A program made the translations under genes and the position numbers. Of a DNA stretch of 51,401 nucleotides, positions 1 through 51,401 are shown piece by piece; the first letter of the stretch is position 1, and the number at the start of each line of letters is the position of its first letter. Source of the stretch: Candidatus Pacearchaeota archaeon (GTDB taxonomy: Archaea > Nanobdellota > Nanobdellia > Pacearchaeales > GW2011-AR1); the NCBI GenBank assembly GCA_018303925.1, contig JAGVXF010000011.1, positions 10,563 to 61,963 on the forward strand, given 5' to 3'. The notes below the pieces were generated by a model, which was given only the letters and a program-made list of their open reading frames with translations, was not told the DNA's origin and did not search any database.

Positions 1-149
1 TGCATTTCTTCAACGGGCTGTTCAATGCTAACGCCCCCACCAACAATTCTTATTTTATCCCCCAATTTTAATTTTCCTTCTAATTTTATTGCTGCTGCCC
101 CTACCTTGCTAAAATAGTTTGAAACCACTCCAATATGCTTTTCTTTCAT
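1..149 (-). CDS. Translation elongation factor-like protein (EF-Tu/EF-1A domain 2-like), partial, runs off left edge
   Basis: Reverse-strand translation MKEKHIGVVSNYFSKVGAAAIKLEGKLKLGDKIRIVGGGVSIEQPVEEM; beta-barrel domain 2-like pattern. Confidence 0.55.
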   Translation of the reverse strand, partial: MKEKHIGVVSNYFSKVGAAAIKLEGKLKLGDKIRIVGGGVSIEQPVEEM

Positions 150-190
150 TAAAAATATAACATTCAAAATTATTTAAACTTAACGAAAAA

Positions 191-320
191 TAGCCCCACT
201 CGAATCCAAGGGGTTCTTTCGTGCCTTACCCGGATCCTCAAAGAGGTTCTCGTGCCCTACCCGGATCCTCAAAGAGGTTCTCGTGCCCTATGGGTATCGA
301 ACCGTGTGGTTCGAATCAAT
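191..320. repeat. Degenerate tRNA-3'-end-like/tandem repeat array beside tRNA-Gln (perfect 31-bp unit twice at 227-257 and 258-288)
   Basis: tacccggatcctcaaagaggttctcgtgccc twice in tandem; distal tagccccactcgaatcc resembles the tRNA 3' end tagccccacccggattcgaa. Confidence 0.8.
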
Positions 321-392
321 AGCCCCACCCGGATTCGAACCGGGGTCACAGGCTTCAAAGGCCTGCATACTTGACCGCTGTACTATGGGGCT
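321..392 (-). tRNA. tRNA-Gln (anticodon TTG)
   Basis: RC AGCCCCATAGTACAGCGGTCAAGTATGCAGGCCTTTGAAGCCTGTGACCCCGGTTCGAATCCGGGTGGGGCT; cloverleaf, anticodon loop CTTTGAA. Confidence 0.9.
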
Positions 393-572
393 ATTAAGAT
401 TAATCTTTTAAGATTCGTTTCATTTTAAAATCTTCTTATTAAAAAGTACAAGATGTTTTATAAAGAAACAAACTTATCCAAAAGAAACAACATCCTGTTT
501 AACTTAAAAATCCTGACGAATCTGTTTCACTTGATAATTTTGATGAATTAATATAAAAGGAAATAAATAAGG

Positions 573-803
573 TTGTTTATGGAAAAAGCTACGTTGTTTT
601 GCCCGAGGGAAAAAGTTTTTTTCAAGGATCTTTTTGTTGAGAGGTATATACTTCCAACGCAAGAGTCTCACCTTTCAAAGATGGGAAAATTAAAAGTTAG
701 GATTTTGGAAGTAATTGGGGAAAAGGTTTTGGTTCTCCTGCCAAAATGGATGGCAAGAGGCAAAATGGATACAGCTTTGATTGACATTAAGTATCTTGAA
801 TAA
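573..803 (+). CDS. Hypothetical protein
   Basis: 76-aa ORF, no recognised motif. Confidence 0.4.
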   Translation: MFMEKATLFCPREKVFFKDLFVERYILPTQESHLSKMGKLKVRILEVIGEKVLVLLPKWMARGKMDTALIDIKYLE

Positions 804-898
804 CACAAGAAAAAAATTGAGTAAATAAAGGTCAGGCTTTGTTAAGTCGTTAGTTTCCTTTTTTAACGAACCTTTTGATTTTTAGTTAAAAATTCCCT

Positions 899-1693
899 TC
901 AAAAAACAGAATGGTAGAATAACTCCCTATTCACATCCTGCCTTTTTGGGGATATGCTATGAAAGATTTCTTTAATTCTGAAAGGCTCATTGTATTTTTC
1001 ACCAACAAGACATGAAGCAAGTTTTTTATATTCAATACTGGCATCTGAGTTTGGCTTAAAATAAGTTGAAGGAATAAACTGGGCCTGCGCCCTTAAAACA
1101 TTCACGTCGTGAGGAATCATTGCAAGCACGGGAACTTCACTTGTTTTTTCTATATTCTCAATCGAGAGCTCAAAATTTTTTTTGTAAACTTTATTTATTA
1201 TGATTCCTGAAATAGGAGTCCCTCTTTTTTTTGCAATGGCAATTGCCTTTATGGTCATAGTTAAAGTAGGAATATCCGGGGTAGAAACAACAAAAAGTTC
1301 ATCCGAAGTTATCATTGTTGCAAGAGTCTCGTTGTTCAAAGAGGGGGATGAATCAATTAAAATAAAATCATACCTATGCTTTAATCTTCTGACTCTATCT
1401 TTTAGTTTTAAGGGATCAAATTGCTTTTTTGGATAAATTGAGGCAGGAATAATCTCAAAATCTTCATATTCATAAATTGCATCATGAATATCTACATCAT
1501 CAGTTAAAACATGGTGTATTGTTTTTTCAGGCTCAATTATATTTAAATGGGTCCCAAGATTTGGCGCTGAAAAGTTTGCATCAACTAACAAAACTTTTTT
1601 CCCTAACGATGCAAGTGCTGCGCCAAGAGAAATTGTGCTTGTGGTTTTGCCAACACCACCTTTAAGACTTAAAATTCCTATCACCTTCCCCAT
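899..1693 (-). CDS. minD: MinD/ParA-family ATPase
   Basis: MGKVIGILSLKGGVGKTTSTISLGAALASLGKKVLLVDAN; deviant Walker A. Confidence 0.9.
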   Translation of the reverse strand: MGKVIGILSLKGGVGKTTSTISLGAALASLGKKVLLVDANFSAPNLGTHLNIIEPEKTIHHVLTDDVDIHDAIYEYEDFEIIPASIYPKKQFDPLKLKDRVRRLKHRYDFILIDSSPSLNNETLATMITSDELFVVSTPDIPTLTMTIKAIAIAKKRGTPISGIIINKVYKKNFELSIENIEKTSEVPVLAMIPHDVNVLRAQAQFIPSTYFKPNSDASIEYKKLASCLVGEKYNEPFRIKEIFHSISPKRQDVNRELFYHSVF

Positions 1694-1811
1694 GCCTAAA
1701 AATAATGAAATATTGTTTAAATATGTTTTTAATTGATTCTTAGTTTATTTGGTCTTCTAAAAAAGAATTTGTAGATAATTTTATAAAGAAAATCATCAAT
1801 CTTGGGTTAGA

Positions 1812-1904
1812 GCCCGGGTAACTCAGCCTGGATAGAGTGCCAGCCTTCTATAATTTAATCTTGAAGTGAGCTGGAAGTCGCAGGTTCAAATCCTGTCTCG
1901 GGCG
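1812..1904 (+). tRNA. tRNA-Arg (anticodon TCT) with an 18-nt BHB intron at 1851-1868 (position 37/38)
   Basis: Acceptor GCCCGGG/CTCGGGC, T-arm GCAGGTTCAAATCCTGT, anticodon stem CCAGC/GCTGG; CTTC/GAAG 4-bp helix between 3-nt bulges TAT and TGA; spliced loop CTTCTAA. Confidence 0.9.
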
Positions 1905-1975
1905 TTTTTAAAGCACTTGTAATAATCAAAACTACCCTCTATAATTAAGGGAATTGCATATTCTGGATAAAAACC

Positions 1976-2881
1976 TCAAACCTCGGCTTTATCAAAATCT
2001 CTTGCTAAGGTCGTGTTCTTGAAAACTCCTTTTGCTTCTGCGAGAATTCCTTTCATATTTTTTAAATGTCTACTTCCGACATGCGTGAGGATTAACTTTT
2101 TTACTTTTCCCTTCTTTGCAACTTCTGCGGCCTGAGTTACAGTCATATGTAAATGCTCTTCTGCCTCTTTTTCAAGCTCTTTTGAATAAGTCCCTTCACA
2201 GATAAAAATGTCTGAATCTTTTACAAAAGGCAAAATTCTTTTGTTCAATTTTGTATCAAGAACAATTGAAATTTTTTTGCCGTCTTCCTTGTATATTAAA
2301 TCTTTTGATTTGAATTTTTTTCCGTTGTAAGTTATATCTTTACCTTCCTTTAATTTTTGCAAAAAAGGGCCTTCGGGCAACCCTGACTTTTTCAATTTAT
2401 CTTTATCAATTCTTTTACTCCCTTTTACCCCAAAAGAATAAGCAAGAGCAGGAATTCCATGCTCCATCTCTTCAGCTGAGATGAAGAAATTTTTCCTTTC
2501 ATAAAAAATTCCTGGCTTTATTTCTTCAACCTTAATTTCATAGGTTTTGTAAAAATTGAAAATCTCAAGCATCTTCTTTATTTTTTCATTAATTCCCTTT
2601 GGACCATAAATAAAAAGAGTTTTATTGTAACCACTAAAAGCAAGAGTTGACAAAATTCCGGGAAGGCCCAAAACATGGTCTCCGTGCCAGTGAGTTATCA
2701 AAATTTTTGTGATTTTGCACGGATTAAGTTCAGCTTTTCTAAACTGCCTCTGAGTTCCTTCCCCGCAGTCAATTAAAATATTTTCCTCGTTAAAATCGAG
2801 GAGAATTGAAGTGTGATTCCTTGCACGGCTGGGTATTTGGTCCCCCGTTCCAAGAAAAGTCAAATGCACTTTTGAAGTCAT
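1976..2881 (-). CDS. rnz: Ribonuclease Z (tRNA 3' processing endonuclease)
   Basis: LGTGDQIPSRARNHTSILL, ITHWHGDHVLGLPG, LTHVGSRH; metallo-beta-lactamase ELAC family. Confidence 0.92.
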   Translation of the reverse strand: MTSKVHLTFLGTGDQIPSRARNHTSILLDFNEENILIDCGEGTQRQFRKAELNPCKITKILITHWHGDHVLGLPGILSTLAFSGYNKTLFIYGPKGINEKIKKMLEIFNFYKTYEIKVEEIKPGIFYERKNFFISAEEMEHGIPALAYSFGVKGSKRIDKDKLKKSGLPEGPFLQKLKEGKDITYNGKKFKSKDLIYKEDGKKISIVLDTKLNKRILPFVKDSDIFICEGTYSKELEKEAEEHLHMTVTQAAEVAKKGKVKKLILTHVGSRHLKNMKGILAEAKGVFKNTTLARDFDKAEV

Positions 2882-2934
2882 AATTAATACAAGAAGGTGG
2901 GGTTTTAATAATTAGTGATTCAAAGAATGAGTTC

Positions 2935-3159
2935 TTAAGGCAGTTTGTTGAAAAAGTTTATTAGATATAAGGCTATTGAAAGTATAATCACAAGCCCTCC
3001 CGCAATAAAAGTGATGCCAAAAAAATCAAAATTGTCTTTAAAGTAAGAAATAATCAGCAAAAGAAGCGCTAAAGCAAGAAAAACTTCCCTTAATTCAATC
3101 ATCACCTTTAAAGTTCCCATTGGAAAAATTAGGGAAGGCAAGTTTAAATAATTTGCCAA
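2935..3159 (-). CDS. Small membrane protein
   Basis: 74 aa with two hydrophobic segments. Confidence 0.55.
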   Translation of the reverse strand: MANYLNLPSLIFPMGTLKVMIELREVFLALALLLLIISYFKDNFDFFGITFIAGGLVIILSIALYLINFFNKLP

Positions 3160-3228
3160 AAGCTCCCGCTAATATTAAGTTTTTTAAGAATTCTACCCTC
3201 AGCGAAAAATACGAGGATGAACGCTCAC

Positions 3229-3474
3229 TTACTTAAGTGCAGTTGAAGCAGGAGAAATATAGATAATAGTGTCCCCACGAAGAAAAGCCAATCCAAGACT
3301 TTTTTTGTGGACTCCATTTTCCATTTCTTTCACATTATCCATCACCAGATTGATGTGGATGTCAAAAGCTAAAAGAGTTCCAACGAACTCCTTGTCGCCC
3401 TTCAACCGGACTAAGACTTCTTTACCTTTGGACGTGTTTAACAAATCCAACGGTCTCTCAATTCCGTTAACCAT
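3229..3474 (-). CDS. Sm-like archaeal protein (Lsm)
   Basis: RPLDLLNTSKGKEVLVRLKGDKEFVGTLLAFDIHINLVMDNV...LRGDTIIYISP; Sm1/Sm2 motifs. Confidence 0.92.
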   Translation of the reverse strand: MVNGIERPLDLLNTSKGKEVLVRLKGDKEFVGTLLAFDIHINLVMDNVKEMENGVHKKSLGLAFLRGDTIIYISPASTALK

Positions 3475-3791
3475 ATCCTATACGTGGCAAGTTCGTTTAT
3501 AAATTTTTTTATATTTAAAAAACTAAATTTTTTGTTCATTTTTTCCAAAATCAATTTAATTTTTCCATATTCCTTCGAGAAAAAATTTTTTGAAAAAGGT
3601 CAATCTAAAAAAATTTAAATATACTGTTCAAATTATATATTGCAAATGATTTAACCTAAGAGAAAATTCTGCATTAACTCTTTACTTATTATGAAAACTT
3701 ATCCTTCATGTAAAAATTCAAAGCGGACATGAGAATAATTTAGAAGACAGGAAAGTTTATAAACAAAAAATGGAAAAAAGATATATAGAAA

Positions 3792-4151
3792 ATGAAAGCA
3801 GGAAAAAAGTTAACAGGTGGAAAGTATGTTAAACAAAGAAAGAAAAAGAAGTATGAAAGAACCGGGCAAAAAAGAAATGTCAAGCTTGGGGAAGAAAAAA
3901 GAAAAAAAGTGAGGACTGCCGGCGGCGGAAAAAAAGTTTTTCTCCTGAGGGGAAACACAATCAATGTCCAAATTAAAGATAAAAAACAAAAACTGGTCAT
4001 AAAAAACGTTTTGGAAACCCCATCAAACAGATTCCTTGCAAGGCAGAACATAATTACAAAAGGAACAATTGTTCAGACAGACGCAGGAAAAGTGAAAGTC
4101 ACAAACAGACCGACTCAGGAAGGAAACATTAACGGGATTTTGATTGAGTGA
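3792..4151 (+). CDS. rps8e: 30S ribosomal protein S8e
   Basis: KKKYERTGQKRNVKLGEEKRKKVRTAGGGKKVFLLRGNTINV...ETPSNRFLARQNIITKGTIV. Confidence 0.93.
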   Translation: MKAGKKLTGGKYVKQRKKKKYERTGQKRNVKLGEEKRKKVRTAGGGKKVFLLRGNTINVQIKDKKQKLVIKNVLETPSNRFLARQNIITKGTIVQTDAGKVKVTNRPTQEGNINGILIE

Positions 4152-4230
4152 ATTTTAAATCCCCAAAAAATTCTTCAATAATTTTAAAGCTCACGAAAAG
4201 GTTTTTAAACCATTTCCTAATAAATCTAAT

Positions 4231-4539
4231 ATGGCAAAGGTAAGAATCAAATTAAATTCGACTGATATTGGTATGCTCAACGAAATTTGCAACTCTATTA
4301 AAAATCTTTCTCAAAACTCAGGAATTACAATTTCTGGACCCGTTCCTCTTCCAACAAAAAAGCTTAGAGTAACAACGAGAAAATCCCCATGCGGAGACGG
4401 AACCGCCACCTTTGACAGGTTTGAAATGAGAATACACAAAAGATTAATTGACCTTCCTGCAAACGAAAAAGTTCTTCATCACATCATGAGGATGAAAGTT
4501 CCAAAATCGGTCAACATAAAAATAGAGATGAAGGACTAA
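4231..4539 (+). CDS. rps10: 30S ribosomal protein S10 (uS10)
   Basis: ISGPVPLPTKKLRVTTRKSPCGDGTATFDRFEMRIHKRLIDL. Confidence 0.95.
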   Translation: MAKVRIKLNSTDIGMLNEICNSIKNLSQNSGITISGPVPLPTKKLRVTTRKSPCGDGTATFDRFEMRIHKRLIDLPANEKVLHHIMRMKVPKSVNIKIEMKD

Positions 4540-4958
4540 AATTCGCTGAATATTTCTTCAACCGGAATCAGTTTTTTAATCAGGCCTTCTTTGTCTTCCA
4601 ACCAGGAACAGTTTTTCCTGATAAAATATCTTTCACATTCGACTTCTTTGAGGCACATTTCTTCGTAAGTCACTTTCGAAACAATTTTGAATTTTGGAAC
4701 CCCAAAAAGTTCATTTAAACAACTTGTAAGTTTCAGGGTATTTTCATAAGTTCTTCCGGCATAACCGTCGCAACCGCTTGGATATGTTTTGCAAAAAAAA
4801 GAGCCGATTTTAACCTTTTTTGGATTTTTGTAATTTGAAATGTCTAACTTTGAAATCTTGATTTTGGAGTACTCTTTTTTGCCAAAAGAAAAATTAAAAA
4901 CTTTTTTAAATTCAAGAGTCCCAAGTATCCCTTCAAGTTTTTCTCCGTTAAGACCCAT
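4536..4958 (-). CDS. Hypothetical protein
   Basis: 140-aa ORF, Cys-containing, converges on rps10. Confidence 0.6.
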   Translation of the reverse strand: MGLNGEKLEGILGTLEFKKVFNFSFGKKEYSKIKISKLDISNYKNPKKVKIGSFFCKTYPSGCDGYAGRTYENTLKLTSCLNELFGVPKFKIVSKVTYEEMCLKEVECERYFIRKNCSWLEDKEGLIKKLIPVEEIFSEF

Positions 4959-5060
4959 AAAATTATGGGGTCTTTTTCTTTATAAGGATTGTTCTTTTTA
5001 GAAATTTATATTTGCCTCGAGTATAAAAAAATTTATAACCCTCTTTTTCGTAGGAAAAAT

Positions 5061-5492
5061 ATGGGAGAGTTAAGGGGGGCTGAAATTGGAAAAAACCTTG
5101 AAAAGGTGATTTTTGATTTAAAAGAAAATGAAGAAGGATGGACGTCTCCTGAAGCCCTTGAGATGCATCATGAATATCCCCATTTTCTTTTTTTAGATCA
5201 GCCAGTTTCAAAAGAATATGACGAAAAATATGAAAAAACTCTTTATGTTATAAGAATCGGCCCGGGAAAGAATGATTTTTATGTAGACTTTAATAAATCA
5301 AAAGATTATATATGGAAGAGGATATTTCTTGAGGAAGATGATTTCGAAGACGCCTTGTATGAACCCTCGATTGCCGTTATTGAATATGAAAAACCAAAAA
5401 CACTCAAAGACCAGATCGATGAAGCGGAAGAAAATCAGGACTATGAACTCGCTGCAAAATTAAAGGATAAAATAAAAAAAGAAAGCCAATAA
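5061..5492 (+). CDS. UvrB/UvrC-motif (UVR) containing protein
   Basis: C-terminal LKDQIDEAEENQDYELAAKLKDKIKK. Confidence 0.6.
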   Translation: MGELRGAEIGKNLEKVIFDLKENEEGWTSPEALEMHHEYPHFLFLDQPVSKEYDEKYEKTLYVIRIGPGKNDFYVDFNKSKDYIWKRIFLEEDDFEDALYEPSIAVIEYEKPKTLKDQIDEAEENQDYELAAKLKDKIKKESQ

Positions 5493-5543
5493 TTATGGAA
5501 AAACCCTTATAAATCGCATTTGCTTTTTTTATTTGAGGTGAAA

Positions 5544-7940
5544 ATGAAAAATCGCGGGATTGCTTTTGTTTTAAGTTTTAAAGAGATATCTATAAAAGAT
5601 ATTCCGCTTGTGGGGGGAAAAAATGCCTCGCTTGGGGAAATGTACAGGAATCTTTCAAAAAAAGGGGTTGACATTCCAAACGGATTTGCGGTTACGTCTC
5701 ACGCTTACAACTATTTTCTTGACAAAACTGGGCTTCGCGCAAAAATAAAAAAAATTTTATCAACGCTTAATACCAGAAACATAAAAAATCTTAGAGCCCA
5801 TGGAAAAAAAATACGTGGAGAAATACTTAAAGCAAAACTTCCTGAAGATCTCGGAAAAGAAATAATAAAATATTACAAAAAATTATCTTTTGAGTATCAT
5901 GATAAAAATACCGACGTTGCTGTCCGCTCTTCGGCGACTGCAGAGGACCTACCCGACGCATCTTTCGCAGGGCAACAGGACACTTATTTAAATGTTCGCG
6001 GTGAAGAAAAAGTTTTAAAGTCATGTATAAAATCATTTGCTTCACTTTTTACAAACAGGGCAATTTCATACCGTGAAGACAAAGGATTCAGCCATTTTGA
6101 CATTGCACTTTCAATTGGTGTGCAAAAAATGGTAAGAAGCGACCTAGCTTCATCAGGAATTATGTTTTCACTTGACACAGAATCCGGGTTTAAGGATGTT
6201 GTTTACATAACCTCAATTTACGGGCTTGGAGAAAATATAGTCCAGGGTGCTGTGAATCCCGACGAGTTTTATGTTCATAAGCCAACCTTAAAAAAAGGAT
6301 TCAGACCAATCATCTCCAAAAAATCAGGAAACAAAAAAATAAAGATGATTTATTCAAAAGACAAAAAAAACCCGACTAAAAATGTTTCCGTTTCCCCTGA
6401 AAACCAAAAAAAGTTTTCAATAAATGATGAAGAAATATTGAAACTTGCAAGATTGGCGGTTTTAATTGAAGAACACTACAAAAAACCAATGGATATTGAA
6501 TGGGCTAAGGATGGAAAACTCGGCAGACTTTTTATTGTTCAGGCAAGACCAGAAACAGTTCAGAGTAGGAAAGACACAAATAACTTTGAAGAATATGTAC
6601 TGATAGAAAAGGGAAAAGTTTTGGTTGAAGGAAAAAGTGTTGGTTCAAGGATAGGAACTGGAAAAGTAAAAGTGATAAAAGATGCCTCGGGAATAAACTC
6701 ATTTAAGAAAGGTGAAGTTCTTGTGACTGAAATGACTGACCCTGACTGGGAGCCTATAATGAAAATCGCTTCTGCGATTGTAACGGATAAAGGCGGGAGA
6801 ACTTCTCATGCAGCAATAATCTCAAGAGAATTTAAAATTCCTGCCGTGGTTGGAACAAATAATTCAACAAAGGTTTTAAAAACTGGGAAAGAGGTGACTG
6901 TCAGTTGCGCCCAAGGCGAAACAGGCTACGTTTATAATGGTAAACTTAAATATGAAATAAAAGAGCACAATCTGAAAAAAATTCCGAAAACAAAAACAAA
7001 AATTATGGTTATTGCGGGAACCCCTGAAGAAGCCTTTGAACAAAGTTTTATCCCAAATGACGGAGTGGGGCTTGCAAGAGAGGAGTTTATCATAAGTTCT
7101 TACATAAAAATACACCCTAACGCATTAATTAATTTTGAAAAGCTAAAAGACAAAAAGATAAAGGAAAAAATAAAAAAACTTACTTATGGCTACAAGGACA
7201 AAAAGCAATTTTATATTGATAAACTTGCAGAAGGAATTGGAACAATTGCCGCCGCATTTTACCCAAAAGATGTAATTGTCAGAACTTCTGATTTTAAGAC
7301 AAATGAATACAGAAACCTGATTGGAGGGGAACTTTATGAACCTGAAGAAGAGAATCCTATGCTTGGATTTAGGGGGGCAAGCAGGTATTACAATAAAAAA
7401 TTTATTGGGGCATTTAAACTTGAATGCAGATCCCTTAAAAAAGTCAGGGATGAATACGGATTAAAAAATGTAAAAATTATGATTCCATTTTGCAGGACTG
7501 TCAAAGAAGGGAAAAAAGTTGAAGAAATAATGGAAAAAGAAGGGCTTAAAAGAGGAAAAGACGGGCTTGAGATATATGTTATGTGCGAAATTCCTTCAAA
7601 TATTTTAATCGAGGACGAATTTTCAAAAATTTTTGATGGGTTTTCAATAGGCTCAAATGACCTTACACAATTAACTCTTGGACTTGACAGAGATTCTGAG
7701 ATTGTTGCAGGAGTTTCTAATGAGAAGGATAAAGCGGTTGAAAAATTTATTTCAGAAGTAATAAAAAAAGCCAAGAAAAGCAAAAGGAAAATAGGAATAT
7801 GCGGTCAGGGTCCCTCAGACTTTCCGGAATTTGCACAATTTTTGGTTAAAGAAGGAATTGATTCAATTTCGCTCAATCCAGATTCAATAATAAAAACAAC
7901 CTTAAAAATTGCTGAAGCTGAAAAAAAATTCAGAAGGTAA
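5544..7940 (+). CDS. ppsA: Phosphoenolpyruvate synthase
   Basis: LVGGKNASLGEM, TDKGGRTSHAAIISREFKIPAVVGT, FSIGSNDLTQLTLGLDRDS; start at 5544 after GAGGTG. Confidence 0.95.
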   Translation: MKNRGIAFVLSFKEISIKDIPLVGGKNASLGEMYRNLSKKGVDIPNGFAVTSHAYNYFLDKTGLRAKIKKILSTLNTRNIKNLRAHGKKIRGEILKAKLPEDLGKEIIKYYKKLSFEYHDKNTDVAVRSSATAEDLPDASFAGQQDTYLNVRGEEKVLKSCIKSFASLFTNRAISYREDKGFSHFDIALSIGVQKMVRSDLASSGIMFSLDTESGFKDVVYITSIYGLGENIVQGAVNPDEFYVHKPTLKKGFRPIISKKSGNKKIKMIYSKDKKNPTKNVSVSPENQKKFSINDEEILKLARLAVLIEEHYKKPMDIEWAKDGKLGRLFIVQARPETVQSRKDTNNFEEYVLIEKGKVLVEGKSVGSRIGTGKVKVIKDASGINSFKKGEVLVTEMTDPDWEPIMKIASAIVTDKGGRTSHAAIISREFKIPAVVGTNNSTKVLKTGKEVTVSCAQGETGYVYNGKLKYEIKEHNLKKIPKTKTKIMVIAGTPEEAFEQSFIPNDGVGLAREEFIISSYIKIHPNALINFEKLKDKKIKEKIKKLTYGYKDKKQFYIDKLAEGIGTIAAAFYPKDVIVRTSDFKTNEYRNLIGGELYEPEEENPMLGFRGASRYYNKKFIGAFKLECRSLKKVRDEYGLKNVKIMIPFCRTVKEGKKVEEIMEKEGLKRGKDGLEIYVMCEIPSNILIEDEFSKIFDGFSIGSNDLTQLTLGLDRDSEIVAGVSNEKDKAVEKFISEVIKKAKKSKRKIGICGQGPSDFPEFAQFLVKEGIDSISLNPDSIIKTTLKIAEAEKKFRR

Positions 7941-7941
7941 T

Positions 7942-8292
7942 TTAATTGTTTTCTATATCATATAAACTAATTACATTAAAATAATACACCGTCCCTCCGA
8001 CATAACCCTCTTGGTCGTTTCCATCCAAATTAGAATTATAATTTTGGACAAGCCTTATTTTTTCTTCATCAATTTCGACCATATGCCCTCCCGCTCTAAT
8101 TGAACCAGAATTTCTAGCGTTTTCTGTGCCTTCTTTAAGTTGATAAATAGAAGTATTAAAAGGCACTTCGTTAGATTCGACCATTGAAACCTTAAACTCA
8201 GAATTCTTTTTTAAAACCAACTTGACTAAAGAACCCTTAACAAGCCCTTTACTTTCCATATCCTCTTTTAGACCCATGAGAAAATGGGACAA
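7942..8292 (-). CDS. Hypothetical protein
   Basis: 116-aa ORF; alternative start 8277. Confidence 0.5.
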   Translation of the reverse strand: MSHFLMGLKEDMESKGLVKGSLVKLVLKKNSEFKVSMVESNEVPFNTSIYQLKEGTENARNSGSIRAGGHMVEIDEEKIRLVQNYNSNLDGNDQEGYVGGTVYYFNVISLYDIENN

Positions 8293-8334
8293 TTTAAACT
8301 TATAAAGATTATTATCTTACAAAATACAAATCAG

Positions 8335-8895
8335 ATGAAATCGGAATTCAAAATAAAAAAGAAAACAGCAATATTTATAATAACAATTTTATTTTTAGCC
8401 CTAATTGCGGGGTTTTTACTAACACAAAATAAAATGACGCGCGTTAAGCTTGAAACAAACTATGGAAACATTACAATTAATCTGTATTCAGATATGCCTT
8501 TAACGACCGGAAATTTTGTTAATTTAACCAAAAAGGGGGTTTATGATGGAGTCATTTTTCACAGAATTATTGAAGGATTTATGATTCAGGGAGGGGACCC
8601 GACCGGAACCGGATACGGGGACTCAAATATTCCTGAAATTAAGGATGAGTTCACACATGCAGGAGGAAATAAAAATAACAGAGGAACAATTTCAATGGCA
8701 AACGCAGGACCAGACACAGGCTCTTCACAATTTTTCATAAACCTTGCTGATAACAATTTTCTTGATTCAAAGCACCCTGCTTTTGGAAAAGTGGTTGAAG
8801 GAATGGAGATAGTTGACAAAATTGCAAAGGTTAAAACAGACGCAAATAATAGACCTATCCAAGAAGTTGTTATAATTAAAGCGGAATTGATATAA
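8335..8895 (+). CDS. Membrane-anchored cyclophilin-type peptidyl-prolyl cis-trans isomerase
   Basis: N-terminal TM then VIFHRIIEGFMIQGGDPTGTGYG...ISMANAGPDTGSSQFFI. Confidence 0.92.
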   Translation: MKSEFKIKKKTAIFIITILFLALIAGFLLTQNKMTRVKLETNYGNITINLYSDMPLTTGNFVNLTKKGVYDGVIFHRIIEGFMIQGGDPTGTGYGDSNIPEIKDEFTHAGGNKNNRGTISMANAGPDTGSSQFFINLADNNFLDSKHPAFGKVVEGMEIVDKIAKVKTDANNRPIQEVVIIKAELI

Positions 8896-8913
8896 AAATT
8901 AAATATTTTAAAA

Positions 8914-9297
8914 ATGAAAATTAAATATTTCAAGAATTACGAAAATTTACATGATTGCTATGTTGGCGAGAAAGATGGCAAATTTGATTATTACAATATA
9001 GTTTCAATAAGCAAAGACCATTTCTTTTTATTCGCAAATGATGAAAGTTCAAGCTTTCGTGACGGAAGATTTGACGGCTTTTATCGGTTTATGAATATCA
9101 GCAAAAACGATTTTGAATCTTTAAAAGAAGCGGCAAAGAGTAGGGACAGAGGAAGAGGGATTGGTTTGATTAAAAAAATTCACAAAAACAACTCAGATAA
9201 TAATCCACATGCAGCCAGCATAGAAGGAAGTCCAGAAAATTTTGATTTAAATAAAACTTTTGATTGTTATAGAAAGGCCAATCCAATCTTGGAATAG
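8914..9297 (+). CDS. Hypothetical protein
   Basis: 127-aa ORF. Confidence 0.5.
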   Translation: MKIKYFKNYENLHDCYVGEKDGKFDYYNIVSISKDHFFLFANDESSSFRDGRFDGFYRFMNISKNDFESLKEAAKSRDRGRGIGLIKKIHKNNSDNNPHAASIEGSPENFDLNKTFDCYRKANPILE

Positions 9298-9305
9298 ATT
9301 TATTT

Positions 9306-9920
9306 TTATTCTATCTTCTTAATTTCATTAAGAATCTTGTTTTTTAGTGCGGGTGACGTGTGTGTTTTTCCAAACCTCACCAAAGTTGGGTTAACTTCAC
9401 TCCATTTGTTTTTTGGGAAAATCTCTTTTAGGGTCCTTTCAATCATTTCCGGCTTTTGTGAATTAACCCACCCAAGATAATTTGAGATATAAGTTACATG
9501 TGTGTCAACGCCAATTGCATCACTTCCATATGCAGATAAAAATACATTTCCCGTTTTTCTTCCGACTCCCGGAAGTTCAATTAGTTTAGTTAAGTCCTCA
9601 GGAATCCTTGAATTTAAATCTTTTACAATTTTCTTTGCGCACTCGATTATATTTTTTGCCTTATTTTGAAAAAAATTTACCGGCTTAATTAATTCTTCAA
9701 CTTCTTTTAAACCTGCATTTGAAAGTTTTTCTGCGGACGAAAACTTTTGAAATAGTTTTTTACAAACTTCAATAGTAGTTTCGTCCCTGGTTCTTGCTGA
9801 AAGAATTATTGAAATTAAAGTCTGAAAAGGGATCGGCCACTCTTCTGCTACAAGACGCATTTTTTTCACGCCTTTTTTCATTTCTTCAAGCTGTTTTAAG
9901 GCAATTTCACGGGGGAACAT
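9306..9920 (-). CDS. nth: Endonuclease III-like DNA glycosylase lacking the C-terminal 4Fe-4S motif
   Basis: HhH ELPGVGRKTGNVFLSAYG and GVDTHV catalytic Asp; no C-terminal Cys. Confidence 0.9.
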   Translation of the reverse strand: MFPREIALKQLEEMKKGVKKMRLVAEEWPIPFQTLISIILSARTRDETTIEVCKKLFQKFSSAEKLSNAGLKEVEELIKPVNFFQNKAKNIIECAKKIVKDLNSRIPEDLTKLIELPGVGRKTGNVFLSAYGSDAIGVDTHVTYISNYLGWVNSQKPEMIERTLKEIFPKNKWSEVNPTLVRFGKTHTSPALKNKILNEIKKIE

Positions 9921-9953
9921 AAATTTTTAATGACTAATTTACTTTTAAAATTT

Positions 9954-10646
9954 ATGTTAGATGAACTTATTTCTGAAATTCAAAAAAATTATTCAAAAGA
10001 AAGAGCAGAGCACTCAAAAAGATTTTTCAAAACCGGTATTGGTGAATATGGCGAGGGAGATGTTTTTCTCGGGCTTTCTGTTCCACAGGTAAGGAGCTTT
10101 GCAAAAAAATACAGAGAATTATCCCTCTCACAAATCCAAAGGCTTCTTGATTCAGTAACTCATGAATATAGGCTGGTTGCGGGCATAATTTTAACGGATA
10201 AATTTGAGAAAAACCCCGAAGAGGTTTTCAATTTCTACATAAAAAATGCGAAAAGGTTTAACAATTGGGATTTGGTCGATTTAACTGCCCCAAAAATTAC
10301 GGGAAATTTTCTTCTTGATAAAAATAAAAAAATTCTTTATGACCTTGCAAAATCAAAGAACTTATGGGAGAAAAGGATTGCAATTGTCTCAACTTACGCT
10401 TTCATACGGGAAGGGAAGTTTGCAGACACCCTTAAAATTTCAGAAATTTTACTCAATAACCCCCATGACTTAATACACAAAGCAGTGGGCTGGATGCTAA
10501 GAGAAGTTGGAAAAAGAAGTGAAGAAATACTTAAAGACTTTTTAAAAGTTAATTATAAAAAAATCCCAAGGACAACTCTTCGTTATGCAATTGAAAAATT
10601 TGACGAAAAAGAAAGGAAAAAATTACTTAAGGAAAAATTTGATTGA
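9954..10646 (+). CDS. DNA alkylation repair protein, AlkD-like HEAT repeat
   Basis: LSVPQVRSFAKKY, NNWDLVDLTAPKI, WEKRIAIVSTYAFIREG, VGWMLREVGKRS. Confidence 0.9.
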   Translation: MLDELISEIQKNYSKERAEHSKRFFKTGIGEYGEGDVFLGLSVPQVRSFAKKYRELSLSQIQRLLDSVTHEYRLVAGIILTDKFEKNPEEVFNFYIKNAKRFNNWDLVDLTAPKITGNFLLDKNKKILYDLAKSKNLWEKRIAIVSTYAFIREGKFADTLKISEILLNNPHDLIHKAVGWMLREVGKRSEEILKDFLKVNYKKIPRTTLRYAIEKFDEKERKKLLKEKFD

Positions 10647-10647
10647 C

Positions 10648-10881
10648 CTACGGAAAACAATCGTGCATTTTAATATCCCCTTTCCCTTCAAAAATTCTTT
10701 CAGGAGGTATTATGGGGGAATTGTTTATAGAATTTAATAACTCATCAAGAGATTCTTTTTTTCTTCTTCTTGACATTTCAATATAATTTATCTCTTCACC
10801 TTCAGAAGTAATATATCTCACCGTATAACAATCTTTTATTCCCCCATAAGGAACCATCTTTGTTTTATAATTGTCTCCCAT
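10648..10881 (-). CDS. Hypothetical protein
   Basis: 77-aa ORF. Confidence 0.45.
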   Translation of the reverse strand: MGDNYKTKMVPYGGIKDCYTVRYITSEGEEINYIEMSRRRKKESLDELLNSINNSPIIPPERIFEGKGDIKMHDCFP

Positions 10882-10926
10882 ACTTTATCAAAAATGAACC
10901 TGTTTAAAAATATTTATTCACTTAAT

Positions 10927-13572
10927 TCATGAATCAATCTTAAATATCTTCCCGTTGCGGTTCATTTTTTTCAAAATATCAAAAATCAAAATAAGCAAAA
11001 ACGCAAATCCAAGTGCGGCAATCCAGTCTACAAAAGGCAATGGTATTGTGCCAAAGAGGCTATTTAATGGGGTGTATATTATTGCAAAAGTTGCAACAAG
11101 TGATATGACTGCTGCAATTGCAAGGTAAGGGTTGGCAATAGGTGAGCGCGTCAGCGTAAGTTTTCTAAAACTCCTGAAATTAAATGCCCCTGCTATTTCT
11201 ATCACAATCAAAGCCAGAAGCGCAGTTGTCCTTGCATCCTCTGCACTCTGACCCAAAACATTGAATGCAAAATAAAAAGTAGCGAGAACAAAAATTGTCA
11301 TGAGAGATCCTGCAAAAATTAAAAGTCCAAAAAGGGTCTTATTTAATATATGAGATTTTGCTCTTGGCTTTTCATCTAGTATATCTTCTGAAGACTTATT
11401 AAATCCAAGGGTTATCGCGGGAAGGTCATCAGTGACAAGATTCATGAACAATATCTGCAGAGCAAGGAGAAGAGGAATAGGCCAGCCGAAAACAGGAACA
11501 AGCAAAACCCCCAAGAACAAAATCATGAGTTCTGCATAATTGCATGAAAGCTGATAAGTCACAAATTTTCTTATATTGTTAAAAATTGTCCTCCCTTCCT
11601 TGATTGCATCTATAAGCGTCACAAAATTGTCGTCTTTAAGGATTAAATCAGCAACTGAACGCGAGACATCTGTTCCGTTTTTCCCCATAGCAACCCCTAT
11701 ATGAGCCTCTTTAAGGGCAGGGGAATCATTTACCCCGTCTCCTGTCATTGTTACAATTTCTCCGTTTTCTTTTAGTGCTCTCACAATCCTTAATTTATGC
11801 TCCGGCTTTACCCTTGCAAAGATAACAGATTTTTTCACTTCCTCTGCAAGACGGTTATCAGACAATTTGTCTATCTCAAAACCTTCAAGAATTTTTCCTG
11901 AGCCTAAATTTATCTCTTTTGCAATTGCAAGTGCAGTCTCTCTGTCGTCTCCTGTTATCATCTTTATTTTTATTCCTGTTCTCCTGCACATCACCAAAGC
12001 CTCTTTTACACCTTCCCTTGGAGGATCTTCCATTCCGACAACTCCCAAAAAAATTAAATCCTCTTCTTTTATCTCTTTTGAATCATTTTCCCTGTATGCT
12101 ATCGCAAGCGTACGAAGTGACATTGAAGCCATTTTTTTATTTTCATCAAGTATCTTTTTTTTGTCTTTTTCAAGAAGTCTGAAAATACCATCTTTCCTTT
12201 GCATATATTTGCATTTCCCAAGGATATACTCCAAAGCCCCCTTTGAATAAACCATTTTTTTCTTTCCTTCACGGTAAAGGACAGACATCATTTTTCGTTC
12301 AGATGAAAAAGGTACTTCATCATCTCTTTCCCCAAAATCTTCCTTGTAAATGCCGGCTTTTGAAGCCATAACTAAAAGGGCCGCTTCTGTCGGGGTTCCC
12401 AAGACTTCAAATTCCTTATCTTCTCCAGTCCTCTTTATTTTTGCATCATTGCAGATTACAGAAGATTTTAATAAAAGATTTAGAACCTTCTCATCTGTCT
12501 GATTAACAGGCATTTTGTTAAAGAGAAATTTTCCGTTTCCTGCGTAACCCACTCCTGTAACATCAAGAAATTTATTATCCAAAAAAATTCTTTTTATGGT
12601 CATCTCCCCTTTGGTTATTGTTCCGGTTTTATCTGTGCATATAACTGTTGTTTCCCCAAGTGTTTCTATAATTGACATCCTATTCACTATTGCGTTTTTT
12701 TGGGCCATTTTGTATGCCCCAACTGATAAAGTTGTTATCAAAACAACTGGAAAACCTTCAGGAAATGCAGAAACAGCTATAGCAATAGTTAAAACAAGAA
12801 TTCCGGCAATTGAATCGCCGGATGAATTTGAGCGCAAAAATGCGATAAAACCTGTAAGAATAGCAATTGTAATTCCAAAGAAGGATATGTATTTTGAAAT
12901 TGAATTAACTTTTTTTTGAAGAGGCAGTTCTTTTTCGGCATTTGATATAAGTCCTGCTATCTTTCCAAACTTAGTGTCCATCCCAGTTTCCATGACTTCA
13001 GCCATGCATTTGCCATCTATGATAAATGAACCTGCAAAAAGCATGTTTTCTTTTGAAGGGTTTTTCGAGTTATAGGATGCAATTTTTTTCACCTCATCTG
13101 CTTCACCAGTCAGAACTGCTTCATTAATAAGAAGATTTTTTTCAAAAATAATAACACAATCCGCCGGAATTTTTTCCCCGGTCCTTAAAACAAGAATATC
13201 TCCCGGTACAATTTCCTTTGTCGGAATTTCCGTCTCAACGTCATCCCTTATTACAATAGAAACAGGCATAAGCATTTCCTTTAGCTTTTCAATTGCTTTT
13301 TCGGCTTTATACTCCTGAAAAAATCCTGTAGATATAACTAAAATAATAACAACCATAATAACATACGCTGTTACAGACTCACCTACAAAAAAAGAAATAA
13401 ACATTGCAAAAAGAAGAAGATAAATTATAAAATTTTTCTTAACCTGCCGTAGTAGAATGCCTAAAAGCGAAGCCTTTCCGACATCCTTTATTTCATTAAA
13501 CCCATATTTTTCCAGCCTCTTTTTAGCTTCTTTTTTACCAAGACCTTTTTGTTTTATCATTAGATTAATCAA
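10927..13572 (-). CDS. Cation-translocating P-type ATPase (P2/Ca2+-type)
   Basis: CTDKTGTITKGEM, TGEADEV, AFPEGFPVVL, MTGDGVNDSPALKEA. Confidence 0.95.
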   Translation of the reverse strand: MINLMIKQKGLGKKEAKKRLEKYGFNEIKDVGKASLLGILLRQVKKNFIIYLLLFAMFISFFVGESVTAYVIMVVIILVISTGFFQEYKAEKAIEKLKEMLMPVSIVIRDDVETEIPTKEIVPGDILVLRTGEKIPADCVIIFEKNLLINEAVLTGEADEVKKIASYNSKNPSKENMLFAGSFIIDGKCMAEVMETGMDTKFGKIAGLISNAEKELPLQKKVNSISKYISFFGITIAILTGFIAFLRSNSSGDSIAGILVLTIAIAVSAFPEGFPVVLITTLSVGAYKMAQKNAIVNRMSIIETLGETTVICTDKTGTITKGEMTIKRIFLDNKFLDVTGVGYAGNGKFLFNKMPVNQTDEKVLNLLLKSSVICNDAKIKRTGEDKEFEVLGTPTEAALLVMASKAGIYKEDFGERDDEVPFSSERKMMSVLYREGKKKMVYSKGALEYILGKCKYMQRKDGIFRLLEKDKKKILDENKKMASMSLRTLAIAYRENDSKEIKEEDLIFLGVVGMEDPPREGVKEALVMCRRTGIKIKMITGDDRETALAIAKEINLGSGKILEGFEIDKLSDNRLAEEVKKSVIFARVKPEHKLRIVRALKENGEIVTMTGDGVNDSPALKEAHIGVAMGKNGTDVSRSVADLILKDDNFVTLIDAIKEGRTIFNNIRKFVTYQLSCNYAELMILFLGVLLVPVFGWPIPLLLALQILFMNLVTDDLPAITLGFNKSSEDILDEKPRAKSHILNKTLFGLLIFAGSLMTIFVLATFYFAFNVLGQSAEDARTTALLALIVIEIAGAFNFRSFRKLTLTRSPIANPYLAIAAVISLVATFAIIYTPLNSLFGTIPLPFVDWIAALGFAFLLILIFDILKKMNRNGKIFKIDS

Positions 13573-13614
13573 GGAAGAATCTGAATTTAAATATTTCTTA
13601 TTGGAATTATTTCA

Positions 13615-15267
13615 TCATAATTTATCCTTTTCAACTTTAGGGTGCTTCTGACCCTTCTTTAGCCTTTCCTTGAGGATTTTTAGTTCATTAACCTTCTCTT
13701 TTTCATAAACATTTTTATTGTCTTTTGCGGTTTCAATAAGTTTTGAAGTGTATTCCCCTCCAAGAAAATGGGGAAGGATTACATAATCTGCTCCGGAATG
13801 GTAAAGTTCAATTGCGTCTTCAATCTGCCTTGCAGTCAGGATAGCAACTGACTTTGACTTGCCTCTTTTGATTACTTTAAGAATTAACTGATTTGTCTCT
13901 TTTTCAGGAATTGTGGATACAATTAAAGAAGCCTTGCCAATTTCAAGGTCTCTCACAACATCAGGATTATAATCCACAACAAGAAAATTCTTTGTTATTT
14001 TTGAAAAAGACTTGATTACAGAAAAACCTATTCTGTTATATCCAAATAAAATATAATCATAACTTTTTCTAGGTATTTCTTTTTCCTTTAATTTTTTTCT
14101 TTCAAAGACTGTAAGAAAACCTAAAATTTTATTGAAGATTGCATCAGAGTAAATGATAAGATATGTCGAACCTGCAATTGTGATTAATCCTATTATGGTC
14201 ACAAAAGAAAGTATCTCCGGACTTAAACTTCCGGTCTTTACTCCTAAAGCAATTAATATCAGCGAAAATTCTGAAATCTGGGCAACGGTCAGACCAGCCA
14301 TAAAACCTGTTTTTTTACTGTAGCCTAAAAGTCCCATAAGAAGCATCACAATAATGGGATTTCCTATAAGGATAAAAAGCGAGAGGATAATTGCCGGAAC
14401 AATCATATTATTTATGTCCCCGAAGGTCATCTGGCTTCCTAAAATTATAAAAAAGAATATTATGAAAAAATCCCTTAAAGGCTTTAATTTTGAACTCACC
14501 TCATAACTGTAAGGAGACATTGAGAGCATTATTCCCGCAATCAATGCCCCGACTTCTATAGAAAGACCTACATAGGTGAAAAGAAGGGACAATCCAAATC
14601 CCCATGATATGGCAAACAAAAATAAAAACTCCTGGGACTTCGCAAAAAAGTTGCTTAATTTTGGCAAAACATAATAACTTATCGGAATTAAAAAAGCAAT
14701 TAGGACCGCACCTTTTATTATTGTTGAAAAAATAAGGCTGCCTGCAGCCCCCTCCCCGCTTGAGAGAGAAGAAACGGCAATTAGTATGAAGATAGCAACT
14801 AAATCCTGAACTAATAAAAAACCAATTGAAATTTTTCCGTAAAGCTTCTCAAGAGCATCCTTGTCTGAGAGCAATTTCATTATTATAATAGTTGAGGAAA
14901 AAGTAAGAGCAACTGCAATATATATTGAAGTGACCACATCAAATCCCAGAGAAATGCATATGAAGTAACCAATCAGGGAAGTGAAAACTATCTGCCCGAT
15001 TCCCGTAATAAGAGAAATTTTACCAACTTCTTTTATCACTTTAGGGGAAAGGTGAAGCCCAATGACAAAAAGTAAAAAAGCAATCCCCATTTCCGAAAAG
15101 ACATTTATTATCTCACTGCTCCGAAGAAGGTCAAGAAAAAGGGGGCCGACAAGCAATCCCGTTAATATATATCCGATTATAAGAGGCTGTTTTAAGAGCC
15201 TTATCACAATTGAAACTCCAAAAACCGCCAGAATTATAAGTCCAAATTGTATAAACGGATTATCCAT
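13615..15267 (-). CDS. Kef-type (CPA2) cation/proton antiporter with C-terminal TrkA-N-like domain
   Basis: IIGYILTGLLVGP, 12-TM-like pattern, then YDYILFGYNRIGFSVIKSF...VVDYNPD. Confidence 0.92.
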   Translation of the reverse strand: MDNPFIQFGLIILAVFGVSIVIRLLKQPLIIGYILTGLLVGPLFLDLLRSSEIINVFSEMGIAFLLFVIGLHLSPKVIKEVGKISLITGIGQIVFTSLIGYFICISLGFDVVTSIYIAVALTFSSTIIIMKLLSDKDALEKLYGKISIGFLLVQDLVAIFILIAVSSLSSGEGAAGSLIFSTIIKGAVLIAFLIPISYYVLPKLSNFFAKSQEFLFLFAISWGFGLSLLFTYVGLSIEVGALIAGIMLSMSPYSYEVSSKLKPLRDFFIIFFFIILGSQMTFGDINNMIVPAIILSLFILIGNPIIVMLLMGLLGYSKKTGFMAGLTVAQISEFSLILIALGVKTGSLSPEILSFVTIIGLITIAGSTYLIIYSDAIFNKILGFLTVFERKKLKEKEIPRKSYDYILFGYNRIGFSVIKSFSKITKNFLVVDYNPDVVRDLEIGKASLIVSTIPEKETNQLILKVIKRGKSKSVAILTARQIEDAIELYHSGADYVILPHFLGGEYTSKLIETAKDNKNVYEKEKVNELKILKERLKKGQKHPKVEKDKL

Positions 15268-15423
15268 TTTCCTCTTTTTTTGTTTTTTGTATTAATTAGG
15301 GTTACAAGGCAAAGATTATTTATAAGTTTATTGAAGAACAATCAGAAAAATTTCAAAATAGGAAACACTTTAAAATCTTTTATATGGTTAAATCTATATT
15401 GAAATAAAATAAAGAAAATCAAA

Positions 15424-16440
15424 ATGAAAAAGACAAAATACGATTCGTATCTTTCAGGAAAACTTGTGAAAGGCTGCCGGCTTTGCGTAGAGGGGCGTAA
15501 AATGGTCCTTTTTGTAACTGGGCTTTGCTCACGAGGATGCGATTTTTGCCCCTTGTCAAAATTAAGAAAAAATATAGACAGCACTTATGCAAATGAAAGA
15601 CCGGTGAAATCCCTTAAGGAACTTTTCAAAGAAATAGAGGTTTCCGGGGCAAATGGCTGCTCAATTACCGGCGGAGACCCACTGCTTAAATTAAAAAAGA
15701 CGGTCATTTTAGGAAAAGCCCTTAAGAAAAAATTCGGAAAAAAGTTTCACATACATATTTACCTTTCAACAAAACTTGTGAATTACAAAAACCTAAAAAA
15801 ACTCTCCAGTTTCATCGATGAAGCAAGGTTTCACCCCGACTTTGAAAAGCCTGCCATGGAAGAGATAGAAAAAATAAAACTTGCGGGAAAATTTTGGGAC
15901 AAAAAAAATATAGGAATTGAAATCCCATGTTTTCCAGACAAAATCGATAAAATTTACAGATTTATTTTAAAAGCAAAAGAACATTTTTCTTTTCTGAACC
16001 TCAATGAACTTGAAGCGGGAGAAATTACAGGACATGAAATGGCGAAAAAATATAGACTGAACAAAGATGGCTACACTGTCAGAAAATCCATAAATGCAGG
16101 AATAAAATTAATAAAAAAATTAGAGAAAAGAAAAATAAAGTTAAACATTAACCTTTGCACAGCAAAACTTAAGATATGGCATCAGTATGGGTGCAGACTT
16201 AAAAATTACAAGGCGTTTAATTTTTCAAAAAAAACAAAAGATGGAACCCTTCTTTATTTTTCAACTGCGGGCGCAAATGAAAAATTTTTGGGCAAGAAAG
16301 ATTTTTTTTACGACAAAAATAAAAACCAATTAATCATAAATCCTAAAATAATTTCGAGACTAAAAGATAAAATTGAAATTTATAAAACTGAAGAATATCC
16401 CACATATGACAGAGAAGAGGTTTTAAAAGAAAAGATTTAG
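15424..16440 (+). CDS. Radical SAM domain protein
   Basis: GLCSRGCDFCPLS (CxxxCxxC), CSITGGDPLL. Confidence 0.88.
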   Translation: MKKTKYDSYLSGKLVKGCRLCVEGRKMVLFVTGLCSRGCDFCPLSKLRKNIDSTYANERPVKSLKELFKEIEVSGANGCSITGGDPLLKLKKTVILGKALKKKFGKKFHIHIYLSTKLVNYKNLKKLSSFIDEARFHPDFEKPAMEEIEKIKLAGKFWDKKNIGIEIPCFPDKIDKIYRFILKAKEHFSFLNLNELEAGEITGHEMAKKYRLNKDGYTVRKSINAGIKLIKKLEKRKIKLNINLCTAKLKIWHQYGCRLKNYKAFNFSKKTKDGTLLYFSTAGANEKFLGKKDFFYDKNKNQLIINPKIISRLKDKIEIYKTEEYPTYDREEVLKEKI

Positions 16441-17318
16441 TGCAGGGGTCTTTTTTTAACGCGCCCGCCCGAGACATCATTAAGGCTTTGCTCTATTATG
16501 AGTGCAGAGGGGTCTATTGATTTTATTTCGTTTTTAATTCTGGAAACTTCAATTCTTGTTACGATTGTGTAAAGGATGTCCAGGTCAAGATTTCTTGAAT
16601 CTTCTTCAGAGTACCCTCCTTTTCCTTTGTAAATTGTGACTCCTTTTTTGAGGTCGTGTATAAGTTTTTTCCTTATCTCTTTGTTTTTTTCTGAAATTAT
16701 TACAATTCCTATATATTCTTCAATTCCCGTCACAATAAAATCAAGGGTTTTAAATGCAGTCAGATAAATTAAAATTGAATAGAGTGCGACTTCTATGCTT
16801 AGAAGAACAGCTGCAAAAGAAAAAATAATTATATTCATCAAAAAAATAATTTCCCCCACACTCATGCTTAATTTTCTGCTTAGGTAAACTGAAAGAACTT
16901 CTGTTCCATCAAGAACACTTCCTCCTCTTATTGAAAGGCCTATTCCGGCCCCAAGCAAAAAACCCCCGAAAACGGATACCAAAAGTTTGTCTGAAGTTAC
17001 CACGGGATATTCAACAATCCAAAGACAGACTGAAAGTAACAGAATTGCAAAAAATGTTTTTATGGCAAATGGCTTATTGATTTGCCTTCTTGCAAGAAAG
17101 ATAAATGGAAGGTTAAGGATAAAAATCAAAACTGAGACAGAGATTGGAGTCAAAAAATGAATCAAAAGGGATATTCCTGTAATTCCCCCATCAATAAAGC
17201 CGTTTGGAATCAAAAAACCCTTAAGCCCAAAACCAGCAACTACAACCCCTATTAATATTAAAAAGTATTCTTTAATTTCCAAAAGGGTAATCCTGAACCT
17301 CCTCTCTTTTTTCACCAT
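16437..17318 (-). CDS. YitT/DUF2179-like membrane protein
   Basis: FLIPNGFIDGGITGISLL, GAGIGLSIRGGSVLDGTEVLS, C-terminal KGVTIYKGKGGYS domain. Confidence 0.85.
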   Translation of the reverse strand: MVKKERRFRITLLEIKEYFLILIGVVVAGFGLKGFLIPNGFIDGGITGISLLIHFLTPISVSVLIFILNLPFIFLARRQINKPFAIKTFFAILLLSVCLWIVEYPVVTSDKLLVSVFGGFLLGAGIGLSIRGGSVLDGTEVLSVYLSRKLSMSVGEIIFLMNIIIFSFAAVLLSIEVALYSILIYLTAFKTLDFIVTGIEEYIGIVIISEKNKEIRKKLIHDLKKGVTIYKGKGGYSEEDSRNLDLDILYTIVTRIEVSRIKNEIKSIDPSALIIEQSLNDVSGGRVKKRPLH

Positions 17319-17394
17319 AATCAGTTAAATGTGATGCTTCTTTTAAATTTATCCGGTTTAAAAAACCTTAAAAGTTCCCCCCCTTTGTAATTCC

Positions 17395-18282
17395 ATGATA
17401 AATCTTGAAAAAATAAAACAGAGTAAATCCACTGAAGAACTCCTTGAATTTTCAATAATTAATATAGACAAGCCAACAGGACCTACCAGCTTTGATGTTT
17501 CAGATTTTGTTCGTAAAACTCTTGGGGCAAGAAAAACTTCACATTTTGGAACTCTTGATCCTAAAGTTACTGGGGTACTCCCAATCGCCCTGAACAGGGC
17601 ATGCAAATTAACAGGATTTTTTTTAGGGGAAGACAAAACTTATGTCGGAATTGCAAGATTTCACGAGAAAGTTTCCATTGAAAAAATAGAAAAAGTAATA
17701 AAAGAAAAGTTTTCAGGCATAATAAAACAAATCCCCCCTGTAAAATCTAGGGTAAAAAGAGAAGAACGTGAAAGGGAGATTCATTCATTCAAACTTCTGG
17801 AGCAGGACGAAAAAGACATTTTGTTTTCCACAAAAGTAGAAGGCGGAACTTACATAAGAAAATTAATTGATGACCTTGGAAAAGAATTGGGAATTGGGGC
17901 GCACATGCTTGAACTTAGAAGAACAAACGCCGGAATTTTTTACGAAGACGATAAAATTTACCCTGCAGTTAATTTGTATGATTTTGAAAAAGCGGTTCTC
18001 GAATACCGAAAAGGGGACGACACCCTTTTAAGAAAAATTTTAATTCTGGCAGATATTGTCTGCTGGGTTTATCCCCCTGTTTTTATAAAAGACAAAAACT
18101 TAAAAAAAATTCATACCGGAAAACCCCTTTCCTACAGGGATCTTGAAAAAAATGAAAAACATGAAACGGGCGAAAAAATTTCAGTTTTTTGCGATGACAT
18201 ATTTATCGGGATGTACAAAGTTATTAATGAAGGGGAACTTTTTGCCAAGGGGGAGTTTGTAATGCAACCTGTTAAACAATAA
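17395..18282 (+). CDS. cbf5: tRNA/rRNA pseudouridine synthase Cbf5/TruB family
   Basis: IINIDKPTGPTSFDVSDFVRKTLGARKTSHFGTLDPKVTGVLPIAL; C-terminal PUA. Confidence 0.93.
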   Translation: MINLEKIKQSKSTEELLEFSIINIDKPTGPTSFDVSDFVRKTLGARKTSHFGTLDPKVTGVLPIALNRACKLTGFFLGEDKTYVGIARFHEKVSIEKIEKVIKEKFSGIIKQIPPVKSRVKREEREREIHSFKLLEQDEKDILFSTKVEGGTYIRKLIDDLGKELGIGAHMLELRRTNAGIFYEDDKIYPAVNLYDFEKAVLEYRKGDDTLLRKILILADIVCWVYPPVFIKDKNLKKIHTGKPLSYRDLEKNEKHETGEKISVFCDDIFIGMYKVINEGELFAKGEFVMQPVKQ

Positions 18283-18313
18283 TAATTAAAAACCCTGACA
18301 AAGTTAGTTCTAT

Positions 18314-18532
18314 ATGAAGAGAGGTTCAGGATTAATTAAAACGGTTATGTTATTAAGCGCTTTTGGAGTTGCAAGTTGCTCATTAACACCCCGAATAATT
18401 TCATATGAGCAATATAATCCGAACTCATCACTAATAAAAGAAACTTATGTTGATTCTTCTGAATACAGAGAAAACCTTAAAAAATTCAATAAAAGCATTG
18501 AAGAAAAAAGGGAAAAACTTTCCGGAAATTAA
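18314..18532 (+). CDS. Small putative lipoprotein
   Basis: Signal peptide-like N-terminus with FGVASC lipobox-like motif. Confidence 0.5.
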   Translation: MKRGSGLIKTVMLLSAFGVASCSLTPRIISYEQYNPNSSLIKETYVDSSEYRENLKKFNKSIEEKREKLSGN

Positions 18533-18585
18533 ATTCCTCTTATCTTTCTAGAAAAATATATATACTTTATTATACATATTAAAAT

Positions 18586-18957
18586 ATGCAAAAGAAGGGG
18601 CTTCTGTCAAGGTTGGTTTTTCCTTTAGCTGCTGTTTTATTTTTTTCCGGGTGTTATTCTGTTTTTGAAGTCCCAAAAAATCCTAAAAAAGAACTTAACT
18701 ACCCCTTAGAATTGCTGGATTTCGATTGTGATGGAATTCCCAACATTTATGACCCGCATCCCTACAATTATGATTTTTATTGGGGCTTAAAAATTTACTC
18801 AATTACTCCTTCCTTTAGAAACTACTATTACTACTATCCCCCCTATTTGCATTTTCCTTTCCCAAACAAAAATAGTGATAAAGAAGCCCCATCTGTTTTC
18901 CCTAAAAAAGAAAGGAAAAAGGATACTCAGGAATTGAGAAATAATGGGAGCAGATGA
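18586..18957 (+). CDS. Putative lipoprotein with Asp-rich calcium-binding-like motif
   Basis: FFSGC lipobox-like; DFDCDGIPNIYDPHPYN. Confidence 0.55.
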   Translation: MQKKGLLSRLVFPLAAVLFFSGCYSVFEVPKNPKKELNYPLELLDFDCDGIPNIYDPHPYNYDFYWGLKIYSITPSFRNYYYYYPPYLHFPFPNKNSDKEAPSVFPKKERKKDTQELRNNGSR

Positions 18958-19008
18958 GATTCCAAAAGAATAAGATAAACTTATTAAGAGCCGTTTCTAA
19001 AAAAAATA

Positions 19009-19593
19009 ATGAGACAATTCCTTTACTTTTCAAACTCGGCTGCGACATCGGGAAAAGCCCTCAGTGAAGGAGACCTTATGAAAGCCGGAAGAATGGACAT
19101 TGCAATACATTCATTTATACAGGGGATTTTTTTGTCACATGGATTCAGAAAAGACGTCACTTTCCACTTTGTGTTTTACGGAATGCCTGACCCGCCAAAG
19201 CACATTGAAATAACAGTAACCGATGAACTCGAAATTTCAAAAAAAGATGTCGGAAATTTAATAAAGAAGATTTTATACAAATACAGGCCTGGAGAAAAAA
19301 CTGGAGTTTTTCCGGGATGCTTTATTGAGAAAAAAAGCTTTTTGAATGTTATTGAAGAAATTTTACAAAAAGATACTAAATGTTTTATCCTTGACAAAAA
19401 CGGAAAATCAATAAGGGAAATAGAAATTCCTAAGGACTGCTGTTTTATCCTTGGGGACCACGACGGACTTCCTAAAAAAGAGATGAAACGCCTTAAAAAA
19501 ATTATGACTCCTGTGTCAATAGGGCCTAAAATATATTTTGCCTCCCAAACCATTGCAGTTGTGAATAATGAACTTGATTTTAGGGGGTTATAA
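19009..19593 (+). CDS. trmY: tRNA (pseudouridine(54)-N(1))-methyltransferase
   Basis: MRQFLYFSNSAATSG...FILGDHDGLPKKE...IYFASQTI. Confidence 0.9.
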   Translation: MRQFLYFSNSAATSGKALSEGDLMKAGRMDIAIHSFIQGIFLSHGFRKDVTFHFVFYGMPDPPKHIEITVTDELEISKKDVGNLIKKILYKYRPGEKTGVFPGCFIEKKSFLNVIEEILQKDTKCFILDKNGKSIREIEIPKDCCFILGDHDGLPKKEMKRLKKIMTPVSIGPKIYFASQTIAVVNNELDFRGL

Positions 19594-19884
19594 CTTGGAG
19601 TAGTCAGTTATTATTTCAAAATCTTTCACTCCAAATATTTTTTCGTACTCTTTACCAAACTTAAGAAGTTTTTCTTCAGGAATTTTTTTGTAGACAGTCA
19701 GCCTGTTTTTTAAATCAAAAAGGAACATTATTATTTCGCTCTTGTCATAAAAACTTAAGCCAAGATGATTGTGGTTGATTGAATAGATGTTTTTATAAAA
19801 ATGTTTTTTCATGAGTTTCAATTTTTCTTCAAGAAGGTTTTCCTTTTTATTCTCTTCTTCAGTGATATCAACTATTTTTACCAT
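19588..19884 (-). CDS. Hypothetical protein
   Basis: 98-aa ORF. Confidence 0.5.
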   Translation of the reverse strand: MVKIVDITEEENKKENLLEEKLKLMKKHFYKNIYSINHNHLGLSFYDKSEIIMFLFDLKNRLTVYKKIPEEKLLKFGKEYEKIFGVKDFEIITDYSKL

Positions 19885-20106
19885 TTTAATTTTAAGTTTC
19901 CAAGATTAATAAGCACTTCTATTTTTGAGTGCAACATCAAAAGATGATTTTATAATTTCTTCGAGAGTTAAAATATCTTTAAAATAACTAAAGTCAACAC
20001 CTTTTATTATTTTCATAAATTAATTAAAAAAACCCTCTTTAAAAATAAATTCCTACTCAAAAATATATATCACAAAATTTAAAATCGACTTATCCCTTCT
20101 TTTCTT

Positions 20107-20382
20107 ATGAAAAAATCTGTGCGCCTTTACATTACCGGATTAGTCCAGGGAATCTTCTTTAGAGGATTTGTAAAAGAGAATGCCGAGAACCTAAACTTAA
20201 AGGGTTTTGTAAGAAATCTTGAAGACGGAAGAGTTGAAGTTTTTATAGAAGGAAACCCTGATGACGTAAGAAAAATGATTGAGATATGCAAAAAGGGCCC
20301 AAAGCATTCAGAAATAAAAAACGTTGAAGAAAAAGAGGAAAAATTCCAGGACTTTAAATCATTTAAGATTTTACATATATAA
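20107..20382 (+). CDS. acyP: Acylphosphatase
   Basis: YITGLVQGIFFRGFVKENAENLNLKGFVRNLEDGRVEVFIEG. Confidence 0.95.
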   Translation: MKKSVRLYITGLVQGIFFRGFVKENAENLNLKGFVRNLEDGRVEVFIEGNPDDVRKMIEICKKGPKHSEIKNVEEKEEKFQDFKSFKILHI

Positions 20383-20386
20383 AAAA

Positions 20387-20620
20387 ATGGAAGACAAATC
20401 TCTTTATCATGGAAACTCTAAAATTGAAAAGAAGGAATATAACTTTTATGCAATAATTGGTGAAACAACTTATGGAGATTTTGAAGCCGATGTTAAGGCA
20501 GAGGATATTTTTAAAGCGACTATAAGTGCATTTGAAAAATACCAGGAACACAAATCAAAAGACCCTCAATGGAAGAAATCTCACGGCTCAGACATTTCAA
20601 TGAGGATATGGAGGATATAA
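20387..20620 (+). CDS. Hypothetical protein
   Basis: 77-aa ORF from ATG at 20387. Confidence 0.45.
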   Translation: MEDKSLYHGNSKIEKKEYNFYAIIGETTYGDFEADVKAEDIFKATISAFEKYQEHKSKDPQWKKSHGSDISMRIWRI

Positions 20621-20660
20621 AGATAAATTTTTAATAAAAAATTATTTTTGCAAATTTGGA

Positions 20661-21119
20661 ATGAAAAAAAATTTTTTATACCATGGGAGTACAGCCCTAA
20701 TTGAAGACTATTTAGTTCCAAAAAAGGCAAATGATTCGAGGAATATTAAAGAAAATAATCTGACGGCCGTCTATGCCACGGACATAAAAGACCTTGCAAT
20801 TGTGATGGGATTTCTCAAATCTGTTAAACCCTTCAATCTTCTTACAAAATTGGTTTTAATTGAAATAGAGGAAGATTTGGTAATCCCTAAAGGAATAGTT
20901 TATGGCAAAGAATATACACTCAATGAAAAAATTTATCTTTATATCCTTCCAAGACAAAACTTTCTGAAATGCGTATCAACACCCTATCAATATGTTTCAG
21001 AAAAACTTATTAAACCTCTAGAAACAATAGAAATTTCTTTAAAAAACTATAAAAAATCCATAAGACCTGCGAACAAAGTCGAAAGATTTTTTCAATTTTT
21101 CAAAAATGATATACACTAA
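20661..21119 (+). CDS. Hypothetical protein, possible ADP-ribosyltransferase-like fold
   Basis: FLYHGSTALIEDYLVPKKANDSRNIKENNLTAVYATDIKDLA resembles YHGS/VYAT elements of ART-like proteins. Confidence 0.4.
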   Translation: MKKNFLYHGSTALIEDYLVPKKANDSRNIKENNLTAVYATDIKDLAIVMGFLKSVKPFNLLTKLVLIEIEEDLVIPKGIVYGKEYTLNEKIYLYILPRQNFLKCVSTPYQYVSEKLIKPLETIEISLKNYKKSIRPANKVERFFQFFKNDIH

Positions 21120-21522
21120 TTCAGACGGCGGAGCAAGAGGAAACCCCGGACCTTCTGCTATAGGAATAATTGTAAGAGATGGCGAAAAAATACTTGAAGA
21201 ACATGCGGAGGTTTTGAAAAAGCCGGTGACAAACAACATTGCTGAATATACTGCTCTTATAAAAGCTCTTGAAATTGCATCAAAACACACACAGGGCGAA
21301 ATAACTTCTATTCTTGACTCTGAACTTGTTGTAAAACAACTTTTAGGCGAATACAGCGTGAAAAATCCATACCTTATGAAATTATTTCTTGAAGTTCAGA
21401 AACTCCAGAACCACTTTGAAAAAATAACTTACAAACACGTCAAAAGAAGCGACAAATACCAAGAATACGCTGACTACCTCTTAAACAAAAAATTGGATGA
21501 AAAGTTCGGGAAGAAAAGATAA
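21106..21522 (+). CDS. rnhA: Ribonuclease HI family protein
   Basis: SDGGARGNPGPSAIG, NNIAEYTALIKALE, DSELVVKQL. Confidence 0.92.
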   Translation: MIYTNSDGGARGNPGPSAIGIIVRDGEKILEEHAEVLKKPVTNNIAEYTALIKALEIASKHTQGEITSILDSELVVKQLLGEYSVKNPYLMKLFLEVQKLQNHFEKITYKHVKRSDKYQEYADYLLNKKLDEKFGKKR

Positions 21523-21748
21523 AACACCTGCCCATGCGCTTCGCTCCCGCTTTTTGGTTTATTGATGCGCTCCGCGCCAAACTCTGTTAAGGCGCTCCGC
21601 CAAAGATTATTAACACCAAAATGAAATTAAAAAAGTTTAAACTCCCCTAAATTTTCTTGTTGTAATAAAAGTTAGCAGGGCAAAAGCGAGCGAGGGTAAA
21701 ATATCAATTAAGAAAACATTATTAAATTGCCTCTTCATAATATAAAAC

Positions 21749-23275
21749 ATGGGACGTGAGGAACAAATCATCGAAGAAAGGATAAAAAAAATTGAGGAAT
21801 TAAAAAAGGCAGGAATTAATCCATATCCTGACAGATTTTCCCTGCATGAAAAAAGAAACTGGTCTAAAGAGATAAAGGAAAATTATTCAAAATTAAAAGG
21901 TGAAGAAAAATCCAAATCAAGTAAAGTTGTTGCGGGAAGAGTCATGACTACAAGAGATTTTGGAAAGATTTCTTTTGTGACTTTGCAGGATCTTAAAGGA
22001 AATATTCAATTAGTTTTTCAGGACAAAGGAACACCAAAGAAAGCTCTTGAACTCTTCAAAAAAGTTGACTCTGGGGATATTGTTGGGGCACGAGGTAATC
22101 CCATGAAAACTAAAACGGGAGAAGTTTCACTTCTTGTAAAAGAACTTTATATTTTAACTAAGTCATTCCTTCCGCTACCGGACAAGCACAAAGGGATTCA
22201 GGATGAAGAGGAGCGCTTGAGAAAAAGATATTTAGACATAATAATGAACGAAGAGGTAAAAGAAATATTCATAAAAAAGCAAATTTTCTGGTCGGAAATT
22301 CGAAACTTCTTAACAAAAAAAGGATTTCTGGAAGTTGAAACCCCGGTACTTGAAAATTCTGCAGGGGGTGCAGCAGCAACTCCATTTAAAACTCATCACA
22401 ATGCGCTTGACCTTGATGTATATTTAAGAATTTCGATGGGGGAACTCTGGCAAAAAAAACTTCTTGTAGCCGGATACGAAAAAACTTTTGAAATTGGGCG
22501 CCAATTCAGAAATGAAGGAATGGATGCTGAACATCTGCAGGACTATACCCAAATGGAATTTTATTGGGGATATGCAAATTACGAAGACGGAATGAAACTT
22601 GTTGAAGAAATGTATAAAAATGTTGCAAAGGCCGTTTTAGGAACCTTAAAATTTGAAAGGGGAGGGTATAAAATTGACCTTTCAAAAAAATGGGCAAGGC
22701 ATGATTTTGAAAAAACCATTAAAGAAAAAACGGGGATTGACATTTACAAATCTGGAAAACCCAAAATTATGAAAAAACTAAAAGAATTGTCCCAAAGGGA
22801 TGACCCTAAAGGGCCTAAACTTGACTACGACCCCTCGCTTGAAAAGTGGAAACTTATTGACGCCCTGTGGAAGTATTGCCGAAGACAACTTTCGGGTCCC
22901 GGATTTTTAATAGGGCAACCTGTTGAACTTGCTCCTCTTGCAAAAAGAAATCCAAAAGACCCCCATAAAGTTGAGCAGTTTCAGATTATTATTGCAGGTA
23001 GTGAAGTTGGAAATGGCTACAGCGAATTAAACGACCCCGCCGACCAGGAAGCACGCTTTATTGAACAAAGAAAACTCGGGGAGAAAGGAGACAAAGACGC
23101 CATGGATCACGACAAGAGTTTTGTTGAAGCTTTAAAATACGGAATGCCCCCAGCCTGTGGCTTTGGAGTTTCAGAAAGATTATTTGCGTTTTTGATGAAC
23201 CGCCCTATCCGTGAATGTCAGGTTTTTCCTTTGATGCGACCCGAGGCGGAAGAAATGCTTGAGAAGAAAAAATAA
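21749..23275 (+). CDS. lysS: Lysyl-tRNA synthetase, class II
   Basis: Class II motifs: KKGFLEVETPVLENSAGGAAATPFKTHHNALD, FEIGRQFRNEGMDAEH, PPACGFGVSERLFAFLMN. Confidence 0.95.
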   Translation: MGREEQIIEERIKKIEELKKAGINPYPDRFSLHEKRNWSKEIKENYSKLKGEEKSKSSKVVAGRVMTTRDFGKISFVTLQDLKGNIQLVFQDKGTPKKALELFKKVDSGDIVGARGNPMKTKTGEVSLLVKELYILTKSFLPLPDKHKGIQDEEERLRKRYLDIIMNEEVKEIFIKKQIFWSEIRNFLTKKGFLEVETPVLENSAGGAAATPFKTHHNALDLDVYLRISMGELWQKKLLVAGYEKTFEIGRQFRNEGMDAEHLQDYTQMEFYWGYANYEDGMKLVEEMYKNVAKAVLGTLKFERGGYKIDLSKKWARHDFEKTIKEKTGIDIYKSGKPKIMKKLKELSQRDDPKGPKLDYDPSLEKWKLIDALWKYCRRQLSGPGFLIGQPVELAPLAKRNPKDPHKVEQFQIIIAGSEVGNGYSELNDPADQEARFIEQRKLGEKGDKDAMDHDKSFVEALKYGMPPACGFGVSERLFAFLMNRPIRECQVFPLMRPEAEEMLEKKK

Positions 23276-23282
23276 ATATTCC

Positions 23283-23594
23283 ATGAAATTAGAAAAATTT
23301 AAAGAAAAATTAAAAAGTTATTCAAAAGAAGATATAATCTTTACTAACCATGCAAAGTTGCAAGCAATTTTGAGAGATGTTTATTTGGAGGACGTCAAAA
23401 ATGATGTTATTAATCCGTTCAGACTTGTTTATATCCAAAAACAAGATGCAAAATTTAAGGGAGAGGAAAAATACGACTGCTATTTTGCTTATTCAAAACA
23501 TGCATGTAATCAATATGCCTTAACCATAAATGGGAAAGTTATTATAGTCACAATTATTAAGATAAATAGAGACTGGCAAAGAGCAATAGGCTAA
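23283..23594 (+). CDS. DUF4258-like protein (putative toxin-like partner)
   Basis: IIFTNHAKLQAILRDVYLEDVKNDV...INRDWQ; adjacent to DUF2283-like gene. Confidence 0.5.
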   Translation: MKLEKFKEKLKSYSKEDIIFTNHAKLQAILRDVYLEDVKNDVINPFRLVYIQKQDAKFKGEEKYDCYFAYSKHACNQYALTINGKVIIVTIIKINRDWQRAIG

Positions 23595-23596
23595 AA

Positions 23597-23938
23597 ATGG
23601 AAACTTTTGATTTTGATTACGATTTAGATAATGATGATTTATTTATATACCTGGAAGGCAAAAAATCAGCAGGAGCGGTAGAAATGGGCAATTTTGTTTT
23701 AGATTTCGATAAAAAGGGAAATTTGGTTGCAATGCAAATTATTAATGTGTCTGATGTTCTTACTAAAATTCTCTCAAAAATAATAGAAATTTCCAAGATA
23801 AGGGAAATAAAAATGGATATTGTTAATTTTAGGAACATGGATGCGATAAAATTTAGTATTGATGATGGAAAATCTCTTGAGAGGGCAAATATCTTAATCC
23901 CTCACATAATGGAGAAAAGTCCCGTTTTAAAATATTAA
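23597..23938 (+). CDS. DUF2283-like protein (putative antitoxin-like partner)
   Basis: FDYDLDNDDLFIYL...MGNFVLDFDKKGNLVAMQIINVS. Confidence 0.6.
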   Translation: METFDFDYDLDNDDLFIYLEGKKSAGAVEMGNFVLDFDKKGNLVAMQIINVSDVLTKILSKIIEISKIREIKMDIVNFRNMDAIKFSIDDGKSLERANILIPHIMEKSPVLKY

Positions 23939-23971
23939 TAAGTTAACACATAAATTCTTAAAAATATCCCC

Positions 23972-24406
23972 CTATTTTTCCCCCTTTGTCAAGTCCTTTG
24001 GAATCCTGTATTCCTCAAACTTAACCTTTTTCTTTTCAATCGCATTTTTCAAATTCTTTTCCTGAGAAGAGAGTTTGGAATCCCCGCTTTTTACTTCGAC
24101 GAACACAACTTCATCAATCTTTTTTTCATCCATTCCTTTGAAAACAATAAAGTCAGTCGGTTTTCCCAAAAACCTGCATTCGGTCGGGCTGTACGGAAAG
24201 TCCGGAAGGTAAGGGGCCAAGTTTTCGCTGAACTGACCTCCTAAAACTGCTCGGGATTTCATTATCGCCTCTTTTCTGTATTCAGGCAAAGACAATTCCC
24301 ATTCCCTGTGCTTTTTTCCCGCACCTACTTTTGAACCCATGTAATATGCAATCACAACGCCAATCAAAAGAATAACAAGAAAAATTATAGTTGTTGAGTC
24401 AATCAT
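23972..24406 (-). CDS. Membrane-anchored endonuclease related to Holliday junction resolvase (Endonuc_Holl type)
   Basis: N-terminal TM; SRAVLGGQFSENLAPYLPDFPYSPTECRFLGKPTDFIVFKGM...VVFVEVKSGDSKLSSQEKNL. Confidence 0.85.
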   Translation of the reverse strand: MIDSTTIIFLVILLIGVVIAYYMGSKVGAGKKHREWELSLPEYRKEAIMKSRAVLGGQFSENLAPYLPDFPYSPTECRFLGKPTDFIVFKGMDEKKIDEVVFVEVKSGDSKLSSQEKNLKNAIEKKKVKFEEYRIPKDLTKGEK

Positions 24407-24440
24407 GATTGGTTAAAGAAGGGGGAGTTTTTATGAGTTT

Positions 24441-24690
24441 CTAATCATAAATATTTTTTCTGTGCCCAATTTTTTCAACAAACAAAACTTTGGTTTCCTC
24501 TTCAACATCAATTATTATTCTGTAATTCCCAACTCTTAATTTATTAACCGTCAATCTGCGTTAAATGTTTTAAATATCTGAAAGGATCAATTTTACACTC
24601 CTGCAATTTATCCCAAATTCTTTCTTTAATATTATTCTCCAGTTTATTGAGAAAATCTAGCGCTTTTTTATCAAACCGGATTTCATACAT
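24441..24690 (-). pseudogene. RelE/ParE-family toxin interrupted by an apparent 1-nt frameshift
   Basis: MYEIRFDKKALDFLNKLENNIKERIWDKLQECKIDPFRYLKHLTQIDG* then other-frame NKLRVGNYRIIIDVEEETKVLFVEKIGHRKNIYD*; span 250 nt (3n+1). Confidence 0.8.
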
Positions 24691-24691
24691 C

Positions 24692-24940
24692 CTACAACCC
24701 GAGGATTTTTTTTGCCTCTTCTTCAGTATAAAATTCTCCTTTCTTAATTCTTTCTCTTGATTCTTTGATTTCCTTGATTGCTTTTTGGGATAATTTAGGT
24801 TCATCTTCGCACATCTTTGCAATGTAAATTAATTTTCTTATTAACTCGTTGTAGCTTTCATTTTTGTATTGCTTAAAGAGGTCAAGTTCTTTTTTTGTAT
24901 TGGTATTTAACCTTATTGTTGTCTCGTTTTCCATTGTCAA
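24692..24940 (-). CDS. Antitoxin-like protein paired with RelE
   Basis: ENETTIRLNTNTKKELDLFKQYKNESYNELIRKLI; directly upstream of the toxin. Confidence 0.7.
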   Translation of the reverse strand: MTMENETTIRLNTNTKKELDLFKQYKNESYNELIRKLIYIAKMCEDEPKLSQKAIKEIKESRERIKKGEFYTEEEAKKILGL

Positions 24941-25034
24941 ATTATCAATATCTATACCTTTGTATATAACTGTATACTTTTTAAATATTTCTATTTCCCA
25001 AAACTAATTTAAGCAAAGGTTCATTAAAACAATA

Positions 25035-25280
25035 ATGAAAAAGAAGTGGCACGTTTATATTCTTGAGTGCATGGATGGTTCATTTTATACAGGAATCACA
25101 AATGACATTAATTCGCGAATGAAAGCGCATGCAACAGGAAAGGGAAGTAAATATGTTTACAAAAAAGGTTTCAAAAGAATTCTTAAGGCAAAAGGGTGCA
25201 CGGACAAATCTGAAGCATGCAAATGTGAATATGAGATAAAACGCCTCCCACGAAGTGAGAAACTGGGATGGTTTAGTTAA
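25035..25280 (+). CDS. GIY-YIG nuclease family protein
   Basis: WHVYILECMDGSFYTGITNDINSRMKAHATGKGSKYVYKKG. Confidence 0.92.
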   Translation: MKKKWHVYILECMDGSFYTGITNDINSRMKAHATGKGSKYVYKKGFKRILKAKGCTDKSEACKCEYEIKRLPRSEKLGWFS

Positions 25281-25340
25281 ATTTTATAAAAAATAATTTA
25301 GCCCCATAATTTATTTAAAACTGATTTATTTATCCCTTCT

Positions 25341-25928
25341 ATGTCTAATTTACCAATAACCCGCGCTCAAGCCATTGGAATCCTGAAATCCCAAAACCCT
25401 GAAGAGTTTGACTTAATTCATTACCTTATGTCTGAAGCCGTCATGAGGGAAGTTGCTCTTAAACTCGGTGAAGACCCTGATTATTACGGAATGCTTGGGC
25501 TCCTTCATGATGTTGACTGGACTCTTACAAAAAACGATGTTTCGTCCCACCTTACTAAAGCCCCTGAAATTTTGCGTGGGGCTGACTTTAATGAAGAGTT
25601 TATAGAAAATGTCCTTTCGCATGGATATGGATTTCCTGAATTGCCCGAGTTAAAAAATAAAGTGAGAAATAAAAAAATAGAATGGGTGCTTGCCTCTTCT
25701 GAAACTTTAACAGGATTAGTTTATGCTTATGCCCTAATGAGAGAAAAAAAGATAACGGACATGGAAGTTAAAGGATTGAAAAAAAAGTTCAGGGACAAAA
25801 CATTTGCCGCAGGATGCCGGAGAGAGATAATTGCAGAAATTGAAAAAGCGGGCCTCACACTTGATGAACTTTTTTTATGTTCTATTGAAGGAATTAAAAA
25901 AATAAAGGATGAAATTGGATTAGCGTAG
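25341..25928 (+). CDS. HD-domain phosphohydrolase
   Basis: MREVALKLGEDPDYYGMLGLLHDVDWTL. Confidence 0.85.
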   Translation: MSNLPITRAQAIGILKSQNPEEFDLIHYLMSEAVMREVALKLGEDPDYYGMLGLLHDVDWTLTKNDVSSHLTKAPEILRGADFNEEFIENVLSHGYGFPELPELKNKVRNKKIEWVLASSETLTGLVYAYALMREKKITDMEVKGLKKKFRDKTFAAGCRREIIAEIEKAGLTLDELFLCSIEGIKKIKDEIGLA

Positions 25929-26016
25929 AATAAGCCACCCAAAAATTTAAACTTTGTTTATGGGTATTCAATAGTTCTCCCAAAAATTTAATAAACATCT
26001 CTTTCCTAATTTTTTT

Positions 26017-26205
26017 ATGGGATTGGTTGTAAAATCAAATATAAAAGAGGCAGTAAAAAATCTTCAAAAAGAAAATGAAGAAGTGACTTCTGTTGCCGAG
26101 GAAATCGGAACTGCTCTTGAAATAAAAGTTGAGGAAATGCTGGGCAATGCAATAAAACGGGCAAAAGCAAACGGAAGGCGAACCCTTCAGGCTCGTGATC
26201 TGTAA
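26017..26205 (+). CDS. Small histone-fold protein
   Basis: SVAEEIGTALEIKVEEMLGNAIKRAKANGRRTLQARDL; single histone-fold pattern. Confidence 0.7.
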   Translation: MGLVVKSNIKEAVKNLQKENEEVTSVAEEIGTALEIKVEEMLGNAIKRAKANGRRTLQARDL

Positions 26206-26222
26206 TTAACAAAAAATTAAAA

Positions 26223-26387
26223 ATGGCAAAATCAAAATTTCCAATTCTTGCATTTATCCTTTTAGTTTACTCGATTTTTTGGTTCTTAAACGAGCTCAAA
26301 ATTCTCATGATTGACATTCCATGGATTCCCGTGGTCTTGATAATTATTTCAATAGGGCTTATTTTCAATAGATTTAGTAATAAATAG
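26223..26387 (+). CDS. Small membrane protein (54 aa)
   Basis: MAKSKFPILAFILLVYSIFWFLNELKILMIDIPWIPVVLIIISIGLIFNRFSNK; two TM segments. Confidence 0.6.
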   Translation: MAKSKFPILAFILLVYSIFWFLNELKILMIDIPWIPVVLIIISIGLIFNRFSNK

Positions 26388-26464
26388 TTCAAAATATATT
26401 TTAAAGAGAACGCCTTCTTTTTGGCAGGGAAATAATTTTTAACCTGCAACCCCTTTGTTATTTT

Positions 26465-26995
26465 ATGAAAAAGATAAAAAAAGAAGGAATTGAACTTATA
26501 AAAAAAGCCAACAGCCCTGAATATGAAATTTCCTGGGAAAATGGAATTCCAAAACCGAAGAAAAAAATCCAGATAAAAAAAGGACGAACATCACGGGCAA
26601 AAGGAGCAAGATTTGAATTAAAAGTAAGGCGGGATTTGGAAGAAAAAGGCAGGATAATCAGTAAATGGGGAAACAATGTTGACCTTGATGAAAGAAGATT
26701 AATAATTGCAAAAAGGAAGTTTAATCCTTTTACAAAATTCATGACAATTGGAACCGGATTTCCTGACTTTGTCTCGATTGCACATATTCACGACGGATTT
26801 TATAGTGTAATTGGTGTTGAAGTCAAAATTAACGGAATACTTTCAAAAGAAGAAAAAGAAAAATGCAAATGGTATTTAGAAAAAGAAATTTTTTCTGACA
26901 TTTGGATTGCAAAGGCAAAAAAGAATGGGAAAAAAACGGAAATTGAGTATATTGATTTCAAAGAGAAGTATATGAAAGAGACTAATAAACCTTAA
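26465..26995 (+). CDS. PD-(D/E)XK-like nuclease
   Basis: SRAKGARFELKVRRDLEEKG ... GFPDFVSIAHIHDGFYSVIGVEVKINGILSKEEKEKCKWYLE. Confidence 0.7.
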   Translation: MKKIKKEGIELIKKANSPEYEISWENGIPKPKKKIQIKKGRTSRAKGARFELKVRRDLEEKGRIISKWGNNVDLDERRLIIAKRKFNPFTKFMTIGTGFPDFVSIAHIHDGFYSVIGVEVKINGILSKEEKEKCKWYLEKEIFSDIWIAKAKKNGKKTEIEYIDFKEKYMKETNKP

Positions 26996-27019
26996 AAGTT
27001 TTCATTTTCTAAAAATTCA

Positions 27020-27565
27020 ATGAAAAGAATAGTTTTAATCCTGCTTTTCTTAGTTTTTGTGAATTTTACCTACGCTTCATGCGAGAGCGGACAAATTAAT
27101 ATAAACAGCGCATCAATTGAAGAACTTGATAAACTTGATGGGATTGGTCCTGTAAAAGCACAGGCTATAATTGATGCAAGGCCGTTTGATTCTATTGATG
27201 AAATTATAGATGTCAATGGAATCGGGGAAGTAACACTGCAAAAAATAAAAGACCAGGGGCTTGCATGTGTAAACAATGAAGGGAAAGAAGAAGATTCAAA
27301 AGATAATGATAAAAACAATAAAAACGATGATAACAGAACATATTACAACTTTACTCTTCTTAATGACCCTGTTAAAAATATAACTTACATTGAGGAAAAC
27401 AAAACTCCTATTTATTTGACTCCAAAAAGTATAAAAACCTACGACTCCCAGGAAGAAAAAGGAAGCGCAGATTACATAAAATACTTTTTGATTGCGTTTT
27501 GTGTTTTTCTCGGACTCCTTTACCTAATAAAGCCTAAAAAAAAGAAAAATGAGTTTCAAAATTGA
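27020..27565 (+). CDS. Secreted, C-terminally membrane-anchored ComEA-like helix-hairpin-helix protein
   Basis: Signal peptide; GQININSASIEELDKLDGIGPVKAQAIIDARPFDSIDEIIDVNGIG; C-terminal TM + KKKK. Confidence 0.85.
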   Translation: MKRIVLILLFLVFVNFTYASCESGQININSASIEELDKLDGIGPVKAQAIIDARPFDSIDEIIDVNGIGEVTLQKIKDQGLACVNNEGKEEDSKDNDKNNKNDDNRTYYNFTLLNDPVKNITYIEENKTPIYLTPKSIKTYDSQEEKGSADYIKYFLIAFCVFLGLLYLIKPKKKKNEFQN

Positions 27566-28058
27566 AAAAATTACGGCACTGATGATTATAGAAGTTCTTG
27601 GAAGGCCTGAGAGTTACTTAAAAGAAACACTTGAGAGCCTTATTAAGCAAATAAACGAGGAAAAAGGAGTGAAATTAAATACTAAAAAAATTAATGAACC
27701 TCATCATGTAAAAGAAGAAAAAGATTTGTTTACTTCATTTGCTGAAATTGAAGTTGAAGTTGAAAGCCCCGCAATTCTCCCTGTTCTTGTATTCAAATAT
27801 ATGCCATCCCATATAGAAGTTATAGAACCCGAAAACTTTATTTTCAAAAATCTTGATTTTGGTGAAATGTTAAATGAGATCACAAGGAGACTTCATAAAT
27901 ATGAAGAACTCGTGAGAATTATGCAGATTCAAATGCAAAAGCAAGACAAAGCCGATCCCCAAAGTACCTCCATTGAAAAAAATGCTGAACAACCTGAAAA
28001 TAAAAAAGAGAATTCAAAAAAAAATAAGGAAAAAACTCCAAAGAAAAGCAAAAAATAG
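27549..28058 (+). CDS. Hypothetical protein with Lys-rich C-terminal tail
   Basis: 169-aa ORF overlapping end of the HhH gene. Confidence 0.65.
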   Translation: MSFKIEKITALMIIEVLGRPESYLKETLESLIKQINEEKGVKLNTKKINEPHHVKEEKDLFTSFAEIEVEVESPAILPVLVFKYMPSHIEVIEPENFIFKNLDFGEMLNEITRRLHKYEELVRIMQIQMQKQDKADPQSTSIEKNAEQPENKKENSKKNKEKTPKKSKK

Positions 28059-28060
28059 TT

Positions 28061-29188
28061 TTAAAGAAATCTTCTTCCAAACCTTGAGGGAATTCTTCTT
28101 GTTCTTCTAAACTTAAACATAAAAAACCATATAAAAAACAAAACAGCGGCTCCCAGAATTATCCAGCCAACTGTTCCCCAAATCCCGGAATCTGAATCTT
28201 TAGCAACGCAGTTTCCGTTGCAGCATTGGGCATCTTTTGCACTTACAAGAGCTCCTTCGCACTTTTCATCGTCGTTGCAAATCTTAAACTTAAGTTCTGA
28301 ACATGTTTTAAGGCTTAAAGTTCCATTTGAATTGTTATTAATTATTGTTATATTTGTGTAATTATTGGAAGTTTTGTTTGTTTCATTATTCCCGAATAAA
28401 ATATCCCAAAAATCCTGATTTGATTCATTTGTTTCATTTTGAACTGAATTGTTTTTATCATTATTTGTATTTCCAAATAAAATATCCCAGAAGCTTGGGG
28501 AATTTTCATTTGTTTCGTTTTGGGTGGATTCATTTTCAGGCTCAACTGTCCCGTTATAGGGAGGCGGAGGAACCCCATCAAAAGTAGAATAAACTAAAAC
28601 TGAATAAGAGTCAGTTCCATTTGTAAAAATAATATTTTCAAAACCTCTGGAGGGGGTTAAGAGTGTGACATTTTTTTTCTCTCCAGGATTGAGGATTACA
28701 TTTCCAAAGGTACTTTCCTCAGGTCCATAAGACACGCTTATTTTATTGTCAAAGTTTAAACTCTGAATGGTAAGGTTATATGAAGATTTGTTTAAAACTG
28801 AAAACGCCGGAGAAACCGTAGCAAATACTTTTTTATCCGGAATTTCAAAGTTTGCGCCGAAGTCTTCATTTACCCACTGATTTCCATTGTAATAAGTAGC
28901 ACCTTTTACAACAATTGAATAATTTGAAGGAGTTCTGTCGGGTGAAATTGTAAAATAAACAAAATAATCCCCTTCGATTTCCTCAAGTGAAAAAACCCCG
29001 AAAGAAACCGCATTTGGGCCCCTGTAAAAATATATATTTGACTTTGCAAGAGGATTGTAAAATGTTCCTGAAATTCTTGCAATAAAATTTTCACCGCGTG
29101 AATAGTCTGCCTTTGTTTCAACTGCAGCTGATGAAACAAAACTTAAAGTCAGAAGTAAAAAAATAAATGCAAACATTACTTTTTTCAT
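28061..29188 (-). CDS. Surface protein with signal peptide, Asn/Thr-rich linker, Cys module and C-terminal TM/Arg-rich tail
   Basis: N-terminal signal; TCSELKFKICNDDEKCEGALVSAKDAQCCNGNC; WIILGAAVLFFIWFFMFKFRRTRR. Confidence 0.75.
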   Translation of the reverse strand: MKKVMFAFIFLLLTLSFVSSAAVETKADYSRGENFIARISGTFYNPLAKSNIYFYRGPNAVSFGVFSLEEIEGDYFVYFTISPDRTPSNYSIVVKGATYYNGNQWVNEDFGANFEIPDKKVFATVSPAFSVLNKSSYNLTIQSLNFDNKISVSYGPEESTFGNVILNPGEKKNVTLLTPSRGFENIIFTNGTDSYSVLVYSTFDGVPPPPYNGTVEPENESTQNETNENSPSFWDILFGNTNNDKNNSVQNETNESNQDFWDILFGNNETNKTSNNYTNITIINNNSNGTLSLKTCSELKFKICNDDEKCEGALVSAKDAQCCNGNCVAKDSDSGIWGTVGWIILGAAVLFFIWFFMFKFRRTRRIPSRFGRRFL

Positions 29189-29247
29189 AATTAAATTAGA
29201 TTATCCAATCTTTTAAAGATTTCTTAATTTTTTGGAAACAATAAAAT

Positions 29248-31549
29248 TTATTTCCCAATCTCTTTTAGTTTCTTCAAAACTTCGTCAAGTTCTTTGGGAG
29301 ACTTTGGCTTTGGAATAGGCCGCCTTTCAGGGGGTCTTTCCTGGGGAATTATTTTCCTTTGAATGGGTGCGCCTATCCTTGGATTTCTGTCGTAAGATGG
29401 AGGGAATCTTGGAGGAAACCCGGGTCCTCTTCCTGGAAATATACCTCCTCCGCCGCTTCTTCTTGCTTTTGATTTTTGTATAAACTCTTTTATTTTATCT
29501 CTGTAAAGAATTCCAACGACAACAATTATTACAAGTGCAAACAAAACCCATATCCACCAATAACTTCCATTAGCAGAAGGATTATCATCTGACTCCATGC
29601 AACAAAAATACGCTGGGTTGCTACAAGTGTAAGCGCTGTCAGGAGAATAACCTTCCGCACACGATGAAGAACATATGCCTAAATTGTCTTCACATGTTGC
29701 CCCGACAGTTCGAGTTTCACAAGTTCCGGGGGTAAGGCAGCACGTCTGATCATGAAACAAATCATCTGTAGAAATACTATTTCCCCCTGAACAAAATTGA
29801 TTATCTGAGCAAATTATTCCATTTAATCTTGAACAAGTTATTTTTTCTGTAGCAATGTCACAACACTTTTGGATTCCGGGGCAGTCATCATAACCTGGAA
29901 CAAATGAACCAGTACATGCTGATGAGAAAGTACAGGTGTAACCTGCAAGTTCACATTCAGTCTCATTGTTATTTGAAGGAGTTGTATCACAGCAAACCTG
30001 CCCGCTTGAGCAAGTCCCTTCAGTGTTCAAGGTTCCTGAACATGTTCCTTCAGGAACACAAGTGTCTCCAAGTTCAGAGCATGTAATTTCATCGTCGTCG
30101 GGAGGTGCAGGATTACAGCAAATATCTGCTCCTGAACAGACGTATGAAGACTCAATTGTCCCGTTACAAAAAGTTCCTGCTGATATACAGTCAAAACCAG
30201 CCTGAGCGCATGTAATATTTCCTATATTGTTTGTCAGGCAGGCCCCTTCTAAACAGCCATCTGTGCACAATACATCTATAGAAGAACTTCTGTTATCTGC
30301 TTTACAAAAGTATTCAGTCAAAGTTCTGTTAGTGCAAAAGTCAGTTCCATTAACAATATTGTTAACAGTCACGCTTCCAGAAACGTTCCATATCTGACCT
30401 CCGTCAGAATCAAAACATGAATGAAATTCGGGAGGAAGCGGGTGGTTATCCCTTGGCCACAAGGAGTATAATAAAAAGCCGTTTGAAACAATATTGTTGT
30501 TATCCCAGCAGCCGTTGGGCTGTTGAATCCCAAAGAGCCAGTTTTTGGCATTTTGCTTTTCTGTTAAACTGTTATCCCCCTGAAAAGGAAGAAGCGCAAG
30601 AGCGGAGTCATAATATTTTCCTCTTGAAATTTCCCAGTACTTATGAAAAATTATTCTGTTTAGAAGTTCTGTTTTGAATTCAAGATTATTTGTCAAGATG
30701 TATAAAAAGGGCTCCGGGAAAAAATTCTTATTGTTTGATGAAAGAGTCTCAAGATAAGGCAAAAAGTCTGAAACGCTTTGCCCGACGGTGTCAAGAACAA
30801 AAGAAGCCCAAAGACTCCCAAGATAATCGCATTTTCCTGCCGAAATAAAGCAATATGAAGTTACGCTTTCCGTTGTTATTCCTCCTGCCGAACTCTGAAC
30901 ATAATCAAGTACATGAAAAGTCGGAGAATTTTTTTCACGGTAAAGAACTGTTGAAATAAAATCCCCGTCGTCGCCGGAATTTTGCGCGTCGCAGGATATC
31001 TGAAATTCACGGTCATAGCAACCCGGAGAAATACTAAACCAGTAATTGTTGTTTGCTCTTGTCAAACAGCTTCCTGCATCCTTATCTATTTTTTTGTCGC
31101 TTCCTATATTAATCACGTAATCTGTAAGAGATAAAGAAGAATCCGGATTTGTTTCGTAAGTAATCTGACAGGTTATAGCATCTTCGCTGTCAATTTCCAA
31201 AAACCAGTCTAAGTCTGTTGAAACCCCTTTTTGTGCCAAAAGCCACTCCTGTGAAGCCGTTGTGTTTGCCCCGACGCTGTCCAATGCAAGAACTACTTTT
31301 GAGGTCATTTCAATATCACATACTGAGCCTCCTTTATTTTCAGGCCAGCAGGAAGATGGGCTTGACAGAAAGAAGAGAGAATATTTTTTCTTCCGTGCTT
31401 AAGACTGAACAGGGTTTAGTCGTGTTAATAAGGTTTTCAACGCAAGTGTAAGCCTTCTGAACGTTTGCGGTCTCATCTGCAAGAACCCCTGCAACTGCAA
31501 AAACTGAAATTAAAAATAAGACAGCAAATACGCACCCCTCTTTTCTCAT
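29248..31549 (-). pseudogene. Large surface protein (toroid-like ectodomain, about five Cys-rich modules, TM, Pro/Arg-rich tail), split by an apparent 1-nt frameshift near 31340-31375
   Basis: ORF 31340-31549 carries the signal peptide and ends EKIFSLLSVKPIFLLA*; the body ORF's frame reads upstream as SSPSSCWPENKGGSVCDIEMTSKVVLALDS; span 2302 nt (3n+1). Confidence 0.7.
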
Positions 31550-31627
31550 GATTAAATTACATCAATAGTCCTTTTAAATATTTCTTAATTTTACAGCATA
31601 TTTTGGAAGATGGTACAGAACAAAAAA

Positions 31628-33202
31628 TCAATTGTTTTTTTTACCCTCCCTCAAATTTTTTTTAAGGACATAGTTCACTGGATTTTTCATTTTAAACTCT
31701 TCAGATGTTGGAAGAATCCCTATTCCCCTGTAATAGTCTTTATCAAAATTTGGAGGGGGAATTATTTTATGATTATAACTCCAGCTCAACTGCGAAGTTA
31801 TGTAACCTGCTTTGAGGGGAACCTCGTTTTTATCGTTCCATTCATAAATCCTTTTTTCAAGATCCTCCTTTTGCAATCCCACACTCCTGAAAAAATTTAT
31901 CAAAATAAAAAGAGCCCTTTTTCTTCCGTCTTTGACTCCCTCAAGTATTTTTATTATTGATGGGGGAAATTGTAAATCTGTAAGATTTTCAATTTTTACA
32001 GGCCTGAAGTTTTCATATTTTCCTCCAATGCGTTTTTCAGATTCTCTGTCTATTCCGGCGCTTTTTGCCCAGTCAAGAGCCTGCATAACAAATTCTGCCG
32101 CCTCGTTTTCTTTAACTTCGGGTATGAAATTTTTTATTTTAATCCTCAGAGGGTCAGCATCTTTAAACTCAAAATTTTCAAGGTCTTTTTCGTCTATAAC
32201 AACACTCACAAGAGAAGTTTTTTCGTGAAGGGAGTATGGCATCCTGAATAAATGCCGTGGAGAAACCAAAATCAAATCAAGTCCCATAAGAGAATAAATA
32301 TCCTTTTCTTCATGCGAAAAGTTTTCGGGATTTTTGATTGAATCAAGTTTGCACCTTCCACATTCAATAAATCTTTTAAGGGGCTTAAAGCTCATTTCAC
32401 TTTTACACTTGTAGCACTTCGGAATTTTTCCTTTTGTCCCTATCTTAAATTTTTTTGTTTCAAAAACCTGGCACTTCTCACACCTGAATTCAACAAACCT
32501 GTACGTCTCTGCAAATTCACCGCATGTCCTGCAAAGAAATCCTGTTTTAAGGCTTCCTTCAAGCTCCTTTTCATATTCATTGGGAAGAATTGATTTTAAA
32601 ATCGGGGCAGAATAATTTTTTGTGTATGCAATTAACTTTCTTGGAACTTCAGGAAAAAGATTTTTTATTTCAATCCCGTTTATTGATTTTGGAAAAGCCT
32701 TCCAGGGAAGGAAAATATGAAATCCCTTGTTGCCCGAAAATTTCAGCCCAACATTTTTTATCCCATGTTGCCTGAAAGTTTCAATTATTGCCCTTGCTGC
32801 AAGCTTTGAATATTTTATCCCCTGAGAGCAGTCAATATCAATTAACAAATCCCAGCCTATTCTAATGTCATCAGCATCCTTTTTTCCCATTCCGGTTTCA
32901 ATTTTAAGCGGGTCTTCCCAAAGTTCTTCAGAAGAATGAAAAGAGGTTGCGCCTTTTTTTGCAAGGCTAAAAACATCCCCTTTAAACTGAAAAGTGTCGG
33001 GCCTCTTCCCAAAACCTTCATAGTACCTTGGCGAAATTTCCCTGTTTTTTGAAAACTCAAAAATTGCCTTTTGCACATCCAGCCTTGAATAATACATCTG
33101 AGTAATTTTTCTTATCTTTTTTTCTTTGGGGCCGGGGGGCTCCCTTTCAGACCTTTGCAAATTTTCCATCAAAACTTTTCCGCCTTTTCCATTAAAAAAC
33201 AA
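31628..33202 (-). CDS. priS: DNA primase, PriS-type catalytic domain with PriL-C-like C-terminal domain; likely start 33169
   Basis: DLLIDIDC, FSGNKGFHIFLPWKAFP, four CxxC zinc-ribbon motifs, C-terminal PPSIIKILEGVKDGRKRALFILINFFRSVGL. Confidence 0.85.
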   Translation of the reverse strand: MFFNGKGGKVLMENLQRSEREPPGPKEKKIRKITQMYYSRLDVQKAIFEFSKNREISPRYYEGFGKRPDTFQFKGDVFSLAKKGATSFHSSEELWEDPLKIETGMGKKDADDIRIGWDLLIDIDCSQGIKYSKLAARAIIETFRQHGIKNVGLKFSGNKGFHIFLPWKAFPKSINGIEIKNLFPEVPRKLIAYTKNYSAPILKSILPNEYEKELEGSLKTGFLCRTCGEFAETYRFVEFRCEKCQVFETKKFKIGTKGKIPKCYKCKSEMSFKPLKRFIECGRCKLDSIKNPENFSHEEKDIYSLMGLDLILVSPRHLFRMPYSLHEKTSLVSVVIDEKDLENFEFKDADPLRIKIKNFIPEVKENEAAEFVMQALDWAKSAGIDRESEKRIGGKYENFRPVKIENLTDLQFPPSIIKILEGVKDGRKRALFILINFFRSVGLQKEDLEKRIYEWNDKNEVPLKAGYITSQLSWSYNHKIIPPPNFDKDYYRGIGILPTSEEFKMKNPVNYVLKKNLREGKKNN

Positions 33203-33370
33203 GGTGTTGAAAGATTTATATAAATTTGTTTTGAGGAGAAATTCCTCTAAAATTAGGGGGAATTAATAAAGGCTAATCACAAAACACTGAAAAGATTATT
33301 TTAAAAAAATCCCTTCACCATCCCAAATAACTATCAAAATACTTAAAAAAGGAACCATACTTGAATTAAT

Positions 33371-34099
33371 ATGAAATTAAAAATTGACAATCCTGCACTT
33401 TTTACAAAAGCAATAGAATTGATTTCGGACTTAGTCCTTGAAGTAAGAATAAAAATAAATGAATTCGGACTTTCCGTCGTAGCAATTGACCCCGGAAACA
33501 TTTCAATGGTTTCACTGAAAATTCCAAAAAGCGCATTTAGCCAGTTTGAATCAGGAAATGATGTCCTGGGGGTAAACCTTGAAAACCTTAAAAAAATTTT
33601 GAAGAGGGTCTCAAAAACAGCCTCACTTATTTTAGAAAAAAAGGAAAATTATCTTGAGATAAAAATTGAAGACAAAATAAATCGTTTATTTACCCTTAAC
33701 TTAATTGAAGTTGAAAGAGAAGACAAAGAATTTCCGGAGCACCTTGAATTTTCATCAAAGATTATTATGAATTCCCAGGATTTAATTGATTCAATTGAAG
33801 ACTGCCTTGTTGTTTCGGATGCCTGCTCCTTTATAATTAAGGAGGGTAAATTCATAATTGAGTCAAAGGAAACAAACTCGGCAAGGACCGAATTTTCATC
33901 TGATGAAGCAAAGATTGATGCCGAAGACTGCCATGTCAGGTACAGCCTTGAGTATCTTCAGAAATTCACGAAAGCGGGAAAACAGTTTCCCGAAACAATT
34001 TTAAAATTTGCGGAAGACCATCCGTTAAGAATTGACTTTATTTCCGAGCACTTGAACCTTAGTTTTCTTCTTGCTCCGAGAGTTGAGACTGAAGATTAG
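33371..34099 (+). CDS. pcn: DNA polymerase sliding clamp (PCNA)
   Basis: LSVVAIDPGNISMVSLKIPKSAF, GVNLENLKKILKR, YSLEYLQKF, LSFLLAPRVE. Confidence 0.93.
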   Translation: MKLKIDNPALFTKAIELISDLVLEVRIKINEFGLSVVAIDPGNISMVSLKIPKSAFSQFESGNDVLGVNLENLKKILKRVSKTASLILEKKENYLEIKIEDKINRLFTLNLIEVEREDKEFPEHLEFSSKIIMNSQDLIDSIEDCLVVSDACSFIIKEGKFIIESKETNSARTEFSSDEAKIDAEDCHVRYSLEYLQKFTKAGKQFPETILKFAEDHPLRIDFISEHLNLSFLLAPRVETED

Positions 34100-34212
34100 C
34101 ACTTTAGTAATATTAGAAGATTAATATAAAGTGCTTGTCCGAGAAGAGGATTAACACTTTGCGAATTGAATATTAATAGGAAGTGTTGGTCCGAGCAAAG
34201 GATTAACCATTG
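34071..34212. repeat. Degenerate threefold repeat of the pcn 3' end
   Basis: TCCGAG...AGGATTAac/GAAGATTAGCAC at 34075, 34138 and 34190. Confidence 0.6.
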
Positions 34213-34249
34213 AAAAAATTTAAGTAGTTTGGATTTCTTTTTAAACAAG

Positions 34250-35191
34250 ATGATAAAAAAAGAGCTCATTGAATTAGCCAACCAGAATTTTAAAAGAGGT
34301 TTTGATGTTAATACAGTTAAGGATATGCTGAGAAATCAGGGATATGCCAAACAGGATGTGGAAGACAGCATAAAATACGCGCAGGACATAAACGAGGGCG
34401 GAGGAGGTCTTGTTTTGACCCAAAAAATTTCAAGGAAAAGCATATGGCTTTATGCTTCCCTGCCTGTAATTCTCGTTGCCGGAATTTTTATTTTTTTTGT
34501 CCTGACTGCTCCAAATGTTCAAATCAGCGAAGGAAAAATTATAGCAGGGGCAAATATAAATATTCCTGAAGGGGGAAACATAAGCTTTTCACTTTATAAC
34601 AAGGCCCACACAATAAAGATAAATTCTGTAACTGAAGATTCAGTAAGCCTGATTATACAAAGCGAGCCAATTGAGATTAACTTAACTATTGGAGAAGAAA
34701 AAGAAGTCGATGTTGACGGAGACAGAGAAAGCGACCTTTACATAAAACTTGTTAACATAACCGACAGAATTCCTGAAATATACATGAAAAAGATAGAGAA
34801 AAGATGCATTGAAAACTGGAGTTGCGGTGAATGGAGCGAATGTGATTCGGAAGGGAAGGAAAAAAGGGTGTGCTCTGACTTAAATTCATGCGGAACTGAA
34901 AACAAAAGTCCTGAAAGGGAAAGGTTATGCGCAGGAAACGGAAACCTAACAGAAAATTTTAATTCGACAAACACAAACATATCAAACTTTACAAGAGAAT
35001 TTAATGAATCAGGAAACTTTAATACAACCCATAATGACAGCAATATTTCAAACAGAACCACGGGTAATAATAATTTAAATTTAACAAATGTAACAGGAAT
35101 AGCGAATGAAACAGAGGGAAATAAAACTAATAATTCTAGATATAATAACAGCAATTTATATGATATCCCCCTTTCAGGAACTTTAAATTGA
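34250..35191 (+). CDS. Membrane-anchored surface protein with thrombospondin type-1-like repeat and Asn/Thr-rich tail
   Basis: TM LYASLPVILVAGIFIFFVL; CIENWSCGEWSECDSEGKEKRVCSDLNSCGTENKSPERERLC; many NxT/S sequons. Confidence 0.7.
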   Translation: MIKKELIELANQNFKRGFDVNTVKDMLRNQGYAKQDVEDSIKYAQDINEGGGGLVLTQKISRKSIWLYASLPVILVAGIFIFFVLTAPNVQISEGKIIAGANINIPEGGNISFSLYNKAHTIKINSVTEDSVSLIIQSEPIEINLTIGEEKEVDVDGDRESDLYIKLVNITDRIPEIYMKKIEKRCIENWSCGEWSECDSEGKEKRVCSDLNSCGTENKSPERERLCAGNGNLTENFNSTNTNISNFTREFNESGNFNTTHNDSNISNRTTGNNNLNLTNVTGIANETEGNKTNNSRYNNSNLYDIPLSGTLN

Positions 35192-35260
35192 CCTCTTTAG
35201 ACAATAAATTAACCACTCTCTAATTGAAATATTTATAAATGTAAAAAACCTTTAAAAAAG

Positions 35261-36058
35261 ATGAAAGGGGCGAAGAAATTTAATAAAAAAGGTCAGGTTA
35301 CAATTTTTGTCATCCTTGCCCTTGTTATTATTGTTCTTGGTACTCTGATTTATTTCTTTTATCCGGGAATAAAAATAACTACAAGCCCGCTTGAAGAAAC
35401 TCCCCAGGCATACTTTCAAAATTGTATTGAAGGAAATTTAAGGGAAAATGCGGAATTGATAGGTTTTCAGGGAGGAAGTATTGAACCTGATTCAAGCTTC
35501 AATTATGGGGGAACTCCTGTTGCATATCTTTGTTATACAACTCAGCCTTATGGAGATTCGCCGACGCTAAAATGCGTTCCCCAGCAAGCACTTTTGGTTA
35601 ACCATATAGAAGAAGAAATGAAAGAAGTTATGAAAAATAAAGTGCACTCATGCTTTGATGAAATGAAAGTTGATTATACAAAAAAATATACTGGCGTTAA
35701 CCTTGAAGAAAAAGATTTTAACATTAAGCTTGCTCACAATAAAATAATCCTGCACAGTGACTCAATTTTAACTTTAACAAAAGATTCCCCAGAAAGGTAT
35801 GAAAATTTTGATGTAGTCCTGAATAATAATCTTTTTGAACTTGCTTCTCTTGCAAGAACAATAGTAGCATGGGAAGCAGCATACGGAAGCGCTGACCCTG
35901 TATACTTTATGAATTACTATCCAAATTTGGATATTAAGAATCCCTCTCCGGACGGGGGAAAAACAAGAATATGGATAATAAAAGATATGGTGACAGGAGA
36001 CACATTTCAATTTGCATCAAGTGAAATTATTTGGCCCCTTGGGATTCCATCGCCTTAA
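35261..36058 (+). CDS. Prepilin-like surface protein 1
   Basis: FNKKGQVTIFVILALVIIVLGTLIYFF N-terminus. Confidence 0.65.
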   Translation: MKGAKKFNKKGQVTIFVILALVIIVLGTLIYFFYPGIKITTSPLEETPQAYFQNCIEGNLRENAELIGFQGGSIEPDSSFNYGGTPVAYLCYTTQPYGDSPTLKCVPQQALLVNHIEEEMKEVMKNKVHSCFDEMKVDYTKKYTGVNLEEKDFNIKLAHNKIILHSDSILTLTKDSPERYENFDVVLNNNLFELASLARTIVAWEAAYGSADPVYFMNYYPNLDIKNPSPDGGKTRIWIIKDMVTGDTFQFASSEIIWPLGIPSP

Positions 36059-36070
36059 GAATAAAATAAC

Positions 36071-37846
36071 ATGAAAAAAAGAATGATAAAATTCGCGTTT
36101 TTGGGAATCTTCCTAGCTCTTGCTTTTATTTTAATAAATACTAATTTTGTTTACGCTGAAAATAATGTCTGCTGTGAAAAACTTAAGACAAATGCCGACG
36201 GAAGCGGGGGGCAGTGGTGCCAGAATGCTCCAATTAATGCATGTGACATTTCAAAAGGTCTTAGGAGCGCTCCAACTTCATGTGAATCAACTTCTTTTTG
36301 TAAAGCAGGAACATGCTACGATAGTCAGGAAGGAATTTGTGAGAGCGGAGTTTCCCAGACTGTATGCCAAAATTCTGAAGGAGTATGGAATGTAAAACCT
36401 TCCTCAGAAATTCCCCAATGCCAGTTGGGATGCTGTTACCTTGGAGGCGGAGCCAATCTTGCAACCCAAGTAAGATGTAAAGAGTTGTCGGCTCTTTATG
36501 GAGTAAATACAAATTTTAATCTGGGAATAACTTCTGAAATTGAATGTATTGCAAGTGCAGGCGGAGAAGAAAAAGGAGCATGCGTTTATGAAACTGGTGC
36601 TGAAAGAACGTGTAAAATGACAACAAAGTCAGAATGCAACGATTTGAAAGGAGAAGATTCAAATTCAGGCGTTGAGTTTTATGAAGGATATTTGTGCTCT
36701 GATGAAGATCTTCACACAAATTGCGGACCTTCAAAGCAAACAACATGTGTCGTTGGCCAAAATGAAGTTTACTTTTTAGATACGTGTGGAAACCTTGCTA
36801 ATATTTATGATGCAACCCAAGCAACAGACAAAATTTACTGGTCAAAAATAGTTCAAAAGGAAGATTCATGTAATCCAGATTCACCAAATGCAAACTCTGC
36901 CTCTTGCGGAAACTGCGACTTTGCCCTCGGGAGCACATGCAAGGCTTATGAAAAAAGCGGGGCTGTAAAACCTACTATAGGCGAAAACTTATGTAAAGAC
37001 CTTGGATGCACTTTCAAGGGAAAAACTTACAAGCACGGTGAATCATGGTGCGGACTTCCCGAAGGAGTTCCGTTAATAACAGACCAGGAAAACGATGGAA
37101 ATTATGTATTTAATGGCAAAACTTCATTGCCCGATAATTCAAAGGAAAACCTTCCCGGTTCAGTTTATGAAAAATTAACATGCTACAATGGGGAAGTTAC
37201 AATTGACAATTGCTACGACGGAAGGCAAAAAATCTGCGTTCAGGATGAGATTCCAACTCCTGACAAAAAAGGATTCAAAAATGCTGTATGTGCCCTTAAC
37301 ATATGGCAGGATTGTGCTCTTCAAACAGAAGAATACAACTGCCTTGACAGAAATTTAAGAAGTTGCAAATGGCTTCCCAACAATTATGCTCTTGCTTCAC
37401 AAAGTACGCAAGGAACAACAAGAGGAGCATGTGTTCCATTAAATCCTCCAGGATTTGACTTTTGGAGCGGGGAAGGAAATGGCGACGCTGTTTGCTCATA
37501 CGGAACAATTTCATGCCCTTATGAAATTTCAAAAAGTTTGTTGGGAGGATATAGTTTTGCCTCGGGAAGTGAATGTATAGTTGGTCCAGGAGAAGGTCAA
37601 AGAAACATAAAACCCGAATGGGTTGCTGAAATGCAAAATAGGTGCATGAGTCTTGGTGACTGCGGACCAAAGATGAGTTATATAGGAACCCCTGGAGCAA
37701 TACAAATTGTTGCTGAAAAATTACTTTCAGACGGAAAATCAGGGGATTACATTAAGTCAGATGGAAAAACTATTCAAACTCCTAAGGGAACATTTAACTT
37801 TGAAAATTTCATGAAGCAATATTTAAAATCAACTCCTTTTGGATAA
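36071..37846 (+). CDS. Large Cys-rich secreted/membrane-anchored protein
   Basis: N-terminal signal/TM; very many Cys residues with CC pairs. Confidence 0.7.
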   Translation: MKKRMIKFAFLGIFLALAFILINTNFVYAENNVCCEKLKTNADGSGGQWCQNAPINACDISKGLRSAPTSCESTSFCKAGTCYDSQEGICESGVSQTVCQNSEGVWNVKPSSEIPQCQLGCCYLGGGANLATQVRCKELSALYGVNTNFNLGITSEIECIASAGGEEKGACVYETGAERTCKMTTKSECNDLKGEDSNSGVEFYEGYLCSDEDLHTNCGPSKQTTCVVGQNEVYFLDTCGNLANIYDATQATDKIYWSKIVQKEDSCNPDSPNANSASCGNCDFALGSTCKAYEKSGAVKPTIGENLCKDLGCTFKGKTYKHGESWCGLPEGVPLITDQENDGNYVFNGKTSLPDNSKENLPGSVYEKLTCYNGEVTIDNCYDGRQKICVQDEIPTPDKKGFKNAVCALNIWQDCALQTEEYNCLDRNLRSCKWLPNNYALASQSTQGTTRGACVPLNPPGFDFWSGEGNGDAVCSYGTISCPYEISKSLLGGYSFASGSECIVGPGEGQRNIKPEWVAEMQNRCMSLGDCGPKMSYIGTPGAIQIVAEKLLSDGKSGDYIKSDGKTIQTPKGTFNFENFMKQYLKSTPFG

Positions 37847-37847
37847 A

Positions 37848-40046
37848 ATGAAAAAAGAAATAAAAACAATTGCAATAACACAGGCGCTAATTTTATTAAT
37901 TGGAATTTTCGCATTTGTATGGCTTATTGGGGGAATTCCGAGTGTTAGCGGGGGGGATCCGACCGGCTCAAAATGTACTGCAATGGGAGGAACTTGTTAT
38001 GAGTTTGGAGCAAATAAAAAAAGTAATGCAAATAGTTTATGTAACGAGAAAGTTCCAGGCTCAAAATACGCTCCCGATTTATGTCCGGGAACAACCTATT
38101 GCTGTGTGCCTCCTGAAACCCCTAAAACAACTCCAGAAGATCTTATTAAATCTGCTATTCCTTATGGATTGCAGTATGTGCCCAAATTTTTAACTCCTAC
38201 AAGTATGAATCCTGTTGCAGAAGAGGCAGGAACCAAACTAACTCTTGATTCGGAAACATCAACATTTTGGTCTTCTGTTGGTAAAGAAACATTAAACATT
38301 CTGGGAACAGCCGCTTCGGCGACTCTTGGTTCGTATGCATTTCAAAAGTTAGGAGAGGCTATCGGGGCAAATCCTGAGTGGCAGGATGCTTTAGGAGGGT
38401 TGGGAGGATTTGGAGCAGCAATTGCCTATATGGCAACTCTTGGTTCATTCACCCTTGCTGGATGGGTTGTTGCAGGTCTTGCATTAATAATTAATTTCTT
38501 TATTAAGCACACAACAGAACAGGGAGTAGTTGTTTATTATTGCAATCAGTGGCAACCATCAACAGGCGGGGGGAATTGTGACCTTTGCAACCATCAGGAA
38601 GTTCCATGCTCTGAATACCAGTGTAGAAGCCTTGGACAGGCTTGCAACTTTGTTGCAAGTGACGCAGAAGAAAGCGGAACACCTTTTTGTTTTTGGAACA
38701 ATTCAAATGATATAAACCCTCCTATAATAGAACCAAATCCGGATGTATTAAATATAAATTATATTTACAAACCTGACAATGCAATTGCCCCTCCTGACAG
38801 AGGTGTTGATATTGTAAACACAAAATCAAAGGATGGATGCCTTTCACCATTCAGCAAAGTCACTTTCGGAGTTAAACTTAATGAACCTGCATCATGTAGA
38901 ATTAGTTTTGACATAAGAGAATCTTATGAAGATATGGCAGCATATATTGGAGGAAGCAGCACATTAAAGTTCAACCACACACAAACTCTGGTAATTCCAG
39001 AATTAAATAATACTGTTGGAAAAGACAACTTTATCTCGGCTTATGTAAGATGTGAAGACCCTCAGGGAAATTCAGAAATAGGAAACTTTGTTTTCAAAAT
39101 GTGCGTTCAGGAAGGACCTGATGTTACTCCTCCATACGTTGAAAGCACAAGTATCTTTAATGATTCACAGGTTGCATTTAATGTCACAGGTGCACAGGTT
39201 GACTTTAATATAAATGAGCCTTCGGAGTGTAAATGGTCTTTTGCCTCTGGAAGAACTTATGAAAACATGGAATACAACATGACCTGCGTAACCGACCCAA
39301 CTCAAATTAATTTGAGGCTTGGTTACACATGCACTTCAAACTTAACTGGAATAAAAGTTACAGACAAAACTTATTATTATGTTAAATGCAGAGACCAACC
39401 AACGAAAGAGATTAATGACAGGAATACCATGCAACAGGATTACGTTTATGCTCTCTCCTCTTCAAGAGCACTTGAAATAATTGAGGCTTCCCCTAATGGA
39501 ACCACAATTTCCTCGAATACAGATCCAACTTTAGTAAACTTGAAAGCAAAAACACTTGGAGGAGTTTATGATGGAAGCGCAGTTTGTTATTGGAGTAAAA
39601 CTGGAATTTATGGGGAATACACCATCTTTGACAACACCTCATCATCAGAACATTCAACAAATGTTTATGTTCCTGCAACAAACCCTAACCCCCAGACTTA
39701 TTACATAAGGTGTGATGACCTTGGAGGAAACGCTGATGTTGAAATAATAAAATTCAATGTAAGCCTTGATCTTTTCCCTCCATTAATTTCAAGAGCATAT
39801 TATGAGGAAGGAAAGATGAAAATAATAACAAACGAGAAAGCAGAATGTGAATATTCAACTTCTGACTGCCTTTTCCAGTTTGGCGACGGAGAAAAAGTAT
39901 CTACATATGACCAGTTCAATCACCTTTTAGAATGGTTAACAGAAACAACTCTTTACATAAAGTGCCAGGACATTTACGGAAACCAGCCTGCTTCACCAAA
40001 CCAGTGTAGCATTATTTTAAGGGCTGAAAGTAAGCCTTCTGCCTGA
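37848..40046 (+). CDS. Large Cys-rich membrane-anchored protein with internal hydrophobic region and Ig-like C-terminal repeats
   Basis: N-terminal TM; KCTAMGGTCYEFGA...LCPGTTYCCVP; internal GGFGAAIAYMATLGSFTLAGWVVAGLALIINFFI; start overlaps end of upstream gene. Confidence 0.7.
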   Translation: MKKEIKTIAITQALILLIGIFAFVWLIGGIPSVSGGDPTGSKCTAMGGTCYEFGANKKSNANSLCNEKVPGSKYAPDLCPGTTYCCVPPETPKTTPEDLIKSAIPYGLQYVPKFLTPTSMNPVAEEAGTKLTLDSETSTFWSSVGKETLNILGTAASATLGSYAFQKLGEAIGANPEWQDALGGLGGFGAAIAYMATLGSFTLAGWVVAGLALIINFFIKHTTEQGVVVYYCNQWQPSTGGGNCDLCNHQEVPCSEYQCRSLGQACNFVASDAEESGTPFCFWNNSNDINPPIIEPNPDVLNINYIYKPDNAIAPPDRGVDIVNTKSKDGCLSPFSKVTFGVKLNEPASCRISFDIRESYEDMAAYIGGSSTLKFNHTQTLVIPELNNTVGKDNFISAYVRCEDPQGNSEIGNFVFKMCVQEGPDVTPPYVESTSIFNDSQVAFNVTGAQVDFNINEPSECKWSFASGRTYENMEYNMTCVTDPTQINLRLGYTCTSNLTGIKVTDKTYYYVKCRDQPTKEINDRNTMQQDYVYALSSSRALEIIEASPNGTTISSNTDPTLVNLKAKTLGGVYDGSAVCYWSKTGIYGEYTIFDNTSSSEHSTNVYVPATNPNPQTYYIRCDDLGGNADVEIIKFNVSLDLFPPLISRAYYEEGKMKIITNEKAECEYSTSDCLFQFGDGEKVSTYDQFNHLLEWLTETTLYIKCQDIYGNQPASPNQCSIILRAESKPSA

Positions 40047-40081
40047 TTTTCAAATTATATTTTAGAGCGAAATTTACTTTT

Positions 40082-40118
40082 TACCCTCTACAATACAACT
40101 ATATGCGTGTAAAGGGTA
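40082..40118 (+). other. Intergenic hairpin within the surface cluster
   Basis: TACCCTCTACA / TGTAAAGGGTA, 10 of 11 pairs, 15-nt loop. Confidence 0.5.
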
Positions 40119-40176
40119 GACCTTTTCAGGGTCAATTTTCCCGAAACTTTAAAAATTAGGTTAACATGATTTTTCC

Positions 40177-40635
40177 ATGAATAAGATGGAGTTAAATAAT
40201 AGGAAATTAAGCAAAATAACCCTAAATAAAAAAGGTCAACTTAATATTTCATTCGGAATGATTTTTTCAATAATTTTAATAATTGCTTTTTTGGGTTTTG
40301 CATTTTATGCAATTCAAAAGTTTTTGGCTTTTCAGCATGACGTTACCGTTGCAAAATTTTATGAATCTCTTGATATTGATGTTGATCAGGTCTGGAAAAG
40401 CACCCAGGCCTCAAAAGAGGTTGAATATATTGTCCCGAGAAGCGTGAAAAAGATTTGCTTTAAACCTGGAACTTTGGAAAACGTTTATTTTTATGAAGAA
40501 CATCCAATCCCAGGAAAATATGTAGAGCATTTAGATATAGGAAGCCTTCTTTGCATAAACACTTCAAAAGGAAAAGTTAATTTTTTATTAGAAAAACAAT
40601 ACGGAGAAGCGCTTGTTAAAGTTTCGGAAGCCTAA
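40177..40635 (+). CDS. Prepilin-like surface protein 2
   Basis: LNKKGQLNISFGMIFSIILIIAFLGFAFYAIQ N-terminus. Confidence 0.65.
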   Translation: MNKMELNNRKLSKITLNKKGQLNISFGMIFSIILIIAFLGFAFYAIQKFLAFQHDVTVAKFYESLDIDVDQVWKSTQASKEVEYIVPRSVKKICFKPGTLENVYFYEEHPIPGKYVEHLDIGSLLCINTSKGKVNFLLEKQYGEALVKVSEA

Positions 40636-40643
40636 AATTAAGT

Positions 40644-40980
40644 TTACAATTCTTTTTTTATTTTTAAAATCTCTCTTTCCAGGATAGGAAGATCCTTTTC
40701 AATCATAAGGTATAATCTTTCAACATTTACCCCAAAATATACATGAGAAAGAAAATCCCTTGCTTTTTCAAAACCCTTAAAATTTATGTTTGGATAATTA
40801 TTCTTAAAATCTTCAGGGAGAGACTTTATTGCTTCACCAATTATTTCAAACCTTCTTATAATTGCATCCTGGTCTTTTATACTTTTTGAATTCCTGTAGA
40901 GACTTTTTTCTTGAATATAACTTAATTAACCTTATTGACTTCAAGATATCATTGATATAGACCCGAACATTTCTTATCAT
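40644..40980 (-). pseudogene. hepT: HepT-family toxin interrupted by an apparent 1-nt frameshift
   Basis: MIRNVRVYINDILKSIRLIK then other-frame YIQEKSLYRNSKSIKDQDAIIRRFEIIGEAIKSLPEDF...ARDFLSHVYF; span 337 nt (3n+1); ATGA overlap with mntA. Confidence 0.8.
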
Positions 40981-41270
40981 ATCAATTGGATTTCCTCCGA
41001 CAAAATTTGCTTTTTTATCTCCGGCTTTATAAGATTATACTCAACTAAATCCACCTCCCTACTTAACAATTTTTCAAGATTTATCTTTAAGTTTGCTAAA
41101 TCTATCAGGCTCCAACTCCCGTCTATTTCAACTAGGATATCAATATCACTTTTTTCTGTTTCCTCCCCTCTTGCATAGCTCCCAAAAATCCCTGCCTTTT
41201 TGATCTTGTTCTTTCTAAGTACTTGGGTAATTTTCTTTTTTATTTCCTTTATTTTATCTTCTTTTTTCAT
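40977..41270 (-). CDS. mntA: MntA-like nucleotidyltransferase antitoxin
   Basis: GIFGSYARGEETEKSDIDILVE. Confidence 0.88.
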   Translation of the reverse strand: MKKEDKIKEIKKKITQVLRKNKIKKAGIFGSYARGEETEKSDIDILVEIDGSWSLIDLANLKINLEKLLSREVDLVEYNLIKPEIKKQILSEEIQLI

Positions 41271-41605
41271 ATTTAGAAGAGCATGATGAGCATTAAAAAT
41301 GTTTTTATGAAGCGTTTATCAAAAAAGAACACCCCACATAGACTTCCAACCTTTAAAGACTTAAGAACCATAAGAAATAAAATTGGGGTTTTTTATTCTC
41401 TCGCTTAATTCTTTTTTGATTATTTCACTAAGATTTATGGCATTTCCTATAACTAAATTTATTTTTTTCATATTTTAAATATTCAACTTTTTTCTCTTAA
41501 ATAAAGAAATGATTGATTTTGAAGCTTACCCCTCTTATCAATTAAACTACCCGATTTCCTAAAGATTCTCACAAACTTTAAAAGTTTAATAACCCTGTTT
41601 AATTT

Positions 41606-42526
41606 ATGCAAAACAAAAAGGGATTTCTTGACATTTCTTTTTCATGGGTCTTTGCCGTAATTGTTGGCGCGATAATTCTTTTCGGGGCAATATATTTTGT
41701 AAATAAATCTGCAAACATACAAAATTCTATAAGCTCAGCAACGACAGGCACAGGACTTCTTAATTTGCTCACCCCCCTTGAAACCGGCCTTGAGTCTGGG
41801 AAATCAATAACAATAACACTTTCTGTAAACTCAAGGATAAACCACAATTGCAATTCTTTTGGAACTTTTGGAAAAGAAACAATATGGATTGACGAATTCA
41901 TAAATAAAAAATGGACAAGCCAAAACATAAAAATAGACCCTATTGACAAGTATCTTTTTTTTCCCAAGGTTCTTGAGGGAAAAGAACTTTATGTTTTTTC
42001 AAAACCTTTTGACTTTCCGTTTAAAATTGCCAACCTAATTTACTTTTCAGATGCTCAAAAAAAATACTGCTTTAAAGGATTCCCACAAGACAAAGAGAAT
42101 GAACTTAAAAATATGGAAGTGAAAAATTTTGAATTCGGCAGCTGTTCAGATGGGTCTGTAAAAATATGCTTTAATTCAAACTCTGACTGCGACATTGAAG
42201 TAAACTATAATCTAAGAATTGTTGAAAAAGAAAATGAGGCAGTTTATTTCGAAGGGGATTCTTTGATGTATGCAGCTATTTTTTCAGACAAAGATATTTA
42301 TGAGTGCGAGCTTGAAAGGCTTGTAAAAAGGGCAGGCAAACTCTCAGAAATTTATCAGGAGAAGTCTCTCAACTTAATATCTGTCGGGTGCGACTCCTCA
42401 GTTGAGTTTTCAGGATACAGAAGTGAACTTTCTAAATTCAATGGCTCAGAAGACCTTTCCTTAATTGCACAAAGTGCAAACTCTATGAATTCAATAAATA
42501 AATATTCGGGATGCACATTATGGTAA
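41606..42526 (+). CDS. Prepilin-like surface protein 3
   Basis: MQNKKGFLDISFSWVFAVIVGAIILFGAIYFV N-terminus. Confidence 0.65.
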   Translation: MQNKKGFLDISFSWVFAVIVGAIILFGAIYFVNKSANIQNSISSATTGTGLLNLLTPLETGLESGKSITITLSVNSRINHNCNSFGTFGKETIWIDEFINKKWTSQNIKIDPIDKYLFFPKVLEGKELYVFSKPFDFPFKIANLIYFSDAQKKYCFKGFPQDKENELKNMEVKNFEFGSCSDGSVKICFNSNSDCDIEVNYNLRIVEKENEAVYFEGDSLMYAAIFSDKDIYECELERLVKRAGKLSEIYQEKSLNLISVGCDSSVEFSGYRSELSKFNGSEDLSLIAQSANSMNSINKYSGCTLW

Positions 42527-43041
42527 AACCCAAAAAAGGTCAGATGAAAGTTCAGCAAATGGCATTTATGATGATAGGTCTTGCAATATTTTTTATCCTT
42601 GTTGGACTTTTTGCACTTAGTTTTATTCTTTCTGGGCTTAAAGATTCAAAAGCGCTTCTTGACGAACAACGGGCGACACTTTTAGCAGGAAGACTTGCAG
42701 ATTCACCCGAATTTTCATGCGCAAATGCCTACGGGACAGGCAAATCAAACTGTGTGGATATGGATAAAGTTTTTGCACTGAAAAATAAAATAGATGATTA
42801 TTCGGGTTTTTGGGGAGTTCTTGGAATTGAAATTTTCAGGCTTTACCCCTATGAAAACCAAACTCTTGAATGTGATTCATCAAATTATCCTTATTGCGGG
42901 CACATTACCATCCTGAAGCCAAAAAACCTTGGAACGGACAATTCAGCCTATGTAAGTTTATGTCGAAAAGAAAAAAACGGAAATTCATTTTACAATAAAT
43001 GTGAAATAGGGGAACTTGTAGTGAGGATTTCAGATGAGTAA
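42511..43041 (+). CDS. Prepilin-like surface protein 4
   Basis: KPKKGQMKVQQMAFMMIGLAIFFILVGLFALSF; overlaps upstream gene. Confidence 0.65.
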   Translation: MHIMVKPKKGQMKVQQMAFMMIGLAIFFILVGLFALSFILSGLKDSKALLDEQRATLLAGRLADSPEFSCANAYGTGKSNCVDMDKVFALKNKIDDYSGFWGVLGIEIFRLYPYENQTLECDSSNYPYCGHITILKPKNLGTDNSAYVSLCRKEKNGNSFYNKCEIGELVVRISDE

Positions 43042-43068
43042 AATTGTTAAGAATCAAAAATAGAATAA

Positions 43069-43560
43069 ATGTTAAAGATTATAATAGGCAACATAAATAA
43101 AAAGGCACAGTCAGAACTTGCGGGATTTGGGATAATCGTAATTATAGTTGCAATTCTTATTCTTGTTTTTGTATCTTTTAGCTTAAACAATCCTTCTAAT
43201 GAAAACATTAAAAGCTACAAAACAGAATCGTTTGTCCAATCTATGATTCAGTACACAACAACTTGCGAAATAAATGGCCACTATACATCCTTTCTGGACC
43301 TGCCAAAAATATGCAATGAAAACAAGATTTGCTCTAATGGGAAAGATTCATGTGAAGTTTTGAATTCAACCTCAAAAGAAATTGTGGGCAATTCATGGAA
43401 AGTGGGACCTGACTTTCCCGTTAAAGGCTATGAGTTTTCCCTACTTTACGGAGGAAAGAATTTTGTGAACTTTAAAGAAGGAAATAAAACAGGAGAGAAC
43501 AGGGGCTCAAAACAGGTCTTTAGCGGGGGGCTTGAAATAGAGTTTAAGGGGTATTATTAA
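43069..43560 (+). CDS. Prepilin-like surface protein 5
   Basis: INKKAQSELAGFGIIVIIVAILILVFVSFSL. Confidence 0.65.
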   Translation: MLKIIIGNINKKAQSELAGFGIIVIIVAILILVFVSFSLNNPSNENIKSYKTESFVQSMIQYTTTCEINGHYTSFLDLPKICNENKICSNGKDSCEVLNSTSKEIVGNSWKVGPDFPVKGYEFSLLYGGKNFVNFKEGNKTGENRGSKQVFSGGLEIEFKGYY

Positions 43561-43941
43561 TCATCCACAAATTATTTCGCAAATCTTTTCCTCAACCTCT
43601 TTAATTTTTTTTTCAGAAACTTTTCCTGCATAGTACAGGATAAGAGATTTTCTGATAGTAAATATTATTGAAGGTTTTATGAAACTTTCTCTTTTTAATC
43701 CCCCTTCTGAAAAATCATTTATTCCCAAGTTGATTTGATAAGGGTCAGAAATGTGACTTTTTGAGGTTATTTGACAAAGAATCAAATCTTCCCCTTTTAA
43801 ATTTGCAATGACAACCGCAGGCCTTTTTATCGAAGATTTTAAATTGGAAAACGGAAAATGAGAAATAATAACTTCCCCCTTATGATATTCTTTTTTCATT
43901 TTAGACATTTTAAAATAAATTTTATAAGTCTTTCCATGCAA
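43561..43941 (-). CDS. MazF/PemK-like toxin (possible start 43908)
   Basis: KGEVIISHFPFSNLKSSIKRPAVVIANLKGEDLILCQITSK...IKPSIIFTI. Confidence 0.8.
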   Translation of the reverse strand: MHGKTYKIYFKMSKMKKEYHKGEVIISHFPFSNLKSSIKRPAVVIANLKGEDLILCQITSKSHISDPYQINLGINDFSEGGLKRESFIKPSIIFTIRKSLILYYAGKVSEKKIKEVEEKICEIICG

Positions 43942-44125
43942 GATTATCTTCTTTACTTAGCCAATTTCTGGCTAATAAATCTTCATCTGCATAGTAATCA
44001 ATACTCTCCAACTCTTTAATTCTTTTTGAAATTATTTCCCTTACAAAAGAGCTCCATTTGATATCGGAAAACTTTTTCATTTTATTATAAACTTCTTCGT
44101 CTATTGAAAGGGTAATGTTTGTCAT
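43922..44125 (-). CDS. RHH-type antitoxin paired with MazF-like toxin
   Basis: MTNITLSIDEEVYNKMKKFSDIKWSSFVREIISKRI. Confidence 0.75.
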   Translation of the reverse strand: MTNITLSIDEEVYNKMKKFSDIKWSSFVREIISKRIKELESIDYYADEDLLARNWLSKEDNLAWKDL

Positions 44126-44170
44126 AGGGCTTTAAGTGGCATCACTTATTTAAACCTTTTGTTTTTTTTG

Positions 44171-44512
44171 TTAAATCTTAAGTTTTATCACAATTTCATT
44201 AACAACAATTTTAGGTCTGTGCCTTATTCTTCCGTTTACTTTTTCCTTTATTAACTCTATAAAACCAAATCTTTCAAGGAGTTTTATGTCATCAGTTAGA
44301 GCCTTAAAAGGGCGACCTAAAAGCTTTGAAAGGTTATAAATTGAAGAGGGGTTCTTGTATTTTATAGTGTCAAGAACTTTTGCTTTTTCTTTTGAAAGTA
44401 TTTGCCTTAATGAAGAAAGCCCGTCAAAGTCGTACTTTTCTTTTCCCTTAAGGAATTTGAAAGTTCCCCCTGATTCTCTTATTGAAACTTCTCTTATTTT
44501 TGTCTTTGCCAT
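44171..44512 (-). CDS. Winged-helix transcriptional regulator
   Basis: KNPSSIYNLSKLLGRPFKALTDDIKLLERFGFIELIKEKVNGRIRHRP. Confidence 0.7.
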   Translation of the reverse strand: MAKTKIREVSIRESGGTFKFLKGKEKYDFDGLSSLRQILSKEKAKVLDTIKYKNPSSIYNLSKLLGRPFKALTDDIKLLERFGFIELIKEKVNGRIRHRPKIVVNEIVIKLKI

Positions 44513-44543
44513 TTTTAATATTCAGGACCATCAGAACCCTAAA

Positions 44544-44885
44544 CTATTTTTTTCCATTTAGAATTTCTTTTATTTGCTTTTTCAAAATGGGAATATCTTT
44601 TTTTACTATATTCCAAACAATTCCCAAATCCACATTAAAGTATGCATGAATTATCCTATCTCTTGTTCCGGATATTTTCGCCCATTCAACTTTCGGATAT
44701 CTTTTTTTTATCTCTTTTGAAACATTTTTTGCTGCTTCACCAATTATTTCAAGCCTTCTTATAATTGCATCCTTAATATCTTTATTCTTCCTAAATTCTT
44801 CTTCATATAAATTTGATAATGAGCCCTCTATATCATTTATCGCATCAAGGATGTGCTTTAAGTAAGGAATATCTTGGTATTTCAT
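44544..44885 (-). CDS. hepT: HepT-family toxin
   Basis: DAIIRRLEIIGEAAKNVS...RDRIIHAYFNVD; R-X4-H-X-Y motif. Confidence 0.88.
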   Translation of the reverse strand: MKYQDIPYLKHILDAINDIEGSLSNLYEEEFRKNKDIKDAIIRRLEIIGEAAKNVSKEIKKRYPKVEWAKISGTRDRIIHAYFNVDLGIVWNIVKKDIPILKKQIKEILNGKK

Positions 44886-45172
44886 ATTATCCTTATCTCA
44901 TCTCCCAAAATATACTTTTTCAGGTAAGGATGAACAGACCTATATGTCAGCAAATCCACTTTTTTTCCCAACCTTTTCTCAAGTTCTAAAATTACCCCAA
45001 AAAATGCAATTCCCATGTCTTTAGGAGGCTCTATAATTATATCAACATCACTTCCTCTTTTTTGCTCCCCCCTTGCATAAGAGCCAAAAATCCCCGCTTT
45101 TTTGATATTGTTTTTTCTAAGTATAGGAACAATTCTCTTCTTTATTTCATTAATTTCTTTTTCTTTTCTCAT
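44882..45172 (-). CDS. mntA: MntA-like nucleotidyltransferase antitoxin
   Basis: GIFGSYARGEQKRGSDVDIIIE. Confidence 0.88.
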   Translation of the reverse strand: MRKEKEINEIKKRIVPILRKNNIKKAGIFGSYARGEQKRGSDVDIIIEPPKDMGIAFFGVILELEKRLGKKVDLLTYRSVHPYLKKYILGDEIRII

Positions 45173-45268
45173 GCCGAAGTGAGTTTTTTAAAAGTTAAAA
45201 ATGTTTGTCTTTTAGTTTTTCTATCCAATTTTGTTAATTTTCCCCAAACTTAATTTAGCACTTTTAAC

Positions 45269-45304
45269 CCCGAATTTATGAATTTGACACCCGCATTTAT
45301 GAAT
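45269..45304. promoter_or_regulatory. Direct repeat CCCG(A/C)ATTTATGAAT twice, 21-bp period, upstream of S-layer promoter
   Basis: 45269-45283 and 45290-45304, 14/15 identical. Confidence 0.6.
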
Positions 45305-45365
45305 ATCTATTATTTTTGAATATATATAGTTTTGGATTTTTTCTCCAATCCCGTTTTTATGTAAC

Positions 45366-45405
45366 TTTTATAAAAGGACAGCGTAAGGTTTTTAAATAAA
45401 ACCTT
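45366..45405 (+). promoter_or_regulatory. TATA-like box (ttttataaaa, 45366-45375) and perfect inverted repeat AAGGTTTT-taaat-AAAACCTT (45385-45405)
   Basis: Direct reading; about 25 nt downstream of the TATA-like box falls in the inverted repeat. Confidence 0.55.
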
Positions 45406-45422
45406 AAAAAATAGGGGTCTTT

Positions 45423-45557
45423 ATGCCAAAACCGAAAGTTTTGTTCCAAAGCTTTTTAAAGAAAAATCGGCTTTCCATGTTACACTCAATTGAGGGTGGT
45501 CTTATAGGGGATAAGCCAAAGCATACGCGAAAAGACGAATGCACGGCATACCTATAA
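45423..45557 (+). CDS. Small ORF in S-layer leader (44 aa)
   Basis: MPKPKVLFQSFLKKNRLSMLHSIEGGLIGDKPKHTRKDECTAYL*. Confidence 0.3.
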   Translation: MPKPKVLFQSFLKKNRLSMLHSIEGGLIGDKPKHTRKDECTAYL

Positions 45558-45643
45558 GTTAAGCTAAAGAGTTCCCCTATAGCTTTTTAGCGAAAACTTC
45601 GGGCCGCTTCGCGGCTTAAAAAGAGGGTGAGGAAAATCACCTT
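45501..45643 (+). ncRNA. Structured 5' leader RNA of the S-layer gene
   Basis: 501-508/551-558 (8 bp) competing with 503-511/573-581 (9 bp); three-way junction 583-589/617-623 with hairpins 591-601 and 603-615; hairpin 624-643 (all 45xxx). Confidence 0.55.
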
Positions 45644-45680
45644 CCAATAGAGGTACAAAGGAGGACAAAAAAACGAAAAA

Positions 45681-48167
45681 ATGAAATTTAATTTCAAAAA
45701 AATATCAGCGGTTCTTAGCTCAGTTATAATGACTGGTGCTACTTTAGGATTTGCTGCTGCTGCTAACTTTCCGGCTCCATTTGTAACAAGCGGAGTAGGA
45801 AATGTTGCTATTGTTTACGGTACTGGCGCAGGAATTTCTGCTTTGGACCAAGTTCAGGCAGGAAACATCCAGACAGCTTTGTCTAGCTATGTTACTGGTG
45901 GAACAACAACGATTGATGGAGAGTCTTTCAAATTTGAGAAAACTTCAACCAAATTTCACTTAGGTGATAATATAACGGGGGTTGTTTCTTCAAGCTTGGA
46001 TGATGATGAGTTACCAACTCTTTTGGCGAGTGGAAAATACATCGATGATGATAATGATGAGATTGATTATTCTCAAAAAATTGACATTGGTGCTGCCAAT
46101 CAATTAAGCATGTTTGAAAACAATGACTATGTAGCAGATCAGCCAACTGTTGGATTTATGATTCCTTCAAGCCAAAATGTATTAACTTACACTTTGACTT
46201 TTGAAGATTCACTTTTGATAACAGATATGCCTACAACCGATTTACCTTTAATGGGTAAAAGTTATTATGTATTGTCAAACACTTCAACAACATTAACGTT
46301 GTTGGATTCTGCTGCCTCTACAACTATTGTTGCGGGGGAAACAAAAACATTGACAGTGGGTTCTAAAACCTATACTGTTAGTGCAAGTATTTTTGACACT
46401 GCAAATAGCAAGGTTAAACTGGAAATAAATGGAGAAACTACAAATCTATTAGCAGCTACAGAAACTCAAAAACTTTCTGATGGCGCTTACGTAGGAGTTA
46501 AAGAAGTAGTTGTTCAAAATTTCCAGGGAGGGCAAAACCAAGTAGAATTTAGCATTGGTAGTGGTAAATTAAAAATTACAGATAGTTCAGATGTACAAAT
46601 CAACGATGAATCAATTTCGGGTTTGGTGGGTACAATCACTGACTCTGCTAACGTAATTACCAGTATTGCTCTTGCTTGGGCTGCAGATGAAGATTTATTC
46701 ATCGCAGAAGACAACGCAATAACTATGCCCGGATTCGGGGCAGTTAGTTTATCTTATGGAGGGTTAACTTATCCTTTTGAAGAGATTGTTCAAGTTCAAC
46801 AAGGTGGAGACACTTATGCTACACTTGAGAATTTCCCATTGAAAGATGGTCCAGTGGATATTAATATCCTATATGGAGATAGCGTAAGCTTCACAGGAAT
46901 TGGTAAAGACTCAGACAATTTACTGTTGGTTAGGCCCCCTTCAGATGAGGGAGTAACTACAGGAAACGCAACTAAATTTGACCAGGATGAGCATGATTAT
47001 ATGGTTGTTTCATGGAGTGATGGCAGTGATGCTGAATCATATCTAGTAAGATTTAACAATTTCGTCTTGGATGGTTCAACCAACGAGACAGATATTCAAT
47101 ATTACTCAGATGGTGGTTGGGTAACTAAGAAGGCCGGAGCTAAAGACTCTGACACGGTTACCTTAGGTAATGCTGACATACAAATACATAATATTACCAG
47201 AACACAACATTCTGTTGATATAATGAACAATTCAGCAAATACAAACTTCAACAAACTTTATTCAAAAGAAGGATTGACAGTTTGGTTGCCTTGGCAGAAT
47301 ACTACTGCTGTAACACAAACTAATGGTACAGGTTATGCCACACACGCTGCGGCGTGTACTGCATTTAATGCAGCTAAACTTTGGAGTGTTGGGGAAGTTT
47401 ATACAGGAACTGTAACTTTCAATTTAAGTGCTGCTGTAACTAGTGCCGGAGTAGTTGGAACAGCTTCCAATTGTACGACTTCTGTAGTTCTACAAACTAA
47501 AGAAGAGGATGAGAACGGAAACAAAGGAAGTTCAACATCTCCTGGAGACACAGTTAATGTGACTCTTGGATGGGATAGTTCAACAACTCCAGAAGTGGAG
47601 GTAAGTAGTGTTGCTACAAGTAACGCAGATGCTACATCTACTGAGATATTAGAAACAGACGTATGGAGAGACTTCACTTACTCTGCTCTTGCTACTGAAA
47701 TCTTGTATGACAAGCCAACTTCAGGACAGGACAGTGTGAAGTTGATATATCACGGCGACGAAGTTGCTGCTGATGTATTCATCTCAGAAGCTGATGCTGT
47801 AATCTCAAGTGGAGGTGCTCTTGGCGATGTTCTAGTAACAGACGCTGAGGTAGCTAGTGTTTCAGGCAAAAACTTAGTGATTGTTGGTGGTAGTTGTATT
47901 AACTCAGCTGCTGCTAGCGCATTGGGTCTTGCTGGGCACACATGTAGTGAAGCATTCACTGCTGCTACTGGTGTTGGTGCAGGAGAATTCCTTATTAAAG
48001 GAGTTCAAAATTCTGCTCTGGCTCCGGGTAAGCTAGCACTTGTTGTTGCTGGTTACGAAGCTGCTGATACAGTTAACGCTGCAACTTACTTGACTATGAA
48101 GCCAGTTGATACTTCAAAGACTTACATAGGAACTTCTTCAACAGAAGCTACTTTACAGGTTGCTTAA
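45681..48167 (+). CDS. S-layer protein
   Basis: Signal peptide; FPAPFVTSGVGNVAIVYGTGAGISALDQVQAGNIQTALSSY and C-terminal KLALVVAGYEAADTVNAATYL; strong GGAGG at 45660-45664. Confidence 0.88.
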   Translation: MKFNFKKISAVLSSVIMTGATLGFAAAANFPAPFVTSGVGNVAIVYGTGAGISALDQVQAGNIQTALSSYVTGGTTTIDGESFKFEKTSTKFHLGDNITGVVSSSLDDDELPTLLASGKYIDDDNDEIDYSQKIDIGAANQLSMFENNDYVADQPTVGFMIPSSQNVLTYTLTFEDSLLITDMPTTDLPLMGKSYYVLSNTSTTLTLLDSAASTTIVAGETKTLTVGSKTYTVSASIFDTANSKVKLEINGETTNLLAATETQKLSDGAYVGVKEVVVQNFQGGQNQVEFSIGSGKLKITDSSDVQINDESISGLVGTITDSANVITSIALAWAADEDLFIAEDNAITMPGFGAVSLSYGGLTYPFEEIVQVQQGGDTYATLENFPLKDGPVDINILYGDSVSFTGIGKDSDNLLLVRPPSDEGVTTGNATKFDQDEHDYMVVSWSDGSDAESYLVRFNNFVLDGSTNETDIQYYSDGGWVTKKAGAKDSDTVTLGNADIQIHNITRTQHSVDIMNNSANTNFNKLYSKEGLTVWLPWQNTTAVTQTNGTGYATHAAACTAFNAAKLWSVGEVYTGTVTFNLSAAVTSAGVVGTASNCTTSVVLQTKEEDENGNKGSSTSPGDTVNVTLGWDSSTTPEVEVSSVATSNADATSTEILETDVWRDFTYSALATEILYDKPTSGQDSVKLIYHGDEVAADVFISEADAVISSGGALGDVLVTDAEVASVSGKNLVIVGGSCINSAAASALGLAGHTCSEAFTAATGVGAGEFLIKGVQNSALAPGKLALVVAGYEAADTVNAATYLTMKPVDTSKTYIGTSSTEATLQVA

Positions 48168-48177
48168 AACCAAAAAT

Positions 48178-48207
48178 TTATTTATTTTTTTTCTTTTTCT
48201 TTTTTTT
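48178..48207 (+). terminator. Poly-T termination tract after S-layer gene
   Basis: ttatttattttttttctttttctttttttt. Confidence 0.6.
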
Positions 48208-48301
48208 AACTTCCTGGCGGGAGCCTTGCTTCATAAATTGAGAAAATCTGTTTAAAAAGTAAAACCAAAAGAGATAAATAACTTGTATTTTATTCTTTTA
48301 T

Positions 48302-48430
48302 ATGGAAAAAGAAAATTGTCGAAAAATGATTGAACAATATGGTAAATTTTTGCATGAAGTACAAAAACTCAAAATGAGCGAAATCTGGGATAATAAATAT
48401 GACGAAATTTGGAACAAATTTAGGAATTAA
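48302..48430 (+). CDS. Small ORF (42 aa)
   Basis: MEKENCRKMIEQYGKFLHEVQKLKMSEIWDNKYDEIWNKFRN*. Confidence 0.3.
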   Translation: MEKENCRKMIEQYGKFLHEVQKLKMSEIWDNKYDEIWNKFRN

Positions 48431-48475
48431 TTTCCTACCATAACCCTTTTATATTCTATTTTATAAGTTAATTTC

Positions 48476-49069
48476 ATGATAAAAAGAATTGAAACTAAAG
48501 GCGAAAAAGAAAAAAAATCAAGAAGAAATAGGTGGATACTTGCGGGAATTTTAGTTTTTATAATGATTGGCTCAACATTCGGGATAGTCTTTCAGAATTT
48601 CTCCGGTTCGGGTTCAGGAGGAGGGGGAGAGAGCATAAACTATAATGGGTACACGTTTTTCATAGTGAATGGTTATTATAACCTCCAGACAGGAGACGCA
48701 AACCTTTACTTTTCACTAAATCCCCTGAATGTTGACTCCATTATTAAAACGGTTGAAACAAACAAAACGCTTTCGGATTATATAGGAAAAGTCATTTATG
48801 TTTCTTCTTCTGATTATAACTCTTATGGGGAAATTTATTCAAATCTTGGAAGTTTTGCGCAAAGAATTCAGGAAGCATGCATTGAAGGAGAAGAGTGCCT
48901 TGATTTAAGTCTTCCAATTAAAACCTGTCTGGATAAGACAATAGTAATACGGTCCGCAGACCAAAATAAGATATATGAAAAAGAGAACTGCGTTTACATT
49001 GAAGGAAAAGAGAATGACTTATTGGGCCTTACTGATGAATTCATCTTAAGGATATTCGGCATAAAATAA
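48476..49069 (+). CDS. Membrane-anchored hypothetical protein
   Basis: N-terminal TM RWILAGILVFIMIGSTFGIVF then Gly/Ser linker and INYNGYTFFIVNGYYNL. Confidence 0.7.
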   Translation: MIKRIETKGEKEKKSRRNRWILAGILVFIMIGSTFGIVFQNFSGSGSGGGGESINYNGYTFFIVNGYYNLQTGDANLYFSLNPLNVDSIIKTVETNKTLSDYIGKVIYVSSSDYNSYGEIYSNLGSFAQRIQEACIEGEECLDLSLPIKTCLDKTIVIRSADQNKIYEKENCVYIEGKENDLLGLTDEFILRIFGIK

Positions 49070-49307
49070 GCGGATTATATGCTAATAAATCACATTTGAA
49101 AATATAAAAAATATGAATTTAAGTTATTAATTAAAAAATATATAATCAGTGCGTTTCATTAAATATAATTAGAATCATTGCAAATTAAATTACCGGCATT
49201 ATTTATTTAAACTAAACAATATCTCTAGTTTACAATGTCGCATGAGTGTGGATTAAATCACTAAACTAATGAACAAACCTTATAAATAAAAAAATGCTTA
49301 AATAAAA

Positions 49308-49958
49308 ATGGCAAAAAAAGACGAAAAAAATGAAGAGGAAAGAGAAGTTCACACCCTCAAAAAAGAGGAGATTGAAAACCAAAATAAAATAATAAAAGCA
49401 GTTTTCATAATTTCTATAGCGGTAATTGTTTTGTTCGCAATTAGTTCTCTTATTTTTTCAGGCATGAATAAATTTGATTATAAAGGAATAAAGTTTCAGA
49501 CCGAAAAAGTGGGAAGCATTACTTTTTATGATACCCTTACTCTTGCAAATTCGAGCACAGGCGAGCCCTTTGGATTCAGAATAAGAACAAAACCGTCAGA
49601 CTTAAAGGGAATTCCTTTTGAAAATGTTGAAGGTTTAAGACTTATGAAAGTAAACATTATCTCATCAGAAAACCATACTTTTAACTGTGGCTTTGGAGCA
49701 ATGCCAATTACTAACCTACAAATACTTTTCTCCAATATGGGGACGTCTCTTATCCAGGATAAAAATTCAACATGTGACCCCGAAGGAAAATATAATTATT
49801 TCACATTAAAATACGGAAACGAGACTGCAATAAGGGAAGTAGGAAACAGCTGTTATGATATTGTAATAAAAGGAAATGATAATGAATGTGAGATACTTCC
49901 TGCAACTGAAAAACTTATGGTTGAGTTGTATGCAAGGTACCTTAAAATACAAAATTAA
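49308..49958 (+). CDS. Membrane-anchored hypothetical protein, architecture similar to 48476-49069
   Basis: N-terminal TM then FDYKGIKFQTEKVGSITFYDTLTL; several N-x-S/T sequons. Confidence 0.7.
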   Translation: MAKKDEKNEEEREVHTLKKEEIENQNKIIKAVFIISIAVIVLFAISSLIFSGMNKFDYKGIKFQTEKVGSITFYDTLTLANSSTGEPFGFRIRTKPSDLKGIPFENVEGLRLMKVNIISSENHTFNCGFGAMPITNLQILFSNMGTSLIQDKNSTCDPEGKYNYFTLKYGNETAIREVGNSCYDIVIKGNDNECEILPATEKLMVELYARYLKIQN

Positions 49959-50035
49959 AACTTAATAGTAGAGTGTTAATCTAGAAATTATTCACCCTAA
50001 AATTTAAAAATTCTCTCTCATTACCTAAAAACATA

Positions 50036-50512
50036 ATGAACCAGATAATTCTTGCAATAATCCTGACACTCCTTCCTATCGTTGAACTTAGGGGCGGACT
50101 TCCTGTTGCCCTTTTAAGTGCATCAAAAGAGAACATATCTCCTATACTTGTTTTTGCGGTTATTGTTCTTTTTAATATCCTTTTAATATTTGCAATATTT
50201 TTCTTTCTTGATTACTTTCATAAAATATTTCTTAAGTTTGAATTCTACAAAAAATTTTATTCATTCTATTTGACTAAAATGCAAAAAAAAATCGACAAAT
50301 TTGAAAAAGCGCACAACTCCATGGGAATTTTTGCACTCTTTTTGTTTGTTGCAATCCCCCTACCTTTGACAGGCGCTTATAGTGGAGTTTTTTTATCATG
50401 GATTATGGGACTTAAGAGAAAAAAGAGCATTCTTGCAATTTCACTTGGAGTTTTAACTTCGGGAATTATAATTTATATCGGAACAATGGGAATCACTTCT
50501 TTTTTAGGCTAG
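50036..50512 (+). CDS. Small multi-drug export family membrane protein (COG2426-like)
   Basis: LTLLPIVELRGGLPVALL...FVAIPLPLTGAYSGVFLSWIMGLKRKKSILAISLGVLTSGIIIY. Confidence 0.85.
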   Translation: MNQIILAIILTLLPIVELRGGLPVALLSASKENISPILVFAVIVLFNILLIFAIFFFLDYFHKIFLKFEFYKKFYSFYLTKMQKKIDKFEKAHNSMGIFALFLFVAIPLPLTGAYSGVFLSWIMGLKRKKSILAISLGVLTSGIIIYIGTMGITSFLG

Positions 50513-51029
50513 ACTTTTTATAAAAATATTTCAAATCAGCATAAACCGGCATATTATTCACCTTAAAAATTCTCACTTCGTAAAACCATATCAAAACAAC
50601 AAGAACTGTGCTTCCAGCATACCAAAGTATTTTGTGGGCCACATCAAAAAATGGAGAATCATTAATGTACATTGCCCCAAGAACAATTATTCTTATGATA
50701 TTTACAAGTAAAAAGATTAAGAATGAAAGTAAAATCATTTTTATTCTTTTCCCTATTTTTATACCAGACGTTGACAAATTTAAAATTAACAAAAATGAAT
50801 AAGCAGAACCTGCAACGCATGCACCTATTATTTCAATTGCCTTTTCACCGATAAAAATAGAATTTCCGATTAGTGATGCATCAAAAAAGACACTTAAAAT
50901 CCAAAAAACCGGAAACTTGGTCAGGGGCAAAAATACAGCATAAAAAAGGCCAAATCCAAAAAGTGGAATAAGAACAAGAATTAAATACCTTGAAAAAATC
51001 CCTAAAACTTTTTTTGAACCACTCTTCAT
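50493..51029 (-). CDS. Exosortase/archaeosortase-family protein
   Basis: IIGACVAGSAYSFLLILNLS (catalytic-Cys-like), LVNIIRIIVLGAMY (Arg), DVAHKILWYAGST (His); multi-TM. Confidence 0.75.
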   Translation of the reverse strand: MKSGSKKVLGIFSRYLILVLIPLFGFGLFYAVFLPLTKFPVFWILSVFFDASLIGNSIFIGEKAIEIIGACVAGSAYSFLLILNLSTSGIKIGKRIKMILLSFLIFLLVNIIRIIVLGAMYINDSPFFDVAHKILWYAGSTVLVVLIWFYEVRIFKVNNMPVYADLKYFYKKSSLKKK

Positions 51030-51098
51030 AAAGACAATTAAGAAAGAAAGTTTAAATAATTTCTTAAAATGAATAAAAAATAAAAATTTATTTTATCT

Positions 51099-51401
51099 TC
51101 AATTTTTCGGTGCGACGCCTTTGACGTCATAAACAGCCACCACCCGACCATCGTCGAGGGAATCAGCGAGATCGTCATTCCCGGCACCCAAATTCAAGAG
51201 CCTGCTCAGACAAACCCCAGATAATCCATCGTTTCTTGTATAAAAAATTCTATTTCCTTTATATTTATCCAAATTAATGGGCAATCCCCTTTCGTCAACT
51301 TCATCAAAATTCCATTCATTATATTTTCCTGATAATCTATCATCAACAATAACTTCAAAGTTTGATGCAGGAACAATTTTTACCTCATAACCAGTTTCTT
51401 T
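51099..51401 (-). CDS. Hypothetical protein, C-terminal portion, runs off right edge
   Basis: Open frame KETGYEVKIVPASNFEVIVDDRLSGKYNEWNFDEVDERGLPINLDKYKGN...VAPKN*. Confidence 0.6.
   Translation of the reverse strand, partial: KETGYEVKIVPASNFEVIVDDRLSGKYNEWNFDEVDERGLPINLDKYKGNRIFYTRNDGLSGVCLSRLLNLGAGNDDLADSLDDGRVVAVYDVKGVAPKN

Follow-up and report, generated by a model that had tools for sequence, protein, structure and literature searches.

The S-layer mRNAs of Methanosarcina carry conserved leaders of 154–159 nt with predicted structures and no known role (PMC3361143). The leader of slmA1 resembles the one analysed here in preceding an archaeal S-layer gene, in its TATA box, in being conserved and structured and in its association with very high expression (presumed for the present gene), but it belongs to another archaeal lineage, its conservation was seen among a few Methanosarcina, and the two are likened by description rather than by sequence; the portion of the text available to us reports neither a covariation-supported structure nor a kissing pair (PMC3361143). 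In bacteria, the slpA leader of Lactobacillus acidophilus is thought to protect its mRNA (cited in PMC6482533). It shares with the present locus an S-layer mRNA leader proposed to act against decay and two promoters, and differs in being bacterial, in consisting of one large predicted stem-loop and in having no known shared sequence (PMC6482533). By gene context, the nearest described RNA motif is the SLH motif, a candidate riboswitch and structured 5′ leader of unproven function that precedes surface-layer-homology genes in Synergistaceae and Firmicutes; its targets are SLH-domain proteins and not the archaeal S-layer, and we set it apart by description (PMC6429828). The leader analysed here has no Rfam match at the gathering score or at E values up to 1, and our search of the literature on archaeal structured RNAs found nothing describing this leader, nor any cis-acting RNA element of this lineage. 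To our knowledge, few cis-acting RNA elements have been documented in archaea.

The locus lies in a 51 401-nucleotide stretch (the window) of a 636 kb genome in 25 contigs from a Candidatus Pacearchaeota archaeon. The gene downstream of the leader (45681–48167, + strand) encodes a protein of 828 amino acids with an N-terminal signal-like sequence. Homologues are present in 109 of 142 relatives, and most of the named records that contain them are assemblies of Candidatus Pacearchaeota and Nanoarchaeota (DPANN). The window protein itself matches no Pfam or NCBIfam family, PF05124 (S_layer_C) included, but six of ten aligned homologues match PF05124 (best E value 2.9e-10), and membership of the archaeal S-layer family is thus supported by homology. 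We took the identity from PF05124 because the structural route was uninformative: the AlphaFold model is strand-rich with a mean pLDDT of 66, too uncertain for a fold search, and its Foldseek matches were meaningless. S-layer genes of the same type also occur in records named Ectothiorhodospiraceae and Methanohalobium (loci L118 and L114), which are probably mis-binned archaeal contigs; both of the strands discussed below, AUAGGG and CCCUAU, occur in the L118 leader as well. Adjoining the S-layer promoter on the − strand is a pair typical of toxin–antitoxin systems, a HepT-like ribonuclease and an MNT-like nucleotidyltransferase (44544–45172), and the same strand encodes a small protein (44171–44512) that is probably DNA-binding, as judged from its HVO_A0114 family match and a weak MarR-like match. 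The only Rfam matches in the window at the gathering score are two tRNAs, one of which (1812–1904) is 93 bases long and possibly contains an intron.

Two TATA boxes (TTTTTAAA) precede the leader on the + strand, a distal one at 45389–45396 and a proximal one (AAGCTTTTTAAAG) at 45453–45460, with the former starting exactly 64 bp before the latter. The proximal box is conserved in relatives and is most likely to be the promoter of the leader RNA. Archaeal transcription usually starts about 25 nt from the TATA centre, and across 51 leaders the first base of the hairpin H1 (see below) and the midpoint of the proximal box are separated by a median of 25 nt; we therefore predict that the RNA starts near 45480 (45478–45482, + strand). 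This would give a leader of about 200 nt, instead of the 280 nt originally estimated, and place the start at H1, upstream of the whole structure; a start downstream of 45600 had been named beforehand as evidence against a regulatory leader. In 71 of 84 S-layer promoters, irrespective of leader type, the two TATA boxes have a start-to-start spacing of 62–65 bp, with 64 and 63 bp being the commonest values, and all 49 spacings compared agree to within 3 bp. Although the intervening sequence varies, the boxes stay about six turns of the helix apart, a pattern suggestive of paired promoters or of a factor that acts at a set phase. Upstream of the distal box is a conserved TGTATTAAT..AGTGACA element. 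An inverted repeat AAAACC...GGTTTT directly follows the distal box (45397–45440 in the window) in some relatives and is perfect in G044 and G117; it was weighed as an operator, and exceeds shuffled sequence at p ≤ 0.05 in only 18 of 71 loci. A short open reading frame (45423–45557, 44 codons) was considered as an attenuating leader peptide and rejected, as its ATG and frame differ in relatives.

From 5′ to 3′, the alignment shows the TATA-like AAGCTTTTTAAAG and the hairpin ACACTC..GAGGGTG, followed by TCTTATAGGG and a variable stretch; next come a hairpin whose loop contains CCCCTATA, a further hairpin and finally the ribosome site. All of the structural features described here are on the + strand. 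The 5′-terminal hairpin H1 (ACACTC-AATT-GAG(G)GTG, 45482–45499) shows compensatory changes in all five of its pairs over 54 sequences. It is followed by the strand AUAGGGG (45504–45510), which may locally be held in the loop of a small 4 bp hairpin formed by CTTA (45501–45504) and TAAG (45512–45515). H3 is an 11 bp hairpin (45563–45573/45581–45591) with a predicted pair probability of 0.98 and compensatory changes in 12 of 12 model pairs; its 7 nt loop, CCCCUAU (45574–45580), contributes the 3′ strand to the kissing contact described below. H4 (45603–45615) has compensatory changes in five of six pairs and is paired in 99.3% of cells. Its form in the window, GCCGC-UUC-GCGGC, had been correctly singled out in the preliminary description and is the local version of a conserved hairpin that reads GUUGUC-AUA-GACAAC in most genera. 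A further hairpin, AGGGTGA-ggaaaa-TCACCTT (45624–45643), is likewise well predicted here (probability 0.95), but lies outside the conserved core as a variable add-on that differs among relatives or is missing from them (G166, G117 and G140 lack it). The previously noted Shine–Dalgarno sequence, GGAGG at 45660–45664, is confirmed, with an unpaired probability of 0.82 in the predicted fold; it is separated from the ATG (45681) by a 16 nt spacer that is unusually long, and similarly so in many family members. In this sequence some 45 nt separate the end of the conserved domain from the ribosome-binding site. The leader is more structured than its dinucleotide shuffles: the folding z score is −3.6 for 265 nt (45416–45680) and −4.2 for 166 nt (45495–45660), and none of 200 shuffles folded as well.

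A DNA search within the family gave same-genus leaders at 74–77% identity; 88 S-layer leaders were collected. An initial alignment of 22 of these, none from the genus of the window, was made with MAFFT without structural information. These 22 had been chosen for having ATAGGG and CCCTAT close together, so that the invariance of both strands is partly by choice, while H1, H3 and H4 were unselected. Run on these aligned sequences, RNAalifold proposed both H4 and the AUAGGG:CCCUAU pairing unprompted. For H1, H3, H4 and the pseudoknot together, compensatory changes were found in 15 of 29 pairs, none of 500 shuffles reached any of five measures, and sliding the strands reduced pairing from 90% to 39–50%. 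A covariance model built from the same other-genus leaders had as its best match in the window the leader itself (45477–45633, E value 0.005, 22 bits); a search of the same whole genome with stricter filters did not report it, and four same-genus genomes were matched with E values of 4e-7 to 3e-4. At E ≤ 0.01 the model matches 67 of 187 genomes of the family, representing 44 of 87 genera. Three more genomes were matched in the order outside the family, and a search of 383 genomes in the class added only one from beyond the order. This genome (G396, locus L155), placed in a different family of the class, has both the leader and an S-layer gene, through transfer or mis-binning.

We inspected 26 non-seed matches: 23 of them are directly followed by an S-layer homologue, and the other three are the weakest matches. 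The element is restricted to S-layer genes, as a rule with one copy per genome. At one locus (L162, G127:C24) an H4-like hairpin and GAAAGGAGG precede the gene of another secreted protein, which may be a second target. Over 54 aligned matches, compensatory changes occur in 22 of 23 nested pairs; with the pseudoknot included there are 198 compensatory cells compared with 46.8 expected from shuffles, and 94% of cells are paired compared with 39–47% when the strands are slid. As this alignment was fitted to the model, the 22-leader MAFFT alignment is the less biased of the two. G–U mispairs outnumber A–C mispairs on the + strand (53 versus 10), as expected for an RNA of that strand. Comparative sequence analysis thus shows the leader to be a structured RNA conserved across dozens of related genera, and the compensatory changes in homologues that had been proposed as a check are present. 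The sequences of H4 and of the UAGGG/CCCUA strands are kept more strictly than base pairing would require, a sign that a protein, a ligand or another RNA may read them.

Hairpin loops complementary to another loop or strand are familiar from ColE1 RNA I/RNA II and the lysine riboswitch; the contact here is intramolecular, lies in an archaeal mRNA leader and has no known ligand or trans partner. In the window, CCCCUAU (45574–45580) is fully complementary to AUAGGGG (45504–45510). The AUAGGG:CCCUAU core is family-wide, being near-invariant and paired in 99% of cells over the 54 sequences. Because the strands vary so little, support for the pairing was drawn from their co-occurrence, from double changes and from a different scaffold. 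Of 87 leaders, 50 have both strands, 29 have neither and 8 have just one of the two (Fisher p of about 1e-14, uncorrected for relatedness). Double changes that keep the pairing are found in G061 (CATGGGG:CCCCATG) and G025 (GUGGGG:CCCCAC), with G–U intermediates in four other genomes (G001, G003, G064 and G117), and leaders with another scaffold, of the CTGGCCAG type (five genomes: G012, G018, G015, G188 and G060), keep the same two strands. We conclude from these sequence comparisons that AUAGGG pairs with CCCUAU, forming either a pseudoknot or a kissing contact. The upstream strand lies, in many genera, inside a small hairpin (TTCTA-ATAGGG..-TAGAA), making a kissing loop likely there, whereas in others it is seemingly single-stranded, which would make the contact an ordinary pseudoknot. 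About a third of the collected S-layer leaders (29/87) do not have the pair, which is thus not indispensable.

The preliminary description had proposed two mutually exclusive helices, CTTATAGG (45501–45508) with CCTATAAG (45551–45558) and TATAGGGGA (45503–45511) with TCCCCTATA (45573–45581). Both are perfect and they do overlap; all of the strings that it quoted occur in the window where it placed them. The second, however, is the loop-to-upstream contact described above: since CCCCUAU is the H3 hairpin loop, this pairing is a pseudoknot or kissing contact and not a plain alternative helix. The first encloses a genus-specific hairpin and is essentially limited to the genus, where it or one-side variants of it are found in 9/9 leaders tested, with 8–9 pairs; in other genera the best competing helix is no better than in shuffles, with the exception of a weaker version in G070. 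The enclosed hairpin varies in a paired way among relatives. Within the alternative helix the changes are mostly of the G–U type, making selection for this helix plausible. Its formation excludes the kissing contact. The single-sequence fold gives it a probability of 0.67, in a calculation that cannot include pseudoknots. From these patterns, a two-state switch is a possibility at the level of the genus; the `switch-like' label is only partly supported, as elsewhere just the pseudoknot or kissing pairing is kept and these leaders show no anti-Shine–Dalgarno output (0/42).

The ribosome site was analysed in 42 leaders of the kissing type. Its openness is 0.55, compared with 0.48 when the upstream sequence is shuffled (slightly more open), and none of the 42 shows anti-Shine–Dalgarno complementarity at p ≤ 0.05; sequestration of the ribosome site was rejected for this type on both grounds. 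The open site and the lack of an anti-Shine–Dalgarno partner argue against a translational off-switch and favour a constitutive role. No U-tract terminator was seen by eye in the conserved core of other genera, so that neither form of riboswitch-type expression platform, a sequestered ribosome site or a terminator, was seen. A third type of leader (`type C'), which has no kissing pair, is found upstream of the start codon at 12 loci (L058, L099, L068, L074, L089, L064, L059, L100, L096, L098, L062 and L076) in 12 genomes (G041, G057, G063, G046, G048, G073, G027, G054, G026, G067, G053 and G051). It contains CUUCCU-like strands complementary to the ribosome site (5/12 at p ≤ 0.05) and two further hairpins and, judging from this complementarity, may be a true translational switch.

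The best explanation of these observations, to which we assign a probability of about 0.5, is that the element acts in cis as a structured 5′ leader of the S-layer mRNA, protecting the 5′ end and keeping translation high. Protection and translational support fit the hairpin at +1, the compact domain before the ribosome site and the restriction to one presumably very highly expressed gene. Points against it are the conservation of the kissing strands and H4 beyond what base pairing requires, the third of the collected leaders that have no kissing pair and the probability of 0.67 for the alternative helix in the single-sequence fold. The preliminary description had called the element a regulatory or stabilising leader of no recognised riboswitch class, and structure, covariation, gene specificity and the Rfam result bear this out, with the choice of function being our interpretation. 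A tentative alternative is a regulatory leader with two states, either riboswitch-like or under protein control, whose kissing contact and alternative helix exchange on a signal and so alter S-layer expression. The overlapping perfect helices in every same-genus leader, the near-invariant loop sequences over 54 sequences and the location of the bacterial SLH candidate riboswitch, which also precedes surface-layer genes (PMC6429828), are all consistent with it, but the alternative helix is essentially absent outside the genus, there is no anti-Shine–Dalgarno partner (0/42), no U-tract terminator was seen in the conserved core of other genera, and the single target gene does not point to any ligand. 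It seems rather improbable that the leader serves mainly as a platform for a protein, such as a ribosomal protein, the S-layer precursor or an RNase-blocking factor, with feedback on S-layer synthesis: conservation of H4 and UAGGG/CCCUA beyond structural demand and the confinement to S-layer genes, usually one per genome, would suit such a platform, while no candidate partner was found and no known leader family in Rfam is matched.

Two further readings carry very little weight. Conservation is strong in the promoter region upstream, where the two TATA boxes have a fixed spacing, and the whole element might be read as conserved DNA, a promoter or recombination site whose folding is incidental; we consider this highly improbable, as the compensatory changes are far above shuffles, G–U exceeds A–C and the element is located between the promoter and the start codon. 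We rejected conservation as DNA only on the covariation together with the G–U bias. Least credible is the three-way junction with exclusive long-range helices as first drawn. Its strings are complementary in the window sequence taken alone, but the closing stem CTTTTTA/TAAAAAG (45583–45589/45617–45623) has a probability of 0.0002, against 0.98 for H3, whose 3′ arm includes the 5′ strand of that stem, and TAAAAAG is not kept in relatives, whereas all H3 pairs covary.

For the protective leader, the sequence of events would be as follows. Transcription from the proximal promoter, about 25 nt after the TATA centre, would yield a transcript that begins with H1. As covariation shows, AUAGGG then pairs with the H3 loop and, with H4, forms a compact domain upstream of the ribosome-binding site, while the Shine–Dalgarno sequence is computed to stay open. 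The domain probably shields the 5′ end and the untranslated region of a presumably very abundant mRNA from decay, and a ribosome site kept clear would allow high and steady synthesis of the coat protein. In the genus of the window, competition between the kissing contact and the additional helix could possibly give a two-state element. A bolder proposal, which we regard as speculative, is that the leader represents a novel class of regulatory RNA in archaea, a sensor built on a kissing loop, with two folds at least in this genus, that would tune coat synthesis to a signal from the cell or host in a presumed symbiotic archaeon, coupled to the promoter pair about 64 bp apart. The definition of the leader rests on strong covariation across at least 44 genera, and the S-layer transcript is probably among the most abundant mRNAs of the cell. 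The kissing pair, H1 and the paired TATA boxes offer a testable handle on the mass production of the coat, and perhaps on its adjustment, in minimal archaea.
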